64,000 nt of DNA from Candidatus Hydrogenedentota bacterium (GTDB lineage: Bacteria > Hydrogenedentota > Hydrogenedentia > Hydrogenedentales > JAEUWI01): contig JACPGE010000060.1 in assembly GCA_016182605.1 (NCBI GenBank), forward strand, positions 73,807 to 137,806, in the 5' to 3' direction. The notes under the pieces were generated by a model, which saw only the letters and a list, made by a program, of their open reading frames with translations, did no database searches and was not told where the DNA came from. Shown in pieces: positions 1 through 64,000 of this stretch. Numbering within the stretch: the stretch's first letter is position 1; every line of letters starts with the position of its first letter. Made by a program: the position numbers and the translations under genes.

Positions 1-3
1 TAT

Positions 4-930
4 GTGAGTGTGCTGGGCACGTTCTATCAGCAATACACCGATGACGTGCACAAAACGACGATAGTGGTTTGGGGCCTGCTTTGCTGGATCCCCTTGGTGG
101 CGTTCTCTTCTTGGACGGTGGTGAATTCGCTGGCGCACCGGACGATCGATCGAATCGGGCCTTTCAGCGCGATGATAGAGGATCCGTCGGAATTCAGTGA
201 AGCGCGGAAACTGGCGCTGCGCGGGGATATCGATGGCGCGGTGCGGTGTTACCGGACCTATGCGGACAATCAGCCGGCGGCCTTGTTTGAGGCGGGCCGC
301 TTGTTGAAGTCGCAGGATCGCTTTGCGGAGGCGGCGATCCTTTTTGAGGAAATCGCGGAGGATTACCGGGACGAGGCGCTGGCGTGGGCGGAGGCGATTT
401 ATAACCTTGCGAAGGTGCAGTCTTCGGGGTTGCACCAAGGGGAGGCAGCCCAGAACAACTTCCGGCGTGTGCTTGAGCGGGTGCCCTCGTCTCGATTTGG
501 GCAGTTGTCCGGCCAGGAGCTGGCGCGGATCCAGGCGCTGGGCAATGGGTATTCGGGCGCGGTGGCCGCGGAAGGTGTGGCGCCGGAGAAGGTGGAGGAT
601 CCGTTCTACGATACGCACGATGTCCGGGCGAGCACGGCGCATCCGCGGCGCAAAGTTTCGGTGAAGATCGATGCCGGGGACGAGAAGCACGATCACCCGG
701 TGCCTCCGGCGGATCCGTTTTTCCTTGCGCGGCAGGCGTTTCGCGCGGAGGAGAAGCGGGTGGAAGACGCGCAAAAGTCAGCGAAGGCCGCCAAGAAGAA
801 AACGCTTGTTAGAGCCAAGCCTGTAACGGCGAAGATGCCAGCCACCGGGAAAAAGCCGGCAGCGAAGAAGAAGGCGGTCAGCGCGGTGGCCAAGGCCAAG
901 GCCAAACCTGTGGCCAGAGGCAAGAAGTAA
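4..930 (+). CDS. Membrane-anchored TPR-like protein with lysine/alanine-rich tail
   Basis: Function unknown. A hydrophobic segment at about residues 20-42 suggests a single N-terminal membrane anchor. Residues about 65-180 look like two or three helical TPR-type repeats (EARKLALRGDIDGAVRCYRT, AALFEAGRLLKSQDRFAEAA). The last 55 residues are very rich in Lys and Ala, with AAKKK-type runs, resembling the tail of histone H1-like bacterial proteins. The start taken is GTG at base 4. The frame is open to the window edge, so the true start may lie upstream. It ends 12 bases before the SMUG1-like gene, so the two may be cotranscribed. A role in binding nucleic acid or an acidic polymer at the membrane is only a guess. 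Confidence 0.65.
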   Translation: MSVLGTFYQQYTDDVHKTTIVVWGLLCWIPLVAFSSWTVVNSLAHRTIDRIGPFSAMIEDPSEFSEARKLALRGDIDGAVRCYRTYADNQPAALFEAGRLLKSQDRFAEAAILFEEIAEDYRDEALAWAEAIYNLAKVQSSGLHQGEAAQNNFRRVLERVPSSRFGQLSGQELARIQALGNGYSGAVAAEGVAPEKVEDPFYDTHDVRASTAHPRRKVSVKIDAGDEKHDHPVPPADPFFLARQAFRAEEKRVEDAQKSAKAAKKKTLVRAKPVTAKMPATGKKPAAKKKAVSAVAKAKAKPVARGKK

Positions 931-942
931 GACCAGGCAGGC

Positions 943-1665
943 ATGAGTCCATCCGAGCAGCTACTGGCGGCGAGTGCGCGGCTGCGCGATGCCACGGGCG
1001 CGATGTGCTTCCCCTCCCCCATCACCCACGTTTACAATCCCTTGGATTATGCTTGGGCTCCCCACGCGAACTACATAGCGCGCTATGGGTGCAGCACGAA
1101 GGAGGTGGTGCTGCTGGGCATGAATCCCGGCCCGTGGGGCATGGCGCAGACGGGCGTTCCCTTTGGCGAGGTGGGCCTGGTCCGGGATTGGCTTGGGATA
1201 CGGGGGGAAGTGCGCAAGCCCGCGCGGGAACACCCCGAACGCCCCGTGGAGGGCTTCGCCTGCATGCGCAGCGAGGTGAGCGGGGCGCGGCTGTGGGGGT
1301 GGGCCCGGGATCGCTTCGGCAGCCCGGAGGCGTTTTTTGCGCGGTTCTATGTGCACAATTACTGCCCTTTGAGCTTCATGGAAGCGGGCGGCAAGAATTT
1401 TACTCCGGACAAACTTCCCGCGGCGGCGCGGGAGACCCTGTTTGAGGCGTGTGACGCCGCGCTCGCCGAACTGGTGGCCGCGCTGCAGCCCCGGTACCTG
1501 CTCGGTGTGGGAGGCTTTGCGGAGCAACGGATCAAGAAAGCCCTCCCGGATTGGGAGGGCGTTTGCGGACGGATCCTGCACCCGAGCCCGGCGAGTCCCG
1601 CGGCGAACCGAGGGTGGGCCGCGCAGGCCGAGGCCGGCATGCGGCGCTACGGTGTGGCGCTTTAA
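943..1665 (+). CDS. SMUG1-like uracil-DNA glycosylase
   Basis: Base-excision repair enzyme expected to remove uracil and oxidised pyrimidines from DNA. The family signature GMNPGPWGMAQTGVPFGEV is at residues 59-77; the Asn of GMNPGP is the catalytic-loop residue in SMUG1. The second conserved motif, HPSPASPAANRGW, lies near residue 213 and carries the catalytic-loop His. The length of 240 residues fits the family. SMUG1 is best known from animals but occurs in scattered bacteria. The stop codon overlaps the stop of the convergent SDR gene by a few bases. No close SD is visible ahead of the ATG, though the preceding gene ends only 12 bases upstream, which allows translational coupling. Confidence 0.93.
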   Translation: MSPSEQLLAASARLRDATGAMCFPSPITHVYNPLDYAWAPHANYIARYGCSTKEVVLLGMNPGPWGMAQTGVPFGEVGLVRDWLGIRGEVRKPAREHPERPVEGFACMRSEVSGARLWGWARDRFGSPEAFFARFYVHNYCPLSFMEAGGKNFTPDKLPAAARETLFEACDAALAELVAALQPRYLLGVGGFAEQRIKKALPDWEGVCGRILHPSPASPAANRGWAAQAEAGMRRYGVAL

Positions 1666-2483
1666 GAGGCCCCTGCCTTGCGGCGTGCTTCCTGGCGCTT
1701 GCGGCCGCTGCGCTGGTAGATCGGCGCCATGAGCGGTCCGATAAAGGGGTGGCGGTCGACGATACGGGCCAGTTTGGATTTCCAGCGCGGGATGTGGATT
1801 TCGTAGGGGCGTTTGACAAGGACGCGGTTGAGGATGGCGTCTTCGATTTCGTCGAGGGTGAGGATACGGAATCCGGAGTAGAACATTTCGGCGGCGTCGT
1901 TGTGCAGTTGGTTGTCGAGCATGGGGGTCTGAATGCTTGCGGGGCAGACGGCGGTGACGTAGACGCCCTTGGGGCGCAATTCGAAGGCTGCGGCGATGGA
2001 GTAGGCGCGGACGGCGTATTTTGTGGCGCAATAGGTGGAGAGCCCGGGGGCGGGCACGATGCCTGCAATGGAGGCGATGTTTACGATGTGTCCTTTGCCG
2101 CGCGGCACCATGTGTTGGGCAGAGATCCGGGATCCGTAGATGACACCTTTGAGATTGACGTCGATCTGGGCGTCGATCTCGCGCAGGGGCGACGCGTCGG
2201 CCCAACTGGCCATGAGCAGTCCGGCGATGTTCATGGTGACATCGATGTGGCCGAAGGCTGCGACGGCCTCTGCGAAGACGGTCTCCCACGCGGCGCTGCT
2301 GGTGACGTCCAATTTGGCGAGACGCACGCGGTCCTTTGGCCACCCCCTGTCTTCCGCGGCGCGGTTCAGCGCTTCGAGGTTTACGTCGGTGGCGAAGACG
2401 CTATCTCCGCGTGCAAGCAAGGTAGTGGTGAGGCGTTGCGCCATCCCGCTGCCGCACCCTGTCAGGAAAAAATTCTGGCCCAT
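1662..2483 (-). CDS. Short-chain dehydrogenase/reductase (SDR)
   Basis: Classical SDR of 273 residues, NAD(P)-dependent, substrate unknown. The nucleotide-binding motif TGCGSGMA is at residues 8-15, with Ala in place of the last glycine. The NNAG equivalent is NIAG at 85-88. The catalytic triad is Ser138 (NIASIAG), Tyr151 and Lys155 (YCATK). The C-terminal 40 residues are basic (WKSKLARIVDRHPFIGPLM, then RKRQEARRKAG), as in SDRs attached to membranes or acting on lipids. It is convergent with the SMUG1 gene. Substrate assignment from sequence is not possible. Confidence 0.9.
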   Translation of the reverse strand: MGQNFFLTGCGSGMAQRLTTTLLARGDSVFATDVNLEALNRAAEDRGWPKDRVRLAKLDVTSSAAWETVFAEAVAAFGHIDVTMNIAGLLMASWADASPLREIDAQIDVNLKGVIYGSRISAQHMVPRGKGHIVNIASIAGIVPAPGLSTYCATKYAVRAYSIAAAFELRPKGVYVTAVCPASIQTPMLDNQLHNDAAEMFYSGFRILTLDEIEDAILNRVLVKRPYEIHIPRWKSKLARIVDRHPFIGPLMAPIYQRSGRKRQEARRKAGAS

Positions 2484-2541
2484 GGCTGGTCTCCCCGTTT
2501 GGCATGCGCGCGAAGGCTATCCCCCGAAGTGTACGGCTGCC

Positions 2542-2742
2542 TTAGCCGCTCTGCCACTTAAGATTTTCTTCCGCATCGAACAAGCAGGCGCGCCGGCATC
2601 CGCCTTTCCGCGCCGCTTCCTCGACCCTGCCGATCAAGACGGCCTGATACCAATCGCGCAACGGGCGTATGGGCTGATACCAGGAGCGGGCTTCTTCGGC
2701 GTCCATGACGTGGACGTGGGTTTTAATGCGGTGTTGTTTCAT
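2542..2742 (-). CDS. Small hypothetical protein (66 aa)
   Basis: A 66-residue reading frame starting MKQHRIKTHVHVMDAEEARS and ending KWQSG. The composition is protein-like, with helical Trp/Arg-rich stretches, and the frame fills the space between the SDR gene and the exported deacetylase. No clear Shine-Dalgarno sequence precedes the ATG, and no family is recognised. It sits just upstream of the SDR gene on the same strand. It could be a real small protein or a fragment of a longer decayed gene. Confidence 0.35.
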   Translation of the reverse strand: MKQHRIKTHVHVMDAEEARSWYQPIRPLRDWYQAVLIGRVEEAARKGGCRRACLFDAEENLKWQSG

Positions 2743-2931
2743 GGATCCAGTATAGAAGATTTTGTGCGGGAATGCATCCGGGTGACGGGGCGGGCGCGGT
2801 TCCGGCATTTTGGCGCCTTGAAGATAGTTGACACCTGTGTGCCGGTAGGCGGGTCTTCGAAAGACCGGTTTTGTTGCGGCACATTTCGCTTCGTGGCGGG
2901 GCCGGCCCCGGAAAGAACAGGAGACAGAGCG

Positions 2932-3912
2932 ATGCAATGGATTGGAAATGTACTGCGCGGCGCCGGCGTGGCGGCGGTATTGGCGGGAGTTTTGGCGGTT
3001 TCAGCCCAAGCGCAGACGCTGGTGGAGCGGCTGGGTTTCCCTGCGGATACCAAGGTGCTGATCCTCAATGCGGACGATTTTGGCATGAACCATGCCGCGA
3101 ATCAGGGCACGATCCAGGTGCTCAAGACGGGGGCAGTGACATCGGCCACGGTGATGGTGCCGTGCCCCTGGTTCCTGGAGGTGGTGGAATTTGCGCGGGA
3201 GACGCCCCAGGCGAATCTTGGGCTGCACCTGACGCTCACGAGCGAATGGAAGAAGTACAAGTGGGGTCCGGTGGCGGGGAGGACGGCTGTGCCGGGGCTT
3301 TGCGATCCGATGGGGCATTTCTGGCCGGGGGTGCAGGCGGTGTACGAGCATGGGACGGTGGAAGAGGCGGAGAAGGAGATACGCGCGCAGATCGATCAGG
3401 CGCTGGCTGCGGGGCTGAATGTGACGCATATCGATTCGCACATGGGCACGCTTCAGTACAATCCCAAATATCATGAGATGTACATCCAGGTGGCGAAGGC
3501 GTATAACCTGCCGTGCCGCATTGCGGGCATGGCGGTGATGGAGGCTGCCGGGGGGGCCTATTTGATCGAGATGGCGGACAAACTGGGCGTATTGCATCCG
3601 GAGGAGTTTTTTCAGAAGGATCCGGAGAAGCTGGAGGGGGCTGCGGCGGTGGACTGGTGGAAGAAACGCCTGGCGGAAGTGGCGCCGGGGAAGGTGAACG
3701 AGATTTTCTTTCATTGCGGTGAGCGCACGCCGGAGATGGAGGCGACGACGGGTAGCTGGCGCCGGCGCAGCGAGGACGTGGAAATTTTCAGCACGCCGGA
3801 GATGATGGCGTATATACAATCGCTGGGGATAGAGTTGATCAGCTACCGGGAACTGCGCGAATTGCAGCGCACGGGCAAACCGATGGCGCGTGTGGCGAAG
3901 TACGGCTGGTAA
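2932..3912 (+). CDS. Exported ChbG/YdjC-family carbohydrate deacetylase
   Basis: Predicted metal-dependent deacetylase of the YdjC/ChbG (HopG) fold, acting on N-acetylated sugars, possibly chitin-type oligosaccharides. A Sec signal peptide covers about residues 1-28 (MQWIGNVLRGAGVAAVLAGV, then ending SAQAQ), so this version is exported, unlike cytosolic ChbG. Metal ligands are visible: Asp48-Asp49 in NADDFGMN, and His166 and His170 in HIDSHMGT. The ATG at 2932 was chosen because AGGAG lies 9-13 bases upstream and the signal peptide follows directly; the frame itself is open much further upstream. A hairpin about 13 bases after the stop probably ends transcription. Confidence 0.88.
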   Translation: MQWIGNVLRGAGVAAVLAGVLAVSAQAQTLVERLGFPADTKVLILNADDFGMNHAANQGTIQVLKTGAVTSATVMVPCPWFLEVVEFARETPQANLGLHLTLTSEWKKYKWGPVAGRTAVPGLCDPMGHFWPGVQAVYEHGTVEEAEKEIRAQIDQALAAGLNVTHIDSHMGTLQYNPKYHEMYIQVAKAYNLPCRIAGMAVMEAAGGAYLIEMADKLGVLHPEEFFQKDPEKLEGAAAVDWWKKRLAEVAPGKVNEIFFHCGERTPEMEATTGSWRRRSEDVEIFSTPEMMAYIQSLGIELISYRELRELQRTGKPMARVAKYGW

Positions 3913-3925
3913 TCACGGATCGAAG

Positions 3926-3955
3926 GCCTGCTCTCTCCCGCTGGAGAGAGCAGGC
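3926..3955 (+). terminator. Strong hairpin after the deacetylase gene
   Basis: A perfect 12-bp inverted repeat (GCCTGCTCTCTC / GAGAGAGCAGGC) with a 6-base loop starts 13 bases after the stop codon. It is followed by TATGAATTTTC, so the T-tract is weak. Probably a transcription terminator. Confidence 0.6.
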
Positions 3956-4264
3956 TATGAATTTTCATTCCATGATACCAGTGAGAGGGGAGCAACGTGG
4001 CGCAGGCGGATTGAGCGGTGTCCCTACGGGAGACCCCGCCGGCCGCCGGCGAATCACGCAGCCACGCAAGGATCTGTTGCAGCCAGTAAGCTGTGCCGGG
4101 TATGCTTCTACAGATCACCACGCTTGCGCCAAGCCTTGGCCCCCGGTGTGTTGGGGCAAAGACTCCTTCCCACTCTCAGTAGGATCATACCTCAGAACGG
4201 CGAATCTGGCAATACGCGCGGCCGAATAAATTCCAACAGGGGATTGGCTGCCAAAACACGAGAC
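3956..4264. other. Intergenic stretch ahead of the GluQ-like gene
   Basis: About 310 bases with no convincing coding frame. Frames that run through it lack start signals and have skewed composition. No clear sigma-70 promoter was identified. It must hold the promoter of the downstream synthetase unless that gene starts further upstream. Confidence 0.4.
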
Positions 4265-5209
4265 ATGTACCCGTTGCCGGCGATATCCCGCGACATAGCA
4301 CAACACATACTCCGGCGGCTGCCGGCCCATCCTGTGTGCCGCTTCGCTCCGAGCCCCACGGGGTATCTCCATCTTGGCCACTTGGCGCACCTCTTGTTTG
4401 TCTGGGGGATTACAAAGTCGTTGCAGGGCCGGGTGATACTGCGGATGGAGGATCACGATCGGACGCGCTGCACGCCGGCGTACGAACGGGCGATTCTGGA
4501 AGATCTGGAGTGGCTGGGGTTTGTGCCGGATGCGGGGCATCCCGAGGATTTCCGGGCGGGCGCCTCGGCGTACCGGCAGAGCGATTGCGCGACGCGCTAT
4601 ACCCGGATGCTGGCGCGGCTCGCGGGCGACGGGCATGTGTATGGGTGCGCGTGTTCGCGGAACGGCATCAAGGCGCGCACGGGGCAGACGGACGGCGAGA
4701 TCCGGTATGACGGGCATTGCCGCGATCTGGGCCTGCGTATGGATGCCGGGACGGGAATTCGATTTCGCATTCCGGGGGAGCTTGTGGGGTTTGAGGACGC
4801 CTGGCTGGGCGCGATCGCGCAGGCGCCTGCGAAGCAGTGCGGCGACATGCTATTGAAAGACCGGCACGGCCACTGGACCTATCATTTTGCGGTGGTATGC
4901 GACGATCTGGAGCAGGGCGTGAATCTGGTCATTCGAGGGCAGGACTTGCTCGATTCCACGGGCCGTCAGATACTTCTGGGGCAGGCGCTGGGCCGGGGCA
5001 CGCGTCCGTTTTATCTGCATCATCCCTTGATCGGCGATGAGGCGGGCCAGAAGCTCAGCAAGAGGGACTTTGGCGAATCGCTTCGGGACCTGCGCCAGGC
5101 AGGCAAAGACCCGCGCGAACTGCTGGGCGAGGCGGCGTGGCGCGTGGGCATGTTGGATGCGCCGCGCGCGCTGGGACCGGACGCCCTCCCCACGCTCTTC
5201 CTCCCGTAA
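4265..5209 (+). CDS. gluQ: Glutamyl-Q tRNA(Asp) synthetase-like protein
   Basis: Truncated GluRS paralogue expected to attach glutamate to the queuosine base of tRNA-Asp. The class I HIGH motif is in RFAPSPTGYLHLGHL at about residues 26-40, followed by the ATP/Glu pocket RMEDHDRTR. A zinc-type cluster CAC...Y...C spans about residues 128-154, as in GluQ enzymes. The KMSKS equivalent is KLSKRD near residue 263. There is no anticodon-binding domain, and 314 residues fits GluQ rather than full GluRS. The start at 4265 is the only ATG close to the catalytic domain; no SD is visible, so the start is uncertain. Confidence 0.85.
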   Translation: MYPLPAISRDIAQHILRRLPAHPVCRFAPSPTGYLHLGHLAHLLFVWGITKSLQGRVILRMEDHDRTRCTPAYERAILEDLEWLGFVPDAGHPEDFRAGASAYRQSDCATRYTRMLARLAGDGHVYGCACSRNGIKARTGQTDGEIRYDGHCRDLGLRMDAGTGIRFRIPGELVGFEDAWLGAIAQAPAKQCGDMLLKDRHGHWTYHFAVVCDDLEQGVNLVIRGQDLLDSTGRQILLGQALGRGTRPFYLHHPLIGDEAGQKLSKRDFGESLRDLRQAGKDPRELLGEAAWRVGMLDAPRALGPDALPTLFLP

Positions 5210-5221
5210 CCTGGCGCCGGA

Positions 5222-5425
5222 TCATATTTGGATGAAGAAGGGCAGGGCCGCGAGCGCGAGGGCGAGCAGGGCGAGCAGGAGGTTGTCCGAGACGACATAG
5301 GGCAGGATCATCAGCAGGACACCCGAGAGGAGCGCCATGCCCTTCTGCTGCTTTTTTCCGTAGACGCAGTAGCCCATACCCACGGAGCCGAGAACGAGTC
5401 CCCAATAGAGAGACGCTGTATCCAT
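5222..5425 (-). CDS. Small two-helix membrane protein
   Basis: A 67-residue protein with two hydrophobic segments at about 7-22 and 30-66, separated by a Lys-rich turn (YGKKQQKGM). It ends in an almost uninterrupted Leu/Ala helix. This resembles a widespread class of small bacterial inner-membrane proteins of unknown function. It is convergent with gluQ, 12 bases apart. A weak purine-rich stretch (GGAAGGAAATAG) precedes the ATG. Confidence 0.75.
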   Translation of the reverse strand: MDTASLYWGLVLGSVGMGYCVYGKKQQKGMALLSGVLLMILPYVVSDNLLLALLALALAALPFFIQI

Positions 5426-5446
5426 GAGCGCTATTTCCTTCCTGCG

Positions 5447-5675
5447 TCGAGACTGCCCCGAATACCGCTAACTTTTCGTACGGTATTGAGTTCGGATGCG
5501 GATTTCAAGGCTTTCGGCCTGTCTGATAGGGTTAATGCGGGTACTTCGACGCGAAATGCCTACGCTCGGCGAGCGAAGGCCTACTTGGGTGGCGTGCCTG
5601 AATAGTAGCACGCTGCTCGCCGAGCGGCGTGATTGGGGTAAGGCGGCAAAAGTTAGCGCCATTCGAGACTGCCCC
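5447..5675. repeat. Nested-repeat element (possible MITE-like or dispersed repeat)
   Basis: Two 13-bp direct repeats, TCGAGACTGCCCC at 5447-5459 and 5663-5675, bound a 229-bp segment. Inside is an 11-bp inverted repeat (CGCTAACTTTT at 5466-5476; AAAAGTTAGCG at 5648-5658). Further in is a perfect 12-bp inverted repeat (CGCTCGGCGAGC at 5563-5574; GCTCGCCGAGCG at 5615-5626). A small hairpin AATACCG...CGGTATT lies near the left end (5461-5486). The segment has no gene and occupies the space just after the acyl-CoA synthetase stop. The architecture suggests a non-autonomous mobile or intergenic repeat; this is unproven without other copies. Confidence 0.5.
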
Positions 5676-5678
5676 AAT

Positions 5679-7289
5679 CTATCCCTGAATCCGCTTCTCC
5701 TTGCCTTCCCAGGCGACTTCGCGCAATTTGAACTTTTGAATTTTCCCGGTGCTGGTCTTGGGAAGGGGGCCAAATACAATGCGTCCGGGCACTTTGAAGT
5801 GGGACATATTTTCCCGGCAGAACTGGATGATGTCGTGTTCGGTGGCGGTGGCGCCTTCCTTCAGGGTCACATAGGCGCAAGGGGTCTCGCCCCACTTTTC
5901 GTGGGGCACGCCGACGACGGCGCATTCGAGCACGGCGGGGTGCTTGTAGACCATTTGCTCGACCTCGATGGATGAAATGTTCTCGCCGCCGCTGATGATG
6001 ATGTCTTTGCTGCGATCGCGCAGCTCGACGTAACCATCCGGGTGCATGACGGCGACGTCGCCGCTGTGAAACCAGCCGCCGCGGAAGGCTTTCTCCGTCG
6101 CTTCCGGGTCGTCCCAATAGCCCTTCATGACCATGTTGCCCTGCATGACGACTTCGCCGAGGGTCTGGCCATCGCGCGGGACGTCGTTCATGTTTTCGTC
6201 GACCACGCGGGTGGGCGCGCCGACGGCGAAACCCACGCCCTGGCGCGCCAGGAGCCGGCCTTGCTCTCCATAGTCGAGCGACTTCCATTCCTCTTGCCAG
6301 GCGCATACGGTGAAGGGGCCGTAGACTTCGGTGAGGCCGTAGACATGGATGATTTTTGCGCCCAACTTGGAGACGGTTTCGATGATGGTGGGCGAGGGCG
6401 GCGCCCCGGCGGTGGTGATGGTGACGGGCCAGTCGAATTTCTCCGGCGCTGATTTGTCGTTCACGAGTGCGACCAGCACGAGGGGGGCGCCGTTGAAGTG
6501 GGTGACACGTTCCTGCTGAATGAGCTGCCAGGCGGTGGCAGGCTCGAACTTGCGCAGACACAGATGGGTTGCGCCCAAGGCGGTTACGCCCCAAGTGAAG
6601 CACCATCCGTTACAGTGAAACATGGGCAGGGTCCACAGGTAGATGGAGTCTGGTGTCATGCCGCTTTCGAGCACCTCGCCCAAGGAGTTGATATAGGCGC
6701 CACGATGGCAGAAGGTGACGCCCTTCGGCAGGCCGGTCGTGCCGCTGGTGTAATTGATGGTGATATCGCCGAACTCGTCGCCGACCTTCACGGGAATGGG
6801 ATCGGGGCTGCCCTCGGCGAGAAAGGCCTCGTAGTCCAAGCCTTCGATGGGGGGAAATTGCGGGTCATCGGCGATGTTTACGATGTGGCGCAGATCCGGC
6901 AGGCCGCCGAGGATGTCTTTGACACCGGGGGCCAGTTCGGTGTCCACGAACAGGAAGGAGGCTCCGGAATGCTGGAGTATGTACTCTATTTCGCGCGGGG
7001 CGAGGCGTGTGTTGATGGGAACGAGGATGCCGCCGGCCAGGAGCACCCCGAAGTGGGCCTCGAGCATGGGGGGAATATTGGGGCAGAGGAATGCGACGCG
7101 ATCGCCTTTCGTCAGGCCATGCTGCGTCAAGGAGGATGCGAGACGATAGATGCGCGATCCGAACTCGCGGTAGGTGTACCGGCGCGGCCCGTGGATGACG
7201 GCGATCTTTTCGGGGAAGACCGCGACGCTGCGTTCGATAAAGATGAGAGGGGTCAACGCGTTAGTATAGACATGTTTCCACTGTTCCAC
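5679..7289 (-). CDS. AMP-dependent acyl-CoA synthetase
   Basis: ANL-superfamily ligase that activates a carboxylic acid to acyl-adenylate and then acyl-CoA. The P-loop-like motif YTSGTTGLPKGV is at about residues 178-190. GLTEVYGP and the hinge region YVELRDRSKDII are present. The catalytic lysine of the C-terminal domain is in PKTSTGKIQKF. Length (536 residues) and motifs match the medium-chain / DmdB-like subgroup; the substrate cannot be fixed. GTG at 7289 is taken as start because GGAGG sits 8 bases upstream and homologues begin at this point. The longer frame upstream is not protein-like. Confidence 0.92.
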   Translation of the reverse strand: MEQWKHVYTNALTPLIFIERSVAVFPEKIAVIHGPRRYTYREFGSRIYRLASSLTQHGLTKGDRVAFLCPNIPPMLEAHFGVLLAGGILVPINTRLAPREIEYILQHSGASFLFVDTELAPGVKDILGGLPDLRHIVNIADDPQFPPIEGLDYEAFLAEGSPDPIPVKVGDEFGDITINYTSGTTGLPKGVTFCHRGAYINSLGEVLESGMTPDSIYLWTLPMFHCNGWCFTWGVTALGATHLCLRKFEPATAWQLIQQERVTHFNGAPLVLVALVNDKSAPEKFDWPVTITTAGAPPSPTIIETVSKLGAKIIHVYGLTEVYGPFTVCAWQEEWKSLDYGEQGRLLARQGVGFAVGAPTRVVDENMNDVPRDGQTLGEVVMQGNMVMKGYWDDPEATEKAFRGGWFHSGDVAVMHPDGYVELRDRSKDIIISGGENISSIEVEQMVYKHPAVLECAVVGVPHEKWGETPCAYVTLKEGATATEHDIIQFCRENMSHFKVPGRIVFGPLPKTSTGKIQKFKLREVAWEGKEKRIQG

Positions 7290-7462
7290 GATATTGGCCT
7301 CCGGGTGCGTATGGATAGAAAATTTTGCCCGAGTATAGCAAAACCCTTCACCGCAAACGCACCACTTTTCGCGTGGATTGCGAAGCAAATGGGGGCATTG
7401 GGCCGCGGCAGATTGACAAAAGAAGCGCGGGCGGGAATAATTGCACAGGTACATTGTGGCGC

Positions 7463-7777
7463 ATCCGGAAGGGAAATCCCGTTATTGACCCTCAGGCACG
7501 AGCGAAGCGCAAGCGGGGGCCCCTGCGCGGCACTTGGAGGGCTTTTCAGCTTGATCTGAAGCGCGCCCTGCGTCCTTTCCGGCCGCCCGCGGCGCCGAAG
7601 TGGCTCCGGTTGCCCTATTTCTGGGTGACGACCCCTGCCGGGCTCTTCGGGAATTTTTCGCTGTGGTTTCTTGGAGTACATTATTGGGGGCCGCCGTTTT
7701 TTATCGTCTGGACAGTATTTTCTCTTTTATTTCCCTGTCTGGTAATCTATTATTACTCACAGAAGGAAAATCGCTGA
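7463..7777 (+). CDS. Small hypothetical membrane protein
   Basis: The C-terminal part of this frame is protein-like: a basic stretch (KRKRGPLRGTWRAFQLDLKR), then LPYFWVTTPAGLFGNFSLWF and a long hydrophobic helix ending in YYYSQKENR. No family is recognised. The start is uncertain: the frame is open from 7325, but the earlier part looks random. A TTG near 7463 is used here as an approximate start. It lies just upstream of the histidine kinase on the same strand. Confidence 0.4.
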   Translation: MRKGNPVIDPQARAKRKRGPLRGTWRAFQLDLKRALRPFRPPAAPKWLRLPYFWVTTPAGLFGNFSLWFLGVHYWGPPFFIVWTVFSLLFPCLVIYYYSQKENR

Positions 7778-7834
7778 CATGATGATCATGACGTGGCTTG
7801 AACGTATCCTCCGCCGGAGGGCAGCCGATGAACG

Positions 7835-9949
7835 ATGCCGCCGCGAGGCACGGCCGTTGGAAGCCGCAGCCAGATGACGGGCAAGCGCGCGTTGGAAGCC
7901 GTATCCACTTTTAGCCCTGCGCAGCGGTATGTCTTTATAGGAAGCATAGTGGCTTCGCTGCTGCTCCAGGCTGTGGCGCGCTGGCTGGACCAAGCCGCTT
8001 CGATCCCGGAACTCTATGTCAGTTGCATGACGTTTGTGTCCATACTGCTCATTGGCGGCTGCACGATTTACATGGTCACGGTGGCGCCGAGCCGGCTTCG
8101 GGTTCGATTGACGATGTGGCTTGCGGCGATTGATCTGGCCACGGTGGAATTGCTGCATCTTGCGCAGGTATCCCGGCAATTCAACGCATACTGGCTTTTC
8201 CAGCCGGGCAATGTTTTTCTGAATTACACGTTCCGTTTCCTGGATCTGGGGGGCATCTCGCTGTGGATGATTGGGTTTTACCTGCTGATATTTGAAGTGT
8301 CCCGGAACCGTGCGGCGCTCTTGAGGCGCACGCAGGAGCTTCAGGAGGAGGTGAGGGAGCGCAAGGCGGCCCAGACGATACTTGCGCAGCGGGAGAGCCA
8401 GCTTTTTACGATATTCAATCAGGCAAGCATGGCGATTCTCATAACGAATATCCGGGGCGCGGTGCTGCAATGCAACAAGGCGGCGTGCACGCTGCTCCAG
8501 TATGACGAAGCAGAACTGACCCGGGAGAGCATCCAATCAATCACGCATCCGGAGAATGTGGCGCGATCGCTGGAACATTTCCGGCTTTTGCACGAGCACG
8601 GCAACAACGTGGCGGATTCCGAGGAGCGGTATATCCGGAAGGACGGATCGGAGGTGTCGATGCGGGTGCGCATGGGGCTTGCGAAACCTCCTGGAGAAAG
8701 CGATCCGCTTGTGATTGTGATGATGGAGGATTTGACGGACGAGAAGCGCGAGGAGGAGGCGCGGCGGAACATGGAGGCGCAGATGCTGCGCGCGCAGAAG
8801 CTTGAGAGTCTGGGCAATCTGGCCGGGGGGTTCGCGCACGATTTCAACAATTTGCTGGTTGGCGTGATGGGCAATGCCGATTTGCTGTTGCACGAGACCC
8901 CCGAGTCCTCGGACCGGCGGCGCATTCTGGAATCCATCGTTTCCAGTTCGCGCCGCGCGGCGGACTTGTGCCAGAACCTGCTGGCCTATGCGGGGAAGCG
9001 TTTTGTTTCGATGGAGCGGGTGGACTTGACAAGCCTGACGCGCCAGGCCGTGGAATTCACGCATGGAACGCTGCCGGAGGGGGTGACCTGCCACCTGATG
9101 CTTGAGGAGCCGCTGCCTGCAAGTCATGGGGATCCGTCTCAGATTCAACAGGTGATCTTGAATCTGCTTTCGAACAGTATTGATGCGATGCAGGACCGTA
9201 CGGGGTGTATTCGCGTTGCGACGGGCACGAGAGACTGCGACGCGGCGTTTTTGGAGGGCATGTTTTTTGAGAATGAGTTAGAGGCGGGGCGGTATGTTTA
9301 CGTTGAAGTAACGGACAGCGGTTGGGGCATGGATGCGGAGACGCTGTCGCGCGTCTTCGATCCCTTTTTCACGACCAAACAATTTGGCAGCGGGCTGGGA
9401 CTTGCCGCGGTGCTTGGCATTGTGAAAAGCCACCGGAGCGCGATTTCGATGGAGAGCGTTCCCGGGCAGGGCACGGCGATCCGGGTGTATTTTCCGGCAA
9501 TGGCGGCGAGTCTGGGGCTGATGGCGCCCGATCCGCGGGAAGCGCCCGTAATTGACGCGCGCGGCACGGTGCTCGTGGTGGACGATGAGAGTCAGGTGCG
9601 CGATCTGGCCCAGCACATCCTGAAGCGGGAGGGCTACTCCGTCGTTGGCGCGGAAGATGGGTTGCGCGGTTTGGAGTATTTTCGCGCGCAGCGGGAGGCT
9701 ATCGTGGCGGTGGTACTGGATTTGTCGATGCCGGGGCTGAATGGAATCGCGTTGGCGCAGCAGATCCGCGCGCTGGATCCGGGCGTTCCCATCATTCTTT
9801 CCAGCGGTTACGCGGAGCATGAATTGCGGGAACGGCATGCGACCGATTGCGTGAGCGGCCTGTTGAAGAAGCCCTACCGGCGCGGGCAACTGCTGGCGGT
9901 ATTGGATTCCGTGCTGAACGGCGGGTCGATGACAGGGTCACACGAGTGA
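7835..9949 (+). CDS. Membrane hybrid sensor histidine kinase with receiver domain
   Basis: Multi-domain signalling protein of 704 residues. About four membrane helices lie in residues 30-155, followed by a coiled coil (150-185). A PAS domain covers about 190-310. The HisKA/HWE-like phosphoacceptor is His335 in GGFAHDFNNLL, followed by a HATPase domain with an N-box near NLLSNSIDAM, a G1 box (DSGWGMD) and a G2 box (FGSGLGLA). A C-terminal receiver domain covers about 575-700, with acidic pocket VVDDES and phosphoacceptor Asp629 (LDLSMPGLNG). The sensed signal is unknown. An alternative start is ATG 7874. No output domain is present, so phosphotransfer to another protein is likely. The 3' end overlaps the convergent radical SAM gene by 12 bases. 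Confidence 0.93.
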   Translation: MPPRGTAVGSRSQMTGKRALEAVSTFSPAQRYVFIGSIVASLLLQAVARWLDQAASIPELYVSCMTFVSILLIGGCTIYMVTVAPSRLRVRLTMWLAAIDLATVELLHLAQVSRQFNAYWLFQPGNVFLNYTFRFLDLGGISLWMIGFYLLIFEVSRNRAALLRRTQELQEEVRERKAAQTILAQRESQLFTIFNQASMAILITNIRGAVLQCNKAACTLLQYDEAELTRESIQSITHPENVARSLEHFRLLHEHGNNVADSEERYIRKDGSEVSMRVRMGLAKPPGESDPLVIVMMEDLTDEKREEEARRNMEAQMLRAQKLESLGNLAGGFAHDFNNLLVGVMGNADLLLHETPESSDRRRILESIVSSSRRAADLCQNLLAYAGKRFVSMERVDLTSLTRQAVEFTHGTLPEGVTCHLMLEEPLPASHGDPSQIQQVILNLLSNSIDAMQDRTGCIRVATGTRDCDAAFLEGMFFENELEAGRYVYVEVTDSGWGMDAETLSRVFDPFFTTKQFGSGLGLAAVLGIVKSHRSAISMESVPGQGTAIRVYFPAMAASLGLMAPDPREAPVIDARGTVLVVDDESQVRDLAQHILKREGYSVVGAEDGLRGLEYFRAQREAIVAVVLDLSMPGLNGIALAQQIRALDPGVPIILSSGYAEHELRERHATDCVSGLLKKPYRRGQLLAVLDSVLNGGSMTGSHE

Positions 9950-10918
9950 CGCGGGTTCACTCTGCTGCGGCGGCGCGCAGGCCGCGGCTCTTATCCCCTG
10001 CCAGGTTCCCCTTCGTTCCAGCTCCCAATCAATCGCATTGAGGACCTCCCACTTCTTGAGACTCCATAAGGGGCCGATGAGCCGATCGGGTGCGCCGTCG
10101 CCGGTGAGGCGGTGTATGACCATGTTTCCGGGGAGGATTTCGATCTGGTCGCACACGAGATTCACGTATTCGTCTTTCTCGAGGAGTCTTACGAGGCCCT
10201 GTTCCCACTGGCGCACCATGGGGGTTTTCTTGAGGAGGTGGAGCAGGTGGATCTTCACGCCTTGCACGTCGAGCTTCGCCACGGCGTGGGCGGTTTCCAT
10301 CATCATGTCATGGGTTTCGAGGGGGAGGCCGTTGATGATGTGGGTGCAGATGCGGATATTGTGGCGGCGCAGCCGTTGGACCGCGTCTTCGTAGCAGGCG
10401 AAGCCGTGGGCGCGGTTGATGAGATCCGCGGTGGACTGGTGTACCGTTTGCAGGCCCATTTCCAGCCAGAGATAGGTGCGCTCGTTGAGTTCCGCCAGGT
10501 ACTCCACAACATCATCGGGCAGGCAATCGGGACGGGTGGCGATGGCGAGCCCCACGACGCCCGGCTGTTGCAGCACGATCTCGTATTTTTCCCGCAGTTC
10601 CTCCACGGGCGCGTAGGTGTTGGTGAAGGCCTGGAAGTAGGCGATGTATTTGCCATCCTTCCACTTGGTGTGCATGCGGTCGCGGATGGTGTTGAACTGG
10701 AGGACGAGGTCTTCCTTGCGCTTGCCTGCGAAATCGCCCGAACCGCGTTTGGAGCAGAAGGTGCAACCCCCGAAGGCCACGGCGCCATCGCGATTGGGGC
10801 ACACGAAGCCGCCATCGATCATGACCTTGAAGACCTTGTGGCCAAAATGCTGGCGCAGATGGGTGTTCCATCCGTAATAGCGCTTCGGGCCGAAATGTTC
10901 GGGAATGGATGTGTGCAT
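9938..10918 (-). CDS. YhcC-family radical SAM protein (TIGR01212)
   Basis: Radical SAM enzyme of the YhcC family, function unknown but related to the oxygen-independent Elp3/tRNA-modification group. The opening WNTHLRQHFGHKVFKVMIDG is typical of the family. The cluster-binding cysteines are in CPNRDGAVAFGGCTFCS, with the C-x2-C pair at its end. Family blocks such as YFQAFTNTYAP, GLAIATRPDC and LEMGLQT follow. The start MHTSIPEHFG at 10918 is used; ATG 10930, four codons earlier, is equally possible. It is the last gene of the long minus-strand run, 56 bases after pabBC. Confidence 0.9.
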   Translation of the reverse strand: MHTSIPEHFGPKRYYGWNTHLRQHFGHKVFKVMIDGGFVCPNRDGAVAFGGCTFCSKRGSGDFAGKRKEDLVLQFNTIRDRMHTKWKDGKYIAYFQAFTNTYAPVEELREKYEIVLQQPGVVGLAIATRPDCLPDDVVEYLAELNERTYLWLEMGLQTVHQSTADLINRAHGFACYEDAVQRLRRHNIRICTHIINGLPLETHDMMMETAHAVAKLDVQGVKIHLLHLLKKTPMVRQWEQGLVRLLEKDEYVNLVCDQIEILPGNMVIHRLTGDGAPDRLIGPLWSLKKWEVLNAIDWELERRGTWQGIRAAACAPPQQSEPASLV

Positions 10919-10974
10919 GGTTCTTCGCATGTCGCGTGGGGGAATTGCTGCCGGGATCAGTATAGCATGTCCGA

Positions 10975-12717
10975 TTAACGCGGGGCCGGCGCGGGCATGT
11001 CGACCCAGAGTGGCGTCCACCATTCGCGGACGGAATTGATGAGCCGGATCGCCGTGGCGCGATTCAGGTCTTCCACGGTAAGCCGGGCCTCGCGGATCTC
11101 CCCCGCTTCCAGCAGCGCCGCGCGGAAAACCCCGCCCAGCAGGCCCGCGGCAATGGGCGGGGTGCGCCATTGGCCGTCGATCTGCAACACGAGGTTGCCA
11201 ATGCAGCTTTCGGTCAGTTCGCCGTCGTCATTCCAGAGGAGCACATCGTCGCAATCGGGCCGGGTGGCGAGCGCGTCCTGGTAGCATTGGCGATGGGTGG
11301 TTTTGTGATAGAGGAAAAGATGATCGCGGGAGACGGGATAAACGGCCAAGCCCAGGCGCCAGGGTCCTGCGGGCGCCAGCGGTACTGCAGCCGCAGTGAT
11401 GACGCCGTTCCTGGCGAGTGTGATTCGCACCCGTGCCGGGGCCGCGCATTCCAGGTTCAGCGCATTCTTTAGCGCGCACAACACAGTGGCCTCATCGAAC
11501 GAAAACTGAAAGTAGGCGGCGGAGGCGAGGAGGCGGGCGATGTGGCCTTCGAGCAGGAAGAAGGAGCCATCGTGGCGGAGCGTTTCCAGGAGTTCGAAGG
11601 CGGGGAGGCGGTGGGTCAGGATGCGCGCCTTGTCCAGGCACTCGAGGTATTCCGACTTCGCGGCGGAATCCCAGGTGACGCCGCTGCCGACGGCATAGCG
11701 CGCGACGCCGCGGTTGTGGTCCACGGTGAGGGTGCGTATGGCCACGTTGAAGCAGGCCTCTTGCCCAGGCGACCAGTAGCCGATGGCGCCGCAATAGAGG
11801 CCGCGGGGGTGGCGCTCCAGTGCGTGGATGAAGTTCATGGCCGCGACCTTGGGCGCTCCTGTGATGGAGGCGGAGGGAAAGAGGGCACGAAAGATTTCGG
11901 GCACGGAGGCGCGGGTTTTCCCGGTGACGGTGCTCGTCATCTGCCAGACGGTGGGGTATTGCTCGATGGAGAATTGTTCGGGCGCCTCGACGCTTCCCGT
12001 CTCGCAGATGCGGCCGAGATCATTGCGCATCATGTCGACAATCATGATATTTTCGGCGCGATCTTTCTCGCTTGCGCGGAGGGCATCGCGCTGGAGCCGG
12101 TCGGCGGCGGGCCAGAGTGCGCGGGGGCGGGTGCCTTTCATGGGGCGTGTGACGATCCGGCCGCGGCGAAGGTGAAAAAAAAGTTCCGGCGATGCGGAGA
12201 GTATGGTGTGGGTATCTGTGCTGAGCAGGGCGCAATAGCCCCCGCCCTGAGCTTCGCGCAAGGCGTGGAACCACGCGTGCGGATCGCCAGAGAAGGGCGC
12301 CTCCAACGGAAACGTGAAGTTGACCTGGTAGGTATCGCCGGCGCCAATGCCGCGCCGGATCTCTGCGAGGGCGGCCAGGTAGCCGGCTTCATCAATGAGG
12401 GGCGTCCACGCGGCGGCGGGGGTGCTTGGGGCTTCCACGGCGAACCTAAGCGGCGCGCGCGCGCGGAAGAAGGCGAAATGGGCGAGCGGCATGGACGGAT
12501 CGCGGTGGGCGCGGAATGCCGAATCGAAGGCCGGGGCCGCATCGTAAGCAACGAAGCCCATGGCGTGCAGGCCGCGTTCGGTTTGGGAAGCGGCCTCTGC
12601 GAAGGTGGCGTCTATTTCGTCATGGTTCCATGCCGTGACCGACCCGCATGGTTCCGCAAATCCCCACGCCTCGGTGGGCGTCGTGAAGATGGCGGCATAG
12701 GGCTCGTTAGATAGCAT
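10975..12717 (-). CDS. pabBC: Fused aminodeoxychorismate synthase component I / aminodeoxychorismate lyase
   Basis: Two enzymes of 4-aminobenzoate (folate) synthesis in one 580-residue chain. The N-terminal about 375 residues are a chorismate-binding PabB domain: SASPELFF, the conserved lysine block RPMKGTRPR, the DLGRICETGSV block, MTSTVTGK, PSASITGAPKVAAM and GAIGYWSPG. The C-terminal about 200 residues resemble PabC-type class IV PLP lyase (HIARLLASAAYF; LTESCIGNLVLQIDGQW; PIAAGLLGGVFRAALLEAG). The usual PabA glutamine amidotransferase is not in the window. PabB-PabC fusions are known in several bacteria. It lies in the run between tatD and the radical SAM gene. Confidence 0.92.
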   Translation of the reverse strand: MLSNEPYAAIFTTPTEAWGFAEPCGSVTAWNHDEIDATFAEAASQTERGLHAMGFVAYDAAPAFDSAFRAHRDPSMPLAHFAFFRARAPLRFAVEAPSTPAAAWTPLIDEAGYLAALAEIRRGIGAGDTYQVNFTFPLEAPFSGDPHAWFHALREAQGGGYCALLSTDTHTILSASPELFFHLRRGRIVTRPMKGTRPRALWPAADRLQRDALRASEKDRAENIMIVDMMRNDLGRICETGSVEAPEQFSIEQYPTVWQMTSTVTGKTRASVPEIFRALFPSASITGAPKVAAMNFIHALERHPRGLYCGAIGYWSPGQEACFNVAIRTLTVDHNRGVARYAVGSGVTWDSAAKSEYLECLDKARILTHRLPAFELLETLRHDGSFFLLEGHIARLLASAAYFQFSFDEATVLCALKNALNLECAAPARVRITLARNGVITAAAVPLAPAGPWRLGLAVYPVSRDHLFLYHKTTHRQCYQDALATRPDCDDVLLWNDDGELTESCIGNLVLQIDGQWRTPPIAAGLLGGVFRAALLEAGEIREARLTVEDLNRATAIRLINSVREWWTPLWVDMPAPAPR

Positions 12718-12873
12718 GGACTTCGTACCCTGTATTCATGCACGGACAGCGGGATGGCGGCTGCCCAAGTTTATCTCATTTTGCGGCTTGCCGGCCTCTA
12801 TTCAAGTGCTGGGGCGAGCGCCTCAGAGGGGCGCCGGAACGGGGCTATGGCTGAAATTTTGGGCCAGGTGCAT

Positions 12874-13638
12874 CTAATGGGCAATACCATAGACGGCGGC
12901 GGCATTGGCGGTGGTCTGTGCGGTGAAGGCCTCGAGCGTCACTCCCTTGAGTTCGGCGAGGCAAGCCGCGGTGTGGGCCACGTGATGGGGCTCGCAGCGT
13001 TTTCCGCGGAAGGGAATGGGCGCGAGAAAGGGCGCATCGGTTTCCACGAGCAGGCGATCCAGCGGGGTCACACGGGCGGCGTCGCGCAGCGCTTCGGCTT
13101 TGGGAAAGGTCACATTGCCCGCGAAGGAGATATGGAAGCCGAGTTCCACGTAGCGCTCCGCGTCTGCCGCGGTGCTGCCGAAGCAGTGCATGATGCAGCC
13201 TTTCAGACTCGTGCTGAACTCTTTGAGGATTGGATAGGTGTCCGCGTCGGCATCGCGATTGTGGATTGCCACGGGCAGGCCCAAGGCGCAGGCCATTTCC
13301 AACTGGCGCCGGAAGGCCGTTTGTTGCGCGGCCCTGGGCGAATATTCGTTGAAGTAGTCCAGACCCATTTCGCCGATCGCGACGACACCGGGGCGCGCTG
13401 CGAGGGCGGCGAGCGCTTCTTCCTGGGCGGCGTCAAAGGCCGCGGCGTAATAGGGGTGCACGCCGACGACGGCATAGACCCGATGGCGGACCAGTGCGAG
13501 CGCGGCCTCGCTGGACGGCAGGTCATCGCCGATGATCACCAGCCATTCCAGCCGGTTCAGAGATTCTTCCAAGACGGCTTCGCGATCTTCGGAATAGCGC
13601 TCGCTCTGCAAGTGGCAGTGCGTGTCCACCAGCCGCAT
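12874..13638 (-). CDS. tatD: TatD-family metal-dependent DNase
   Basis: Amidohydrolase-fold nuclease of 254 residues. The N-terminal metal motif DTHCHL is at residues 4-9. GVHPYY is near residue 59, followed by AIGEMGLDYF, the block VAIHNRDADADTYPILKEF, MHCFGS and the C-terminal ETDAPFLAP. Members act as 3'-5' exonucleases or D-tyrosyl-tRNA-linked hydrolases. The start codon shares a base with the stop of ricT (TGATG), so translation is coupled. It is commonly found near tmk and holB, as here. Confidence 0.95.
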   Translation of the reverse strand: MRLVDTHCHLQSERYSEDREAVLEESLNRLEWLVIIGDDLPSSEAALALVRHRVYAVVGVHPYYAAAFDAAQEEALAALAARPGVVAIGEMGLDYFNEYSPRAAQQTAFRRQLEMACALGLPVAIHNRDADADTYPILKEFSTSLKGCIMHCFGSTAADAERYVELGFHISFAGNVTFPKAEALRDAARVTPLDRLLVETDAPFLAPIPFRGKRCEPHHVAHTAACLAELKGVTLEAFTAQTTANAAAVYGIAH

Positions 13639-14648
13639 CAGGCCTGGCCCCCACCCTTGCCGGAACGGCGGCGGCGGCGGCGTGGACGGCGCTTGCCGCC
13701 CTCGTCCATTTCCGTGGACTCACTTTCCGGCGCCGCCTGATCGGTTGGCACGAGGGAGTCTTCGGCAGGCGGCGGCGCGTCCTGACGCGGGGGCCGATCT
13801 TCCCGTGCGGGCCGATCATCACGCGCGGGCCGGTCGTCACGCCTTGGGGGGCGATCGTCGCGGCGGGGTTCACGCTCTTCCCGCCGCGGACGCTGGGGGC
13901 GTCCACCGGGCGAATCCTCCTGTAGCGCGGGCGCGTCCGCATTGCCGTGGGCGCCGGCTTCACCCGTGGTGCGCTGGGCATCGGCGGATTCGCGGCTGCG
14001 GCGCTTGAAGGTTTCGTATTGATCGTTTTCGTAGGCGAGGCAGCACAGGAGGCGGCCGCACTGTCCGGAGATTTTTGAAGGATTGAGCGAGAGGTTTTGG
14101 CGCTTTGCCATGCGCATGCTGATGGGCTTGAAGTCATTGAGCCAGGTGGTGCAGCACAGTGCGCGGCCGCAGGAGCCGATCCCGCCGACCATCTTGGCTT
14201 CATCGCGGACCTGAATGTGGCGCAGTTCGATGCGCGCGCGCAGGTCGTGCGCGAGATCGCGCACGAGTTCGCGGAAATCGACCCGGTCTTCCGCGGTGAA
14301 ATAGAAGACGACCTTGCGCTTGTCGAAGGTGTATTCGGCGTCGACCAGTTTCATGGGGAGCTTGCGCTGCTTGATCTTGTCGAAACAGATCCGGTGGGCC
14401 TTGCGTTCCTCGGACTCCAGGTTCTCCTGGGCATTGCGATCGTTGCGGGAGGCGCGGCGAATGACCTTCATGGAGAAGCGGGAGGTCATTTCCGCGGGCA
14501 GCGGTTCGGGCGGGAGGATACAGATCCCCCATTCGGTGCCCCGGTCGGTTTGCACGATGCAATCGTCGTCCCGGTTGAGGGGGATGCCGTCGCACAGGAA
14601 CGAGAATACACGGCGCGGTTTGCGCAGCCGCACCTTTACCACCTGCAT
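13638..14648 (-). CDS. ricT: PSP1-domain protein RicT with charged repeat tail
   Basis: PSP1/YaaT (RicT) protein. In Bacillus this is part of the Ric complex that controls RNA maturation by RNase Y. The conserved core spans residues 1-215, including the Cys-rich blocks GGIGSCGRALCCTTWL and ISGQCGRLLCCLAYEN, which bind Fe-S clusters in the Ric complex. Residues about 235-336 are a low-complexity tail with repeated R-P-x-R-D-D units and a final RRPRRRRRRSG run, likely RNA-contacting and disordered. The tail is absent from the usual family members. It is 16 bases downstream of holB, the classic gene order, and overlaps tatD by one base. Confidence 0.92.
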   Translation of the reverse strand: MQVVKVRLRKPRRVFSFLCDGIPLNRDDDCIVQTDRGTEWGICILPPEPLPAEMTSRFSMKVIRRASRNDRNAQENLESEERKAHRICFDKIKQRKLPMKLVDAEYTFDKRKVVFYFTAEDRVDFRELVRDLAHDLRARIELRHIQVRDEAKMVGGIGSCGRALCCTTWLNDFKPISMRMAKRQNLSLNPSKISGQCGRLLCCLAYENDQYETFKRRSRESADAQRTTGEAGAHGNADAPALQEDSPGGRPQRPRREEREPRRDDRPPRRDDRPARDDRPAREDRPPRQDAPPPAEDSLVPTDQAAPESESTEMDEGGKRRPRRRRRRSGKGGGQA

Positions 14649-14664
14649 AATAGGAGCTCCAACA

Positions 14665-15753
14665 CTAGCCCGCTTGGGCCAGGGTAAAAAAGAGGTCGCG
14701 GAAGACGCGATCCATACTGAGATTACGTTCGATATAGACCCATGCGCGCTCGATGGCGCGAAGCTTTTCGGACTGAAGCAGCACGGTACAAGGCTTCAGC
14801 CGCGGGCTGTGGTCCCGGTTAAAGACGCCGGCATCGGAGCCGGTGACCTGAAAGACCAGTTCGTCACGATACCACGATGTGAACAGGTAAAGATACTCCA
14901 TGATATCGCGGCGGATCATGCCTTCGACATAGGCCAGTTGCTCCTGCTTCTGGCCCTCTTTCTCATCGCGGGACTGATCCTCGGGGGCGCTCTTGTCGAG
15001 TTCCTCCTGCAATGCGGCGCGGATGGCGTCGCTCTGGGCCTTCAGATGAGAGACAAACTCCTCGCTGAGGGCGAGGGGATCTTCTTTCAGGCCGAGACGC
15101 TGGGCCAGGTCGAGGACGACTTCGCGCTTCTCGGTATCGACGAGGGCAAAGGCGCGGCTGACCTGGCCCTGGGCCACGGCGGCAACGGCCTCGGCAACCG
15201 CGCCGGGCAGATCGCGTTCTTTCAGGAGGATCTGTTTGACGGTTTCAGGGCGCAGGCTTCCGAAGCGCAATTGCTGGCATCGCGAACGAATGGTGGGCAA
15301 GAGGCGCTGCGGGAAGGCGGTAAGGAGCACGAAAATGGTGTTGCTGGGGGGTTCTTCGAGGGTCTTCAGGAAGTGGTTTTGCGCTTCGATGCGCATGCGG
15401 TCGACGTCGTGGATCATGAAGAGGCGCCACGCGCCTTCGAAGGGCTTGTAGGAGGAGAGTTCGTTCATGAACTCGACGGTTTCCACGCCTATGTTCCGTG
15501 CCTTGCCGGAAGGCTGAATGGATTTTACGTCGGGGTGGTTGCCGGAGATGACCTTGCGGCAACTGAGGCAGGCGTCGCAGGAATCGGCGCCGTGCCCGCA
15601 GTTCAGGGCCTTGGCAAGCTGCAACGCGGTGAAGGCCTTCCCCACGCCTTCGGGTCCCCAGAAGAGGAGGCCATTGGGGATGCGGTTCTGGCGCAGGATG
15701 TTTTGGAGCAGGTGAATGGGCACCTGCTGATCGCGCACATGGGAGAAGCTCAT
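14665..15753 (-). CDS. holB: DNA polymerase III subunit delta'
   Basis: Clamp-loader AAA+ subunit of 362 residues. Walker A is GPEGVGKAF at about residues 30-38. A zinc-type cluster C-x8-C-x2-C-x2-C follows (CGHGADSCDACLSC). FMIHDVDRMR is the Walker B-like segment, and sensor I is near IFVLLTAFPQRLLPTIRSRC. The C-terminal collar region is longer in charged residues. ATG 15753 (MSFSHVRDQQVP) is chosen because homologues start just before this block; no clear SD is visible. The neighbours tmk and ricT support the call. Confidence 0.93.
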   Translation of the reverse strand: MSFSHVRDQQVPIHLLQNILRQNRIPNGLLFWGPEGVGKAFTALQLAKALNCGHGADSCDACLSCRKVISGNHPDVKSIQPSGKARNIGVETVEFMNELSSYKPFEGAWRLFMIHDVDRMRIEAQNHFLKTLEEPPSNTIFVLLTAFPQRLLPTIRSRCQQLRFGSLRPETVKQILLKERDLPGAVAEAVAAVAQGQVSRAFALVDTEKREVVLDLAQRLGLKEDPLALSEEFVSHLKAQSDAIRAALQEELDKSAPEDQSRDEKEGQKQEQLAYVEGMIRRDIMEYLYLFTSWYRDELVFQVTGSDAGVFNRDHSPRLKPCTVLLQSEKLRAIERAWVYIERNLSMDRVFRDLFFTLAQAG

Positions 15754-15826
15754 ACCAAGGATACGTTTCGCTGGTCGTGCCGTCTGCGTTTTCCCCGGTA
15801 GCAACCGTGGGTAGCACAGGTGGCGA

Positions 15827-16462
15827 TTAGGTAGTCCATCCGTCCAGAAGCGGCGCCACGCAGGCACAAACTGCGGCCGCCACGGCGGCTTCCGGCTGCC
15901 CGGCGTCGATTATTGTAATACGTTTGGGGGAGTGGGCTGCAATCTGGAGAAACCCTTCGCGAACCCGCTCGTGAAAGGCGAGGGCTTCGCTTTCGATGCG
16001 ATCGGAGCGTCCGCGGTGGCGGGCGCGCTCCAGGCCCTGGGCGGCGGGGAGGTCGAGCAGGAGGGTCAGATTGGGGTCGCAGCCCTGGGTGGCGATCTTG
16101 TGGAGGCTGGCGAGGGTTGGCAGGGGGAGTCCGCGCCCGTAGCCCTGGTAGGCGGTGGTGGAATCGGAGAAACGGTCGCAGAGGACGAAGTTGCCCGCGA
16201 GCAGCGCGGGGACGATGCGTTCGGATACGTGCTGTGCGCGGGCGGCGGCGTAGAGCAGGAGTTCCGTTTCGGAGGCCATGGCGGTGTTGGCGGGATCGAG
16301 GAGCAAGTTGCGGATGGCTTCGGAGATGGCGGTGCCGCCGGGTTCCCGGGTCAGGACGACAGGCACGCCGCGATCTTCTAGAAAACGCTTGAGGTGTTGA
16401 AGCTGGGTGCTCTTGCCGCAGCCTTCCACGCCTTCAAGGGTGATGAAGCAGCCGCCCTTCAT
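15827..16462 (-). CDS. tmk: Thymidylate kinase
   Basis: dTMP kinase of 211 residues, an essential step to dTTP. The P-loop LEGVEGCGKSTQ is at about residues 9-20. The DR motif is in CDRFSDSTTAYQGYGRGL, the TREPGGT block is near residue 38, and the lid contains RHRGRSDRIE. Its ATG overlaps the TGA of tyrA as ATGA, so the two are translated together. holB follows after 73 bases. Confidence 0.96.
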   Translation of the reverse strand: MKGGCFITLEGVEGCGKSTQLQHLKRFLEDRGVPVVLTREPGGTAISEAIRNLLLDPANTAMASETELLLYAAARAQHVSERIVPALLAGNFVLCDRFSDSTTAYQGYGRGLPLPTLASLHKIATQGCDPNLTLLLDLPAAQGLERARHRGRSDRIESEALAFHERVREGFLQIAAHSPKRITIIDAGQPEAAVAAAVCACVAPLLDGWTT

Positions 16463-17316
16463 TGGAGGGCCTTTTCGCGGGCGGCGCGGCCCGCTTCGAA
16501 GTAGGCCTCTACTGCGGCGGCGTCGTTGGCTTCCAGGGCGCGCTTGAACTGGGCGAGTTCTTCCGCGGCCTCTTCGAGACCTTCGAGGATGGCGTCGCGG
16601 TTGCTGAGCGCGATGTCGCGCCAGATCGCGGGCCTTCCCGCGGCGATGCGGGTCATGTCGCGGAATCCATTGCCGATAACCGGGCCGAGGCCTTCCTGGC
16701 GTGCCGCGATGGTGGCGATAAGGGCGGAAAGTATATGTGGGATGTGGCTGGAGTGCGCGACGAGCCGATCGTGGTGTACGGGATCCATATCGACGACGCG
16801 TGCGCCGAGACTGGCCCATAGGGCGGCGATCCGGGCGCGGGCGGCGGGGTCGGCCTCTGGGCTGGATTCCAGGAGACAGACCGCGTTTACGAAGAGGCCG
16901 GGATCGCTGTGTTCGGGGCCGAACTTTTCCGAGCCGGCCATGGGGTGGCTGCCCACGAATCGGCGGGGTGCGGGCCAGGTGGCGGCGGCATGGGCGCAAA
17001 TGTGCGCCTTGGTGCTGCCCACATCGGTGACGGCGGCGCCTGGCTTGAGCAGAGGGCGGACCCGATCGAGCACATCGGGGATGAGCAGGGCGGGGGTGCA
17101 GATGACGATAAGATCCGCGGAGGGGATGACCTCTTCCAGGTGGGTGGTGGCCTTGTCAATGGCGCCGCAGGCGAGTGCGGCATCGAGGGAGCTTGCGCGA
17201 TGGCCTACCCCGGCGACATGGGAAACGAGGCCGCGTTGCTTGAGGCCTTTTCCTATGGAACCGCCAAGCAATCCCACGCCCACGAGGGCCAATCTGTCGA
17301 ATGTTGGCGTTGCCAT
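16459..17316 (-). CDS. tyrA: Prephenate dehydrogenase
   Basis: Tyrosine-pathway enzyme that oxidatively decarboxylates prephenate using NAD(P). The Rossmann motif GVGLLGGSIG is at about residues 12-21. DVGSTKAHI and the HPMAGSEKFGPEH segment hold the catalytic His and substrate-binding residues, and HDRLVAHSSHIPHILSAL completes the helical domain. There is no ACT or chorismate mutase domain; 285 residues is the minimal cyclohexadienyl dehydrogenase size. ATG 17316 (MATPTFDRLALVG) is the start. The open frame upstream to 17382 lacks coding character. Confidence 0.94.
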   Translation of the reverse strand: MATPTFDRLALVGVGLLGGSIGKGLKQRGLVSHVAGVGHRASSLDAALACGAIDKATTHLEEVIPSADLIVICTPALLIPDVLDRVRPLLKPGAAVTDVGSTKAHICAHAAATWPAPRRFVGSHPMAGSEKFGPEHSDPGLFVNAVCLLESSPEADPAARARIAALWASLGARVVDMDPVHHDRLVAHSSHIPHILSALIATIAARQEGLGPVIGNGFRDMTRIAAGRPAIWRDIALSNRDAILEGLEEAAEELAQFKRALEANDAAAVEAYFEAGRAAREKALQ

Positions 17317-17517
17317 GAAGTCTCGCAATACTGTGTCCGCAGGCCACGCGCCTGGGCAGACGATTCCAGAGTTGTCCACCATGTCTGACTGGCGCGCCGC
17401 ATGGGCCGCGCGTACCGGGAAAAGAAAGAGACGCCCGGATCAGGCGCCTGGAGGAGCCGGCGCAGCAGACGGAGATACTATACGTGTGTGCCGGGCCGGG
17501 CGCAACGCGGGCGCGGT

Positions 17518-18240
17518 TCAGGCCGCCGCCGCCGCTGCTTCCTGGATGGTGAAACGCTTCAGGTAGAGGGCGCGGCCGATGATGACTTCATCGATGCCGG
17601 GGGTACCGTGCGCGCGGATCCGCTGGAGATCTTCCAGGGAGGAAATGCCGCCCGATATGGTGACCGGGATGGTCACTGCGCGGGCGACTTCCGCCGTGGC
17701 TTCCATGTTGGGCCCTTGCATCATGCCGTCGCTCAGGATATCGGTGTAGATGATGCGCGCGGCGCCGACGGCTTCGGCCTGGCGCGCGAAGGCGACGGCG
17801 CTGGTATCGGTGTCTTCGAGCCAGCCGCTGAGGGAGACCATGCCGGCGCGGGCGTCGAGGCCCACGGCGATTTTGCCGGGCCAGCGCGCGCAGGCGGCGC
17901 GCAGGAGATCCGGATCGCGGTAGGCCGCAGTGCCAAGAATGGCGCGATCCGCGCCGGCGCCGAAGATCCGATCGAGGGTGGCCATGGAGCGGATGCCGCC
18001 GCCGACCTCATAGGGGATGCCGGCTGCATGGAGCGCTTTCAGGTGCGGCTCCACGCAGCAGACGCCGGCCTTGGCGCCATCGAGATCGACAATATGGATC
18101 AGCCCCTGCTTCAGGGCGTCCCACCATTCCCGGGCCTGGGCGACCGGGTCGGTGGAGAAGACGGTCTCTTGATCGTAATCACCCTGAACCAGATTGACGC
18201 AGAGGCCGCCGCGTATGTCCACGGCGGGTACGATGCGCAT
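17518..18240 (-). CDS. hisA: Phosphoribosyl-formimino-AICAR ribotide isomerase
   Basis: HisA, a histidine biosynthesis (beta/alpha)8 barrel of 240 residues. The N-terminal catalytic Asp is in PAVDIRGG, with HIVDLDGAKAG next. EVGGGIRS and TISGGISS are the paired phosphate loops, and the second catalytic Asp is in IYTDILSDGMM. The ATG overlaps the rplT stop by one base (TGATG), an unusual but tight coupling to a ribosomal protein operon. No other his gene is in the window. A 201-base gap to tyrA follows. Confidence 0.96.
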   Translation of the reverse strand: MRIVPAVDIRGGLCVNLVQGDYDQETVFSTDPVAQAREWWDALKQGLIHIVDLDGAKAGVCCVEPHLKALHAAGIPYEVGGGIRSMATLDRIFGAGADRAILGTAAYRDPDLLRAACARWPGKIAVGLDARAGMVSLSGWLEDTDTSAVAFARQAEAVGAARIIYTDILSDGMMQGPNMEATAEVARAVTIPVTISGGISSLEDLQRIRAHGTPGIDEVIIGRALYLKRFTIQEAAAAAA

Positions 18241-18605
18241 CAGGAGAGGGCCTCGAGGGAGGCGCGCGCCTGTTCGACGAGCTTGGTGAAGCCTTCGGCG
18301 TCGGTCACGGCGATATCGGCCAGGACCTTTCGGTCGAGTTCGATATGGGCCTTCTTGAGGCCATCCATGAAGCGGCTGTAGGTGAGGCCGTTTGCGCGCG
18401 CGCCGGCGTTGATACGGGCGATCCAGAGTTTGCGGAAATCGCGCTTGCGTGCCTTGCGGTCGCGATAGGCATATACGCCCGCGTGATCGACGGCCTGCTT
18501 GGCGGTTTTCCAGATACGATGGTGGCTGCCGCGGTAACCGGCGGCGAGCTTGAGGATCTTTTTGCGGCGGCGGCGGGAGGCGGCGGCGTTAGTTGCGCGA
18601 GGCAT
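18240..18605 (-). CDS. rplT: 50S ribosomal protein L20
   Basis: 121 residues with the typical basic N-terminus ([16 protein letters not shown]) and the conserved core [21 protein letters not shown]20 assembles early on 23S rRNA. In many bacteria it represses its own operon by binding the leader. Third gene of the infC-rpmI-rplT operon. Confidence 0.98.
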
Positions 18606-18694
18606 GATAATATCCTTTCAACGACGTACATACTTTGGGTTGGTGCGAAGCAAGACCAGTGGCCCGCCAAGGGGGCCCTGCATGGAATCTGGCC

Positions 18695-18892
18695 TCAGGA
18701 ATAGGGCAAGAGCATTTTGATGCGCTTCATTTCTGAATCGGAGAGCAAGCTTGCGTGGCGCAGGGAGCGGCAGCGCTTGGGCGACTTGCCGGTTTTCAGG
18801 TGGCGTGCGCCGGCACGCATCCGCTTGATCTTGCCGTTTTTCGTGATCTTAAACCGTTTGGCGGCCGCACGGTTGGTCTTAATCTTGGGCAT
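18695..18892 (-). CDS. rpmI: 50S ribosomal protein L35
   Basis: 65 residues. Starts MPKIKTNRAAAKRFKITKNG and contains the family signature KRCRSLRHASLLSDSEMKRI. Lies between infC and rplT in the standard order, with about 90 bases on each side. Confidence 0.98.
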   Translation of the reverse strand: MPKIKTNRAAAKRFKITKNGKIKRMRAGARHLKTGKSPKRCRSLRHASLLSDSEMKRIKMLLPYS

Positions 18893-18982
18893 TAGGTTCC
18901 CTCCTCAGGGTTGGGCCATCCGCACTGGGCGGATGCCGCACAATTGGTGTGAATCACTCGTTTTGCGAGGAATGTATTCGAA

Positions 18983-19540
18983 CTATTTTGCCGGGATCAG
19001 TTTCGAAGGCGTCAGCACCAGGCTCATGTTGCGCCCCTCAAGCCTGGAATTCTCCGGGTTGTAGTCGCCAGTACACAGGTCCGATGTTTCTTCGACCACT
19101 TTGATGAGGATTTCGCGCCCGAATTCCGGGTGGGCCATTTCGCGCCCGCGGAACATAACGGTAATCTTCACCTTGTTGCCTTCGCTCAGGAACTCGCGCA
19201 CGTGGTTCTTTTTGTATTCGAAATCGTGCTTGTCGATCTTGGGCCGGAACTTAATTTCTTTCAGGGAGACCGTGTGCTGGTTCTTTCGGGACTCCCGCAC
19301 GCGGCGCTTCTGTTCGTACTTGTACTTCCCATAATCCATGATCCGGCATACGGGCGGCTCGGCCTTCGGCGCCACCTCCACCAGGTCCAGGTCACGTTCT
19401 TCCGCAAGGCGAATTGCATCCCGCGGATCCATGATGCCGAGCTGGTTGCCTTCTTCATCCACGACGCGCACCTGGCGCGTGCGGATCTGATGATTCACGC
19501 GGGTTTTGTCTTCCTCGCGCTTTACCGTTGGCTTGATTAT
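18983..19540 (-). CDS. infC: Translation initiation factor IF-3 with non-canonical start
   Basis: IF-3 of about 185 residues. The N-domain block VNHQIRTRQVRVVDEEGNQLG, the linker PPVCRIMDYGKYKYEQ, and the C-domain KEIKFRPKIDKHD and VTVMFRGREMAHPEFG-like segments are all present. No ATG lies between the upstream frame and the N-domain. A strong SD (AGGAGGAAG) on the minus strand at about 19557-19546 is followed 8 bases later by ATA ATC (19540-19535), so the start is most likely AUA, or AUC one codon on. IF-3 discriminates against such codons and infC commonly uses AUU for autoregulation. A GTG at the VNHQIR segment is an alternative but is 13 bases from a weak GAGG. Confidence 0.93.
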   Translation of the reverse strand: MIKPTVKREEDKTRVNHQIRTRQVRVVDEEGNQLGIMDPRDAIRLAEERDLDLVEVAPKAEPPVCRIMDYGKYKYEQKRRVRESRKNQHTVSLKEIKFRPKIDKHDFEYKKNHVREFLSEGNKVKITVMFRGREMAHPEFGREILIKVVEETSDLCTGDYNPENSRLEGRNMSLVLTPSKLIPAK

Positions 19541-19623
19541 GGACGCTTCCTCCTGAACCCGGCCCGGCGCGCGCCCCAAGGCACGCGCGATGCGGAGTTC
19601 GGTTTGGCAAAATCGCACACAAC

Positions 19624-19664
19624 AAAAAAATCGTGGCAGCAAGCATCAGCCTACCGCCACGATT
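19624..19664 (-). terminator. Leader terminator (attenuator) upstream of infC
   Basis: On the minus strand, AATCGTGGC (19664-19656) pairs with GCCACGATT (19637-19629) across an 18-base loop. A run of seven T residues (19630-19624), the first two in the stem, follows. It sits about 84 bases upstream of the infC start and about 100 bases downstream of the predicted transcription start. This is the position of an L20- or IF3-responsive attenuator in infC-rpmI-rplT leaders. Confidence 0.75.
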
Positions 19665-19773
19665 GGGGGCAATCGCAGTGTTTTCGCCTGATAACCGAGC
19701 GAGCTGGCGCAGAGGCCGCTGCAGGGTGAGAAACCGGGGTTTCCGCTTGCATCATGATTCGCGTTGTGGGCAG

Positions 19774-19802
19774 ATAGTAGCACATGCCTGGGCGCGAGTC
19801 AA
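19774..19802 (-). promoter_or_regulatory. Sigma-70-type promoter of the infC operon
   Basis: On the minus strand, TTGACT (19802-19797), 17-base spacer, TACTAT (19779-19774). Transcription should start near 19767, giving a leader of about 225 bases before infC. The leader contains the terminator at 19624-19664 and a GAAACCCCGGTTTC hairpin that may be part of its control. Confidence 0.7.
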
Positions 19803-19855
19803 ATTGGGGCGGCCCCTCTTCTTGCCCCCTAGTGGCGCTGGATTTTTTATTCGGA

Positions 19856-19875
19856 CTAAGCTAAACTAGACTAAA
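19856..19875 (+). repeat. Tandem pentamer repeat upstream of the antitoxin gene
   Basis: Four consecutive copies of CTARR (CTAAG, CTAAA, CTAGA, CTAAA), ending 20 bases before the antitoxin ATG. Its position in the promoter region suggests an operator or simple repeat. Binding by the antitoxin is a guess. Confidence 0.4.
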
Positions 19876-19895
19876 TAACTTCCGGGATACGCGCT

Positions 19896-20135
19896 ATGAT
19901 ACAAGTCAATATGCATGACGCCAAAACGCACCTTTCCCAACTCGTTGAACGGGTCGCGGAGGGGGAAGAGATTGTCATCGCCAAGGCAGGAAAGCCCGTT
20001 GCCCGCCTGATTGCCTTTGTGCCCCTCGCCACCCCCCGGCAGCCCGGAGCTTGGCGAGGCCGGGTACATATGGCGGATGATTTCGATACCCTGCCCGAAG
20101 AGCTTCTGAAGGCATTTGATGGAGAATCCTCGTGA
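19896..20135 (+). CDS. Phd/YefM-type antitoxin
   Basis: 79 residues. The N-terminus MIQVNMHDAKTHLSQLVERV followed by EEIVIAKAGKPVARL is the Phd/YefM DNA-binding antitoxin fold. The C-terminus ADDFDTLPEELLKAF is the typical toxin-blocking helix. Its stop overlaps the toxin start (GTGA). It likely represses its own promoter. Confidence 0.9.
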   Translation: MIQVNMHDAKTHLSQLVERVAEGEEIVIAKAGKPVARLIAFVPLATPRQPGAWRGRVHMADDFDTLPEELLKAFDGESS

Positions 20136-20509
20136 ATCTTCTGCTCGATACCCATGCCCTGCTTTGGTGGCTGGACGACGATCCCCGGCTTACGGCGCGC
20201 GAGCGGAAAGCGATTGCCGATCCGTATGGCGTGGTATTCGTAAGCGCAGCAACGGCATGGGAGATCGCGGTCAAGATTGCATTGGGTAAACTGGACGCGC
20301 CCGATCGATTGGCAGAGATTCTGGTGGAAAATGGATTTCGCGAATTGCCTATCGACTTTGATCACGCGTTGCGAGCCGGTGCACTGCCTCCCATTCACCG
20401 GGATCCATTCGATCGCATGCTCACCGCCCAGGCCCAGATCGAAGATCTGACAATCGTAACCCACGACACGAATATCCCCAGGTACGAAGTGGCCGTACTG
20501 AATTCATGA
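20132..20509 (+). CDS. VapC-type PIN-domain toxin
   Basis: 125-residue PIN RNase. Acidic residues of the active site are visible: Asp6 (LLDTHALLWWL), Glu44 (ATAWEIAVK) and Asp90 near HRDPFDRMLTAQA, plus Asp in VTHDTNI. Starts with GTG overlapping the antitoxin stop. Family members cleave tRNA or rRNA. The best match is the subgroup with Phd-type antitoxins and DTHALLW at the start. Confidence 0.92.
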   Translation: MNLLLDTHALLWWLDDDPRLTARERKAIADPYGVVFVSAATAWEIAVKIALGKLDAPDRLAEILVENGFRELPIDFDHALRAGALPPIHRDPFDRMLTAQAQIEDLTIVTHDTNIPRYEVAVLNS

Positions 20510-20896
20510 TCCAATCAAGGACAAGCTCCCCTGCCTGATGAATTGGAATCCCATCGCTTTGCGGCGATGCCATCCTCCCATGAAGCGCCACAAGAACTCC
20601 TGATTGCCGGATGCATTGCCCTCCTCGCATTCACCCTTCCGGCCTGCTTCGCCGGAAGTCTGTTGAGCGCACCCGCCAACCGCGGTGTGGGCGCCATGCC
20701 CGGTTTCTGCAACACGCCGGCATGGGCGTCCTACTCTTCGGCTTCCAGGCCCACTGTGAAAGTCCCGGCGAACACCGTAAATATCCCCCGGCAAAGCCGG
20801 GAGCTTTACGCGCCGCCCCGGAGGCGCTTGAAGCCCTTTTAAACCCTTATTCTGGCCATGGCGTCCCACGTATACTTGAGGATCCAGGGCAACAGT
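20510..20896. other. Intergenic stretch after the toxin gene
   Basis: About 390 bases with no convincing gene on either strand. One short GC-rich palindrome, CCCGGCAAAGCCGGG, lies near 20790. No clear promoter for the downstream gene was identified. Confidence 0.4.
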
Positions 20897-20908
20897 GGAG
20901 GATTCGGC

Positions 20909-22435
20909 GTGTCCAACGAGCAAAGTTCATCCAGCATGCGGGGTACAGGATTTCATGTGGCCGGAGGGCTTGCCCTCTTGGCGCTGGCGGCCCATCTGGC
21001 CACCAACCACCGTTTCGGCTTTCACCACGACGAGCTGTATTTCCTCGCCTGCGGGCAGCATTTCGACCTCGGCTATGTGGACCATCCCCCGCTGGTGCCG
21101 TGGCTGGCGCGGCTCTCCTATGAACTATTTGGGGACAGCCTCCGGGGGCTGCGGCTCTGGTCTGCGCTGGCCCATGCGGCCACGATCCTCCTGGTGGCGC
21201 GCATTGCGCGGGAGCTGGGCGGCAGGGCATTTGCCCAAGGCATCGCGGCGCTGGCGGTTTTCATGGCGCCCGTCTTCATGCGCACGGGCAATATTCTCGC
21301 CATACCCTCCTTCGAAGCGCTCTATTGGGCGGTGGCCACGCTGCTGGTCATCCGGATTCTGAAGGGGGGCGGCCCGAAATGGTGGCTTGCGGTGGGGCTC
21401 GTGGCGGGCATCGGCCTGTTGAACAAGCACACGATGCTTTTCTGGGGCGCAGGCCTGACGGCGGGGCTGATCCTGACGCCGCACCGGCAGATGCTGAAGA
21501 GCCCCTGGATCTACGCGGGGGGCGCGGTCGCCGGGCTCGTCTTCCTGCCGAATGTGGTGTGGCAGATGCAGCACGGCTGGGATACCGTGCAATTCATCCG
21601 TCAGTTGAACGCGGAGACGATGAGCGAGATAAGCAGGGTGGAGTTTGCGGCCGGGCAGTTGCTCTATCAGAACCCCTTTGCGGCGCCGCTGTGGCTCGCG
21701 GGCCTGATCTTTGCCTTTACCCCGGCGGGGAAGCCCTGGCGCCTTTTCGGGTGGATGTATCTGACGCTCTTCGTCTTCCTCCTCGTGGTGAAAAGCAAGA
21801 TCTACTACCTCTCCCCCGTCTATCCCATGCTCTTTGCCTTAGGCGGCGTGGCCTGGGAACATTGGTTCGCCGAGGGGCGCAAACGGGCCGCGCAGCCGCT
21901 GCTCGCGGCCGCTGTGGCGGCGGGCGGCCTGGCGCTGGCGCCGGTCTCGTTGCCACTCCTTTCCATCGATGCGACCGACCGCTACGTGAAGGCAGCCACG
22001 ATGGGCATCATCGAGAGTCCCTACGAACTCACGGGGGATCTGCATGGAGAGTTCGGCTGGCAAGAGATTGCCGCGGGCGTGGGCGAGGCCTACCAGGCGC
22101 TACCGGAGGAGGACAAGAATCAACTGATTCTCTTCGGCTCCAACTATGGCATCGCGGGCGCGCTGGATCTGTGGGGTTCCAACTATGGCCTGCCCCCTGC
22201 CCATTCAAACGTGCTGAGTTACCATCGCTGGGGACTAAGCGAACCCTGCTGTGGCGTGGTATTGGCGGTAACCACCAATCCCAAGGGTTTCAGCTCGCTC
22301 TTCAACGACATCACCGAAATTGCGTCCATCCACATTCCGGAACAGAATCCCTGGGCGCGGACCGTCCATGTCCTTCTCTGTAAATCGCCGGCAAAGGATC
22401 TGCGGCAACTGTGGCCCGAAATCTTTGAGTTCTAG
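20909..22435 (+). CDS. GT39-type membrane glycosyltransferase
   Basis: Polytopic protein of 508 residues with about 10-12 membrane helices, in the PMT/ArnT (PMT_2) superfamily. It transfers a sugar from a polyprenyl-phosphate donor. The first periplasmic loop has the acidic catalytic signature FHHDELYFLACG, then GYVDHPPLVPWLARL, as in this family. The C-terminal about 110 residues form a soluble domain. GTG at 20909 is chosen because GGAGG lies 7 bases upstream (20897-20901). Acceptor unknown (protein or lipid). Confidence 0.88.
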   Translation: MSNEQSSSSMRGTGFHVAGGLALLALAAHLATNHRFGFHHDELYFLACGQHFDLGYVDHPPLVPWLARLSYELFGDSLRGLRLWSALAHAATILLVARIARELGGRAFAQGIAALAVFMAPVFMRTGNILAIPSFEALYWAVATLLVIRILKGGGPKWWLAVGLVAGIGLLNKHTMLFWGAGLTAGLILTPHRQMLKSPWIYAGGAVAGLVFLPNVVWQMQHGWDTVQFIRQLNAETMSEISRVEFAAGQLLYQNPFAAPLWLAGLIFAFTPAGKPWRLFGWMYLTLFVFLLVVKSKIYYLSPVYPMLFALGGVAWEHWFAEGRKRAAQPLLAAAVAAGGLALAPVSLPLLSIDATDRYVKAATMGIIESPYELTGDLHGEFGWQEIAAGVGEAYQALPEEDKNQLILFGSNYGIAGALDLWGSNYGLPPAHSNVLSYHRWGLSEPCCGVVLAVTTNPKGFSSLFNDITEIASIHIPEQNPWARTVHVLLCKSPAKDLRQLWPEIFEF

Positions 22436-22444
22436 CCTCGGCAC

Positions 22445-22651
22445 TCACTGAAATCTGTTGATGCTCTCTCCCCGATACGCGAAGGTATTCCCAACGATAT
22501 CGAGGGTGTATTCTTCCCCCTCGTCGTCGCATAGAATCACCTGGCTATTCTCAACGCGCCATCGCGCGCGTTCCTGACCGCAAATCTTGAGCGTTCCATT
22601 GCCGCCGAATTCGAAGTGCAACTGGTCTTCCCCCCAGATCGTATTGGTCAA
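22445..22651 (-). CDS. Small hypothetical protein or gene remnant
   Basis: 68 residues from a TTG start preceded by GGAAGAG, ending RGESINRFQ. The sequence looks like alternating beta strands (LHFEFGGNGTLKICG, RWRVENSQVILCDDEGEEY). The reading frame continues upstream for about 30 protein-like codons (IRWEFYRAAASPSEEPAG) to a stop without a start codon. The gene may therefore be the truncated end of a longer one. It is convergent with the glycosyltransferase. No family recognised. Confidence 0.4.
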   Translation of the reverse strand: MTNTIWGEDQLHFEFGGNGTLKICGQERARWRVENSQVILCDDEGEEYTLDIVGNTFAYRGESINRFQ

Positions 22652-22759
22652 CGTCTCTTCCGTGACGGCGCCTGCCGGCTCTTCCGAGGGTGATGCTGCT
22701 GCCCTGTAAAATTCCCACCGGATCGGGGCGGGGGCAATCTCCTTTTCGGGGGCTTGAAG

Positions 22760-23630
22760 TTCGGCTTACGCCCGGATCGTCTCGACTTTTTACCTCTCCT
22801 TGTCCAATCAGGGGAAACGGAAATGTCGCGGCTGGACCGCCGCCACTACGGCCTGCAAGTCTCTGCCCGTCAAGCAACTCTCTGCGGTCTGCGCATTCCT
22901 ACCCAACTCTCTCAGATGCAACCCACGCTTCGAACTAATACGCCTCTCTGGAAGAACTACACGATCAATCTGAAAGCTGTACAGCCCAACGCCCGAAACG
23001 GCCATGGGCCGTTCCGGGATCCCATCCCGATCCCAATCGACTTTCTTTCGGCCCCTTTGGGATCCACGGCGATACCATTTCATTTTGTAATACATACACA
23101 GACGCCGAAATGCCCCCGCTACAGATCCAGAAAACTTATGATTGCTCTTAATATTCGAAGCGGCTTCAATCCCCATGAAGCAGCGCGTCTATAGCAGAGT
23201 CAGAATCTGAATTGCTTCTCTATCAGTACAGCTAGTGCATGTCATAACTTTATATTCCATACGCGCAATAATTTTCTTGACTATTGCCTTGCCCTATAGC
23301 ACAATCTCACTGCGATTACGATTCACGGCTGTTTCACACCTTTCCTTTCATCTAATCTGAAGAGCATGCTGTTTGCTTCATTACTGGAAAGGCCCGGGCA
23401 ACTCGAGCCTGTATCAAAAGACAACATTTGTAAGTGTCTGGATGGTCATACTGCTGGCACGTGGCTGTCGTGCAGCAACTGCTTCACAAACAAGAAAAAG
23501 GCCGCTCACCCATGCGGTCCCGCCCCTGTCCCTGAACCGATGGCAACGGCGCAAACTTCATGCTTCTACATCTATGCAGGCGCGCCGCCGCCAGTTCCCG
23601 TTAGAATTGGAAAATCGATCTATGCTTGAG
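22760..23630. other. Long gap with no convincing gene
   Basis: About 0.9 kb between the small minus-strand frame and the AraC gene, visibly richer in A/T than its neighbours. Short frames on both strands lack SDs and family features. One minus-strand frame (22808-23176) contains a DWDRDGIPE stretch resembling a calcium-loop motif, but the rest is not protein-like. Part may be decayed sequence. A weak promoter (TTGACT, 17 bases, CACAAT) lies near 23277-23305 and could serve the AraC gene. Confidence 0.4.
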
Positions 23631-23644
23631 AAAGGGAGTCTGAA

Positions 23645-24592
23645 TTGACTGAACATGACCTTTCGGTGCCTGTGCTGTGGAAGGCGCCGGCCTTTCAATG
23701 TGAGATGCTCCGGCATGGAGTAGTGCTTCGCAGCGCCGTGTCCAGCGATCCGGATTTGTCGATCTCCGTCAAGAATCTGCGGTGCATAAACAACCTGCCA
23801 TTGCACCGCCACGAGGATTCTTCCCAGATTGCCATTGTGCGCAATGGCCGCGGCGTTCACGTTACGGAACGGGAAGCGCGCGAGGCCGGGCCAGGGGATG
23901 TCTTCGTTGTCCAAGGCGGCATTGCCCATGGTTTCCGGGAAGTGGCAGACCTGCTTGTCTTGAGCATCAGCTTTGACAAGAGCTTCCTGGAACAGGGCAC
24001 ATTGGACCTGGCGCAAATTCCCGGCTACGCGGCCCTCTTCGGTGAGGCCCCATCGGAGAACGGGCGCAACGCTTTGGTGCGCTCCAAGAAACTTGCTCCC
24101 GACGATCTTGCCCTGGCCGTTGCCATGGCCGATCGGACAAACCTGCTCCTCAAGGAACGCAGTCCGGGCTACCGGTTTCTTGCGCGAGGAGCCCTGATGG
24201 ATCTGATTGTGCTGCTGTGCCGCGCTGCCGCCCGATCTGCCGGGCAGGGCAGGATCCCCCTTCCCGCCATGGAGCGGGTCATCCAATATATCGAGCAGCA
24301 CATTGCGGAGAACATTCGGCTCACCGATCTGGCAGACGTGGCGGAGATCTCCCATTGCGCGCTATCCAAACAGTTCAAGGAATCGACCGGGCTCTCTCCC
24401 ATCGAGTACCTGATCCGGTCGCGCATTGCGCGGTCGTGCGAACTGTTGCGGGAGACCCAACTGAGCATCACCGAGATCGCCTTCCAGGCGGGCTTCAACG
24501 ACAGCAACTATTTTGCCCGGCAGTTCCGCGCGCTCCGGGGGATGAGCGCTTCGGAGTACCGTAGAAAGTGCCAACTGGAGCGCGCCAGGTAG
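23645..24592 (+). CDS. AraC-family transcriptional regulator
   Basis: 315 residues. An N-terminal cupin-like sensor domain (LPLHRHEDSSQIAIVRNGRG, then GPGDVFVVQGGIAHGF) is followed by a C-terminal double HTH: RLTDLADVAEISHCALSKQF, then ITEIAFQAGFNDSNYFARQF. The second helix matches the AraC/XylS signature. Start TTG at 23645 is supported by GGGAG six bases upstream. It probably senses a sugar and controls the symporter gene 225 bases downstream on the same strand. Confidence 0.93.
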   Translation: MTEHDLSVPVLWKAPAFQCEMLRHGVVLRSAVSSDPDLSISVKNLRCINNLPLHRHEDSSQIAIVRNGRGVHVTEREAREAGPGDVFVVQGGIAHGFREVADLLVLSISFDKSFLEQGTLDLAQIPGYAALFGEAPSENGRNALVRSKKLAPDDLALAVAMADRTNLLLKERSPGYRFLARGALMDLIVLLCRAAARSAGQGRIPLPAMERVIQYIEQHIAENIRLTDLADVAEISHCALSKQFKESTGLSPIEYLIRSRIARSCELLRETQLSITEIAFQAGFNDSNYFARQFRALRGMSASEYRRKCQLERAR

Positions 24593-24817
24593 CGGCACGC
24601 GCCAAGCGCTCTTTTTGCCGCACGATCTTCCAGCAGGGAATTCCCCGTCTTTCCCCGAGGCGCCTCTGTGCGGCGAATCGCGCTCAGCCGCTGCAAGCAG
24701 CAAGGCCGGGGCCGCACTGCAATTGACTGCAATTCGATAAGTTGCGGCACAATGGCGCGAAGCTTACACTACCAAGGGCTTTGTAAGCCGATTACTTTAC
24801 GGGGAGCATGGTTTCCA

Positions 24818-26428
24818 ATGGGCTTCTTGACGCTGTTTTCTTTTGTCTTTTTCACGGGACTTGTGGGCCTCATCACTTGGATGGTCACCCGCCATGACCA
24901 CTACGACACCTCGGAACGGTACTTCTTGGCCGGGCGCACGCTCACGGGGGGCTATATCGCGGGCTCCCTGCTCCTGACCAACCTTTCCACGGAGCAGATG
25001 GTGGGGCTGAACGGCGCGGCATTCAAGGATGGCCTCAGCGTTATGGCGTGGGAAGTGGTGGCGGCCTTTTCACTGGTGGTAATGGGGCTCTTCTTCCTGC
25101 CGCGCTACCTGCGCAGCGGCATCACCACGGTGCCGCAGTTTTTTGAGGAACGCTTTGACAGCGGTACCCGCGCGATCACCACGTTCCTTTTCATTTCCGC
25201 ATACATGATCGTCTGCCTGCCGATCATCCTCTACACCGGGGCAACCGGGCTTGCGGGCATTCTCGATCTGAAGGCCCTTACCGGCATCCAGTCGGACACC
25301 GCGATCCTGTGGTGCATGGTCTGGCTTATTGGAATCATCGGCTCCATCTATGCCATCTTCGGCGGGCTGCGCGCCGTGGCCGTTTCCGACACGATCAACG
25401 GCTTTGGCCTGCTCACCGGCGGCGTCCTTATTACAGTGCTTGGATTGTGGGCGGTGAACGGCGAAGGCATTCTCCCCGCCCTCCAAACCCTGCGGGAAGC
25501 CCACCCGGAGAAGTACAACTCTGTCGGCGGCCCGGAACAATCGGTGCCCTTCTTCACCTTGTCCACTGGCGTGCTCATCATCAACCTCTTCTACTGGACC
25601 ACGAACCAGCAGATTATTCAGCGCACTCTGGGGGCAAGCAGTCTGGCGGAGGGTCAGCGTGGCGTCTTCATCGCCGGGTTCTTCAAGGTGCTGGCGCCCA
25701 TCATTCTCGTATTGCCCGGCTTGATCGCTTTCCATCTCTACAATGCCGAGGGACTCGCGCCGGACCACGCCTATGGACGCCTGGTGCAGGCCGTTTTACC
25801 CGCACCTTTGGCCGGTTTCTTTGCCGCCGTGATGGTGGGTGCCATTCTCAGTTCGTTCAATTCCGTTTTGAACAGCACGGCCACACTATACAGCCTGGGG
25901 ATCTACCAGCCCATGATGCATCCCGAGGCAACGGAAGCCGAGCTAATCCGGTCCGGGAAACGCTTTGGCTGGGTCATCGCCATCTTGTCCATGATGGTGG
26001 CGCCCCTGCTGGCGGGGCAAGAGAGCATCTTTGCCTACCTGCAGAAGATGAACGGCATCTACTTCATTCCCCTTTTCGCGGTGGTGCTGGTGGGCTTGCT
26101 AACGAAACGCGTGCCGGCCGTGGCGGCGAAAACGGGATTGTTGTTGGGGCTCACCGTCATCCTCTGCGGCTATTTCGTGCCGTATTGCGCGGCCGTGGTC
26201 AGTCAGATCGGCGGCTTCCACTTCCTGGCGCTGGTTTTTCTGGGGCTCATTGCCGTCATGCTGGGCATCGGCGCGATTTATCCCCGGCAGGAAGCCTGGG
26301 TGCACAAGGACGCGGGCGAAGTGGACCTGACACCCTGGAAATACGCCTGGCCGGCGGGGATCGGACTCACCCTGACAGTGGTTTCGATCTACATTTACTT
26401 CGGCGATCTCTCGGTGCTCTCGAAGTAA
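24818..26428 (+). CDS. Sodium:solute symporter (SSS family, SGLT-like)
   Basis: 536 residues with about 14 membrane helices. The early segment ERYFLAGRTLTGGYIAGSLL and the helix with NLSTEQMVGLNG are typical of SGLT-like members. SSFNSVLNSTATLYSLGIYQ carries the sodium-site serines and threonine of TM8. Expected to import a sugar or related compound with Na+. The start at 24818 has GGGGAG 11 bases upstream; the open frame further upstream is not coding. The neighbouring AraC regulator suggests a substrate-responsive pair. Confidence 0.92.
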   Translation: MGFLTLFSFVFFTGLVGLITWMVTRHDHYDTSERYFLAGRTLTGGYIAGSLLLTNLSTEQMVGLNGAAFKDGLSVMAWEVVAAFSLVVMGLFFLPRYLRSGITTVPQFFEERFDSGTRAITTFLFISAYMIVCLPIILYTGATGLAGILDLKALTGIQSDTAILWCMVWLIGIIGSIYAIFGGLRAVAVSDTINGFGLLTGGVLITVLGLWAVNGEGILPALQTLREAHPEKYNSVGGPEQSVPFFTLSTGVLIINLFYWTTNQQIIQRTLGASSLAEGQRGVFIAGFFKVLAPIILVLPGLIAFHLYNAEGLAPDHAYGRLVQAVLPAPLAGFFAAVMVGAILSSFNSVLNSTATLYSLGIYQPMMHPEATEAELIRSGKRFGWVIAILSMMVAPLLAGQESIFAYLQKMNGIYFIPLFAVVLVGLLTKRVPAVAAKTGLLLGLTVILCGYFVPYCAAVVSQIGGFHFLALVFLGLIAVMLGIGAIYPRQEAWVHKDAGEVDLTPWKYAWPAGIGLTLTVVSIYIYFGDLSVLSK

Positions 26429-26469
26429 CTCCTTGAGGACCGCGGCCTGTTCCGCCTCACGGACAAGCC

Positions 26470-27927
26470 TTAACGTGTCTGGTGCACTTCTTCGTGAAGC
26501 ACCGCGCCATGGACATCGTGATGCCGCAGCGTGAGCCGGGGCATGCCGTCGGGATGCTCCAGCGCGGCAGAGAGGAAACCTCCCACAATATTCAGATAGC
26601 GGTGCATCGGCTCGCGCTGATCTTCGCTGAAGCCGCCGGCGTGGACATTGCTTGTTGGGCCAGAGCAGTATTCGCGCAAGCCCGTATCCGGATCTTCAGA
26701 AACGTATTGCCAGTGACGATCGCCACAGATAACAATCATGTTCGACTGGGCGCTGATGAACTTGCGGAGTTCATCGCCCTCATGGGTGAAGCCCCTGTTG
26801 GCGTGGTTGTCGTTCTTCGTGCCACGATCCGGACCCACCAGCGGTGTGGGACTGATAAGGATACGGAACGTGGCATCAGACGCTTGAACGGTCTCTTTAA
26901 ACCAGGCCTTCTGCTTCTCGCCCCAGATGGTCTTGTCCGGCCCGTCGGGCTGATTGTTTGGCGAGCGGAAATCGCGCCCTTCCGGCAACCAGATTTGCAG
27001 GTCCTTTCCCCAGCGGAACGTGCGCCAGGTGTGCTCGCCCATGGGCACTTGCTCAAGAAAGACGGCCTGACCCTGCGCGAAGGTGAAATCGCGCATCAAA
27101 TCATTCTGCATGGCGGGCCAGCAATCGTTCTGCCAGGTGTCGTGATCGTCTTTGATGAAATAGCTCGCAACCTCGTTATGAAAGGCCCTTTGGAATGGCA
27201 GCGCGTAGAGGCAATTCCACTTGTGCCGCGCAAGCGCCACGGAATGCGCGTAGGGCGATACCTTGTCGTAATAAACAATATCGCCTGTATGCACAAAGAA
27301 GTTGGGCTTCATTTTCAGCATGGCATCGTAAATGTTGTGGCCGTTGACGGGGTCGTCGCGCCGGGCGAAGTCCTGCCCGGTGACCACAGTGAAAGACACA
27401 TCTCGTGGATCGGCCGCGGCAGGTGCGGTGGCGAAGTGGGCCGTGAGAGACGGGCCCGGCGTGCCATCAGGCGCGCGGCATTCCACCAGCACGGCATAGT
27501 GTGTGGCCGGCGAAAGCCCCTCAAGCCGGGCCTGGTGCGTGAAGTCGCGTTCAGGATTCACGGGGGTCCATTCCCCCGCCATTGCAGGGACAGCATCACC
27601 ATCGGGTGTACAGGTTACCCGGATCCCGCCTGGGCCGCCGGGCATCGCATACTCCATGTCTTTCAGGGCCCGGCCTTCGGGAATCTGGGGGGCCTCGAAG
27701 GAATAGCGCCCCGCGCCAAGGCGTTTGGGCTCCTGGGTGGGAAACGGGAGCCCGTCCGCGGAAATCTCAGGCCGATCCGTCAGGCGTATCCAGACGATGG
27801 CTCCGTCTGAAGTCACTTCGCCAATCTTTACGCCGTTGCCCTGAAAAGGAGCCGCATGCAAAAAGTTCGGAGCAAGAAAGGCCATACAGAACGCAAGACA
27901 TAGGCACGACCGGTTGTGTCTCATCAT
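26470..27927 (-). CDS. PhoD-like exported phosphatase
   Basis: 485-residue calcineurin-like phosphoesterase of the PhoD family, secreted via an N-terminal signal (MMRHNRSCLCLAFCMAFLAP, cut after HAA). An N-terminal fibronectin-like domain covers about 30-165. Metal motifs follow: VVTGQDF, HTGDIVYYD, KDDHDTWQND and VICGDRHWQY. It releases phosphate from phosphodiesters or monoesters, or may hydrolyse sulfated or glycan-linked esters. The start is chosen at the double Met before the signal peptide, with AGGAC about 10 bases upstream. Confidence 0.9.
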   Translation of the reverse strand: MMRHNRSCLCLAFCMAFLAPNFLHAAPFQGNGVKIGEVTSDGAIVWIRLTDRPEISADGLPFPTQEPKRLGAGRYSFEAPQIPEGRALKDMEYAMPGGPGGIRVTCTPDGDAVPAMAGEWTPVNPERDFTHQARLEGLSPATHYAVLVECRAPDGTPGPSLTAHFATAPAAADPRDVSFTVVTGQDFARRDDPVNGHNIYDAMLKMKPNFFVHTGDIVYYDKVSPYAHSVALARHKWNCLYALPFQRAFHNEVASYFIKDDHDTWQNDCWPAMQNDLMRDFTFAQGQAVFLEQVPMGEHTWRTFRWGKDLQIWLPEGRDFRSPNNQPDGPDKTIWGEKQKAWFKETVQASDATFRILISPTPLVGPDRGTKNDNHANRGFTHEGDELRKFISAQSNMIVICGDRHWQYVSEDPDTGLREYCSGPTSNVHAGGFSEDQREPMHRYLNIVGGFLSAALEHPDGMPRLTLRHHDVHGAVLHEEVHQTR

Positions 27928-28112
27928 TGGGGACTGTCCTTGGTGAAGGTATTGCACAACGTCGAATTTATGAGCGGCATGCGTTGGGACAGAGGGCAGT
28001 ATCCCCCATGTGCAACGGGAATGCAAGGCCGGAAATGCGCATGTAATGTTGGAAGCGATGAAACGACCCATGTAAAAGCTGGACGTAGAACATAACTCGG
28101 AAGGGCGGAATC

Positions 28113-28565
28113 ATGCTGAATCTCACTTTATTGCAGCAAGGACGGCGCATGTACGCGCACACCATTGCCGATCTGTCGACGGAGCAATTGTTGAAGATCC
28201 CGCCGGGGTTCAAGAACAACATTCTGTGGAACGTGGGCCATGTGGTGGTGGCCCAGCAGATGATCTGCTACAGGTTGTCCAGTGTGCCGATGTATGTGGA
28301 TGACGCGTTGGTGGCGCAATTCAAAAACGGCACGTCGCCAGAAACCTGGAGCGAAACGCCGGACATCGATCGCATCAAAGGGCTGCTGCTGGATCTGCCC
28401 GATCGTTTCGTGGCGGATTACGAGGCGGGAAAATTCACCGCCTATCACACCTACACCACCTCCACCGGCGTGGAACTGGACAGCTTCGACAAGGGAACCG
28501 CCTTCAATCTCTTTCACGAGGGTCTGCATCTGGGCGTCATCATGGCGCTGAAGAAACTGGTGTAA
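28113..28565 (+). CDS. DinB-like four-helix protein
   Basis: 150 residues of the DinB/YfiT superfamily. Possible metal-binding histidines are His47 (NILWNVGHVVVAQ) and a C-terminal HEGLHLG pair, as in family members that act as thiol transferases or hydrolases. A GGAA-type SD precedes the ATG. Substrate unknown. A promoter for the next gene begins right after its stop. Confidence 0.85.
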   Translation: MLNLTLLQQGRRMYAHTIADLSTEQLLKIPPGFKNNILWNVGHVVVAQQMICYRLSSVPMYVDDALVAQFKNGTSPETWSETPDIDRIKGLLLDLPDRFVADYEAGKFTAYHTYTTSTGVELDSFDKGTAFNLFHEGLHLGVIMALKKLV

Positions 28566-28571
28566 AGCCCA

Positions 28572-28600
28572 TTGACATCCGGTCCCGCCTCCTCTAGAGT
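28572..28600 (+). promoter_or_regulatory. Sigma-70-type promoter for the DUF3089 gene
   Basis: TTGACA at 28572-28577, 17-base spacer, TAGAGT at 28595-28600. It lies 66 bases upstream of the AGGAG SD at 28662-28666. Confidence 0.65.
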
Positions 28601-28670
28601 CTCCTGAGTGCGATGCTTCCGCGGGGCACGCTTACGTGCTTGCGCGCCCCGCGGACACTCCAGGAGACTC
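28597..28670 (+). repeat. Long inverted repeat spanning promoter end to Shine-Dalgarno
   Basis: The outer arms GAGTCTCCTGAGTG (28597-28610) and CACTCCAGGAGACTC (28656-28670) pair with one bulge; the right arm contains the SD AGGAG. The inner arms CCGCGGGGC (28619-28627) and GCCCCGCGG (28646-28654) pair perfectly, and the loop contains a further GCACG/CGTGC hairpin. In RNA the inner hairpin would sit directly upstream of the SD. The left outer arm overlaps the -10 box, so it may act at DNA level. Confidence 0.6.
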
Positions 28671-28672
28671 CC

Positions 28673-29839
28673 ATGACCCTGCGGAAAAAAATACTGGCCG
28701 GCATTGCCGGATTGACGCTCGGCGGAGCCGCACTGGCTATTGTGTTTCGCGCCGCGCTGCTGCTTTTTGTGTTTGGCCTGATTATCCGGCCGCGCATGGA
28801 TTTCGATCCTGCCGCCGCACCGGCGCCGCCGGACTATACCCAGATCTCCGCCTGGGCGGCCCATCCAGACAGCGGCGATGCAAGCGACTGGACGCCCAAG
28901 GATCTGGTTGAACCGGAAAACCCGCTGAAAGACAAGGTGGCCGTATTCTATATACATCCCACGGGCTTCTTCGGGCGCGGCAACTGGAACGCGCGGATAG
29001 ACGCGCGCAGCACGCCGGGCATTCCCGTGGAGGCGATGCTGGTGAGTCAGGCCAGCGCCTTCAACGGATGCGGGCGCGTCTATGCGCCGAAGTACCGCCA
29101 AGCCACACTGTATTCCTTTTTCGAGCCCTCCCGCGCGCCGGAGAAGAAGAACGGTTACCAGGCGCTGGAACTGGCGTACAGCGACGTGGCGCGCGCCTTT
29201 GATCATTTCATAGAGCATGAGTGCCAGGGCCGCCCCTTCATTGTCGCCGGACACAGTCAGGGCGCGCAGCATGCCATGCGGCTGATTGCGGAGAGGATCG
29301 ACCAGACGCCCCTGTACGAACGGCTCATTGCCGCGTACGCGATCGGCTACAGCATGCCGGAGGACCTCTTCACGCGGGTCTACACGAACGTGAAGCCGTG
29401 CACCTCGCCCGCACAGACCGGATGCGTCATCCATTGGGACACTTTCAAGGAAGGCTCAACGCCGGAGAACCTGGGCTTCCATTATTATCCCGGGGGCTGG
29501 GAAAGCGCGGCCGGGAAGAAGCGCTACTGTGTGAATCCGCTGACCTGGACCTCGGAAACCACGCGCGCGCCTGCATCGCTCAACAGCGGGGCGCTGATCG
29601 TCAACGCGGAAGGTGAGATCGGCGCTGCGTCCATGTTGAAGCTCTCCGCGGAGCACACTTGGGCGGAATGTCACGACGGGGTATTGTGGGTGAAGGACCA
29701 GGCGGGCACGCCCTTCGCCGGGCGCCTTGCGCTGGAAGGCAGCTACCACGTCCACGACTACAACCTGTTCTGGATGAACATCCGTCAGAATGCCGCCGTG
29801 CGCGCAAAGGCGTGGCTGGAGAACCGCCCCGGGGCCTGA
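28673..29839 (+). CDS. DUF3089 alpha/beta-hydrolase-like membrane-anchored protein
   Basis: 388 residues. An N-terminal signal anchor (about 5-40: ILAGIAGLTLGGAALAIVFR) is followed by a DUF3089 domain: VAVFYIHPTGFFG, the nucleophile elbow GHSQGA near residue 195, and VHDYNLFWMNIRQNAAVRA with the C-terminal His and acidic residues. Activity is probably esterase- or lipase-like and unproven in the family. ATG 28673 is chosen because AGGAG lies six bases upstream and the signal begins there. Confidence 0.88.
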   Translation: MTLRKKILAGIAGLTLGGAALAIVFRAALLLFVFGLIIRPRMDFDPAAAPAPPDYTQISAWAAHPDSGDASDWTPKDLVEPENPLKDKVAVFYIHPTGFFGRGNWNARIDARSTPGIPVEAMLVSQASAFNGCGRVYAPKYRQATLYSFFEPSRAPEKKNGYQALELAYSDVARAFDHFIEHECQGRPFIVAGHSQGAQHAMRLIAERIDQTPLYERLIAAYAIGYSMPEDLFTRVYTNVKPCTSPAQTGCVIHWDTFKEGSTPENLGFHYYPGGWESAAGKKRYCVNPLTWTSETTRAPASLNSGALIVNAEGEIGAASMLKLSAEHTWAECHDGVLWVKDQAGTPFAGRLALEGSYHVHDYNLFWMNIRQNAAVRAKAWLENRPGA

Positions 29840-29905
29840 GTACCCGGAATCGGCGGAACACAAGCTCAACGGCGTTCTCCATGCACAAGATCGCGAACCC
29901 GCAAT

Positions 29906-31429
29906 CTACCCAAGTTGCATGCGCCCGCGCTTCAAGAGATTGCTCGTGATCTTCTGCACACGCTCGTCCGGGCCGTGCGGACGGCCAAAATGAGAGTAAG
30001 GCAGCATATGTCCGGGCGGTGTGCTCAAGCCTTGCGCCCACCAGATCGTGGAGGCATTGAAGACCCAGTTGCCCTTGGGACCGGGGTACAGCGTCGCCGT
30101 CCAGTGAGCGATCTCATCCCCCGCATTGGTGGCCTCCCCCTCCGCCACCACAACAAGTCCCGGTATGGGCGCGGGATCGCCGTGAAATTCCCAGCCGACA
30201 AGCCCTGGAATGGCGTCGCCCTTCTTCACCCCGGTGCCCTCGAAAATCCACGAATCGGGATCCGCGATTATCCAGTCGCCGGATCCATTGAAAGGCGAGA
30301 TCGTGCGCGCGCCGATAAGCATGTTTTCCTTCGGACCCTCCATCGGGAAGGGACCCATCTTGTCCTCTTCTTCCGGAAGGAGGCCGCCGTAGCGCCCGGC
30401 ACGGGTGAGCGTGCGGTGGGGCGTGCCGTTCGAGGCGGCTTCCATAGGGGCGACGAAACAGCAGGTGTTGCCGGAGAAGAACGCGGCGTTCACGCCTTCA
30501 TCGATGGCATGTTTCACATGATTGAATTGATCCAGGCTCCAGTATTCGTCGTGCCCCACGGAGAGAAACGTCTTTGCGCGCAGCAGGGTCTCCGCGCTCG
30601 CATGTACATCCGTGTTGGAGCAGTAGGTGACATCGTAGCCCTGCTCTTCGAGCCAGTACGCCAAGGGAAACTCCCAAAGCAGGAATTCTCCCGAGCCCTG
30701 GGAGAGCGGCGCGTCGAGGATCTGGCAGTACTTGCCATAGGGACGATCATAACTTACGCGGATGCCGGGCTTGAGGGCCCAGGAGCTTTGGCCGTCGTCG
30801 TAGAGGGCAAAGTTGTCCGGCCAACGGTTGTAGGCCTGCCAGGTGTTGTCACTGCACTGGAAGAGAAGATCGGCCTGGCGCGCGTCACGCACAATAAACA
30901 CGATATAACTCTGGTAGCGATCCTCGACCAGCGAGAGCTTGCCAAGGTACACGCCGCTGAGCCAGTCTTCCGGAATAGTGAGTGTGGCGCACGTGCTCCA
31001 GACGCACTCGCGCACCCGCTCCGCGCCCACCGGCGGGTCGGGCTGCACCGTGCCTTCGAAAGGCCCAAGCTGCATCATGTGGCGTCCGCCGTCGCCCCCA
31101 TAGTAGCCCATGCGGTAAATGTCCAGCGTGAAGGGACCGGCTGGATTCGTGCTCACCATGATATCCATGGTCTCACCCGCGCTGACGCTCGCACGGGACA
31201 CGAAACCTTCGATGAGCGGCGAGCGCCATTGGGTCTTGGGGTCGACGCGCGTATAGGTGAGTTGCCAGTCTGTGGTGCCGGGTTTGGCGTTTTCTTCCCG
31301 GATGCGGTTCAACGGCGCGCGGGCTGCCGAAGCAGGGGGCGCACCCAGACCTGCAGCGATGGTGCCGGCCGCGGCGCCCTTCAGAAGATTGCGGCGGGAG
31401 AGTTTCTTGGGGGGGTGATCGTTGGACAT
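29906..31429 (-). CDS. Tat-exported N,N-dimethylformamidase-like protein
   Basis: 507 residues with a twin-arginine signal (LSRRNLLKGAAAGTIAAGLG). An immunoglobulin-like region (about 60-180) is followed by a DMFase-beta-like domain containing FQCSDNTWQAYNRWPDNFAL, VSYDRPYG, SVGHDEYWSLDQFNHV and FFSGNTCCF. Characterised DMFase binds Fe through Tyr/Tyr/Glu. The natural substrate here is unknown; many such proteins are annotated only by this domain. It is followed downstream by the convergent DUF3089 gene. Confidence 0.85.
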   Translation of the reverse strand: MSNDHPPKKLSRRNLLKGAAAGTIAAGLGAPPASAARAPLNRIREENAKPGTTDWQLTYTRVDPKTQWRSPLIEGFVSRASVSAGETMDIMVSTNPAGPFTLDIYRMGYYGGDGGRHMMQLGPFEGTVQPDPPVGAERVRECVWSTCATLTIPEDWLSGVYLGKLSLVEDRYQSYIVFIVRDARQADLLFQCSDNTWQAYNRWPDNFALYDDGQSSWALKPGIRVSYDRPYGKYCQILDAPLSQGSGEFLLWEFPLAYWLEEQGYDVTYCSNTDVHASAETLLRAKTFLSVGHDEYWSLDQFNHVKHAIDEGVNAAFFSGNTCCFVAPMEAASNGTPHRTLTRAGRYGGLLPEEEDKMGPFPMEGPKENMLIGARTISPFNGSGDWIIADPDSWIFEGTGVKKGDAIPGLVGWEFHGDPAPIPGLVVVAEGEATNAGDEIAHWTATLYPGPKGNWVFNASTIWWAQGLSTPPGHMLPYSHFGRPHGPDERVQKITSNLLKRGRMQLG

Positions 31430-31439
31430 GGAGGGCCTT

Positions 31440-32039
31440 TCAGGGTGCTTCCAGGATACGCTTCACGAGACGACAGACGGTCGTTCCACCCGGCTTTCTC
31501 GGCCAATCTGTACAGGGCGGCGAATCTCGAAGTTCGGCACGGCGGATGGCCTCCGCAACGCGAATACGATCAAAGTATTTGACTTCCAGATGCTTGGAAT
31601 AGTCAGGAATATGGATCCGAAGCCGTCTTCGGCATTCCATCGGGTTCTTGATGGCGGTTCCATCTTCGAAGTGAAGCAGGAGCCAATACTCAAAACAGGG
31701 ATTGCTCAATGCCAATCCGAATCGGTCGTCCCCGCACGACCACGCATGAAGTTGTTCCAGGTCGAACTCACTCCAGGTGTCGCGGTCAACAACCAGCCAA
31801 GCCGCGTCGGACAGCGCCAGATCCTCGTTCTGAATCCACGATTTCAAGCGTTTGAGCACGTGCAGCGGGGCACTCTTGTCATGACTCTTCAGGCATCTTA
31901 TTTTTACGGTGACGCTCAATGAATCCAGCAGTCCAAAATATGCGGGCTCGGTCCGCGAACCCTCCACCGCAAGTATCACGCGACGCAGATACCGGCGTGC
32001 GCCTCTTCGCCGCCGCACCGCAGGTACTCGCTTCCGCAT
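31440..32039 (-). CDS. rloB: RloB-family protein (AbiL-type partner)
   Basis: 199 residues. The N-terminal TOPRIM-like signature VEGSRTEPAYFGLL is followed by WLVVDRDTW (D-x-D) and ALSNPCFEYWLLLHFED, the three conserved blocks of RloB. The acidic arrangement suggests a metal-dependent nuclease. Its start overlaps the rloA stop by one base (TGATG), so the pair forms an operon. RloA/RloB and AbiLi/AbiLii pairs are linked to phage resistance. Lower GC than the surroundings supports acquisition by transfer. Confidence 0.88.
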   Translation of the reverse strand: MRKRVPAVRRRRGARRYLRRVILAVEGSRTEPAYFGLLDSLSVTVKIRCLKSHDKSAPLHVLKRLKSWIQNEDLALSDAAWLVVDRDTWSEFDLEQLHAWSCGDDRFGLALSNPCFEYWLLLHFEDGTAIKNPMECRRRLRIHIPDYSKHLEVKYFDRIRVAEAIRRAELRDSPPCTDWPRKPGGTTVCRLVKRILEAP

Positions 32040-33382
32040 CAGTCGACTTCATTTCCGTATTGTGCTTCTGCGGATCCAGCCAATACGCCTCCAACAAGCA
32101 ATTTGGGTATCCCACCGAGACGCCCTTGCAGGTAACTCTTGCGTATATCTTTGTCGTTCCGGACATCCTTGAATTCACTGAAAGAGTACAGTGTCGTTTC
32201 ACCATCTCTCTTGCGCTCCGTCACCCACGTTTCATCCCGCCGGAACACCTGTTGATCCATCAGATTCACATCGTGCGTCGTAAAAATGAGCTGAGAGCGG
32301 CCTTTACTTGAGCAAGATTCGAGATAGGCTTCGATTAGTTCCCTGCACAAAAGAGTATGAAGGCTGCGGTCCAATTCGTCAATGAAGTAAACCTTGCCCG
32401 CTTCACCGTTGGCCAACTCCAAAAACGCCGGAGCGAGATCGATGACGCGCCTGGAACCATCGGATTCCTGCGACATATCGAACTGCATGTCGTCGCCATT
32501 GATGTCCTTGTGAAAGCTTACCAGCCGCGCGGCGTGCAACCTGTGGTCTTCCCTTCGCACAAGATACCGTTCATCATCGTTGGAAACAACCCGAACTGCG
32601 GCGCCCTCTCTCAGATTCGCCTCCAGTTCCTGTTTAAGCGCCGTCAATACCGGAATCTGTTCGATCTGCACTTCCTGGACGCCAAGTCGACTCACACCAG
32701 TATCCAGCCGGGTAAGCAACTCGTTCACTGATGCGCTCAATGGGTGGTCCGGACGAAAGAACTGTTCAAAAGGCTCATAGAGGGACGACGGACCGATCAA
32801 TACCAGCTTATCGCGAAACCAGTCGTAGACCGGGCGAAAGTCTTGAATATTCTGCGAGACCGCGTTGGTCAGAAAAAGCTGGTTCGCCCGCGTGCCATCG
32901 AATACGATTTGCAAACGCTCTCGGCCGGGCAGTTGTTTATGGAGAACGATCTTCGCCTGCATTCGTTCGTAGAGCACCGTCTCGCATGTCTTTCCAAGTC
33001 TGGCCAAGCGTTCAGATTCGACATGCTCCCGGGTGACGGCGAAATCATACGCGTAGATAATCTCGTTCACCAGGATGCGAAACCCGAACCTTACGGGCTC
33101 CGATCGTGCTGAATTATCAAGATTGAACGGCTCGATGGGTATGATCATGTCTGGCCGGGTACCATCGAGAATGAACTGTTTGGAAAAACGCATCGCCTTC
33201 CACAAATTGCTCTTTCCAGAGGCATTCCCGCCGTAAATCGAGGCAATGGGCAAGATTGTGATTTCGTATTTGGGAAGTTGGGCCAATCGTTCCCGGTGTT
33301 GCCGTTCAGATGTGGCTACCATCGTGAGCTTGGCGGTCTCACGAAACGACGTCCAGTTTTCGGTCTCGAATTCCACTAACAT
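32039..33382 (-). CDS. rloA: RloA-like AAA ATPase (AbiL-type)
   Basis: 447-residue ABC/SMC-type ATPase of the AAA_15/21 group. Walker A IYGGNASGKSNLW is at about residues 49-61. The signature-like segment QESDGSRRVIDLAPAFLELA precedes Walker B VYFIDELDRSLH, and the H-loop is IFTTHDVNLM. Such ATPases sit upstream of RloB (and OLD-type nucleases) in anti-phage systems. ATG 33382 (MLVEFETENWTSFRE) is chosen from homologue-like beginnings; an in-frame ATG at 33421 is possible. AT-rich upstream DNA likely holds the promoter. Confidence 0.9.
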   Translation of the reverse strand: MLVEFETENWTSFRETAKLTMVATSERQHRERLAQLPKYEITILPIASIYGGNASGKSNLWKAMRFSKQFILDGTRPDMIIPIEPFNLDNSARSEPVRFGFRILVNEIIYAYDFAVTREHVESERLARLGKTCETVLYERMQAKIVLHKQLPGRERLQIVFDGTRANQLFLTNAVSQNIQDFRPVYDWFRDKLVLIGPSSLYEPFEQFFRPDHPLSASVNELLTRLDTGVSRLGVQEVQIEQIPVLTALKQELEANLREGAAVRVVSNDDERYLVRREDHRLHAARLVSFHKDINGDDMQFDMSQESDGSRRVIDLAPAFLELANGEAGKVYFIDELDRSLHTLLCRELIEAYLESCSSKGRSQLIFTTHDVNLMDQQVFRRDETWVTERKRDGETTLYSFSEFKDVRNDKDIRKSYLQGRLGGIPKLLVGGVLAGSAEAQYGNEVD

Positions 33383-33500
33383 GAAGAATATCCCGAGATT
33401 GTTGGGCACTACCCTGGACAATTATGGCCTATTTTGAGAAATTATGCAAGATTTAGGAGAAAAAATCTCCCAAACCGGAAAAACTCAAGAGGCCCGCTAT

Positions 33501-34469
33501 CTACTCCTTCGGAAACCAGCCCTCCAAAAACTCCGCCTCCGTACCGTCAAAGCGGGCCTCGGCAAGATGCTCGACGCCCTGCTGATTGCCCCAGGAGTAA
33601 TTGATGACCAGCTTGCCGTTGAACTCGCAGAAATCGATGTCGGAATTGTTCAGATTGACCGCGTTCTTGACCCGCTCCTGGAGATCCGGCGGTAACGCCT
33701 TATTGACGATGATCTTGTCCGCATCCGATGCCTTGAGCACGGGATTGAGGGGGCTGGACTCCCAATGAATCAGATCCTTGGAGCGGACAACAAACTGCTC
33801 GTAACCGCCGTTGATGGCTTCGAGGAAGAAATCGTAGAAGTAGCCCTTGTGGTAGCGCAAGGCGTGAGGCGCGGTGTAGCGGTCCTTGGAATAGGTGCAT
33901 TCTGCCGCGGTGAGCGCCCAGGTCTTGAGATCGGTGGAGGTCGCGAATCGTGCGGTAAAGGGGTTGCCGGCCACCTCGGCGGGCTTGCCCACCTCAAACA
34001 TAAGCACGTACTTGCCGTCGGCCTTGCACAGCGACGTGTTGAACATGCCGTATCCCGGCAGGGTCAGGGCGTTCCAGCTTTCCCAGGTCTGGAGATCCCT
34101 GGAGGTGAAGATCTCAATGCGTTCACCATCCCAGATGTTGACCGCAGTAACGATGGCCGTGCCGGTTTCCTGGTCCACAAAGGCACTGCCAAGGTGGTGC
34201 CCCTTGCCAAAGGCCGGCGTATAGGCGCCCGATTCATGATCGACGAATCGAAAGTACGAATCACCCGTCTTGTTGTTCCAGTAGCCCTGGCGCACATATT
34301 CGAAGCGGTAGACCTTGCCGTTGAATACCACTGGGGAGGTCTCGACCAGATCGACGTCGATGGTGCCGAGCTTTGTAATCTCCGGACGGGCGAGCTCCGC
34401 GTGGGCCGCCGCGCCGCTCAACAGCGCGATCACTACAAAGGAGGTGGCAAAGGCGTTCATCGGTCGCAT
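33501..34469 (-). CDS. Secreted five-bladed propeller, GH43/GH32-like
   Basis: 322 residues with a Sec signal peptide (ending AAAHAEL). The body has blade motifs of the glycoside-hydrolase clan F/J type: SPVVFNGKVYRFEYV, STDLKTWALTAAECTY, YHKGYFYDFFLEAINGGYEQ and SKDLIHWESSPLNPV. This matches GH43-like families acting on plant or algal polysaccharides, but catalytic residues cannot be fixed by eye. It stands alone next to the defence pair, with no shared operon. Confidence 0.82.
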   Translation of the reverse strand: MRPMNAFATSFVVIALLSGAAAHAELARPEITKLGTIDVDLVETSPVVFNGKVYRFEYVRQGYWNNKTGDSYFRFVDHESGAYTPAFGKGHHLGSAFVDQETGTAIVTAVNIWDGERIEIFTSRDLQTWESWNALTLPGYGMFNTSLCKADGKYVLMFEVGKPAEVAGNPFTARFATSTDLKTWALTAAECTYSKDRYTAPHALRYHKGYFYDFFLEAINGGYEQFVVRSKDLIHWESSPLNPVLKASDADKIIVNKALPPDLQERVKNAVNLNNSDIDFCEFNGKLVINYSWGNQQGVEHLAEARFDGTEAEFLEGWFPKE

Positions 34470-34586
34470 GGACGATCTCCTGGGGTCGGCATGACCTGAC
34501 TGTGGGGACTAACGATACCGGATGATGGGGCATCTGTGCCACTTGCAAGACTTGCCAGCGCCTGCCCGGGCCTTTCCCGTGTCACG

Positions 34587-34858
34587 CTATTCGAACTCGA
34601 TGCCGTAGAGCCTGGCCTGATAGAGCTCGAACTTCAGTGTTATGCCTTTTCCCGCCTCAATCCCGGTCTCCTCTCCCCCGTTCCAGGTGACGGGCACCCA
34701 GACTCGATCGCCCATCACCGGGTGACAGTCTTCGATCGCGCGGCCCTCAACGCCTTCAATGCCGACCTTGATCCATCCCGTGCGCCGGGGACAAGGCCGC
34801 TGGTGACGATTCCGGGCTGGACCTCTCGTTCGGGGTTCCCTGTGGCCCCGCTGGGTCT
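34587..34858 (-). pseudogene. Remnant of the C-terminal domain of a secreted glycan-active protein
   Basis: Minus-strand translation up to a stop at 34587 reads TGWIKVGIEGVEGRAIEDCH, then a short MGDRVWVPVTWNGG block, then GKGITLKFELYQARLYGIEFE. This is the C-terminal beta-sandwich tail shared by many planctomycete-type exported sialidase- and glycosidase-like proteins (GxPI..C..I.GD..VTW.G...GKP..L.FEL..A.LYG). Just upstream the sense continues in another frame (EVQPGIVTSGLVPGA), indicating a frameshift. No start or N-terminal part remains, and the remnant abuts the typA stop. Confidence 0.6.
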
Positions 34859-34870
34859 ATGTAATTCTTT

Positions 34871-36772
34871 TCAGGCCCCGACGCTGGTGCGCTTTTCGGC
34901 GCGCTTGCGTTGTTCGTCGTTCAGGATGGCCTTGCGGACGCGGATGTTCTTGGGCGTCACCTCGACGAGTTCGTCGGGGGCGATCCATTCGAGGGCGGTG
35001 TCCAGCGTGAGGATGCGGGGCACGTCGAGGCCTTCGCTGTGATCCTTGCCGGAGGCCCGGTGGTTGGTGAGGGCCTTGCGCTTGGTGGGCTTGCAGGGCA
35101 TGTCCCCCGGACGGCTGTATTCACCAATGATCATGCCTTCATAGACAGGCGTCATGGGCGCGAGGAAGAGGGTGCCGCGCTGCTGGAGGTTTTCCAGGCT
35201 GTAGCTGGTGGCATCGCCGCTGTCCATGCTGACCATGGAGCCACGGGCACGGGTGATCACCTCGCCGCACCAGCGTTCGTAGCCGGTGAAGCGCGAGGCC
35301 ATGATGCCGAGTCCCCGGGTGTCCGTGAGGAATTCGTTGCGGTAGCCGATGAGTCCGCGGGTGGGGATCTTGAAGCGGAGGCGGACGGTGGATCCGATGC
35401 CGTTGGGCTCAAGCGATTCCAACTGGCCCTTGCGCTGCGAGACCTTTTCGATGACCGTGCCCTGGTATTCACCGGGGACGTCAATCGTCAATTCTTCAAA
35501 GGGCTCCATGAGAAGGCCTTCTTTGTCGCGGTGGGTGATGATTTCCGGAGGAGAGACGCAGAGTTCCATGCCTTCGCGGCGCATTTCCTCGATAAGTATG
35601 GCCAAGTGCAGTTCGCCACGGCCGGAGACCTTCAGGCCTTCACCGGTGCCGGGGTCTTCCACGCGCAGGGCTACGTTGGTGCGCAATTCCTTTTCCAGGC
35701 GCGCCTTGATTTGGCGATAGGTGACGGCGTCGCCGTCCCGGCCCGCGAAGGGGCTGCTGTTTACGAGGAACTGCATGGAGACGGTGGGCTCTTCGATATC
35801 GAGGGGCGGCAGGGCCACTTCATTGGGGGAATCAATCGCGGCGAGGGTATCGCCGATATTGAGCGCCTTCGGGCCGGCGATGGTGACGATGTCGCCCGCG
35901 GTGATCTCCTGGTTTTCAACGGAGTCGAGGCCTTGGGTCGTCCACAGGTAGGTGGCCTTTTCGTTTTCGCGTCCGGTTACGTGCCATTCGTCCGTGGCGC
36001 CGCCGTGGCCGGGCTGCCATTCCGCCGTCTTCCATTCTGTGGTAATGCGGGCAATGGGTGAACCTTTGCTCAGGCGGCCCTGGAGCACGCGTCCGGTGCC
36101 GGTACGGCCGATGTGGTCGCGCCAGCCCAGCGTGCTGACCTGCATGAGGAAGGGGGCATTTTCGTCGCCTTTGGGGGCGGGAACGGCTTCAATAATCGTC
36201 TCAAAGAGGGCGTCCATGCCTTCATGGGCGTCTTTTTCGAGATCCCGCACGAGCCAGCCGTGAAGACCGGATCCGTAGAGGACGGCAAAGTCGCACTGGG
36301 CGTCTGTGGCGCCAAGCTCGACAAAAAGGTCAAACGTCTTGTTCAGCGCGCCATCGGGATCGGCATTGGGGCGGTCGGCCTTGTTGACGATAACCAGCGG
36401 GCGCAGGCCCAGGCGCAGGGCGCGCATGAGCACATAGCGGGTTTGCGGCATGGGACCTTCGTTGGCGTCCACCAGCAGCAGAACGGAATCGACCATGGAG
36501 AGAATGCGCTCCACTTCCCCGCTGAAATCGGCGTGGCCGGGGGTGTCGATGATGTTGATGCGGTAGCCGCCCCAGTCCACGGTGCAATGCTTCGCGCGGA
36601 TGGTGATGCCGCGTTCGCGCTCCAACTCGTTGTTGTCCATGATGCGATCTTCGAGGATGGCATTGTCCCGGAACGTATGGGTGGTGCGGAAGATGCTGTC
36701 GATCAGCGTGGTCTTTCCGTGGTCGATGTGGGCGATAATCGCCAGGTTCCGGATTTTGTCAATGGACGCCAT
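34871..36772 (-). CDS. typA: Ribosome-associated GTPase TypA/BipA
   Basis: 633-residue translational GTPase. G1 is AHIDHGKTT (residues 14-22), G2 is within RGITI, G3 is DTPGHADF, G4 is NKADRPN, and switch features are complete. EF-Tu domain II-, EF-G domain V- and C-terminal BipA-specific regions follow ([12 protein letters not shown]-like block, [15 protein letters not shown]). It aids 50S assembly and growth under stress. A good promoter lies about 70 bases upstream, with AGAGGAA as SD. Confidence 0.97.
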
Positions 36773-36841
36773 GGTGCAATAATTCCTCTAAAACCTTAAA
36801 CAGGGGGGTGTGCGCGGCGATCGCGCAAAGAATGGAGCCGT

Positions 36842-36871
36842 ATTGTACCTCATGCCGGATTAAAAAGGCAA
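36842..36871 (-). promoter_or_regulatory. Promoter of typA
   Basis: Minus strand: TTGCCT (36871-36866), 18-base spacer, TACAAT (36847-36842). It is followed by a leader of about 65 bases with AGAGGAA before the ATG. Confidence 0.5.
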
Positions 36872-36959
36872 TTTGCGCCCCGCGCCCCCATTCTGGAGGC
36901 GTCAATCCGGGCCTGACTGAAGCGCTTTGCTGCGAGCAGTTTAGGGCGAAACAGGGGGC

Positions 36960-36988
36960 TTGACCTCCACCGGTCATCGCGGTATAAT
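36960..36988 (+). promoter_or_regulatory. Strong sigma-70 promoter for the RRM gene
   Basis: TTGACC at 36960-36965, 17-base spacer, perfect TATAAT at 36983-36988. Transcription should start near 36995, leaving an untranslated leader of about 150 bases before the ATG at 37146. Long leaders are typical of cold-responsive RNA-binding protein mRNAs. Confidence 0.8.
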
Positions 36989-37145
36989 TTCGCCGTATTT
37001 TGACTTTGGTATTGTGACTCGAGCCCGACGTTATGCACCTCCGCCGTAGACAAACGAATCTGATGGATTTTCTGCTCTCCCGGAATGGTCACGAACGCTG
37101 GTCCGGTGACATCGCCACCAACAACGCTCGAAAGGAGAGCAACAC

Positions 37146-37418
37146 ATGAATATCTATGTCGGCAATCTTGCGTACACGACCCGGGACCAGGACCTTGAAC
37201 AGCTTTTTTCGTCCTTCGGCGAAGTCAGCTCCGCGCGGGTCATCATGGATCGCGAATCCAACCGCTCCAAGGGCTTCGGCTTCGTGGAAATGGAAAACAA
37301 GTCCGATGGCGACCGCGCCATCCAGGAACTGGACGGCCGCGATTTCCAGGGCCGCAACCTGAAAGTAAACGAAGCGCGTCCGCGCGAAGCACGTCCGCCC
37401 CGGCGGGATAGCTGGTAA
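37146..37418 (+). CDS. Single-RRM RNA-binding protein
   Basis: 90 residues: one RRM domain with RNP2 IYVGNL at residues 3-8 and RNP1 KGFGFVEM near residue 42, then a short Arg/Pro tail (REARPPRRDSW). It resembles bacterial and cyanobacterial Rbp proteins, thought to be RNA chaperones induced by cold or stress. SD AAAGGAGAG lies nine bases upstream. Preceded by a strong promoter and followed by an intrinsic terminator, so it is an independent highly expressed unit. Confidence 0.95.
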   Translation: MNIYVGNLAYTTRDQDLEQLFSSFGEVSSARVIMDRESNRSKGFGFVEMENKSDGDRAIQELDGRDFQGRNLKVNEARPREARPPRRDSW

Positions 37419-37442
37419 ACCCAGTTACAGAACTCCTGTTTG

Positions 37443-37480
37443 GAAGGCGCCCCTCTATGGAGGAGCGCCTTCTTCTTTGC
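37443..37480 (+). terminator. Intrinsic terminator of the RRM gene
   Basis: GAAGGCGC (37443-37450) pairs with GCGCCTTC (37465-37472), and the inner CCTC/GAGG extends the stem. Followed by TTCTTTGCTTTC. Confidence 0.85.
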
Positions 37481-37564
37481 TTTCTGCAACGGCGGCCCCG
37501 GTGAGTAGGCAGGAATGGGGAGAGCCCTGCTATAGTGTCGCCCTCAACCGAAGGAGAGCCAGGG

Positions 37565-39790
37565 ATGATCGGGATGGCGCGATGGATGATGGTACTTCTG
37601 TGTCTCTGCGCGAGTGCGCGTGCGGTAGAACCGGTGGCCGATGTGCCTTTCGTGCAGGAATATGCCGAGCACTATCCCCTGCCGCAAGAGGGTGAAGCGC
37701 GGGAGGTGCGCGCCGTGGCCGTGGATGGCGAGGGGACGGTCTGGGCCGGGACGAAGTCAGGGCTCTACGCGCTTTCCCGGGGAGCGTGGCGGATCGTGCC
37801 CGGGGTATGCGCGGGACCGCTCTACACGGTGTTCCTGGATGGGGCCGGCGCCGTCTGGGCAGGCGCCTGGGATGGTATCTACCATATCGAGAATGGCGCT
37901 GGGCAGAAGGCGGCAGGCGTGGATGGAACGATCGCGGCGATCAGAGAAACGCCGCAGGGGCTTATCGCGCTGGGCCCGGAGGGATCGTGGATGCTGGAGG
38001 CGAAAGGCTGGCGCGCCCTGAAAAACGGCTGGGCGCGGCACGTGCGCGATGTGGCTGTCATGCCGGACGGCTCCTACTACATCGGCACCGGTGTGGGACT
38101 CTATCATCAGGGTGAGGCGGGGCTGCGGCACTACTACCGGGACGACGAATTGTATTCCGGCGACATCCGCGCGTTGGCCATCGGACGCGACGGGGACATG
38201 TGGATCGGCGCGAAAGGCGGCATCGATCGCTATTCACACGGGAGCTACCGCGCCCATTACGGCGCAAAAGAGGGTCTGCCCAATTTCGACGTGCGCGCGC
38301 TGGCCGTCGATAGTGAGGGTACCGTTTGGGCGGGCACCGCGCTCGGGGTGGCCCGTTTCGACGGCAAGGCGTGGTCGTTGCGCCACAGCAAACGCTGGCT
38401 CCTGAGTGACGACGTGCGGGACATCGCATTCGACAGCGAAGGAACGGCCTGGATCGCCACGGGAGCCGGGGTGAGCGCCATCAAGCGCAAGACCATGACC
38501 CTGGCGGAGAAGGCGCAACACTACCTCGACATCTGCCACGCCCGGCATGTGCGCCCGCCCTACGCGGTCGAAAAATGCCGCTTTCCCGATGTGAACGACC
38601 TGAGCAAGTGGGAGCCCTGGGACGATGACAACGACGGCACCTTCACCGCCATGTACATGGCGATGGAGTCCCTGCGCTGGGCGGTGACCCAAGATCCCGA
38701 GGCGAAGGAGCACGCCCGGAAGGCTTACGATTTTCTGCAATTTCTCGAGGAGGTCACGCCGATCGACGGCTTCTTTGCGCGCACCGTCGTGCCCAGTGAC
38801 TGGACCGAAATGGCCGACAAGAACCACACGATGACGCCAGAGGAATACGCCGAGCGGCGCGTCCGCGACCCGAGAACCAAGCGCGTGGACGAGCGCTGGC
38901 GCCTTTCCGAGGATGGCAAGTGGCTCTGGAAAGGCGACACCAGCAGCGACGAAATGGTGGGCCACATGTTTGGCTACTACTTTTACTTCACGCTCGTGGC
39001 GGACGACGCGGAAAAACCGCGGGTGAGCAAGCACGTGGCAAAGATCGTGGATTACATCGTGGACAACGGCTACGTGATTCGCGATCTGGACGGCGTGCAG
39101 ACCCGTTGGGGCGTGTGGGCGCCGGAAATCGTGAAAGGCGATCCCGACTGGCGCGTGGAAGGGGTGAACAAGACCTACGAAGCCCTCTCCTGGCTGCGCT
39201 GCGCGTATCACATCACGGGCGGCAAGAAGTATGAGCGCAAGTTCCGGAAGCTCTACTACGGCGAAGGCTACGGTGAGATCGCGAAGCGGCCCAAATCGTA
39301 CGGGCGCTCGGAACGGACCCACATTCAGGACGATCTGCTGGCGATGAGCACCCCGGCGCTCATTCTCACGGAGAGCGATCCCGTGCGCCGCGCCGGCTTC
39401 CTGGAAGGCGCCACCTGGGCCTACAAATCCGTGGAGCACGACCAGAACCTCTTCTTCAATTTCATCTACGGCATGGCCGGCGGCGCCAATTTCCACCTGG
39501 AAGAGAGTGTGGCCTTCATGCGCGATCAGCCGCTCGATTTGCGGCACTATACCGTGGACAATGCCACGCGCGAAGATATCACCCTCGTGCGCGAGCCCAT
39601 CCCCGATCAACTCCAGACCAGCCGCATGCTGCCGCCCAGCGAACGCGGCGTCATGCGGTGGGACAAGAATCCCTGGGAAGTCGTCAGCGGCGACTTCGGC
39701 GATCCCGATGGCCACCTGGAAAGCAGCGGCGTGTTCTGGCTCCTGCCCTACTGGATGGCGCGCTATGAGGGATGGATCGCGGCGCCATGA
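37565..39790 (+). CDS. Exported two-component-propeller / helical-domain fusion protein
   Basis: 741 residues with a signal peptide (WMMVLLCLCASARA). Residues about 45-330 hold at least five Reg_prop blades of the form VRALAVDSEGTVWAGTALGV. They are followed not by a kinase but by a mainly helical domain (about 340-740) with YMAMESLRWAVTQDPEAKEH, GHMFGYYFYFTLVADD and FFNFIYGMAGGANFH, reminiscent of an alpha/alpha toroid. A WDDDNDGTF acidic loop could bind calcium. Function unknown; perhaps a secreted glycan-binding or glycan-degrading protein. Start ATG 37565 has AGGAGAG seven bases upstream. Confidence 0.82.
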   Translation: MIGMARWMMVLLCLCASARAVEPVADVPFVQEYAEHYPLPQEGEAREVRAVAVDGEGTVWAGTKSGLYALSRGAWRIVPGVCAGPLYTVFLDGAGAVWAGAWDGIYHIENGAGQKAAGVDGTIAAIRETPQGLIALGPEGSWMLEAKGWRALKNGWARHVRDVAVMPDGSYYIGTGVGLYHQGEAGLRHYYRDDELYSGDIRALAIGRDGDMWIGAKGGIDRYSHGSYRAHYGAKEGLPNFDVRALAVDSEGTVWAGTALGVARFDGKAWSLRHSKRWLLSDDVRDIAFDSEGTAWIATGAGVSAIKRKTMTLAEKAQHYLDICHARHVRPPYAVEKCRFPDVNDLSKWEPWDDDNDGTFTAMYMAMESLRWAVTQDPEAKEHARKAYDFLQFLEEVTPIDGFFARTVVPSDWTEMADKNHTMTPEEYAERRVRDPRTKRVDERWRLSEDGKWLWKGDTSSDEMVGHMFGYYFYFTLVADDAEKPRVSKHVAKIVDYIVDNGYVIRDLDGVQTRWGVWAPEIVKGDPDWRVEGVNKTYEALSWLRCAYHITGGKKYERKFRKLYYGEGYGEIAKRPKSYGRSERTHIQDDLLAMSTPALILTESDPVRRAGFLEGATWAYKSVEHDQNLFFNFIYGMAGGANFHLEESVAFMRDQPLDLRHYTVDNATREDITLVREPIPDQLQTSRMLPPSERGVMRWDKNPWEVVSGDFGDPDGHLESSGVFWLLPYWMARYEGWIAAP

Positions 39791-39805
39791 GCACCGCGCC
39801 GCCTG

Positions 39806-40780
39806 TCACCGCTCGACCAGTTCCACCCTGCGATTCTTGGCCTTGCCGGGATCGCCACTGTTGCTCGCGACGGGGACGAGCGGGCCAACACCCTGGGGGA
39901 TGAGCCGGTCCGCGGCGATGCCGTGATCCTTCGTGAGCGCAGCGACAACCGATGCGGCGCGTTCCTTCGAGAGCGTGATGTTATAGTCCAGGCCCCCCGA
40001 GAGATCCGTGTGGCCGACAACGTACACGTTCAAGTCGGGGCGGTTCGTGAGCAGTTTCGCGATCTCCTGCAACGCCGGCAGCGACGCCTCCTGGATGCTG
40101 GCCTTGTCGTGGTCGAAGAAAATCCCGTAGAGGGCCACCTTGCCATACTTGTCGATGTCGTCCGACATGGCCTTGGCATCCACAAAAACCAAATCGCCTT
40201 CCATCGCGCGCTCTTCGATGATGTCCACCAGCACGACGATCTCGTTCTGACTGTACTGCGCCGCGCCCACGGCAACATTCACGTTGCCTTCCGCGCGCTC
40301 CAGCCGGGCCGCGAAAAAACCGCTGCCCCCCGAAGTCGCGGAACCATCGAGCAAACGCGAGGTCCCCGGCGGGAAGGGATTGGCCTGATAGGCCACCTGC
40401 ATGAAACCGCGCCCGCCCACGTCCTTCCCCACGCCGGAATTCTTGTCGAAGCCGTCGGCGAGCACCTCGAAGCCCGCCTTCTTCACAGCGTCGAGATAGT
40501 TGACATAGACTTCATAAAAAGCGCGGTCGCCCGTAAGGGCGTAGTTGATGCGCGTAATCTTGCCTTCCACTTCGCGCCAATCGTCGATCTTGCGGTATCC
40601 CGTCACAGGGCCGATGGCCATGCGATACGGCTCAAACTCCTGAACCTCGTACCACGAAATCTCCGATCCGGGGTATCGGGTGATGAGCGGGTGGTCGCTG
40701 CTCCCGGCAATGTCGGCGGCAGATGCAGCCGCCCCCACCAGCAATATCCAAGCGATGGTTGACCGGAAATAGATACACAT
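39806..40780 (-). CDS. OmpA-family peptidoglycan-associated protein
   Basis: 324 residues with a Sec signal peptide (WILLVGAAASAA). The C-terminal about 115 residues form the OmpA domain: FDHDKASIQEASLPALQEIA, VVGHTDLSGGLDYNITLSKERA and PVASNSGDPGKAKNRRVEL. The Asp and Arg that bind diaminopimelate are present. The N-terminal part (about 30-200) resembles the unknown domain found before OmpA in DUF4892-type proteins, but that link is tentative. AGGAG lies seven bases before ATG 40780. Confidence 0.9.
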   Translation of the reverse strand: MCIYFRSTIAWILLVGAAASAADIAGSSDHPLITRYPGSEISWYEVQEFEPYRMAIGPVTGYRKIDDWREVEGKITRINYALTGDRAFYEVYVNYLDAVKKAGFEVLADGFDKNSGVGKDVGGRGFMQVAYQANPFPPGTSRLLDGSATSGGSGFFAARLERAEGNVNVAVGAAQYSQNEIVVLVDIIEERAMEGDLVFVDAKAMSDDIDKYGKVALYGIFFDHDKASIQEASLPALQEIAKLLTNRPDLNVYVVGHTDLSGGLDYNITLSKERAASVVAALTKDHGIAADRLIPQGVGPLVPVASNSGDPGKAKNRRVELVER

Positions 40781-40895
40781 TGAATTTCTCCTGTTCCGCA
40801 CAAAGGCCATGAGAAGCCCCGAACTGCTATAAGCTCAAACGCAGAGCCTTGGTAAGCACACACGCTTCCTGCTTTGCCCCGGCAAAATATCAAAT

Positions 40896-40916
40896 TTAAA
40901 CTCTTCCGGAGTTTAA
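40896..40916. promoter_or_regulatory. Palindrome upstream of the OmpA-like gene
   Basis: Perfect 8-bp inverted repeat TTAAACTC-ttccg-GAGTTTAA in the AT-rich region ahead of the OmpA-like gene. Could be a regulator binding site; no regulator is identified. The remainder of the 440-base gap (40781-41222) shows no gene. Confidence 0.4.
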
Positions 40917-41136
40917 CCCGGGCATCTGACGGGCTTCAACACCCCCTTCGGTAAGATTATCAAATGGCTTGACAGGCACACCACTTGGTGTCGTTCCGCC
41001 CCCCAGGAAACCCTCAAGATGTGGTGTGAGCGGGTGGCATTGTTAAGTTTCATTTACACGCAATAAGGGCGCAACACTGCGCTCGACCTCTTGCCGGCAC
41101 CCCGATCGAGGAGATGTCCGCAAGAGTAAAAACCCT

Positions 41137-41168
41137 TTGACAATATACAATTGCATCGGATAGTCTGC
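41137..41168 (+). promoter_or_regulatory. Candidate promoter of the lipoprotein gene
   Basis: TTGACA followed after 18 bases by TAGTCT, about 55 bases upstream of the ATG at 41223. The -10 match is moderate. Confidence 0.4.
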
Positions 41169-41222
41169 TACACGCAACAGGCAATTACGCTCTGTTCTGT
41201 AACCAATGTTGGGGGTACTGAC

Positions 41223-42392
41223 ATGAACCGTTATCTATTAGCTTCCTCTGTCCTGCTGTTTCTGCTTCTAAACGGATGCGTCACCGTGGGGCGCGCGAGT
41301 TTCCACGGGAACCCACGGCCCTTGCAGCAGTGGGAGACCGACCTCGCGGCGAAGTACGAAATCTTTGATCCAGAATCCAACTTACTGCAGTTCGTGGCCG
41401 ATCACCGGGGCGAAGTAGATCGAATTCGCAAGGAAAATGCGGGCGCTCGAAAGGAGACTCTCGAATCTATAGCCGCACTGACGGAAACGAAGAGCCTCGC
41501 GGAGCTACGGCTGTCCCAGCTCAATTCCCAGTTGGCGGCACTGATTGCCAAGATCACGGAGACGGAAAGACAGTTCATCACCCTCTCGAAATTAAAGCCG
41601 GCCACGGCTGACTTGAAGGCCATGGCGGAACACCTGGCCACTCTCGACGAGGACAAGGCGCGGTTAATTGTCGAAATTCAGGGCGTTCAAAAAGAACTCG
41701 CAGTGGCTACTGGCAGCCTTGGTGCGGCACAGGATACACTGAAGTCATTCTCGGATTCATTGCGCCATGATCGCAACAAGATCATCGGCGACCTGATTAT
41801 CATTGCCAAGGGATATCACGAGACCAAGGACGACGGCATACGTGAAAAGCGCGCGGGCTTCAACATCCTCGCCGACGTGCTTCAGATCGGCTCTTCCGGG
41901 ATTGCGTCAATCGCCGGATCGGAATCCACCGCCCGTGCCTTGGCTGCATTGTCTACCGGCACTGGTGGCATTCAGGAATCCGTTGACAAGCGCCTGTTCT
42001 ATGAACATGCTACCTCGGCACTTTTGTCCACCATGCACACCATGCGGCTCGAACAGGAACAGGTGCTGATCGCCAATATGGCGAAGTCCCTCGACGAGTA
42101 TCCCCTCGAGTTGGCCCTGGACGACTGGGTTACGTTTCTTCTCGCTGGTGGCGTAACCGACGCGCTGCGGAAAATGGGTGTGGATGCGGCAGCCAAGGAA
42201 CTCAAGGAATTGAACAGCCTCACCAAACTGCGGGAGGCCCAGCAGGCAAACATAGATACCTTGGCGGAAGAGGCGAAGCAGAAGGCTGCGGAAGAGGCCG
42301 AAGTCAAGGCGCTCGAAACGGAGATCCGAAAGAAGATCATGCAGGGAATTCTGGGTTCCATACCAAGCCCCCCTGCCCCGCCCGCAGAATAG
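41223..42392 (+). CDS. Coiled-coil lipoprotein
   Basis: 389 residues. Lipobox LLLNGC gives the lipidated Cys at residue 19. A long coiled coil covers about residues 60-190 (repeated Leu/Glu heptads). A short stretch with Gly/Ser/Ala residues follows (DVLQIGSSGIASIAGSESTA), and a second charged coil lies near 330-375, ending in a Pro-rich tail. No family recognised; the repeat pattern resembles envelope tethers. GGGGG is six bases before the ATG. Confidence 0.75.
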   Translation: MNRYLLASSVLLFLLLNGCVTVGRASFHGNPRPLQQWETDLAAKYEIFDPESNLLQFVADHRGEVDRIRKENAGARKETLESIAALTETKSLAELRLSQLNSQLAALIAKITETERQFITLSKLKPATADLKAMAEHLATLDEDKARLIVEIQGVQKELAVATGSLGAAQDTLKSFSDSLRHDRNKIIGDLIIIAKGYHETKDDGIREKRAGFNILADVLQIGSSGIASIAGSESTARALAALSTGTGGIQESVDKRLFYEHATSALLSTMHTMRLEQEQVLIANMAKSLDEYPLELALDDWVTFLLAGGVTDALRKMGVDAAAKELKELNSLTKLREAQQANIDTLAEEAKQKAAEEAEVKALETEIRKKIMQGILGSIPSPPAPPAE

Positions 42393-42419
42393 CAACAGTT
42401 CGAGAACATTCTTGACCCG

Positions 42420-42458
42420 GCGCGGAGTGGCGCAAGCCAGGGCTACTCCGCGCTTTCT
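42420..42458 (+). terminator. Terminator after the lipoprotein gene
   Basis: Perfect 9-bp stem GCGCGGAGT (42420-42428) / ACTCCGCGC (42445-42453), then TTTCTA. The remaining 270 bases before the next gene show no gene or clear promoter. Confidence 0.7.
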
Positions 42459-42732
42459 ACATTCGACCGTTCACGGTCTATTCGAACATTGGCCGCGCGG
42501 CCACTCAGCCGGACGCGCTCCATCCGGCGGTGCGTCCCTATGGGACGGATTGCCAAAACTTTCCCAGCCCCCCCGTGCAGGAGTACAATGCTCATGTACA
42601 GCCATCACGTGGGGTTGGCTGTTCATGAATGGGCTTGGCTACGGTTGATGCGGGGATTGGGCCCAAGGATCTGTTTTCGGGAGTGGCCGCCGCGTCGTAA
42701 AGCGCATTGAATCACCCCACAGGAGAAGCCTT

Positions 42733-44001
42733 ATGAAGCGTTCTTCATCCTTTCAGGAAATGACGCGGCGATCCTTTCTCAATTCGGCCACGACCACCCT
42801 CGGCGGACTCGTGGTGCTCCCCAATCTGATCTCGCGCAGGGCTCAGGCCGCACCCAGCGAACGCATGGGCATCGGCGTGATCGGCATGGGCGGCCGGGGC
42901 ATGCGGGTCATGGAATCCTTCCTGCAACAGCCCGACACCCAGGTGCGCGCGGTATGCGACGTGTACGCCGAAAAGCGGCTCGCGGCGAAAGCCAAAGTCG
43001 ACGAGTTCTATGGCAACCAGGACTGCACGGCCCACATCGACTTTTTGGAAATCCTCGCGCGGCCCGACATCGATTCCGTGCTCATTGCCACGGGCGACAA
43101 CTGGCACTCCGGCGTATCGCTCATGGCGGCGCGTGCCGGCAAAGACATCTATTGCGAAAAGCCCATGAGCGTCGCGTTGACGGAGTCGCGCGCCGTGGCG
43201 GACATCATGCCGCGCCTGGGCCGGATCTTCCAATGCGGCACCCAGCGCCGCAGCATTGCGAACTTCCGTTTCGCCGTCCACCTTGCGCGCAGCGGCAAGC
43301 TTGGCCAATTGAAAGAACTCCACGCCGAAGAAGCGCCGGGCATGAAGGAGATCTATTCCACCGTGCTGCCGGAAGAGCCCCTGCCGCCACGCGAAGTCTT
43401 CGATTGGGATCGGTGGCTTGGGCCCTCCCCCTGGCGGCCCTACAACCACGAATATCCCACCCGCGGCTTCTGGAGCGCCCACGTGGACTGGAGCGGCGCC
43501 TCCATCACCGAATGGGGCAGCCACACCGTGGACCTGTGCCAGTGGGCGAACAACACCGATCACACGGGCCCCACGGAATTCTGGAAAGAAGCCGATCGCT
43601 GGATAGGCCAGTACAAGGATGGCGTGAAGGTTATCCTGCGCAACGGCCTGCGCTTTGGTTCCTGCCCCGTGCGCTTTGAAGGCGAAGAGGGCTGGGTGGA
43701 AACGGGCGACTCGGGCGAAATCGAGGCCTACCCAAAATCCCTCTTGGGCAACAAGGGCTTTGAAGGCGGTTATCCTCCCGAGAACCACGTCCGCGCGTTT
43801 CTCGACTGCGTGCTGACCCGCGAACAGCCGGTCTCCACGGCGGAAGTGGCGCACCGCTCCATCTCGGTCTGCCATGTGGCGAATATCTGCAAGCGGCTGG
43901 GCCGCCCGATCAAGTGGGATCCCGATACGGAAACCTGCATCGGCGACGACGAAGCCAACCGGTTGTTGTCCCGCGCGTATCGTGCGCCGTGGTACCTGTA
44001 G
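42733..44001 (+). CDS. Tat-exported Gfo/Idh/MocA-family oxidoreductase
   Basis: 422 residues. A twin-arginine signal (MTRRSFLNSATTTLGGLVV) ends near AQA. The NAD(P)-binding motif GVIGMGGRGMRV is at about residues 48-59, and the catalytic lysine motif CEKPMS is near residue 140. HVDWSGASITEWGSHTVDLC is the signature block of the exported planctomycete-type branch. It probably oxidises or epimerises a sugar in the periplasm with tightly bound cofactor. AGGAG lies eight bases upstream. A HEAT-repeat gene follows after 56 bases. Confidence 0.92.
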   Translation: MKRSSSFQEMTRRSFLNSATTTLGGLVVLPNLISRRAQAAPSERMGIGVIGMGGRGMRVMESFLQQPDTQVRAVCDVYAEKRLAAKAKVDEFYGNQDCTAHIDFLEILARPDIDSVLIATGDNWHSGVSLMAARAGKDIYCEKPMSVALTESRAVADIMPRLGRIFQCGTQRRSIANFRFAVHLARSGKLGQLKELHAEEAPGMKEIYSTVLPEEPLPPREVFDWDRWLGPSPWRPYNHEYPTRGFWSAHVDWSGASITEWGSHTVDLCQWANNTDHTGPTEFWKEADRWIGQYKDGVKVILRNGLRFGSCPVRFEGEEGWVETGDSGEIEAYPKSLLGNKGFEGGYPPENHVRAFLDCVLTREQPVSTAEVAHRSISVCHVANICKRLGRPIKWDPDTETCIGDDEANRLLSRAYRAPWYL

Positions 44002-44057
44002 GCCGGGAACAAAAACTTCCAATCGCATCCGAGCAGCGGAACGAAAAGGGTAATCTC

Positions 44058-46001
44058 ATGAACAGTGTAATTTCTCGCAGTCTGACTGCGATCTTTCTTG
44101 GTGTGTTTGTTGGTACCGTTCTGGCCCCCGGCCTTCAGGCCCAGGAAGCAGCGCCTGCGGATGAGGCGGCGGCACTCGCCGTGCTTCAGAGTGGCGGGGA
44201 CTGGAACGCCATGCAAAATGCTTTCCGCCAGCTTCGCCAGGTGGGCACGGAGCAATCCGTCCCCGTACTTGCCGGCTTTCTGGGCAACGAACAGTGGTCG
44301 CACTTGGCCGTCTACGCCCTGGAACCCATGCCCATCCCGGAAGCGGGCGAAGCCTTGCGCACCGCCCTGGGCATAGTCGGCGGCGCACCCCAACTGGACA
44401 TCATCGGCGCGCTCGGCGTGCGCCGCGATAACCGTGCCGTGAAGGCACTCTCCGGGCTCATGTCCTCGGACGATGCCGATCTCGCGCGCCGTGCCGCGGC
44501 AGCCTTGGGGAAAATTGCGTCAGGCGATTCCGTAAAGGCGTTGACCCAGGCGCACGAGGAGGCGCTCGATCCGAAGAAGCTCGACATCAGCGAGGCGCTC
44601 CTTGAGGCCGCCCAAATCCAGGTGAAGGAGGGCAAGGGCCGATCGGCGGCGAAGATCTATCAGGCCCTCCTGGCGGAAGATCGCCCGCTGTTTATACGCA
44701 TGGGCGCATTCAGCGGCCTGGCCTATGCCGATCCCAAGGGCACGCCCGAGCGGCTGATTGCCGCGCTGGGCGGCGACGGCGAAATCTTCCGCAATGTTGC
44801 GGTGGACCTCGTGGCAGAGACCTCGGGCGAAGGCGCAACGAAGGAATATGTGGCCGCTCTGGATTCCCTCGAAGCCGAAGGGAAGGCCGCACTGATTCAT
44901 GCGCTCTCCAAGCGCAAGGATCCGGCCGCGCACGATGCCATTCTGGCTGCCGTCGACAACGGCGAACCCATCGTGCGGCTAGCGGCGATAGACGCGCTCG
45001 GCGCTCTGGGCACCGCGGAAGACATCGGCCTGCTCTCGTCGCTCCTTGCCGCCGGCGATGATGAAGCCGCTGCGACCGCACGGAACAGCCTCATTCGCAT
45101 GGAGTCGAAAGACATCAATGATGCCATTGCCGCTTCGATCGGCGAAGCAAGCCCCGCCGTGCGTGCCAAGGTCCTGGAGGTGCTCGATGTGCGCCTCGCC
45201 CCGCAGGTCGCCGCGCTGGCCGCCGAGTATCTGAAAGACGCAGACGCGGACGTGCGGCTGGCCTCCATGCAGGTGCTGGTGCAGAACGGCGGCGCCGCCG
45301 AACTGAGTGCCACGCTGGAAGCACTGAAACTGGCCACAGACCCGAAGGAAAATAAGGCCGCCGCGCGCGCGCTCAATGGTGTCGCAAAGCGTGCCGGCGA
45401 GACGGGCCTGCCCATAGTGCTGCCCGCCCTCGAAGGGGCCGATGAAGCCCTGAAGATCGCCCTCGTGGAAGCCCTCGGCCAGGTGGGCGGCGCAAATGCC
45501 CTGCCCCCCGTCGCAACCCTCGCCCAAGGGCCGGAAAGCCCCGTGCAGGCCGTCGCGCTGCGCGTCCTTTCCGACTGGCCCACCCTCGACGCCGCGCCCA
45601 CGCTGCTGGAACTGGCGAAGAGCACAACCGGCGGACTCCACGATGCCGGAATCCGCGGCTATGTGCGGCTCGCGCGTTCGACGGAGGACGCGGCAGCAAA
45701 GGGCACGATGCTGGATACGGCGATGAAGCTGGCAAATCGCAAGGAAGAGCAGTGGCTGGTGCTGTCCGCCTATGGCACACTGGCAACCGGCGAGTCGCTG
45801 GCAGCGCTGACGCCGTATCTGAAGAACGCAGAGGTGGGCAACGAAGCCGCCCTGGCGATGATCGCCGTCGCAGATGCCGTGCGCCAGCACGGCGATGCGG
45901 GCAAAGTGGCCGCCCGCGGTGCGTTAGACACGGTGATGGCGTCGACGCAGGATGAAAACGTGCGCCAGAACGCCCAAGCGGTGATGGACAAGATGAAGTA
46001 G
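44058..46001 (+). CDS. Exported HEAT/PBS-lyase repeat protein
   Basis: 647 residues with a signal peptide (ending GLQAQEA). The rest is a long array of HEAT-like helical pairs of about 30 residues (DIIGALGVRRDNRAVKALSG, AAIDALGALGTAEDIGLLSS, LVEALGQVGGANALPPVATL). Such solenoids bind proteins or glycans; no catalytic site is visible. It probably forms a unit with the preceding oxidoreductase gene. An intrinsic terminator follows. Confidence 0.85.
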   Translation: MNSVISRSLTAIFLGVFVGTVLAPGLQAQEAAPADEAAALAVLQSGGDWNAMQNAFRQLRQVGTEQSVPVLAGFLGNEQWSHLAVYALEPMPIPEAGEALRTALGIVGGAPQLDIIGALGVRRDNRAVKALSGLMSSDDADLARRAAAALGKIASGDSVKALTQAHEEALDPKKLDISEALLEAAQIQVKEGKGRSAAKIYQALLAEDRPLFIRMGAFSGLAYADPKGTPERLIAALGGDGEIFRNVAVDLVAETSGEGATKEYVAALDSLEAEGKAALIHALSKRKDPAAHDAILAAVDNGEPIVRLAAIDALGALGTAEDIGLLSSLLAAGDDEAAATARNSLIRMESKDINDAIAASIGEASPAVRAKVLEVLDVRLAPQVAALAAEYLKDADADVRLASMQVLVQNGGAAELSATLEALKLATDPKENKAAARALNGVAKRAGETGLPIVLPALEGADEALKIALVEALGQVGGANALPPVATLAQGPESPVQAVALRVLSDWPTLDAAPTLLELAKSTTGGLHDAGIRGYVRLARSTEDAAAKGTMLDTAMKLANRKEEQWLVLSAYGTLATGESLAALTPYLKNAEVGNEAALAMIAVADAVRQHGDAGKVAARGALDTVMASTQDENVRQNAQAVMDKMK

Positions 46002-46037
46002 CGAACAAGTACGATCGAAGGCAACTTCTGAATCCAA

Positions 46038-46080
46038 GGGGAGCAGCCCGATTGCGGGTTGCTCCCCATTTTCTTCTTTC
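46038..46080 (+). terminator. Terminator after the HEAT-repeat gene
   Basis: GGGGAGCAgCCCG pairs with CGGGtTGCTCCCC (46038-46067), followed by ATTTTCTTCTTTC. The remaining about 260 bases before the RND adaptor gene show no gene and no obvious promoter. Confidence 0.85.
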
Positions 46081-46341
46081 GCGCGTGGAACGGGCCGGCA
46101 TCGGCGGGCACTCCTTCGCCGTTATCTCCCCGGCCGGCAGTAAAGAAACAGCGAGCTGTGTGCCGCTATTCCCCCGCCGCCAGACTTGCCCCAAGGGGCC
46201 GTTCCAAAGCAAAATAGCCCGTGCGGTCCTGCCTGAAAAGCCTCCTCCGGACAGCGGAGAAACTCCATGCAGACTTCCATGGTCTCACGAAGGTTAAACG
46301 GTCTTTTCCGGGCTCAAAATCCAATACGCGAAAGTCAGTGA

Positions 46342-47499
46342 ATGCGGCGGTTCTTTTCCACAGTGCTCCTCTTGTCCGCAGGCGCGGCGGGTGTGGCGTG
46401 GGCCTTCTGGTACAACCAGGACACCTCGGCGTCCGTCGAGGAAGTGCGCCCCAAAATGGCCCCCAGCGTGGCCGCGGATTATGCCGTTCGCGGACCCATC
46501 CGCAAGATGGTGCGCATCGTGGCCACCATAGAGCCCTCCGCGGAAGTGGTCATACTCCCCAAGGTCTCCGGACACCTCGAGCAATTCCTCGTCGATCTCG
46601 GCGATCCCGTGGAGGAAGGACAGGTCGTCGCCACCATCGATTCCAAAGAATTCGAACAGCGCCTCAAACAGGCGGAGGCAAGCCTGATGCTGGCGAAGGC
46701 GCAACTCTCGCGCTCGAAGATTCTGCGCGATGCCGCCCAGCGCGAATACCAGCGCGCCGTGAGCGCCGAAGCAGGTGGCCTCTCCACCGAACAGGACCGG
46801 GACACGGCCAAGGCGAATCTCGACACGGCAGAGGCCGACGTTGCGCTGGCTGACGCGGGGCTGAGCCGCGAGGCGGCAATGCTGGAAGAAGCCCGGCTCA
46901 ATCTGGAGAACACCTCCATCCGGGCCCATATGGCCGGCTACATTGATGCCCGTCAACTGGATGCGGGTTCGCTCGTCTCGCCTTCCACCCCCCTGTGCAC
47001 CATCGTTCAACCCAATCCGGCCAAGATCGTGGTCAACATTCCCGAAAATGAGATCGTGCTCGCGCGGCCCGGAGTGAAGACCGAGATTTCCGTGCCCGTG
47101 GCAGACGTGGTGCTCGAAGCGGAAGTGACCCGCGCCGCGCCCATCGTGAACCAGAACACCCGGACCACAAACGTGGAGATTCTCGTGCCGAATGCGGATG
47201 GCAAACTTCGGCCCGGCATGTATGCCGACGTAGGCTTTGTTGCGGCGGAAGAGGCCGGCGCCCTGCTGATTCCGGAAACGGCGATCATCCGCCTGGGCGG
47301 CACACTCTCGGTGAACAAGATCGAGAGCAACATCGCCCGGAACACACCCGTGGAGATCGGCGTCATTGCAGACGGTATGGCGGTCGTGCGCAGCGGTCTC
47401 CAGGAACGGGACCTGGTGATCTCGCGCGGCAATTTCATGGTGGAAGACGGCGGCGAAGTCCGGTATACACTGCGCGATGCCGTCCCGGCAGCGCCCTGA
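46342..47499 (+). CDS. RND efflux periplasmic adaptor (MFP/HlyD-like)
   Basis: 385 residues with an N-terminal membrane anchor. The lipoyl-like halves VSGHLEQFLVDLGDPVEEGQ and NTSIRAHMAGYIDARQLDAG bracket a long coiled-coil hairpin (about 105-195). A beta-barrel (VVNIPENEIVLARPGVKTEI) and a membrane-proximal domain follow. It links the pump to an outer-membrane channel, which is not encoded nearby. The start lacks a clear SD. The pump gene follows nine bases after its stop. Confidence 0.92.
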   Translation: MRRFFSTVLLLSAGAAGVAWAFWYNQDTSASVEEVRPKMAPSVAADYAVRGPIRKMVRIVATIEPSAEVVILPKVSGHLEQFLVDLGDPVEEGQVVATIDSKEFEQRLKQAEASLMLAKAQLSRSKILRDAAQREYQRAVSAEAGGLSTEQDRDTAKANLDTAEADVALADAGLSREAAMLEEARLNLENTSIRAHMAGYIDARQLDAGSLVSPSTPLCTIVQPNPAKIVVNIPENEIVLARPGVKTEISVPVADVVLEAEVTRAAPIVNQNTRTTNVEILVPNADGKLRPGMYADVGFVAAEEAGALLIPETAIIRLGGTLSVNKIESNIARNTPVEIGVIADGMAVVRSGLQERDLVISRGNFMVEDGGEVRYTLRDAVPAAP

Positions 47500-47508
47500 G
47501 GCAGAGGC

Positions 47509-50500
47509 ATGAGCATTACTCGCATTGCCATTGAGCGGCCCATCACCACGGTCATGTTCTACTTGGGCGTGATCGTCATCAGCGTGGTGGCGCTCCTGCA
47601 ATTGCCGATCGACCTCATGCCCGATGTCTCTTTCCCCACCATTTCCGTCGTCGTCGAGTATCCCGGCGCGGGCCCGGAGGAAGTGGAAACCCTGCTGGCC
47701 AAGCCCCTGGAAGAAGCGCTGGGCTCGGTCGCCAATGTGATGCGCATCGACACCTACTGCCAGGAAGAACGGGCCGTGCTGCGCATGCGTTTCGAATGGG
47801 GCAGCGACCTGAATGTCGTGTCCGACGACATCCGCCAGCGCGTCGACGGCATCCGCGACAACCTCCCGGAAGACGCGGAGCAGCCCGGCCTCTTCAAGTA
47901 CGATCTGAGCATGAGCCCCATCGTGCGCTTTGGGGTGGCGGGCGATCTCGAACCCCGGGAACTGCGGCAACTCGCGGAAGACAAGCTCCGCCCGCGCCTG
48001 GAGCGCATCGGCGGGGTGGCCGCGGTCGAAATACGCGGGGGACTGCGCCGCGAGATCCAGGTAAAACTGCACTCGGACAAACTTAACGCACTCAACATTC
48101 CCGCGCAACTGGTCGTGGATCGCATCAGGGAAGAGAACCTGGATCTGCCCGCGGGCGAAGTCTCCGACGGGGAATTGAACGTGCTGGTGCGCACCCACGG
48201 CGAGTTCACCTCCCTTGAGGAGATCCGGAATTTGGTGCTCGACACGCGCAACGCGATCCCCGTTTCCGTGCGCGATGTGGCCGACGTCGAGGACGGCCGC
48301 GAAGAAGAACGGGAGGTCATGCGCATCAATGGACGCTCCGGGATCAGTCTGCGCGTGGTCAAACAGTCCGAGGCAAACACCGTCGACGTGGCCCGCCGCG
48401 TCAAGGAGGAAGTGGCCCGCATCGAACGCGAGATGCCCCACCTTACCTTTGCCACCCTCTTCGATTCCTCCGGCTTCATCGAAGATGCCATCGCCGGGGT
48501 GCGGTCCGCGGCCATCTTCGGATCCGGGCTGGCGATCGTCATCCTGCTCATCTTCTTGCGCAGCATGCGCTCCACCTTTATCATCGCCACCGCGATCCCG
48601 GTGGCCGTGATGGCCTCCTTCGCCCTGATCTATTTCGCCGGCTTCACACTGAACATTGTCTCCTTTGGCGGACTCGCCTTGGCCATCGGCATGCTCGTGG
48701 ACAACAGCATCGTCGTCCTGGAAAACATCTTCCGCCACCGCGAACGGGGAGAGAACAACAAAGAAGCCGCCCTGAAGGGCACCCAGGAAGTCTCGCTGGC
48801 CATCGTCGCCTCCACGCTGACCACGGTCGTGGTCTTCATCCCGCTGCTCTTCCTCACCGGGCCCGCGGAAGTCATGTTCGGCCAATTGTCTTATGTCGTC
48901 TCCTTCGGCCTCATCTGCTCCCTCGTGGTAAGTCTTACCCTCACTCCGATGCTCGCGGCGCGCTGGCTGCGGGTGGAAAGCCTGGAGGCAACCGCCAACG
49001 AAACGCTCTTGCACAAGATCTTCCGCATCAGCGAGTACGGCTTCGAAAAACTGGATGACGGCTACCGCAAACTCCTTCACGCCGCGTTGGCGCACCGCGC
49101 CGCAGTGCTCTACCTGAGCCTCGTCATGCTGGCCATGGCCGTCCCCTTCCTTCGTGGCATCCCCTTCGAATACATGCCGGCCACCGATGAGGGCGAGGTC
49201 GATATCCGCGTGCGCTTCCAGCCGGGCACCCGCCTCGAAACGATGGACCAGGCCATGCGTTTGCTCGAAGAGAGCGCCAGCAAGGAAATGGCCGGCGAAA
49301 TCAAGCATCTGGAGACCAGCTTCGGCGAATCGAGCTGGTGGCGCGGCGGCGGCGGCAACGAGGGCGAAATCGAACTCGCGCTCCATGAATTGGACGAGCG
49401 CTCCTTGTCCAGCGAAGAGATTGCCGCCGAGTTGCGGAAGAAGCTGGTGGACATTCCCGGCATCGAGATTCGCACCCGCCCCAGCGGAGGACTCTTCATC
49501 TTCCGCATCCTTCAGGGAGACGACAGTATCTCCGTCGACATCCGCGGTCACCATCGGGAACAGGCGGACTACGCCGCCAATGAAGTGCGCGCCATACTCG
49601 AAGGCATTCCCGGAATCTCCGATGCGTACATCAGTCAAGACGACCCCCGCCCCGATCTGGGTATTGAGATCGACCGCCAGAAAGCCGCGGAGTTTGGACT
49701 GAGCGTGGCCGATATCGCCCGGACCCTGCGCATCAAGTACGGCGGCCAGGACGCCTCCGTATACCGCGAGGGCGGCGATGAATACATGGTGAAGGTGCGC
49801 CTCGCCGAAGCGGATCGCCGCAATCCCTCGAGCCTGGCGGACCTGTGGCTCATCACGCCCCAGGGAGAGCGGGTCGCCGTCAGCAACTTCGTGAAGCAGC
49901 GCCGCGGCGAGGGCCCCTCCTCCATCAATCGCGTCGACAAAGAGCGCTCCGTTACCGTGGCGGCAAGCATGGAACCCGGCGTGGCGCTCGGCAACATCAT
50001 GCGCGAAGTGCAGGCGCGCCTCGACCGGTTGCCCTTGCCCGAAAACTTTACCCTGGCCTATGGCGGCGAATGGGAAGACCAGCAGGATTCTTACCGGCAA
50101 TTGTTCTTTGGGCTCCTCCTGGCGCTGATCCTCATCTATATGGTGATGGCCTCGCAGTTCGAATCGCTGGTCCACCCCGCGATCCTCATGTTCGCCATTC
50201 CCTTTGCCGCAATCGGCGTCGCGATTGCGCTGCTGACCACCGGTACCACGCTCAATATTCAGAGCATCCTCGGCATCACCATGCTCGCCGGCATCGCCGT
50301 GAACAACGCAATCGTGCTCGTGGACTACATCAACATGCTGCGCCGCGAACAGGGCATGCCCCTTCAAGAGGCCGTGGAATACGGCGGCCGGTGCCGGCTG
50401 CGCCCCATCCTCATGACCACCCTCACCACCTTGCTCGGACTGATCCCCATGTCGCTCGCAATCGGCGCGGGCGGCGAGTTGCAGGCCCCCATGGCCCGCG

Positions 50501-50664
50501 TCGTGCTCGGCGGCCTCATCTCCTCCACGTTGATCACGCTGCTCTTCGTCCCCGTGCTCTACACGGCGATTGAAGAATTTTGGGAGCGGCGGAGCAGCAA
50601 AGCGGATGCCCGCGCGCAATCCGTCGCTTCCGCGGAAGACGCGCCGGCCTCCGTGGCAAAATAG
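47509..50664 (+). CDS. RND efflux transporter (AcrB/HAE1-like)
   Basis: 1051-residue inner-membrane proton-driven pump with 12 helices and two large periplasmic loops. It starts SITRIAIERPITTVMFYLGV. TM4 carries the proton-relay segment GMLVDNSIVVLEN, with Asn for the second Asp of AcrB, common in HAE1 relatives. GIAVNNAIVLVDYINMLRR and the late block RPILMTTLTTLLGLIPMSL are typical. Substrate cannot be predicted; HAE1 members export hydrophobic compounds. AGGCAG is the weak SD. The unusual long antisense frame opposite this gene is a codon-bias artefact. Confidence 0.96.
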   Translation: MSITRIAIERPITTVMFYLGVIVISVVALLQLPIDLMPDVSFPTISVVVEYPGAGPEEVETLLAKPLEEALGSVANVMRIDTYCQEERAVLRMRFEWGSDLNVVSDDIRQRVDGIRDNLPEDAEQPGLFKYDLSMSPIVRFGVAGDLEPRELRQLAEDKLRPRLERIGGVAAVEIRGGLRREIQVKLHSDKLNALNIPAQLVVDRIREENLDLPAGEVSDGELNVLVRTHGEFTSLEEIRNLVLDTRNAIPVSVRDVADVEDGREEEREVMRINGRSGISLRVVKQSEANTVDVARRVKEEVARIEREMPHLTFATLFDSSGFIEDAIAGVRSAAIFGSGLAIVILLIFLRSMRSTFIIATAIPVAVMASFALIYFAGFTLNIVSFGGLALAIGMLVDNSIVVLENIFRHRERGENNKEAALKGTQEVSLAIVASTLTTVVVFIPLLFLTGPAEVMFGQLSYVVSFGLICSLVVSLTLTPMLAARWLRVESLEATANETLLHKIFRISEYGFEKLDDGYRKLLHAALAHRAAVLYLSLVMLAMAVPFLRGIPFEYMPATDEGEVDIRVRFQPGTRLETMDQAMRLLEESASKEMAGEIKHLETSFGESSWWRGGGGNEGEIELALHELDERSLSSEEIAAELRKKLVDIPGIEIRTRPSGGLFIFRILQGDDSISVDIRGHHREQADYAANEVRAILEGIPGISDAYISQDDPRPDLGIEIDRQKAAEFGLSVADIARTLRIKYGGQDASVYREGGDEYMVKVRLAEADRRNPSSLADLWLITPQGERVAVSNFVKQRRGEGPSSINRVDKERSVTVAASMEPGVALGNIMREVQARLDRLPLPENFTLAYGGEWEDQQDSYRQLFFGLLLALILIYMVMASQFESLVHPAILMFAIPFAAIGVAIALLTTGTTLNIQSILGITMLAGIAVNNAIVLVDYINMLRREQGMPLQEAVEYGGRCRLRPILMTTLTTLLGLIPMSLAIGAGGELQAPMARVVLGGLISSTLITLLFVPVLYTAIEEFWERRSSKADARAQSVASAEDAPASVAK

Positions 50665-50679
50665 GAACGCAGACTGCGC

Positions 50680-51195
50680 CTATCGCAAATGACTCGTGAG
50701 GCGCCCCAAGTGCACGGGGATGATGTCCGTGATCGCAATGTCGCGAACATGGCGCAACGATTCATCCGCCCACAGCATGTCGTAGCCGCGAAGTCGCCGC
50801 AGGGGTTTCAGCCGCCGCTGCCACCAGGCTATCTCCTCTTCGGTGGCATCGCGCCGCGGACCAGCCACGCCGGCGAAACGATAGCCCGGCACGTGTGCCG
50901 CCCTTCCCTGAAACAAGGCGCGAAACCAGTACCATCGGCTGCTGTTCACGCCCATGATGCACACGTTCGGATCGCGATCGAGGTTGCGCCCCAGCCCCAG
51001 CGCAAACAACTCGAAATAACTGGCGCGGTAGTCCGCATGAAATCGGAGCGATCCCACCGGCGTCAATTGGGGCCGCCCATCCTCCCCCATCGATGCAATG
51101 CTGTACGCAATGCTTGACCGGGACACCGCCCGCGCAAAAGGGCGCACCTGCGGCCAGTGCTTCTCCAGGCGGGCACGGGCTGCCTGCTCCGTCAC
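50680..51195 (-). CDS. PNPOx-like (flavin-binding split-barrel) protein
   Basis: 171 residues from GTG 51195, which overlaps the TetR stop as GTGA. The sequence (SRSSIAYSIASMGEDGRPQL, TPVGSLRFH, DRDPNVCIMGVN, GRAAHVPGYRFAGVAGPRR) has the split-barrel fold of the pyridoxamine-phosphate-oxidase / F420 superfamily. FMN or F420 binding is likely but the substrate is unknown. An alternative longer start is ATG 51234. It is controlled together with the tetR gene, which may sense its substrate. Confidence 0.75.
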   Translation of the reverse strand: MTEQAARARLEKHWPQVRPFARAVSRSSIAYSIASMGEDGRPQLTPVGSLRFHADYRASYFELFALGLGRNLDRDPNVCIMGVNSSRWYWFRALFQGRAAHVPGYRFAGVAGPRRDATEEEIAWWQRRLKPLRRLRGYDMLWADESLRHVRDIAITDIIPVHLGRLTSHLR

Positions 51196-51752
51196 TTGAT
51201 GCGGCTCGAGGCCGGCTCCAATTGCGTGAACCATCGCAGGTATTCCTCCGGGGTGGCGGCGGGCAGCATCGTCTGTCCACCGGTAAAGATTGCATACACG
51301 AGGCGTGCGCTTTCCCGTGCGCGCGCCGCATTCCCCAGCACCTCCGTCCAAATATCCACCAGATACTCCTGGCGGCGCCCATCCACCCGCTGCTGATATG
51401 CATAAACCCGTTCATCGAGCTGGGCCCAGGCGCGAATCCGGCGCTCAAGCGCCACATCCACCTCCGTGAGCGAGAGCCGGGTGAGCATGCGCAACTTTTG
51501 CTGCGGCTCCGCCGATTCATTGACCCACGCGATGATCTGCAAGGTGGATTTCTCTTCCCACGCGGAAAGCAGTGCATCGATATACGCGTCGCGATCGGAA
51601 AAATGGTGGTAGAACGAACCCTTCGTAAGCCCGGTATGCTGACACAACAGTTCTATGGTCAACGCGTCGGGGCCCCGGGTTGCGAGGATATGATTCCCCG
51701 CCCGGAACCACTTGCTCTTCGCGGATTCTTTGGGAGGATTTGCGGTTTTCAT
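51192..51752 (-). CDS. TetR-family regulator, probably leaderless
   Basis: 186 residues. The N-terminal HTH (ALTIELLCQHTGLTKGSFYH) matches TetR/AcrR. The ligand domain has no recognised family. The promoter -10 box ends at 51759, so transcription begins near 51752, exactly at ATG 51752 (MKTANPPKESAKSK). No room is left for an SD, suggesting a leaderless mRNA. ATG 51758 or 51770 lie within the promoter and are less likely. It shares an operon with the PNPOx-like gene (GTGA overlap). Confidence 0.88.
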   Translation of the reverse strand: MKTANPPKESAKSKWFRAGNHILATRGPDALTIELLCQHTGLTKGSFYHHFSDRDAYIDALLSAWEEKSTLQIIAWVNESAEPQQKLRMLTRLSLTEVDVALERRIRAWAQLDERVYAYQQRVDGRRQEYLVDIWTEVLGNAARARESARLVYAIFTGGQTMLPAATPEEYLRWFTQLEPASSRIK

Positions 51753-51758
51753 TTCCAT

Positions 51759-51787
51759 ACTATACCGCATGGTATTGTTTCTGTCAA
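51759..51787 (-). promoter_or_regulatory. Promoter with overlapping operator for tetR
   Basis: Minus strand: TTGACA (51787-51782), 17-base spacer, TATAGT (51764-51759). The spacer and -10 contain the palindrome ATACC-gcat-GGTAT (51762-51775 on the plus strand), extended to a 20-bp imperfect repeat at 51759-51778. A TetR dimer bound here would block RNA polymerase. Confidence 0.75.
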
Positions 51788-51880
51788 GCCGCCCCGGGCC
51801 GTGGCAATGCCGCGCCCACAGCCGCTATAGTGTTCCCTCACTCATCCGCAACCCGTCATTGCACAGGGAGACCGAAGAAC

Positions 51881-52831
51881 ATGCACCGCGAATCCCACCC
51901 AAAGAGCGCCCTTGGCCGCCGCAACTTCCTGAAAACATCCGCCCTGGGCGGTCTGGGCCTGGCCGGTCTCCATGCGGGCAGCGCCACCGCCGCGCCTCCA
52001 GTCACGCGTACGGGCACGCCCTACATGAAACTGAGCCTGGCGGCCTATTCCTTTAACAGCCTCCTCCCCACGCGCAAGCCCGACGCCGAGCAGGCCGCCG
52101 CGAAGATGCGAATCACCGACGTGGTGGACTTCTGCGCCAAGATGGATCTGGATGGGTGCGAACTGACCTCCTACTATTTCCCCGAGACCGTCACGCAGGA
52201 ATACCTGCTCCAACTCAAGCGCCAGACTTTCCGGCTCGGTCTCGACATCTCCGGCACGGCCATCGGCAACGATTTTGGCAAGGTCCCCGGCCCGGAACGC
52301 GACGAGGAATTGCGCATGACCCGCGAGTGGATCGACCATGCGGCATTCATGGGGGCGCCCGTCATCCGCATTTTCGCGGGGCACACCCCCCAGGGCGACA
52401 CGGATGCGAATGCCATTGCGCGGTGCATCGAAGGGATCGACGAATCGCTCGGCTATGCGGCGCAAAAGGGCGTGGCCCTGGCGCTCGAAAACCACGGCGG
52501 CATCACTGCGACGCCGGAAATGATGCTCGACATCGTCAAGGGCGTAAAGGACTCCCCCTGGTTCGGAGTGAACTTCGACGGTGGGAACTTTCAGAGCGAC
52601 GATCCCTACCGGGATCTGGCGAAGATTGCGCCCTACACCCTGAACGCGCAGCTCAAGGTGATGGTGACGAAGAATGGCGTGCGAGAGAAGGCCGATCTCG
52701 ACCGGATCATCGGCATCCTCAAAGACGCGGGCTACCGGGGCTATGTGGTGCTGGAATATGAGGATGAAGAAGACCCGTTCGTGGCGATTCCGCGCTATCT
52801 GGCAGAACTAAAGAAACTGATCAGGGGCTGA
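51881..52831 (+). CDS. Tat-exported sugar phosphate isomerase/epimerase-like protein
   Basis: 316 residues. A twin-arginine signal (GRRNFLKTSALGGLGLAGLH) is followed by an AP-endonuclease-2 / xylose-isomerase TIM barrel: CELTSYYFP, IRIFAGHTP, ALENHGGITATPEMMLDIV, FGVNFDGGNF and VVLEYEDEEDP. Glu, His and Asp residues of these blocks form the metal site. It probably isomerises a free sugar. ATG 51881 is chosen with GGGAGA 9-14 bases upstream. Confidence 0.9.
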   Translation: MHRESHPKSALGRRNFLKTSALGGLGLAGLHAGSATAAPPVTRTGTPYMKLSLAAYSFNSLLPTRKPDAEQAAAKMRITDVVDFCAKMDLDGCELTSYYFPETVTQEYLLQLKRQTFRLGLDISGTAIGNDFGKVPGPERDEELRMTREWIDHAAFMGAPVIRIFAGHTPQGDTDANAIARCIEGIDESLGYAAQKGVALALENHGGITATPEMMLDIVKGVKDSPWFGVNFDGGNFQSDDPYRDLAKIAPYTLNAQLKVMVTKNGVREKADLDRIIGILKDAGYRGYVVLEYEDEEDPFVAIPRYLAELKKLIRG

Positions 52832-52942
52832 CCCGAGCATCGGGCCCGGCGCGGATCGAGCCCGCACGAAGAAGTGAATAGATACTCGGCTCCTTGCGTC
52901 TCCTCCACTGGGAAACACCCCCAGAGTCAGGAGGACTTGAAC

Positions 52943-53593
52943 ATGAAACGGACTTTCGCCCTTATTGCTGTAGCGTCTTTATCCTTAATTGTTTGTGGCA
53001 TGGCGGAGGCCCAGACCCGGGGCCGTGCGGATCTCAAACGGCCAAGTTTCCGGGCGCCATCCGTGTCGCACGGCCAGTCCAGCCGCCCTTCCCGCATCTC
53101 AAACCACAACACTTCGAATCGCAGCCGCAGTCTGGAGGCCCCCCGTGCAGACCGCTCCGGGCGGGACCGCCGCGGCAGCGATCGTTCTTCAAATTCGGGC
53201 CTCAACGATGACTGGGCCAACGGTCTGGCCGGTCTGCTGAACCAGCACTACGGCAACCGTAATGGCTACGATCCCTACGCCGGCGGCAAGGCCTATGCAA
53301 AGGCATATCGCGATGCGGCAATCGCCAATGCCGTGGTGGGGTTGGTGGGCGTCCTGGTCTCGGCGAGCCAGCAACGGCAGCAATATGCCGTAAGTGCCCC
53401 CGCGGCGCCGGCAGGCCAAATCGTGAAAGAACGCCGCCTGGTTCAGGATGCGCGCATGGAAGAGTATCAGGTCTGGGTGCCGGAGTATCGCATCCCGCAG
53501 ACCAACGAGATTGTGCCCGGGCACCACGAAACACGGCGCAAAGAAGTGCCGGCAGTCTATGAAGAACGGGAAGTCTGGGTGCCAACCCAGTAA
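52943..53593 (+). CDS. Secreted basic protein with tail repeat
   Basis: 216 residues with a Sec signal peptide (SLSLIVCGMAEAQ). The middle (about 25-90) is rich in Arg and Ser (SRPSRISNHNTSNRSRS, DRSGRDRRGSDRSSNSG) and likely disordered. Residues about 125-150 are hydrophobic (ANAVVGLVGVLVSA). The end has a two-fold pattern, EYQVWVPEYRIP and EEREVWVPTQ. No family recognised. AGGAGGA lies nine bases upstream of the ATG. Confidence 0.75.
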   Translation: MKRTFALIAVASLSLIVCGMAEAQTRGRADLKRPSFRAPSVSHGQSSRPSRISNHNTSNRSRSLEAPRADRSGRDRRGSDRSSNSGLNDDWANGLAGLLNQHYGNRNGYDPYAGGKAYAKAYRDAAIANAVVGLVGVLVSASQQRQQYAVSAPAAPAGQIVKERRLVQDARMEEYQVWVPEYRIPQTNEIVPGHHETRRKEVPAVYEEREVWVPTQ

Positions 53594-53652
53594 GACGGCG
53601 CAGAAAGCTACCCAGGTGGATTGGGCCTGTGGGTCGCCAGCGGCCCACGGGC

Positions 53653-54933
53653 CTATTCCTTTGCGGCGGGCCGGTCAGACTCGGGCTCGCCGGGGTAGTC
53701 GCGGCCGGAGCGGTCTGGCGATTCGAACGTGGTGCTCGTGGCGAAGACCTTCACCATCTGGCGGGGCATGCGCGTCATGATTCGGCCCTGCGTTACCACC
53801 AGGCTTTCGTCTCCATAGAGGAGGTGCAGTTCGCGGCCCTCGATGGCATCGAGTCCGTTTACTTCCACCGCCATATGGGCGCCGCGATCTTCGTTGATCA
53901 GTACGATCAGCGCCTCGCCCCCATGCACACGCGCAATGCTGTGTACCCCACGCTGTGGCGCAAGTACGGGTGCCTCCACCAGATTCACTGAGATCCCCGG
54001 CATGGCTGGCGCCGTGAGGAAACCCTGCAGCGCCGCCAATTCACCCGTCACCGCGTAAAGCGCGGCCCGGCATGCGCCGGACTGAAGAAACTGCGATCCC
54101 CAATAGAGGATCCCCTCCGCCCCGTGGGCGATGACGTCATACGCCATGAAGCGCGATTCTTCGAAGGAGGGATAGGCCAGCGGGCGCGGCGGGTCCATGC
54201 CCAGCTCCGACCACGAGAAGGCCTGCAGCACCATCCACACCGGCCGCCCCTCCCCCACGCGGTTCCAGCGTTCGGTCGAATCCGCCATGCGCGCGAGATC
54301 GCGGTCCCCTGCCTTCACCGGGTAGAGATCGCATCCGGTGATGTCGACATTGGGATAATATTGACGCACATAAATCGCATCGCTGTCATTCGCTTCGTTG
54401 ATCCAGATGGGGAGCTGCCGCGTGTCCAGTTCCCGGATGAGCGCCGTGGCCGCATTGATCTTGGGAAGGATGATCGCGGCCTGCTCCTTCGCATACGCAA
54501 CCGCGGCAGGATCCTGATCGGCCCACGCGCCCTTATAGGGGTGCACCTTCGCATCGCGGAAGAGGCCGCTGTAAGCCGTGAAATTCCAGACGATCTCATC
54601 CGGACCCTCCCACACCACAAGCGCCGGATGATCGCGATACTGAAGGATATCGGCGCGCATTTGTTCCGTTGCGCCCGACTGAAACGGCAGCGAAACCCAG
54701 CCCTGAATACCTGCGGCGTGCGCACGATCGAGGTCCTTCACACTGCCGCAGCGCACGAGGTTCACCCCGGCAGCCGCCATGCGCTGAAGCCCGGCAGCGT
54801 CCCCCGGCACTTCATAGAAGCCGATGGGGAAACGCGTCTCATCACCGCGCTGGATGAATCCGTTGTGTTGCGCAACAAGGGGTGTGGCCAGCGTGAAAAC
54901 GACAACGAAAAACAGCCGCATCTTGAGAGCCAC
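53653..54933 (-). CDS. Secreted TIM-barrel glycosidase-like protein
   Basis: 426 residues, signal peptide LFFVVVFTLATPLVAQ. The early part FPIGFYEVPGDAAGLQRMAA and ALVVWEGPDEIVWN, and later RPVWMVLQAFSWSELG, PSFEESRFMAYDVIAHGAEG and ILYWGSQFL, resemble clan GH-A barrels. Glu in WEGPDE is a candidate acid/base. A C-terminal beta domain (ARVHGGEALIVLINEDRG) resembles that of GH proteins. Substrate unknown. Convergent with the basic protein gene. Confidence 0.78.
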   Translation of the reverse strand: MALKMRLFFVVVFTLATPLVAQHNGFIQRGDETRFPIGFYEVPGDAAGLQRMAAAGVNLVRCGSVKDLDRAHAAGIQGWVSLPFQSGATEQMRADILQYRDHPALVVWEGPDEIVWNFTAYSGLFRDAKVHPYKGAWADQDPAAVAYAKEQAAIILPKINAATALIRELDTRQLPIWINEANDSDAIYVRQYYPNVDITGCDLYPVKAGDRDLARMADSTERWNRVGEGRPVWMVLQAFSWSELGMDPPRPLAYPSFEESRFMAYDVIAHGAEGILYWGSQFLQSGACRAALYAVTGELAALQGFLTAPAMPGISVNLVEAPVLAPQRGVHSIARVHGGEALIVLINEDRGAHMAVEVNGLDAIEGRELHLLYGDESLVVTQGRIMTRMPRQMVKVFATSTTFESPDRSGRDYPGEPESDRPAAKE

Positions 54934-55320
54934 TCCCGATAATGTCCGCCGTATTGCGGAATAAAACGCGCCGGAAGTATGGCACGGGCTTGCGGTGCGA
55001 TACCAAGTATGGCGCCCAATCTGCCCTGTGCAATCCCGGATCGCGCGGGACGATCCCGTGAGCGGGGTAACACATGGCGCTCCCTGGAGCTAGCCCGGAT
55101 AAATCAGGGGCTAATGCCGTCCCCGGTGCTCCGCGCCCCGTCCTGTGCAGGACTACCCCGGCCCGCAGAAACATCACCCCGTCAACCGCGTTACCAGAGT
55201 TCTTGTGGAGTTCATGCTTCGAAACAGAATTCACCGGACGCCACGCAAGATTCCGGCAACTCACCCTGGAAATGACGGGGAGTTCAATGGATCGGTCCCA
55301 GCCGGGGGCGATCCCGGTGG
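54934..55320. other. Intergenic stretch ahead of the Rrf2 gene
   Basis: About 390 bases with no convincing gene. The last 50 bases before 55376 contain the well-defined promoter and operator of the Rrf2 gene, listed separately. Both genes flanking this region read outward. Confidence 0.5.
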
Positions 55321-55324
55321 GGAC

Positions 55325-55353
55325 TTGACGGGCGGAAACAGAAATAGTATAAT
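55325..55353 (+). promoter_or_regulatory. Promoter of the Rrf2 gene
   Basis: TTGACG at 55325-55330, 17-base spacer, perfect TATAAT at 55348-55353. Start expected near 55360, with AAGGAG about six bases before the ATG. Confidence 0.8.
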
Positions 55354-55365
55354 CGCATGTGATTA
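55350..55365 (+). promoter_or_regulatory. Rrf2/NsrR-like operator 1
   Basis: Palindrome TAATC-gcatgt-GATTA overlaps the -10 box and the start region. Its reverse complement matches the sequence at 55910-55925 in 14 of 16 positions. Proposed autoregulatory site. Confidence 0.65.
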
Positions 55366-55375
55366 AGGAGATGCC

Positions 55376-55798
55376 ATGTTGAGCAAAACGGCAAAACATG
55401 CCCTGCGCGCCTTGGTGCTGCTGGCCCAGGCGCCCCAAGGGGAACCTCAGGGCGCGGCGGATATCGCCGCCCGGATCGATGCCCCAAAGAACTATTTGAG
55501 CAAGATGCTCAAGGTGCTGGCGGAGCACGGCGTGCTGGCCTCGCAGAAAGGCATGGGCGGTGGATTCATCCTGGCGCGCCCGGCGAATGAGATTCGCCTG
55601 CTGGACATCGTGGATCCCTTTGACCGCGTGCGCCATTGGACAGACTGCATCATGGGGATGCGGGCCTGCTCGAGCGAGAAGCCCTGCGCCCTGCATGACA
55701 AGGCCGCCGCCGTGCGGACAGGGTATATCCAATTGCTGGAGGAGAGCACCCTGGCGGACGCTGCAGAAATGGGCGAGGCGCAGGCGCTGATGGAGTGA
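55376..55798 (+). CDS. Rrf2-family regulator, NsrR-like
   Basis: 140 residues. Rrf2 HTH: LSKTAKHALRALVLLAQ, DIAARIDAPKNYLSKMLKVL and the wing GGGFILARP. The three conserved cysteines are in CIMGMRACSSEKPC (residues about 91-104), the [Fe-S] sensor of NsrR/IscR-type proteins. NO destroys the cluster in NsrR. Its neighbours are an NO reductase and a di-iron repair protein, so NO sensing is likely. An operator overlaps its own promoter. Confidence 0.93.
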   Translation: MLSKTAKHALRALVLLAQAPQGEPQGAADIAARIDAPKNYLSKMLKVLAEHGVLASQKGMGGGFILARPANEIRLLDIVDPFDRVRHWTDCIMGMRACSSEKPCALHDKAAAVRTGYIQLLEESTLADAAEMGEAQALME

Positions 55799-55909
55799 AC
55801 GGCCACGTATCCCGCGGGGCCGGACACGGCCCGTTTTCGGAGTGACAGAAGGCGCCGGCAATCCGGGCAAACGACAGAAATGAATCCCTTGTTGCAGCTA
55901 TAAATAGGA

Positions 55910-55925
55910 TAACGACATGCGATTA
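55910..55925 (+). promoter_or_regulatory. Rrf2/NsrR-like operator 2
   Basis: TAACGACATGCGATTA lies 21 bases upstream of the NnrS-like start. It is the reverse-orientation copy of operator 1 (14 of 16 identical). Candidate -10 elements TATAAA or TAGGAT lie just upstream, but no -35 is obvious. Confidence 0.6.
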
Positions 55926-55945
55926 GAAAAAGCGGAGACCCGGCG

Positions 55946-57421
55946 ATGAATCGCGAATTCCACACCGAACCGGACCCCTGCCGGACTCGGCAAATTCATG
56001 TGCCCTTCTTCCTCACCGCGATAGGCCTGGTGTTGACCCTGGGCGCCACGTGGGGGGCCTGGCTGCTGGTGCGCATCGCGGCGTCAGGGACCTTCACAGC
56101 CGTGGGGCTCCATGAAGTGAATGCCCATGGTCACGCACAGATCTTCGGCTGGGTCGGCGTCTTCTTGATGGGCCTGGTCTACCGGGCGTGGCCGGGCTTC
56201 TGGAAGGTGTCCTTGCAGTGGCCGGCGCTGGCATGGGCCAGCCTCGTCCTGATGGCCTTGGGGATTGTGCTGCGCACGGTCAGTGAGACCTTGCTGCCAC
56301 AGGCCTCGTGGTGGATCTATCCCGGGGGGCTGGGCGGCGGACTCGAAGTGGCCGCGATCACGATCTTCCTGCTGGTGCTGTGGCGAAGCGCCCGTGGCGC
56401 CCAGAACGGATGGGCATTGGCCGACGCCTACCTGATGGCGGGCGCCGGATGCTTCCTGCTGCAGGCCGTGGCAGACGTGGCCTACTTCGCGGCCACGGCG
56501 ATGGCGGCAGATCGGGAGGCCCTGCTCGTGCTGGTCTCCACGTGGCAGGGACCCCTTCGAGACCTTCAGATTCACGGCTTCGGAACACTGATGGTGCTTG
56601 GGGTGACGCTGCGGGTATTGCCGGCATGGTATGGTCTGCGGCCGGTGGGCCGGCCCACCGGCGCCGCCGCGCTGCTGGGCATCCTGGCAGGGCTGCTCTG
56701 CGAGGCCGCGGGACTGCTCCTCATGCGAACACAGGGACATGCCTGGGCGGCGCTGTGGTATTCGGGCGTCCTGCTCCTGCTCGCCTCGGCCCTGGCGTTG
56801 GTCTGCGCGATGGAACTGCATCGACCGGTGACGCCGCGCGATCCAAGTCTGAAATTCCTGCGCGCGGCCTGCCTGTGGTTTCTGCTCTCGCTGTCCATGC
56901 AGGCGGCCCTTCCGGCCTACCAGTTTCTCGTGCTGCCCCACTTCTCCCCGGACAGCGAAGCGGCCGCAATGGGCTTCTCCCACGCCTACTACGGCGCGAT
57001 TCGCCATGCGATCGCCGTGGGCTTTCTCAGCCTGATGATCGTGGGGCTCTCCTCGCGGGCGGCGCGCCGCTTCCGGGAAGAGAAAACAGCAATGGCCAGC
57101 GCGGGCACACCCCCATGCCCCGTGCCCCCTGCCCATGCACCCGCGTCCCCGGGCGCCACGATACCCGGCTCCTTGTGGTCCGTCTATCTCTTGCTCAACC
57201 TCGGCTGTGCGATGCGCGTCACGGCGCAGACACTGACCGATTTCACTGACAACGCTTTTCCGGTGGCGGGCATGAGCGGCCTGCTGGAGGTGCTCGGACT
57301 CACCCTGTGGTCCATGCACCTGCTCCGCGAACTCGCGCCAAAACCGGCGTCTTCCAGCCGGGCTCGTGGCGCCGGACAGCACGCCGTGCCCCCCCTGCCC
57401 CACACTGCAGAACAACACTAA
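55946..57421 (+). CDS. NnrS-like polytopic membrane protein
   Basis: 491 residues with about 12 membrane helices. It contains VNAHGHAQIFGWVGVFLMGL (His near residues 54-57), QIHGFGTLMVLGVTLRVLP and GAIRHAIAVGFLSLMIVGL, three spaced His motifs that suggest heme and metal ligands. NnrS proteins (heme-copper) help cells withstand NO. Assignment to NnrS itself is tentative, as overall identity cannot be judged by eye. A Pro/Ala-rich loop lies near 390-410. It is followed 11 bases later by norZ and so belongs to the same operon. SD is AGCGGAG before the ATG. Confidence 0.75.
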   Translation: MNREFHTEPDPCRTRQIHVPFFLTAIGLVLTLGATWGAWLLVRIAASGTFTAVGLHEVNAHGHAQIFGWVGVFLMGLVYRAWPGFWKVSLQWPALAWASLVLMALGIVLRTVSETLLPQASWWIYPGGLGGGLEVAAITIFLLVLWRSARGAQNGWALADAYLMAGAGCFLLQAVADVAYFAATAMAADREALLVLVSTWQGPLRDLQIHGFGTLMVLGVTLRVLPAWYGLRPVGRPTGAAALLGILAGLLCEAAGLLLMRTQGHAWAALWYSGVLLLLASALALVCAMELHRPVTPRDPSLKFLRAACLWFLLSLSMQAALPAYQFLVLPHFSPDSEAAAMGFSHAYYGAIRHAIAVGFLSLMIVGLSSRAARRFREEKTAMASAGTPPCPVPPAHAPASPGATIPGSLWSVYLLLNLGCAMRVTAQTLTDFTDNAFPVAGMSGLLEVLGLTLWSMHLLRELAPKPASSSRARGAGQHAVPPLPHTAEQH

Positions 57422-57432
57422 GGAGAATCCGC

Positions 57433-59736
57433 ATGCAGTATCGACGATTATGGATTGCCCTAATCACCGTCATGGCCGTGTCCTTCGCCGTGCTCGGTTA
57501 CTATGGCACGGAACTCTACCGAATGAAGCCCCCCATCCCCGAGCGGGTGGTGGCTGCGAATGGCACGGTGCTCTTCACCGCCCAGGAGATCATGGACGGC
57601 CAGAACGTGTGGCAGTCCACCGGCGGCCAGCAGTTTGGTTCGGTCTGGGGCCACGGCTCCTACCTCGCGCCGGACTGGTCGGCCGACTGGCTGCATCGCG
57701 AGGCAACGTGGCTCCTGGACCACTGGGCACAGGCGGACTATGGCCTGGCCTATGACGCCCTGGATCTGGAACGCCAGGGGGCCTTGCGCGCGCGCCTCAA
57801 GGCGGAGCTGCGCACCAACACCTACGATGCGGCCACCGGCACGCTCACCGTCTCCGATGTGCGCGCCGCGGCAATCGGCGCAACCGGCGAACACTACACC
57901 AAGCTCTACGGGGGCGACCCCGGGCTGGCGGGCCTGCGCGAGGCCTATGCCATGCCCTCCGTGACCCTGCCCGACCCGGAGCGCCGCCACAAGTTGACCG
58001 CCTTCTATTTCTGGGCCTCATGGGCCTGCGCCACAAACCGTCCGGGGCAGACGATCACCTACACCCAGAACTGGCCGCCGGAATCCCTCATCGACAACCG
58101 CCCCACCGGGGCCAATGTCATGTGGTCGGTCGTGAGTTTCGTGCTGCTGCTGGCCGGTGTCGGAGCCCTGGCCTGGTATTACGCGGTGCTGCAGGGCCGC
58201 GGGCATGACGATCCCGCGCCGGAAGAAAATGATCCGCTGCTCGGGCTGAACCCCACGCCCTCCATGCGGGCGACCCTGAAATATTTCTGGGTGGTCGTGG
58301 CGCTGATTGTGGCGCAGGTGGGCCTGGGCGGCGTCACGGCGCACTATGGCGTGGAAGGCGCAGGCTTCTACGGGATACCGCTGGCGGAGATCCTGCCCTA
58401 CGCCGTGACGCGCACATGGCACACCCAACTGGCCATCTTCTGGATTGCGACCGCCTGGCTGGCAACCGGCCTCTTCATGGCCCCCGCCGTGTCCGGCCAC
58501 GAACCGCGTTTCCAGCGGCTGGGCGTAAACGTGCTTTTCACCTCCCTCCTCATTATCGTGGTGGGCTCCATGTTCGGCACGTGGTACGCAACGCGGCAGC
58601 GCATGGGGCTCGAAATGAACTTCTGGTTCGGCCACCAAGGCTATGAATACGTCGATCTGGGCCGCTTCTGGCAAATCTTCCTCTTCGCGGGCCTCTTCAT
58701 CTGGCTCGGGCTCATGACACGCGCGCTCTGGCCCGCATTGCGCCGCCCGGGAGAGCACCGTCAATTGCTCGCCCTGTTCCTGCTGTCCAGCGCGGCCATT
58801 GCGCTCTTCTACGGCGCCGGCTTGATGTGGGGACGCCAGACCCACCTGGCGATGGCCGAATACTGGCGCTGGTGGGTGGTCCATCTTTGGGTGGAAGGCT
58901 TCTTCGAAGTTTTCGCCACGGTCATCATCGCCTTCCTCTTCACGCGCATGTCGCTCCTGCGCACCTCCACGGCCACTGCGGCGGTGCTCTTCTCCACGAC
59001 CATCTTTCTCGCCGGCGGGATCATCGGTACCTTTCACCACCTCTACTTCACCGGAACGCCAACCGCCGTGCTGGCGCTCGGCGCCGTTTTCAGCGCCCTC
59101 GAAGTCGTGCCCCTCGTGCTCATCGGATTCGAAGGCTACGAAAACCTTTCCCACAGCCGCGCAAAACCGTGGGTCGCAGCCTACAAGTGGCCCATCTACT
59201 GCTTCGTCGCCGTCGCCTTCTGGAACCTCGTGGGCGCGGGGCTCTTCGGCTTCCTCATCAACCCGCCAATCGCCCTCTACTACATGCAGGGACTGAACAC
59301 GACGGCGGTCCACGGCCACACCGCACTCTTCGGGGTCTACGGCATGCTGGGCATTGGCCTGACGCTGTTCTGCCTCAAGGGGCTCACCGTACGCAACACC
59401 TGGAAGACGGGCGCGTTGACCTTCGCCTTCTGGTCGATCAACATCGGGCTGGCACTCATGGTCGGACTGAGCGATCTGCCCCGCGGCCTCCTGCAAGTCT
59501 GGGCAAGTGTGAATGACGGCATGTGGATGGCCCGTTCGGCCGAATTCACCCAAACGGGGCTGATGGACACGCTCCGGTGGCTCCGGGTGATTGGTGACAC
59601 CATCTTCGCCCTGGGCGTCGTCTCCCTCGCCTGGTTCGTGCTCGGCCTGAAAACGGGCTGGTCCCTCGAAGACCGGCGGGATCCGGCATTGGCGGCCCTC
59701 TCGGCGCGGCCTGAACCGCTCCAAAACCAGCAATAA
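57433..59736 (+). CDS. norZ: Quinol-dependent nitric oxide reductase
   Basis: 767-residue qNOR. It has an N-terminal cytochrome-c-like fold without heme motif (about 35-240: QEIMDGQNVWQSTGGQQFGS) and a NorB catalytic core. The histidines for heme b, heme b3 and FeB appear in TRTWHTQLAIFWIATAW, VVHLWVEGFFEVFATV (with Glu), TFHHLYFTG and TTAVHGHTALFGVYG. It reduces NO to N2O using quinol, for NO detoxification. AGGAG lies seven bases upstream of ATG 57433. It is the central gene of the cluster. Confidence 0.96.
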   Translation: MQYRRLWIALITVMAVSFAVLGYYGTELYRMKPPIPERVVAANGTVLFTAQEIMDGQNVWQSTGGQQFGSVWGHGSYLAPDWSADWLHREATWLLDHWAQADYGLAYDALDLERQGALRARLKAELRTNTYDAATGTLTVSDVRAAAIGATGEHYTKLYGGDPGLAGLREAYAMPSVTLPDPERRHKLTAFYFWASWACATNRPGQTITYTQNWPPESLIDNRPTGANVMWSVVSFVLLLAGVGALAWYYAVLQGRGHDDPAPEENDPLLGLNPTPSMRATLKYFWVVVALIVAQVGLGGVTAHYGVEGAGFYGIPLAEILPYAVTRTWHTQLAIFWIATAWLATGLFMAPAVSGHEPRFQRLGVNVLFTSLLIIVVGSMFGTWYATRQRMGLEMNFWFGHQGYEYVDLGRFWQIFLFAGLFIWLGLMTRALWPALRRPGEHRQLLALFLLSSAAIALFYGAGLMWGRQTHLAMAEYWRWWVVHLWVEGFFEVFATVIIAFLFTRMSLLRTSTATAAVLFSTTIFLAGGIIGTFHHLYFTGTPTAVLALGAVFSALEVVPLVLIGFEGYENLSHSRAKPWVAAYKWPIYCFVAVAFWNLVGAGLFGFLINPPIALYYMQGLNTTAVHGHTALFGVYGMLGIGLTLFCLKGLTVRNTWKTGALTFAFWSINIGLALMVGLSDLPRGLLQVWASVNDGMWMARSAEFTQTGLMDTLRWLRVIGDTIFALGVVSLAWFVLGLKTGWSLEDRRDPALAALSARPEPLQNQQ

Positions 59737-59784
59737 CAAATGAACGCTGCCCCCCACGGGGCGGCAACCACGGAGGATAAATAC

Positions 59785-60495
59785 ATGGAAACGAATTGCA
59801 CGGTCGGCGCCTACGTGAAGGAACGCCCCAGCCGGGCGCGAGTCTTCGAAGCCTTCGGCATCGATTACTGTTGTGGCGGCAAGCGCAGCCTGGAGGAAGC
59901 CTGTGCCAAAAAAGGCGTAGACGTGGAGGCGGTGCGAGCCGCGCTACGCGAGGCGGACCAGGCCGGCACGGACGAGGAGAATGCGGCCAATCTGGACTGC
60001 CCGGCCCTGGCCGATCATATTGAGGCTACGCATCACGCCTACTTGAAGATGGAGTTGCCCCGCCTGAAGGCCATGACGGAAAAGGTGGCACGGGTCCATG
60101 GCGAGGAGGAACCGCGCCTGCACCAGGTCCGCGACGTCTTCGACCATTTCCAGGCCGATCTGCTGCTCCACATGCAGAAGGAGGAGCGCGTGCTCTTCCC
60201 CGCGATTCGCCAGGCCTTCACTGGAGAAGCCCTTTCCCCGATCGCCCAGGTTCTGGCCGGTCCCATCGGCGTGATGGAAGCCGAACATGCGGAAGCGGGC
60301 AATGCGCTGGAAACCCTGCGGACACTCACCGACGGCTATGAACCCCCTGAATGGGCCTGCAACACCTACCGGGCGCTCTTTGACGGGCTCGCACAAATCG
60401 AACGCGACATGCACCGGCACGTGCACAAGGAAAACGAAATTCTGTTCCCCCGGGCACTGGAACATATCGCCGCGTTGACCGCACAGGCCGGCTGA
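59785..60495 (+). CDS. ric: Iron-sulfur cluster repair di-iron protein (Ric/YtfE/ScdA)
   Basis: 236 residues. An N-terminal ScdA domain (YCCGGKRSLEEACAKKG) is followed by a hemerythrin-like di-iron domain: ALADHIEATHHAYLKMELPR, HFQADLLLHMQKEERVLFP and MEAEHAEAGNALE, with HVHKENEILFPRALE near the end. These supply the His and Glu ligands. It repairs NO- or peroxide-damaged [Fe-S] clusters. Start ATG 59785 has CGGAGGA about nine bases upstream. It completes the NO defence operon. Confidence 0.95.
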   Translation: METNCTVGAYVKERPSRARVFEAFGIDYCCGGKRSLEEACAKKGVDVEAVRAALREADQAGTDEENAANLDCPALADHIEATHHAYLKMELPRLKAMTEKVARVHGEEEPRLHQVRDVFDHFQADLLLHMQKEERVLFPAIRQAFTGEALSPIAQVLAGPIGVMEAEHAEAGNALETLRTLTDGYEPPEWACNTYRALFDGLAQIERDMHRHVHKENEILFPRALEHIAALTAQAG

Positions 60496-60522
60496 TTCCC
60501 CCCTGTTGCTGCTTCCCTGACA

Positions 60523-60571
60523 GGGCGGAGCGGGAGATCCCCTCTCCCGCTCCGCCCAGGAGTTCCTGGGC
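60523..60571. terminator. Double palindrome between convergent operons
   Basis: GGGCGGAGCGGGAG (60523-60536) pairs with CTCCCGCTCCGCCC (60544-60557), a 14-bp stem with a 7-base loop. A second overlapping palindrome, GCCCAGGA-gt-TCCTGGGC, spans 60554-60571. There is no T-tract. It probably terminates transcription of both converging units. Confidence 0.6.
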
Positions 60572-60635
60572 GGGCACGGCCGGATAGAAACTGCAAACGA
60601 TCGAAGGGACCGCGAATCGTGCGTGGAACAGCGTT

Positions 60636-61763
60636 TTAAAGCGCAAACCGCGCGAAGCCGAATTCCGGCCGCACGGGCGTGCCGTCCAGCACCACACCAC
60701 TCAGATACTCGCCAATCGCCGGACCGTGCTTGAAGCCGTGCCCCGATCCGCCGCCCGCCACCCACACATTCTCCAGGCAGGGATGCCGATCGAGGATGAA
60801 GTCGTTGTCCGGGGTGTTCTCATATTGACAGACGCGCGCTTCGGTGATGGGCGCGCCCTTCATGCCCGGGAAGCGCTCCTCAAGGTATGCTCGGGTACGG
60901 GCGCTCCACTCGGGGGTGGCGGCGCGCTCCATCGTGGTGGGCTCGGCGGGATCGCCACGCCGGTCATCACCCACCTTGAAGCCGCGCCGTTCATTGCCCG
61001 GTATGCCATAGAAAAACAGATCGCGGTGATCGACCCAGACGGGCAGATGCGCCTCGTGAAAGGGCGAATTGCCCGCGGGCTCGCCAAAATAGAATATCTC
61101 CTGGCGCGTGGGCGTGATGAGATGACCCAGCGCCTCGGGCAAAACCTGTCCAAGCCACGGACCACAGGCAAAAATGAAGGTGTCCGCCGCGATGCGTTGT
61201 CCATCGTGCAGCGCAACCCTGTCCAAAGCGCCGCCCTGCTCCAACACCGGCGCCACGCCCGCCTGCACATAGCTTCCCCCAGCCTCGAGAAAGGCTTCGA
61301 AGACCGCGTTGCAGGCGCGCCGGGCGTAGGCATAACCGGCGCCATGTTCAAAGTGGGCGTAAAGCATGCCCTCAATGTTGATCTGGGGATAGCGCCGCGC
61401 CGTCTCTTCGGGCGTGAAGACCTCGTACGCAATACCGGCCGCATCCAGCAGCGGCCACGAAGCCTTGTAGGCCTCATCGGGATCGCTCTCCATCCAGAGC
61501 ATCCCCGTGCGCTCAATGAGCCGGATACCGCGCTCCTGTTCAAAGTCCGGCCACAACTCCAGGGCGCGCGCGCCCAGACCAACATATTGGGTGTGCTTGC
61601 CGTAATTCGCTCGGACAATCCGCGTCTCGTCGCCGGAACTCGCACGCGTGTTGGCCGGCCCCCAGGGGTCCACCAGCGTCACCGTACATCCGCGCCGCGC
61701 CAGGTGCAGGGCAATCCAGCCACCGAAGGCGCCCGCTCCCGCAACCGCCACGCGCTGCGTCAT
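60636..61763 (-). CDS. Sarcosine-oxidase / N-methyltryptophan-oxidase-like flavoenzyme
   Basis: 375 residues of the DAO superfamily. The FAD motif GAGAFGGWIALHLARRG is at residues 9-25, followed by STxxxxRxxR-like SSGDETRIVRANYG. The late block RVCQYENTPDNDFILDRHP has the Cys that covalently binds FAD in monomeric sarcosine oxidase, and the C-terminus is GGGSGHGFKHGPAIGEYLSG. It oxidises a secondary N-methyl amine; substrate uncertain. It overlaps the stop of the pectate-lyase-like gene by four bases (ATGA), so the two are translated together. Confidence 0.9.
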   Translation of the reverse strand: MTQRVAVAGAGAFGGWIALHLARRGCTVTLVDPWGPANTRASSGDETRIVRANYGKHTQYVGLGARALELWPDFEQERGIRLIERTGMLWMESDPDEAYKASWPLLDAAGIAYEVFTPEETARRYPQINIEGMLYAHFEHGAGYAYARRACNAVFEAFLEAGGSYVQAGVAPVLEQGGALDRVALHDGQRIAADTFIFACGPWLGQVLPEALGHLITPTRQEIFYFGEPAGNSPFHEAHLPVWVDHRDLFFYGIPGNERRGFKVGDDRRGDPAEPTTMERAATPEWSARTRAYLEERFPGMKGAPITEARVCQYENTPDNDFILDRHPCLENVWVAGGGSGHGFKHGPAIGEYLSGVVLDGTPVRPEFGFARFAL

Positions 61764-63415
61764 TCCTTCGCCCCCGGCCGCTGCCTTACCGCCACCAGCT
61801 CGTTCAGATAATCATCGAGATGGGTATAGCCGTCACCATCCGGATCGGCGGGACCATCGCTGGGATCGGTGGGAAGCAGTCCGCGGGCCCGTTCCCAGTC
61901 ATCGGCCATGCCATCGTGATCGTCGTCCACCGGCGGCGTGGTGGACTTCAGTTCCGGCCAGCCCCCCACGTCTTTCTGCGAGTCAATAATACCTTTGCCG
62001 CCGCCCTTGTAGGTCGCGCCGAAATGCGCCGTGCCCGTGCGGATCTCGTCGACGATCCGCACATCGACGCTGTCCCGCATCAAGGAGGCCCCGGCGCCCG
62101 GCAATACCCGTTCATACGCGGCCTCGGCGTCCTGCGTGGTCACCGGCGCAACGGTGTACGGCGTGTCCACCTTCAGCGTGGCGAGGGAGGCTTCGCCATC
62201 TTCCGCAAAGTCCACGCCCCGGCCCCAGTTGTCTTGCGTCACCTTGGGGAATTCCCAAATGTAGTTGCCGTCGCAGTACATCTTCCCGCGCGGGTCTTTC
62301 TGTAAGAAGATACGCCGCCGCACCTCCTCATCCGTCGCAGGACCGTACTTGTAGTAGTTGTTGATCCAGTTGCGTGGCCACATCTCGCCGCCATAGGCGC
62401 TGTTGAAGCCCCAGTTGTAGATCACGTTGTTGCGCACATCCAGAAGCCCCGACGCTTCGTTGCCCGACGCGCGCGGATTGCGGCTGCTGTGGTGCGCCAG
62501 TATATTGTGGTGGAAGGAACCGCCGGGACCGCCCCACAGGCCGCCGTAACCGTGATTGCCCTTCTTGTGCAGGGAATGGTACAGGCTTTCCGTGACCATG
62601 CACCATTGCACGGTGAAGTTGGATCCCTTGTTGATGGAAAGCGTTTCGTCCACCCCCCAGCTCACGGAGCAATGATCGATCATGAGGTGATCCCCCTCAC
62701 CGCCGAAGGCGTCCTGTTCCTTCCCCCGCTCGTCCCCCGGGCGCACCCGCAAATAGCGGACAATGAGATCCTGCGTTTCAAAGCCCAACTGATAATTCTT
62801 CAGACAAATGCCGTCGCCCGGCGCCGTCTGTCCCGCGATCGTGATGTAGGGCTTCTCTATCTCCAGTTCCGACTCCAGGGGAATGGTCCCCGAAACCCGG
62901 AAGACCACCACCCGGGGACCTTCGGCTTCGCACGCCGCACGCAGACTTCCCGGCCCGTCGTCATCGAGGTTGGTGACCTCAATCACGCGGCCGCCACGGC
63001 CGCCCAGCGTGTACTTGCCAAATCCCTCCGCCCCCGGGAACGCCGGGGCACGATTGGGGCGGAGATGGTGCAGGATGACCGCATTGCACTGGGTGTCGTA
63101 CTCGATCTCGCCCAGCCAACCCTCGGGAAGCTGCACGTCGTTGAAACGCCCTTCCAGTGCCTCCAGATCGGGACCAAAGAGGACAAGCCGGCTGTTTTCG
63201 TGGGGCTCGATGATCCCCGTGAAACGAATCGTGAGCGTCCCCCCCAAACGCCAACGGCCCGTGGTGACGGGATTGATCGCGTGATCGTGCGCCACCTCGA
63301 ACTGGGTCTCCCCTTCCGTGTGCTGCCACGGGGTGGGTTCTGCCGCAGCGAGCTCGCTGAAAATAGCAATGAATGAGAGTGCAAGTATCGTAAAGACGCG
63401 GGAAGGACCGGACAT
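61760..63415 (-). CDS. Secreted pectate-lyase-like beta-helix protein with dockerin-like tail
   Basis: 551 residues. Signal peptide SRVFTILALSFIAIFSELAA. A right-handed beta-helix with PL1-type motifs covers about 130-330: AFPGAEGFGKYTLGGRGGRV, FRVSGTIPLESELEIEKPY, DHLMIDHCSVSWGVDETLS and HHNILAHHSSRNPR. The C-terminus (about 500-545) has Asp-rich calcium-loop repeats (DDDHDGMADDWE, DPDGDGYTHLDDYLNEL). It probably cleaves pectin or related acidic glycans. Start ATG 63415 is used, with AGGAG eight bases upstream. Confidence 0.9.
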   Translation of the reverse strand: MSGPSRVFTILALSFIAIFSELAAAEPTPWQHTEGETQFEVAHDHAINPVTTGRWRLGGTLTIRFTGIIEPHENSRLVLFGPDLEALEGRFNDVQLPEGWLGEIEYDTQCNAVILHHLRPNRAPAFPGAEGFGKYTLGGRGGRVIEVTNLDDDGPGSLRAACEAEGPRVVVFRVSGTIPLESELEIEKPYITIAGQTAPGDGICLKNYQLGFETQDLIVRYLRVRPGDERGKEQDAFGGEGDHLMIDHCSVSWGVDETLSINKGSNFTVQWCMVTESLYHSLHKKGNHGYGGLWGGPGGSFHHNILAHHSSRNPRASGNEASGLLDVRNNVIYNWGFNSAYGGEMWPRNWINNYYKYGPATDEEVRRRIFLQKDPRGKMYCDGNYIWEFPKVTQDNWGRGVDFAEDGEASLATLKVDTPYTVAPVTTQDAEAAYERVLPGAGASLMRDSVDVRIVDEIRTGTAHFGATYKGGGKGIIDSQKDVGGWPELKSTTPPVDDDHDGMADDWERARGLLPTDPSDGPADPDGDGYTHLDDYLNELVAVRQRPGAKE

Positions 63416-63679
63416 GGCTGGGCTCCTTAAGCGGCCATGATACGGGGTGATCGAGGCGGGGGGCAAGGCGGCACACTCTTGTGATTGTATTTCTATGGTG
63501 TAGTCAAGGGTGGGACCGGAAACCGTTCCAGATCTGCAGTCGACCTCGTCGCGGTATTGTGCTTACACTATCAGTTGTAGCATTTCGCGCACCGCGGCCT
63601 TCGATGTCGGTGAGCGAGCGCCCTCTTAACCTGCTGTCGGTGACAATCAACGTTCGTTTTCACAATTCACAATTCATAC

Positions 63680-64000
63680 TTCGCCGACCACGACGTCCTA
63701 AAGCAGGCCCGTCGACAAAGGCCAACTGCTTGAGCCGTTCCCGCATCTCGGGAAAGACGACGGCCACCACCGGGACCTCACTGTAGGCTGGAGCGCATAT
63801 TCGGTTTCCTGCTTGCACCACTGGTTGGTCGATGAGGCGGGACTGAACTGGACGAGCGCGAGTCCTCGCGCCACGGCATCATCAATGGCTGATTTGAGAA
63901 CGGAGGGCAATCCCGTCCCGGCCTGACCGCTGAGTCGGATCCGACAGAATAGTCGCGGTTCTGCAACACGCGCCGCATCCGCTCCGCGATTTTCCTGTCC
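63680..64000 (-). pseudogene. TIR-domain gene remnant, frameshifted, cut by window edge
   Basis: The minus strand reads, from 64000 down: DRKIAERMRRVLQNRDYSVG in one frame, then SAIDDAVARGLALVQFSP and NQWCKQETEYALQ in a second, then EVPVVAVVFPEMRERLKQLA in a third. Together they match TIR-domain order: sensor helix, strand with SPxS..WC..E, then strand E (VPVVAV). At least two shifts exist. It may continue beyond the window. The broken frames mean the gene is probably inactive; sequencing error is an alternative. The 200 bases to its left show no gene. Confidence 0.6.

Follow-up and report, generated by a model that had tools for sequence, protein, structure and literature searches.

A putative operator shared by an Rrf2-family regulator, distinct from NsrR, and nitric oxide defence genes in Hydrogenedentota

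Rrf2 regulators of nitric oxide defence and the locus under study

The best described Rrf2 regulator of nitric oxide (NO) defence is NsrR, studied in E. coli, S. coelicolor (5N07) and Bacillus. Its targets include norB, nnrS and dnrN/ytfE, and its published binding consensus is gATGyAT-N5-ATrCATc (PMC1274295). In S. coelicolor NsrR, Asp8 is the fourth ligand of the iron-sulphur (Fe-S) cluster and is displaced by NO, and D8A and D8C variants are still NO-sensitive; Cys104 and His107 are ligands in E. coli IscR (PMC5411485). In Thermus, the NsrR of the nsrRST cluster is an Rrf2 regulator of nor and nir genes with a ScdA-domain partner; it recognizes a palindrome of its own, CTTGACCNNGGTCATGG, and activates nor (PMC5748679).

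The regulator considered here shares with NsrR the Rrf2 fold, three cysteines, NO-detoxification genes as probable targets and a predicted autoregulation. It differs from NsrR in belonging to a separate clade, in lacking Asp8, in its C-x6-C spacing with an IscR-like histidine and in its candidate operator, TAATnnCATGnnATTA, which is 16 bp long, against 19 bp for the NsrR consensus. With IscR it has in common three cysteines followed by a histidine at position 107 and a probable autorepression; it departs from IscR in its model score, in the absence of an isc operon, in having NO genes as targets and in its operator. The Thermus system is similar in kind, whereas its site is different and its regulator acts as an activator. 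RsrR and RirA are likewise Fe-S members of the Rrf2 family, with different targets. An Fe-S Rrf2 repressor of NO defence is thus a kind of regulator already known; what appears to be new here, on sequence grounds, is the subfamily and its operator, for neither of which a published description was found in the mostly open-access literature searched.

The analyzed window, a stretch of 64,000 nucleotides, belongs to contig C117 in a draft genome of 6.76 Mb. It contains, all on the forward strand, a gene for an Rrf2-family regulator of 140 aa (55376-55798), followed by genes for an NnrS-like membrane protein of 491 aa (55946-57421), the quinol-type NO reductase NorZ, of 767 aa (57433-59736), and a di-iron Fe-S cluster repair protein, Ric/YtfE/ScdA, of 236 aa (59785-60495). 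NorZ shows the fusion typical of qNOR proteins, with a NorB cytochrome c-like domain (PF22085, 241.5 bits) joined to COX1 (PF00115, 193.7 bits), and has orthologues with up to 82% identity. The repair protein scores 248.9 bits on TIGR03652 (cut-off 204.7), also matches PF01814 and PF04405, and is the sole match of its kind in the genome. The gene calls of an earlier sequence-only reading, an Rrf2 gene and an nnrS-like/norZ/ric operon, therefore hold; the NnrS assignment is borderline in the window (PF05940, 27.5 bits for a gathering score of 28) and clear in orthologues, which score 47-61 bits and in some cases carry DUF1858 domains.

Two operator sites and their conservation

The Rrf2 gene is preceded by a sigma-70-type promoter (55325-55353, forward strand), composed of TTGACG (55325-55330), a 17-base spacer and TATAAT (55348-55353). 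Operator 1, TAATCGCATGTGATTA (55350-55365, forward strand), overlaps the -10 box and extends from inside it to the ribosome-binding site. The palindrome that the sequence-only reading had placed over this promoter is located correctly, and is imperfect, since 14 of its 16 bases match its own reverse complement. Operator 2, TAACGACATGCGATTA (55910-55925, forward strand), lies before the nnrS-like gene, at a promoter for which no clear -35 box is discernible, and 14 of its 16 bases match operator 1 when the other strand is read. This is the near-copy that had been described as reverse-oriented, a label of little meaning because the operator is nearly palindromic; the gap to the start codon (ATG at 55946) is 20 bases and not 21. 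Allowing up to 3 mismatches, 3 matches were found in the 64-kb window (self-match included), against 0.19 expected by chance.

In order to evaluate conservation, Rrf2 orthologues were collected from 68 Hydrogenedentota genomes and named contigs, giving 22 non-duplicate loci with at least 39% identity, two of them from Omnitrophota metagenome-assembled genomes (MAGs). The motif TAATnnCATGnnATTA covers the regulator's own -10 box in 19 of the 22 loci, including both from Omnitrophota, most commonly in the form TATAATnnCATGYGATTA, and nearly all orthologues keep a TTGACA-N17-TATAAT promoter layout. A position weight matrix (PWM) trained on operator-1 sites only was then run on second sites: 16 of 19 loci have one just past rrf2 and ahead of the following gene, with scores from 12.0 to 29.6 bits (20.8 bits for operator 2 of the window), while under a Markov null model 1.39 million positions yielded 9 matches of at least 12 bits, and no score reached 15 bits. 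The second site has a degenerate sequence at a few loci (L071, L080), and none was found at L075. A T-run before operator 2 was considered as the rrf2 terminator; it fits L068, L069, L079 and L082, but not all loci.

The subfamily proteins are about 40-60% identical to that of the window, and many of the source genomes are related, so that the 19 loci are not independent events. The intergenic DNA of the orthologous loci is little alike besides the promoter and the sites. The operator is a real phylogenetic footprint under strong functional constraint, and the motif is present near NO genes in relatives, as had been proposed for checking.

Genome-wide, the exact consensus TAATNNCATGNNATTA occurs at 17 places in the 68 genomes, 13 of them at the regulator's locus, against 2 for a reversed-pattern control; those exact matches that fall in genomes lacking the regulator appear fortuitous. 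The pattern TAATC-N6-GATTA, suggested earlier for such a search, is of no use as a genome-wide test: with 1 mismatch allowed it matches 37 places and its reversed control 9, a single match is perfect, and hardly any of these places has the CATG core. A looser palindrome, searched in 17 genomes, stayed near the control level outside the regulator's locus. An additional candidate target in G053, a 21.9-bit site, TAATCGCATGCGGTTA, upstream of an unclassified secreted ORF that contains one CxxCH, receives no support from sister genomes, and extra sites in G042, G035, G047, G036, G015 and G052 look like chance.

Downstream of the sites, nnrS-like, norZ and/or ric genes are found at almost all loci for which the available sequence is long enough; at L018 a hemerythrin-domain gene takes the place of the NO genes, and several loci have only a ric or hemerythrin gene, without norZ. 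No operator was found at three Rrf2 orthologues lacking NO genes (L074, L083, L084), nor any motif at norZ loci of genomes lacking the regulator, where the best score was 11.5 bits (six loci; G066, cut inside norZ, was left out of the count). The motif thus goes with the combination of regulator and NO genes, and the claim that a shared operator ties the Rrf2 gene to NO defence is supported. The L074 regulator, 51% identical and with an unchanged recognition helix, yet without a site, counts against the explanation preferred below.

Assignment of the regulator

Membership of the window protein in the Rrf2 family is clear (PF02082, 98.5 bits, cut-off 30; TIGR00738, 100.2 bits, cut-off 73.3). 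On the NsrR model NF008240 it scores 44.8 bits, against a cut-off of 182. In a maximum likelihood tree, E. coli NsrR, S. coelicolor NsrR and the NsrR-type proteins of Hydrogenedentota form one clade (support 100/99), and the window subfamily falls outside it. According to the alignments, the position of Asp8 is occupied by Lys, Leu or Ile, and C91-x6-C98-x5-C104-x2-H107 is invariant in the subfamily. The three conserved cysteines, taken earlier as an NsrR-type cluster, are present, as a general feature of Fe-S Rrf2 proteins not specific to NsrR, and their arrangement is IscR-like.

The three-cysteine, one-histidine ligand set of IscR is complete in this protein, and its highest NCBIfam equivalog scores are those for IscR (TIGR02010, 56.6 bits, cut-off 207.55) and suf_reg_Xantho (56.7 bits); the RirA model reaches 38.7 of 193 bits, and the best PDB sequence match is RsrR. 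No isc operon was found beside the window gene, whose neighbours are NO genes. The best match to gATGyAT-N5-ATrCATc in the window has 4 mismatches, in agreement with the earlier remark that the half-site differs from published NsrR motifs (PMC1274295). By these features, the regulator is assigned to a separate subfamily of Rrf2 proteins that has a putative operator of its own, and not to NsrR. What had been called a lineage-specific code is indeed distinct, and is tied to the regulator subfamily rather than to the lineage, being found also in two Omnitrophota MAGs and, in weaker form, in Bdellovibrionota.

Proposed mechanism and competing explanations

The reading that we consider probable, drawn from sequence comparison, is that of an Fe-S Rrf2 autorepressor of NO detoxification, apart from NsrR, which would bind TAATnnCATGnnATTA as a dimer and be relieved by NO. 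DNA binding, the Fe-S cluster, the NO signal and repression are all predicted properties. The position of operator 1 on the -10 box suggests that the dimer would block its own promoter, and the second site suggests that the same dimer would silence the nnrS-like/norZ/ric operon. The nature of the target genes and the Fe-S chemistry of the family make NO the most likely signal: NO formed by internal nitrate or nitrite reduction, or coming from outside, would damage or nitrosylate the 3Cys-1His cluster, and the released operon would provide NO reductase, the NnrS-like protein and the Fe-S repair protein until NO is removed. As narGH are present in the genome of the window and neither NirK nor NirS was found there, NorZ most likely clears NO that nitrate reduction yields as a by-product or that neighbours supply.

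The main rival keeps the repressor and its operator and replaces the signal by Fe-S cluster status, iron or redox. It has some plausibility, given the IscR-like C-x6-C-x5-C-x2-H pattern, which would suit the sensing of Fe-S supply or redox just as well, and the loci with only ric or a hemerythrin gene. It is nevertheless rather unlikely: the loci examined have no recognizable isc or suf genes, norZ and nnrS are NO-specific, and the sites of a Bdellovibrionota genome (G070) at narK/moeA and a multihaem cytochrome point to N-oxides. The lack of Asp8 is not decisive against NO sensing, in view of the NO-sensitive NsrR variants (PMC5411485). That the protein is simply the NsrR of the lineage with a drifted operator, as the sequence-only reading had it, would account for the NO-detoxification targets, the three cysteines and the autoregulation; it is contradicted by the tree, by the missing Asp8 and by an NsrR-model score of 44.8 bits against 140 for another Rrf2 of the same genome, a separate NsrR-type gene whose orthologues retain canonical NsrR sites, both types coexisting in at least 9 genomes. 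We regard it as very unlikely.

It is no more credible that the palindrome is bound by an FNR/DNR-type activator, with the Rrf2 gene a mere passenger. Factors of this type control nor and nnrS in other bacteria (PMC1274295), and operator 2 lacks a clear -35 box; yet the motif tracks the Rrf2 clade and is not found at norZ loci that lack the regulator, it is unlike TTGAT-N4-ATCAA, and its position, on the -10 box and the start region, is one from which an activator would block. None of the norZ loci lacking the regulator is accounted for by FNR/DNR, NsrR or NnrR patterns. The least probable explanation, to which almost no weight is given, is a conserved core promoter or RNA hairpin instead of an operator. 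TAAT is indeed common to the motif and the -10 box, but CATGnnATTA is no promoter element, and the motif persists at operator 2, where the upstream sequence of the promoter is different; as for a hairpin, the 5' half of operator 1 would not be transcribed from its promoter, because the palindrome begins inside the -10 box. An NO-relieved Rrf2 repressor remains the preferred reading.

Other Rrf2 regulators and occurrence beyond the phylum

The NsrR-type gene of the same genome, on contig C95, scores 140.4 bits on NF008240 (under the cut-off of 182), encodes Asp8 and is divergent from genes for a bacterial globin and a ferredoxin reductase; nsrR and glbN have been noted in Hydrogenedentota by an earlier MAG study (PMC10866078). 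Its orthologues were found in 18 genomes. Upstream of them, the canonical NsrR site is perfect in G054 (GATGTATGTAGTATACATC) and has 1-2 mismatches in several others; the match in the window's own genome is weak, with 4 mismatches. A third Rrf2 gene, of the MYSKGC type, is located on contig C101, where a haem-domain gene and narGH follow it immediately (NarG 1532 bits, over the cut-off). It is associated with a TGGA-N8-TCCA site: TGGAGGAAAACATCCA covers the start region of this Rrf2 gene, and GTGGATAATTTTATCCGG adjoins a TTGACA box before the nar genes.

Tentatively, three Rrf2 paralogues and their codes may divide N-oxide metabolism among them, ATGyAT-N5-ATrCAT serving globin and ferredoxin reductase, TAATnnCATGnnATTA serving nnrS/norZ/ric and TGGA-N8-TCCA serving narGH, with the window type acting as an IscR-like 3Cys-1His NO sensor; this is an attractive but somewhat doubtful scheme. 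Paralogues with different operators in one genome offer a natural set for studying DNA and signal choice in the Rrf2 family, and in the window an uncultured phylum provides a regulator-operator pair open to testing. An Rrf2 gene next to NO genes need not be NsrR, so that such genes are likely to be misnamed.

The operator code is conserved in Hydrogenedentota and was also seen in parts of Omnitrophota, where both loci have the site over the -10 box, and of Bdellovibrionota. Among 291 sampled Bdellovibrionota genomes the subfamily is rare, being clearly present in five. No such site was found on the regulator's own gene for the orthologues of G180 and G160 and for one in G070, which indicates that the code is only partly kept in this group. 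Sites of 18 bits occur in G281 both in the gap separating a hemerythrin-rrf2 pair from its divergent neighbour and 61 bases ahead of norZ. In G186 the regulator's own -10 box carries a weaker site (12.1 bits), with a hemerythrin gene adjacent. G070 carries two 22-bit sites, one between narK and moeA and one before the multihaem cytochrome; a third site, of 20.6 bits and upstream of a cheW gene, appears to have no connection with these. The cytochrome itself shows a distant similarity to hydrazine dehydrogenase.

Conserved DNA before operator 2 and domains of the NnrS-like protein

A T-run (TTTTTTTG) is conserved about 20 bases 5' of operator 2, the copy preceding the nnrS-like gene (55910..55925 in the window), in the loci L067-L073, L076, L078, L079, L081 and L082, and is followed, in the same loci, by a AAAATCAGA-like stretch abutting the operator. 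In part, this conserved DNA is a putative terminator tail of rrf2. The NnrS-like protein of some relatives (L068:1643-3502, L016:6484-8382) contains DUF1858 domains, as two matched stretches, which the window copy lacks.

Candidate sites in other genomes

In the genome G053, the candidate site TAATCGCATGCGGTTA (L126:3431-3446), scoring 21.9 bits, is located just 5' of a secreted ORF with one CxxCH, for which Pfam and NCBIfam gave no match; this ORF is a possible extra target.

Two sites were found in G070, a Bdellovibrionales MAG: one (L171:2517-2532) lies 5' of a multihaem cytochrome with distant similarity to hydrazine dehydrogenase, the other (L172:2240-2255) between narK and moeA. The pair suggests a wider N-oxide regulon in that MAG. 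Upstream of Rrf2 in L188 (from the Bdellovibrionota genome G180), the element TAATAGCAT-ACATAT-ATGCTATTA has the same half-sites as the operator, yet 6 bases apart rather than overlapping, and may be a re-spaced operator.

Other Rrf2-family loci of the window's genome

An Rrf2 gene of a second type (MYSKGCQYAL...) is found on contig C101 of G000, directly 5' of a haem-domain gene and narGH (L146:6149-12886). TGGA-N8-TCCA sites are present both at the start of this Rrf2 gene and 5' of the nar genes. Sites like them occur in the relatives' loci L041, L042, L043, L067 (also nar-linked) and L079.

On contig C95 (L145:2120-8178), an NsrR-type gene is divergent from a bacterial globin gene, which is followed by a ferredoxin reductase; the reading frame of the latter runs on into what looks like a nonribosomal peptide synthetase (1698 aa), an unusual fusion or join.
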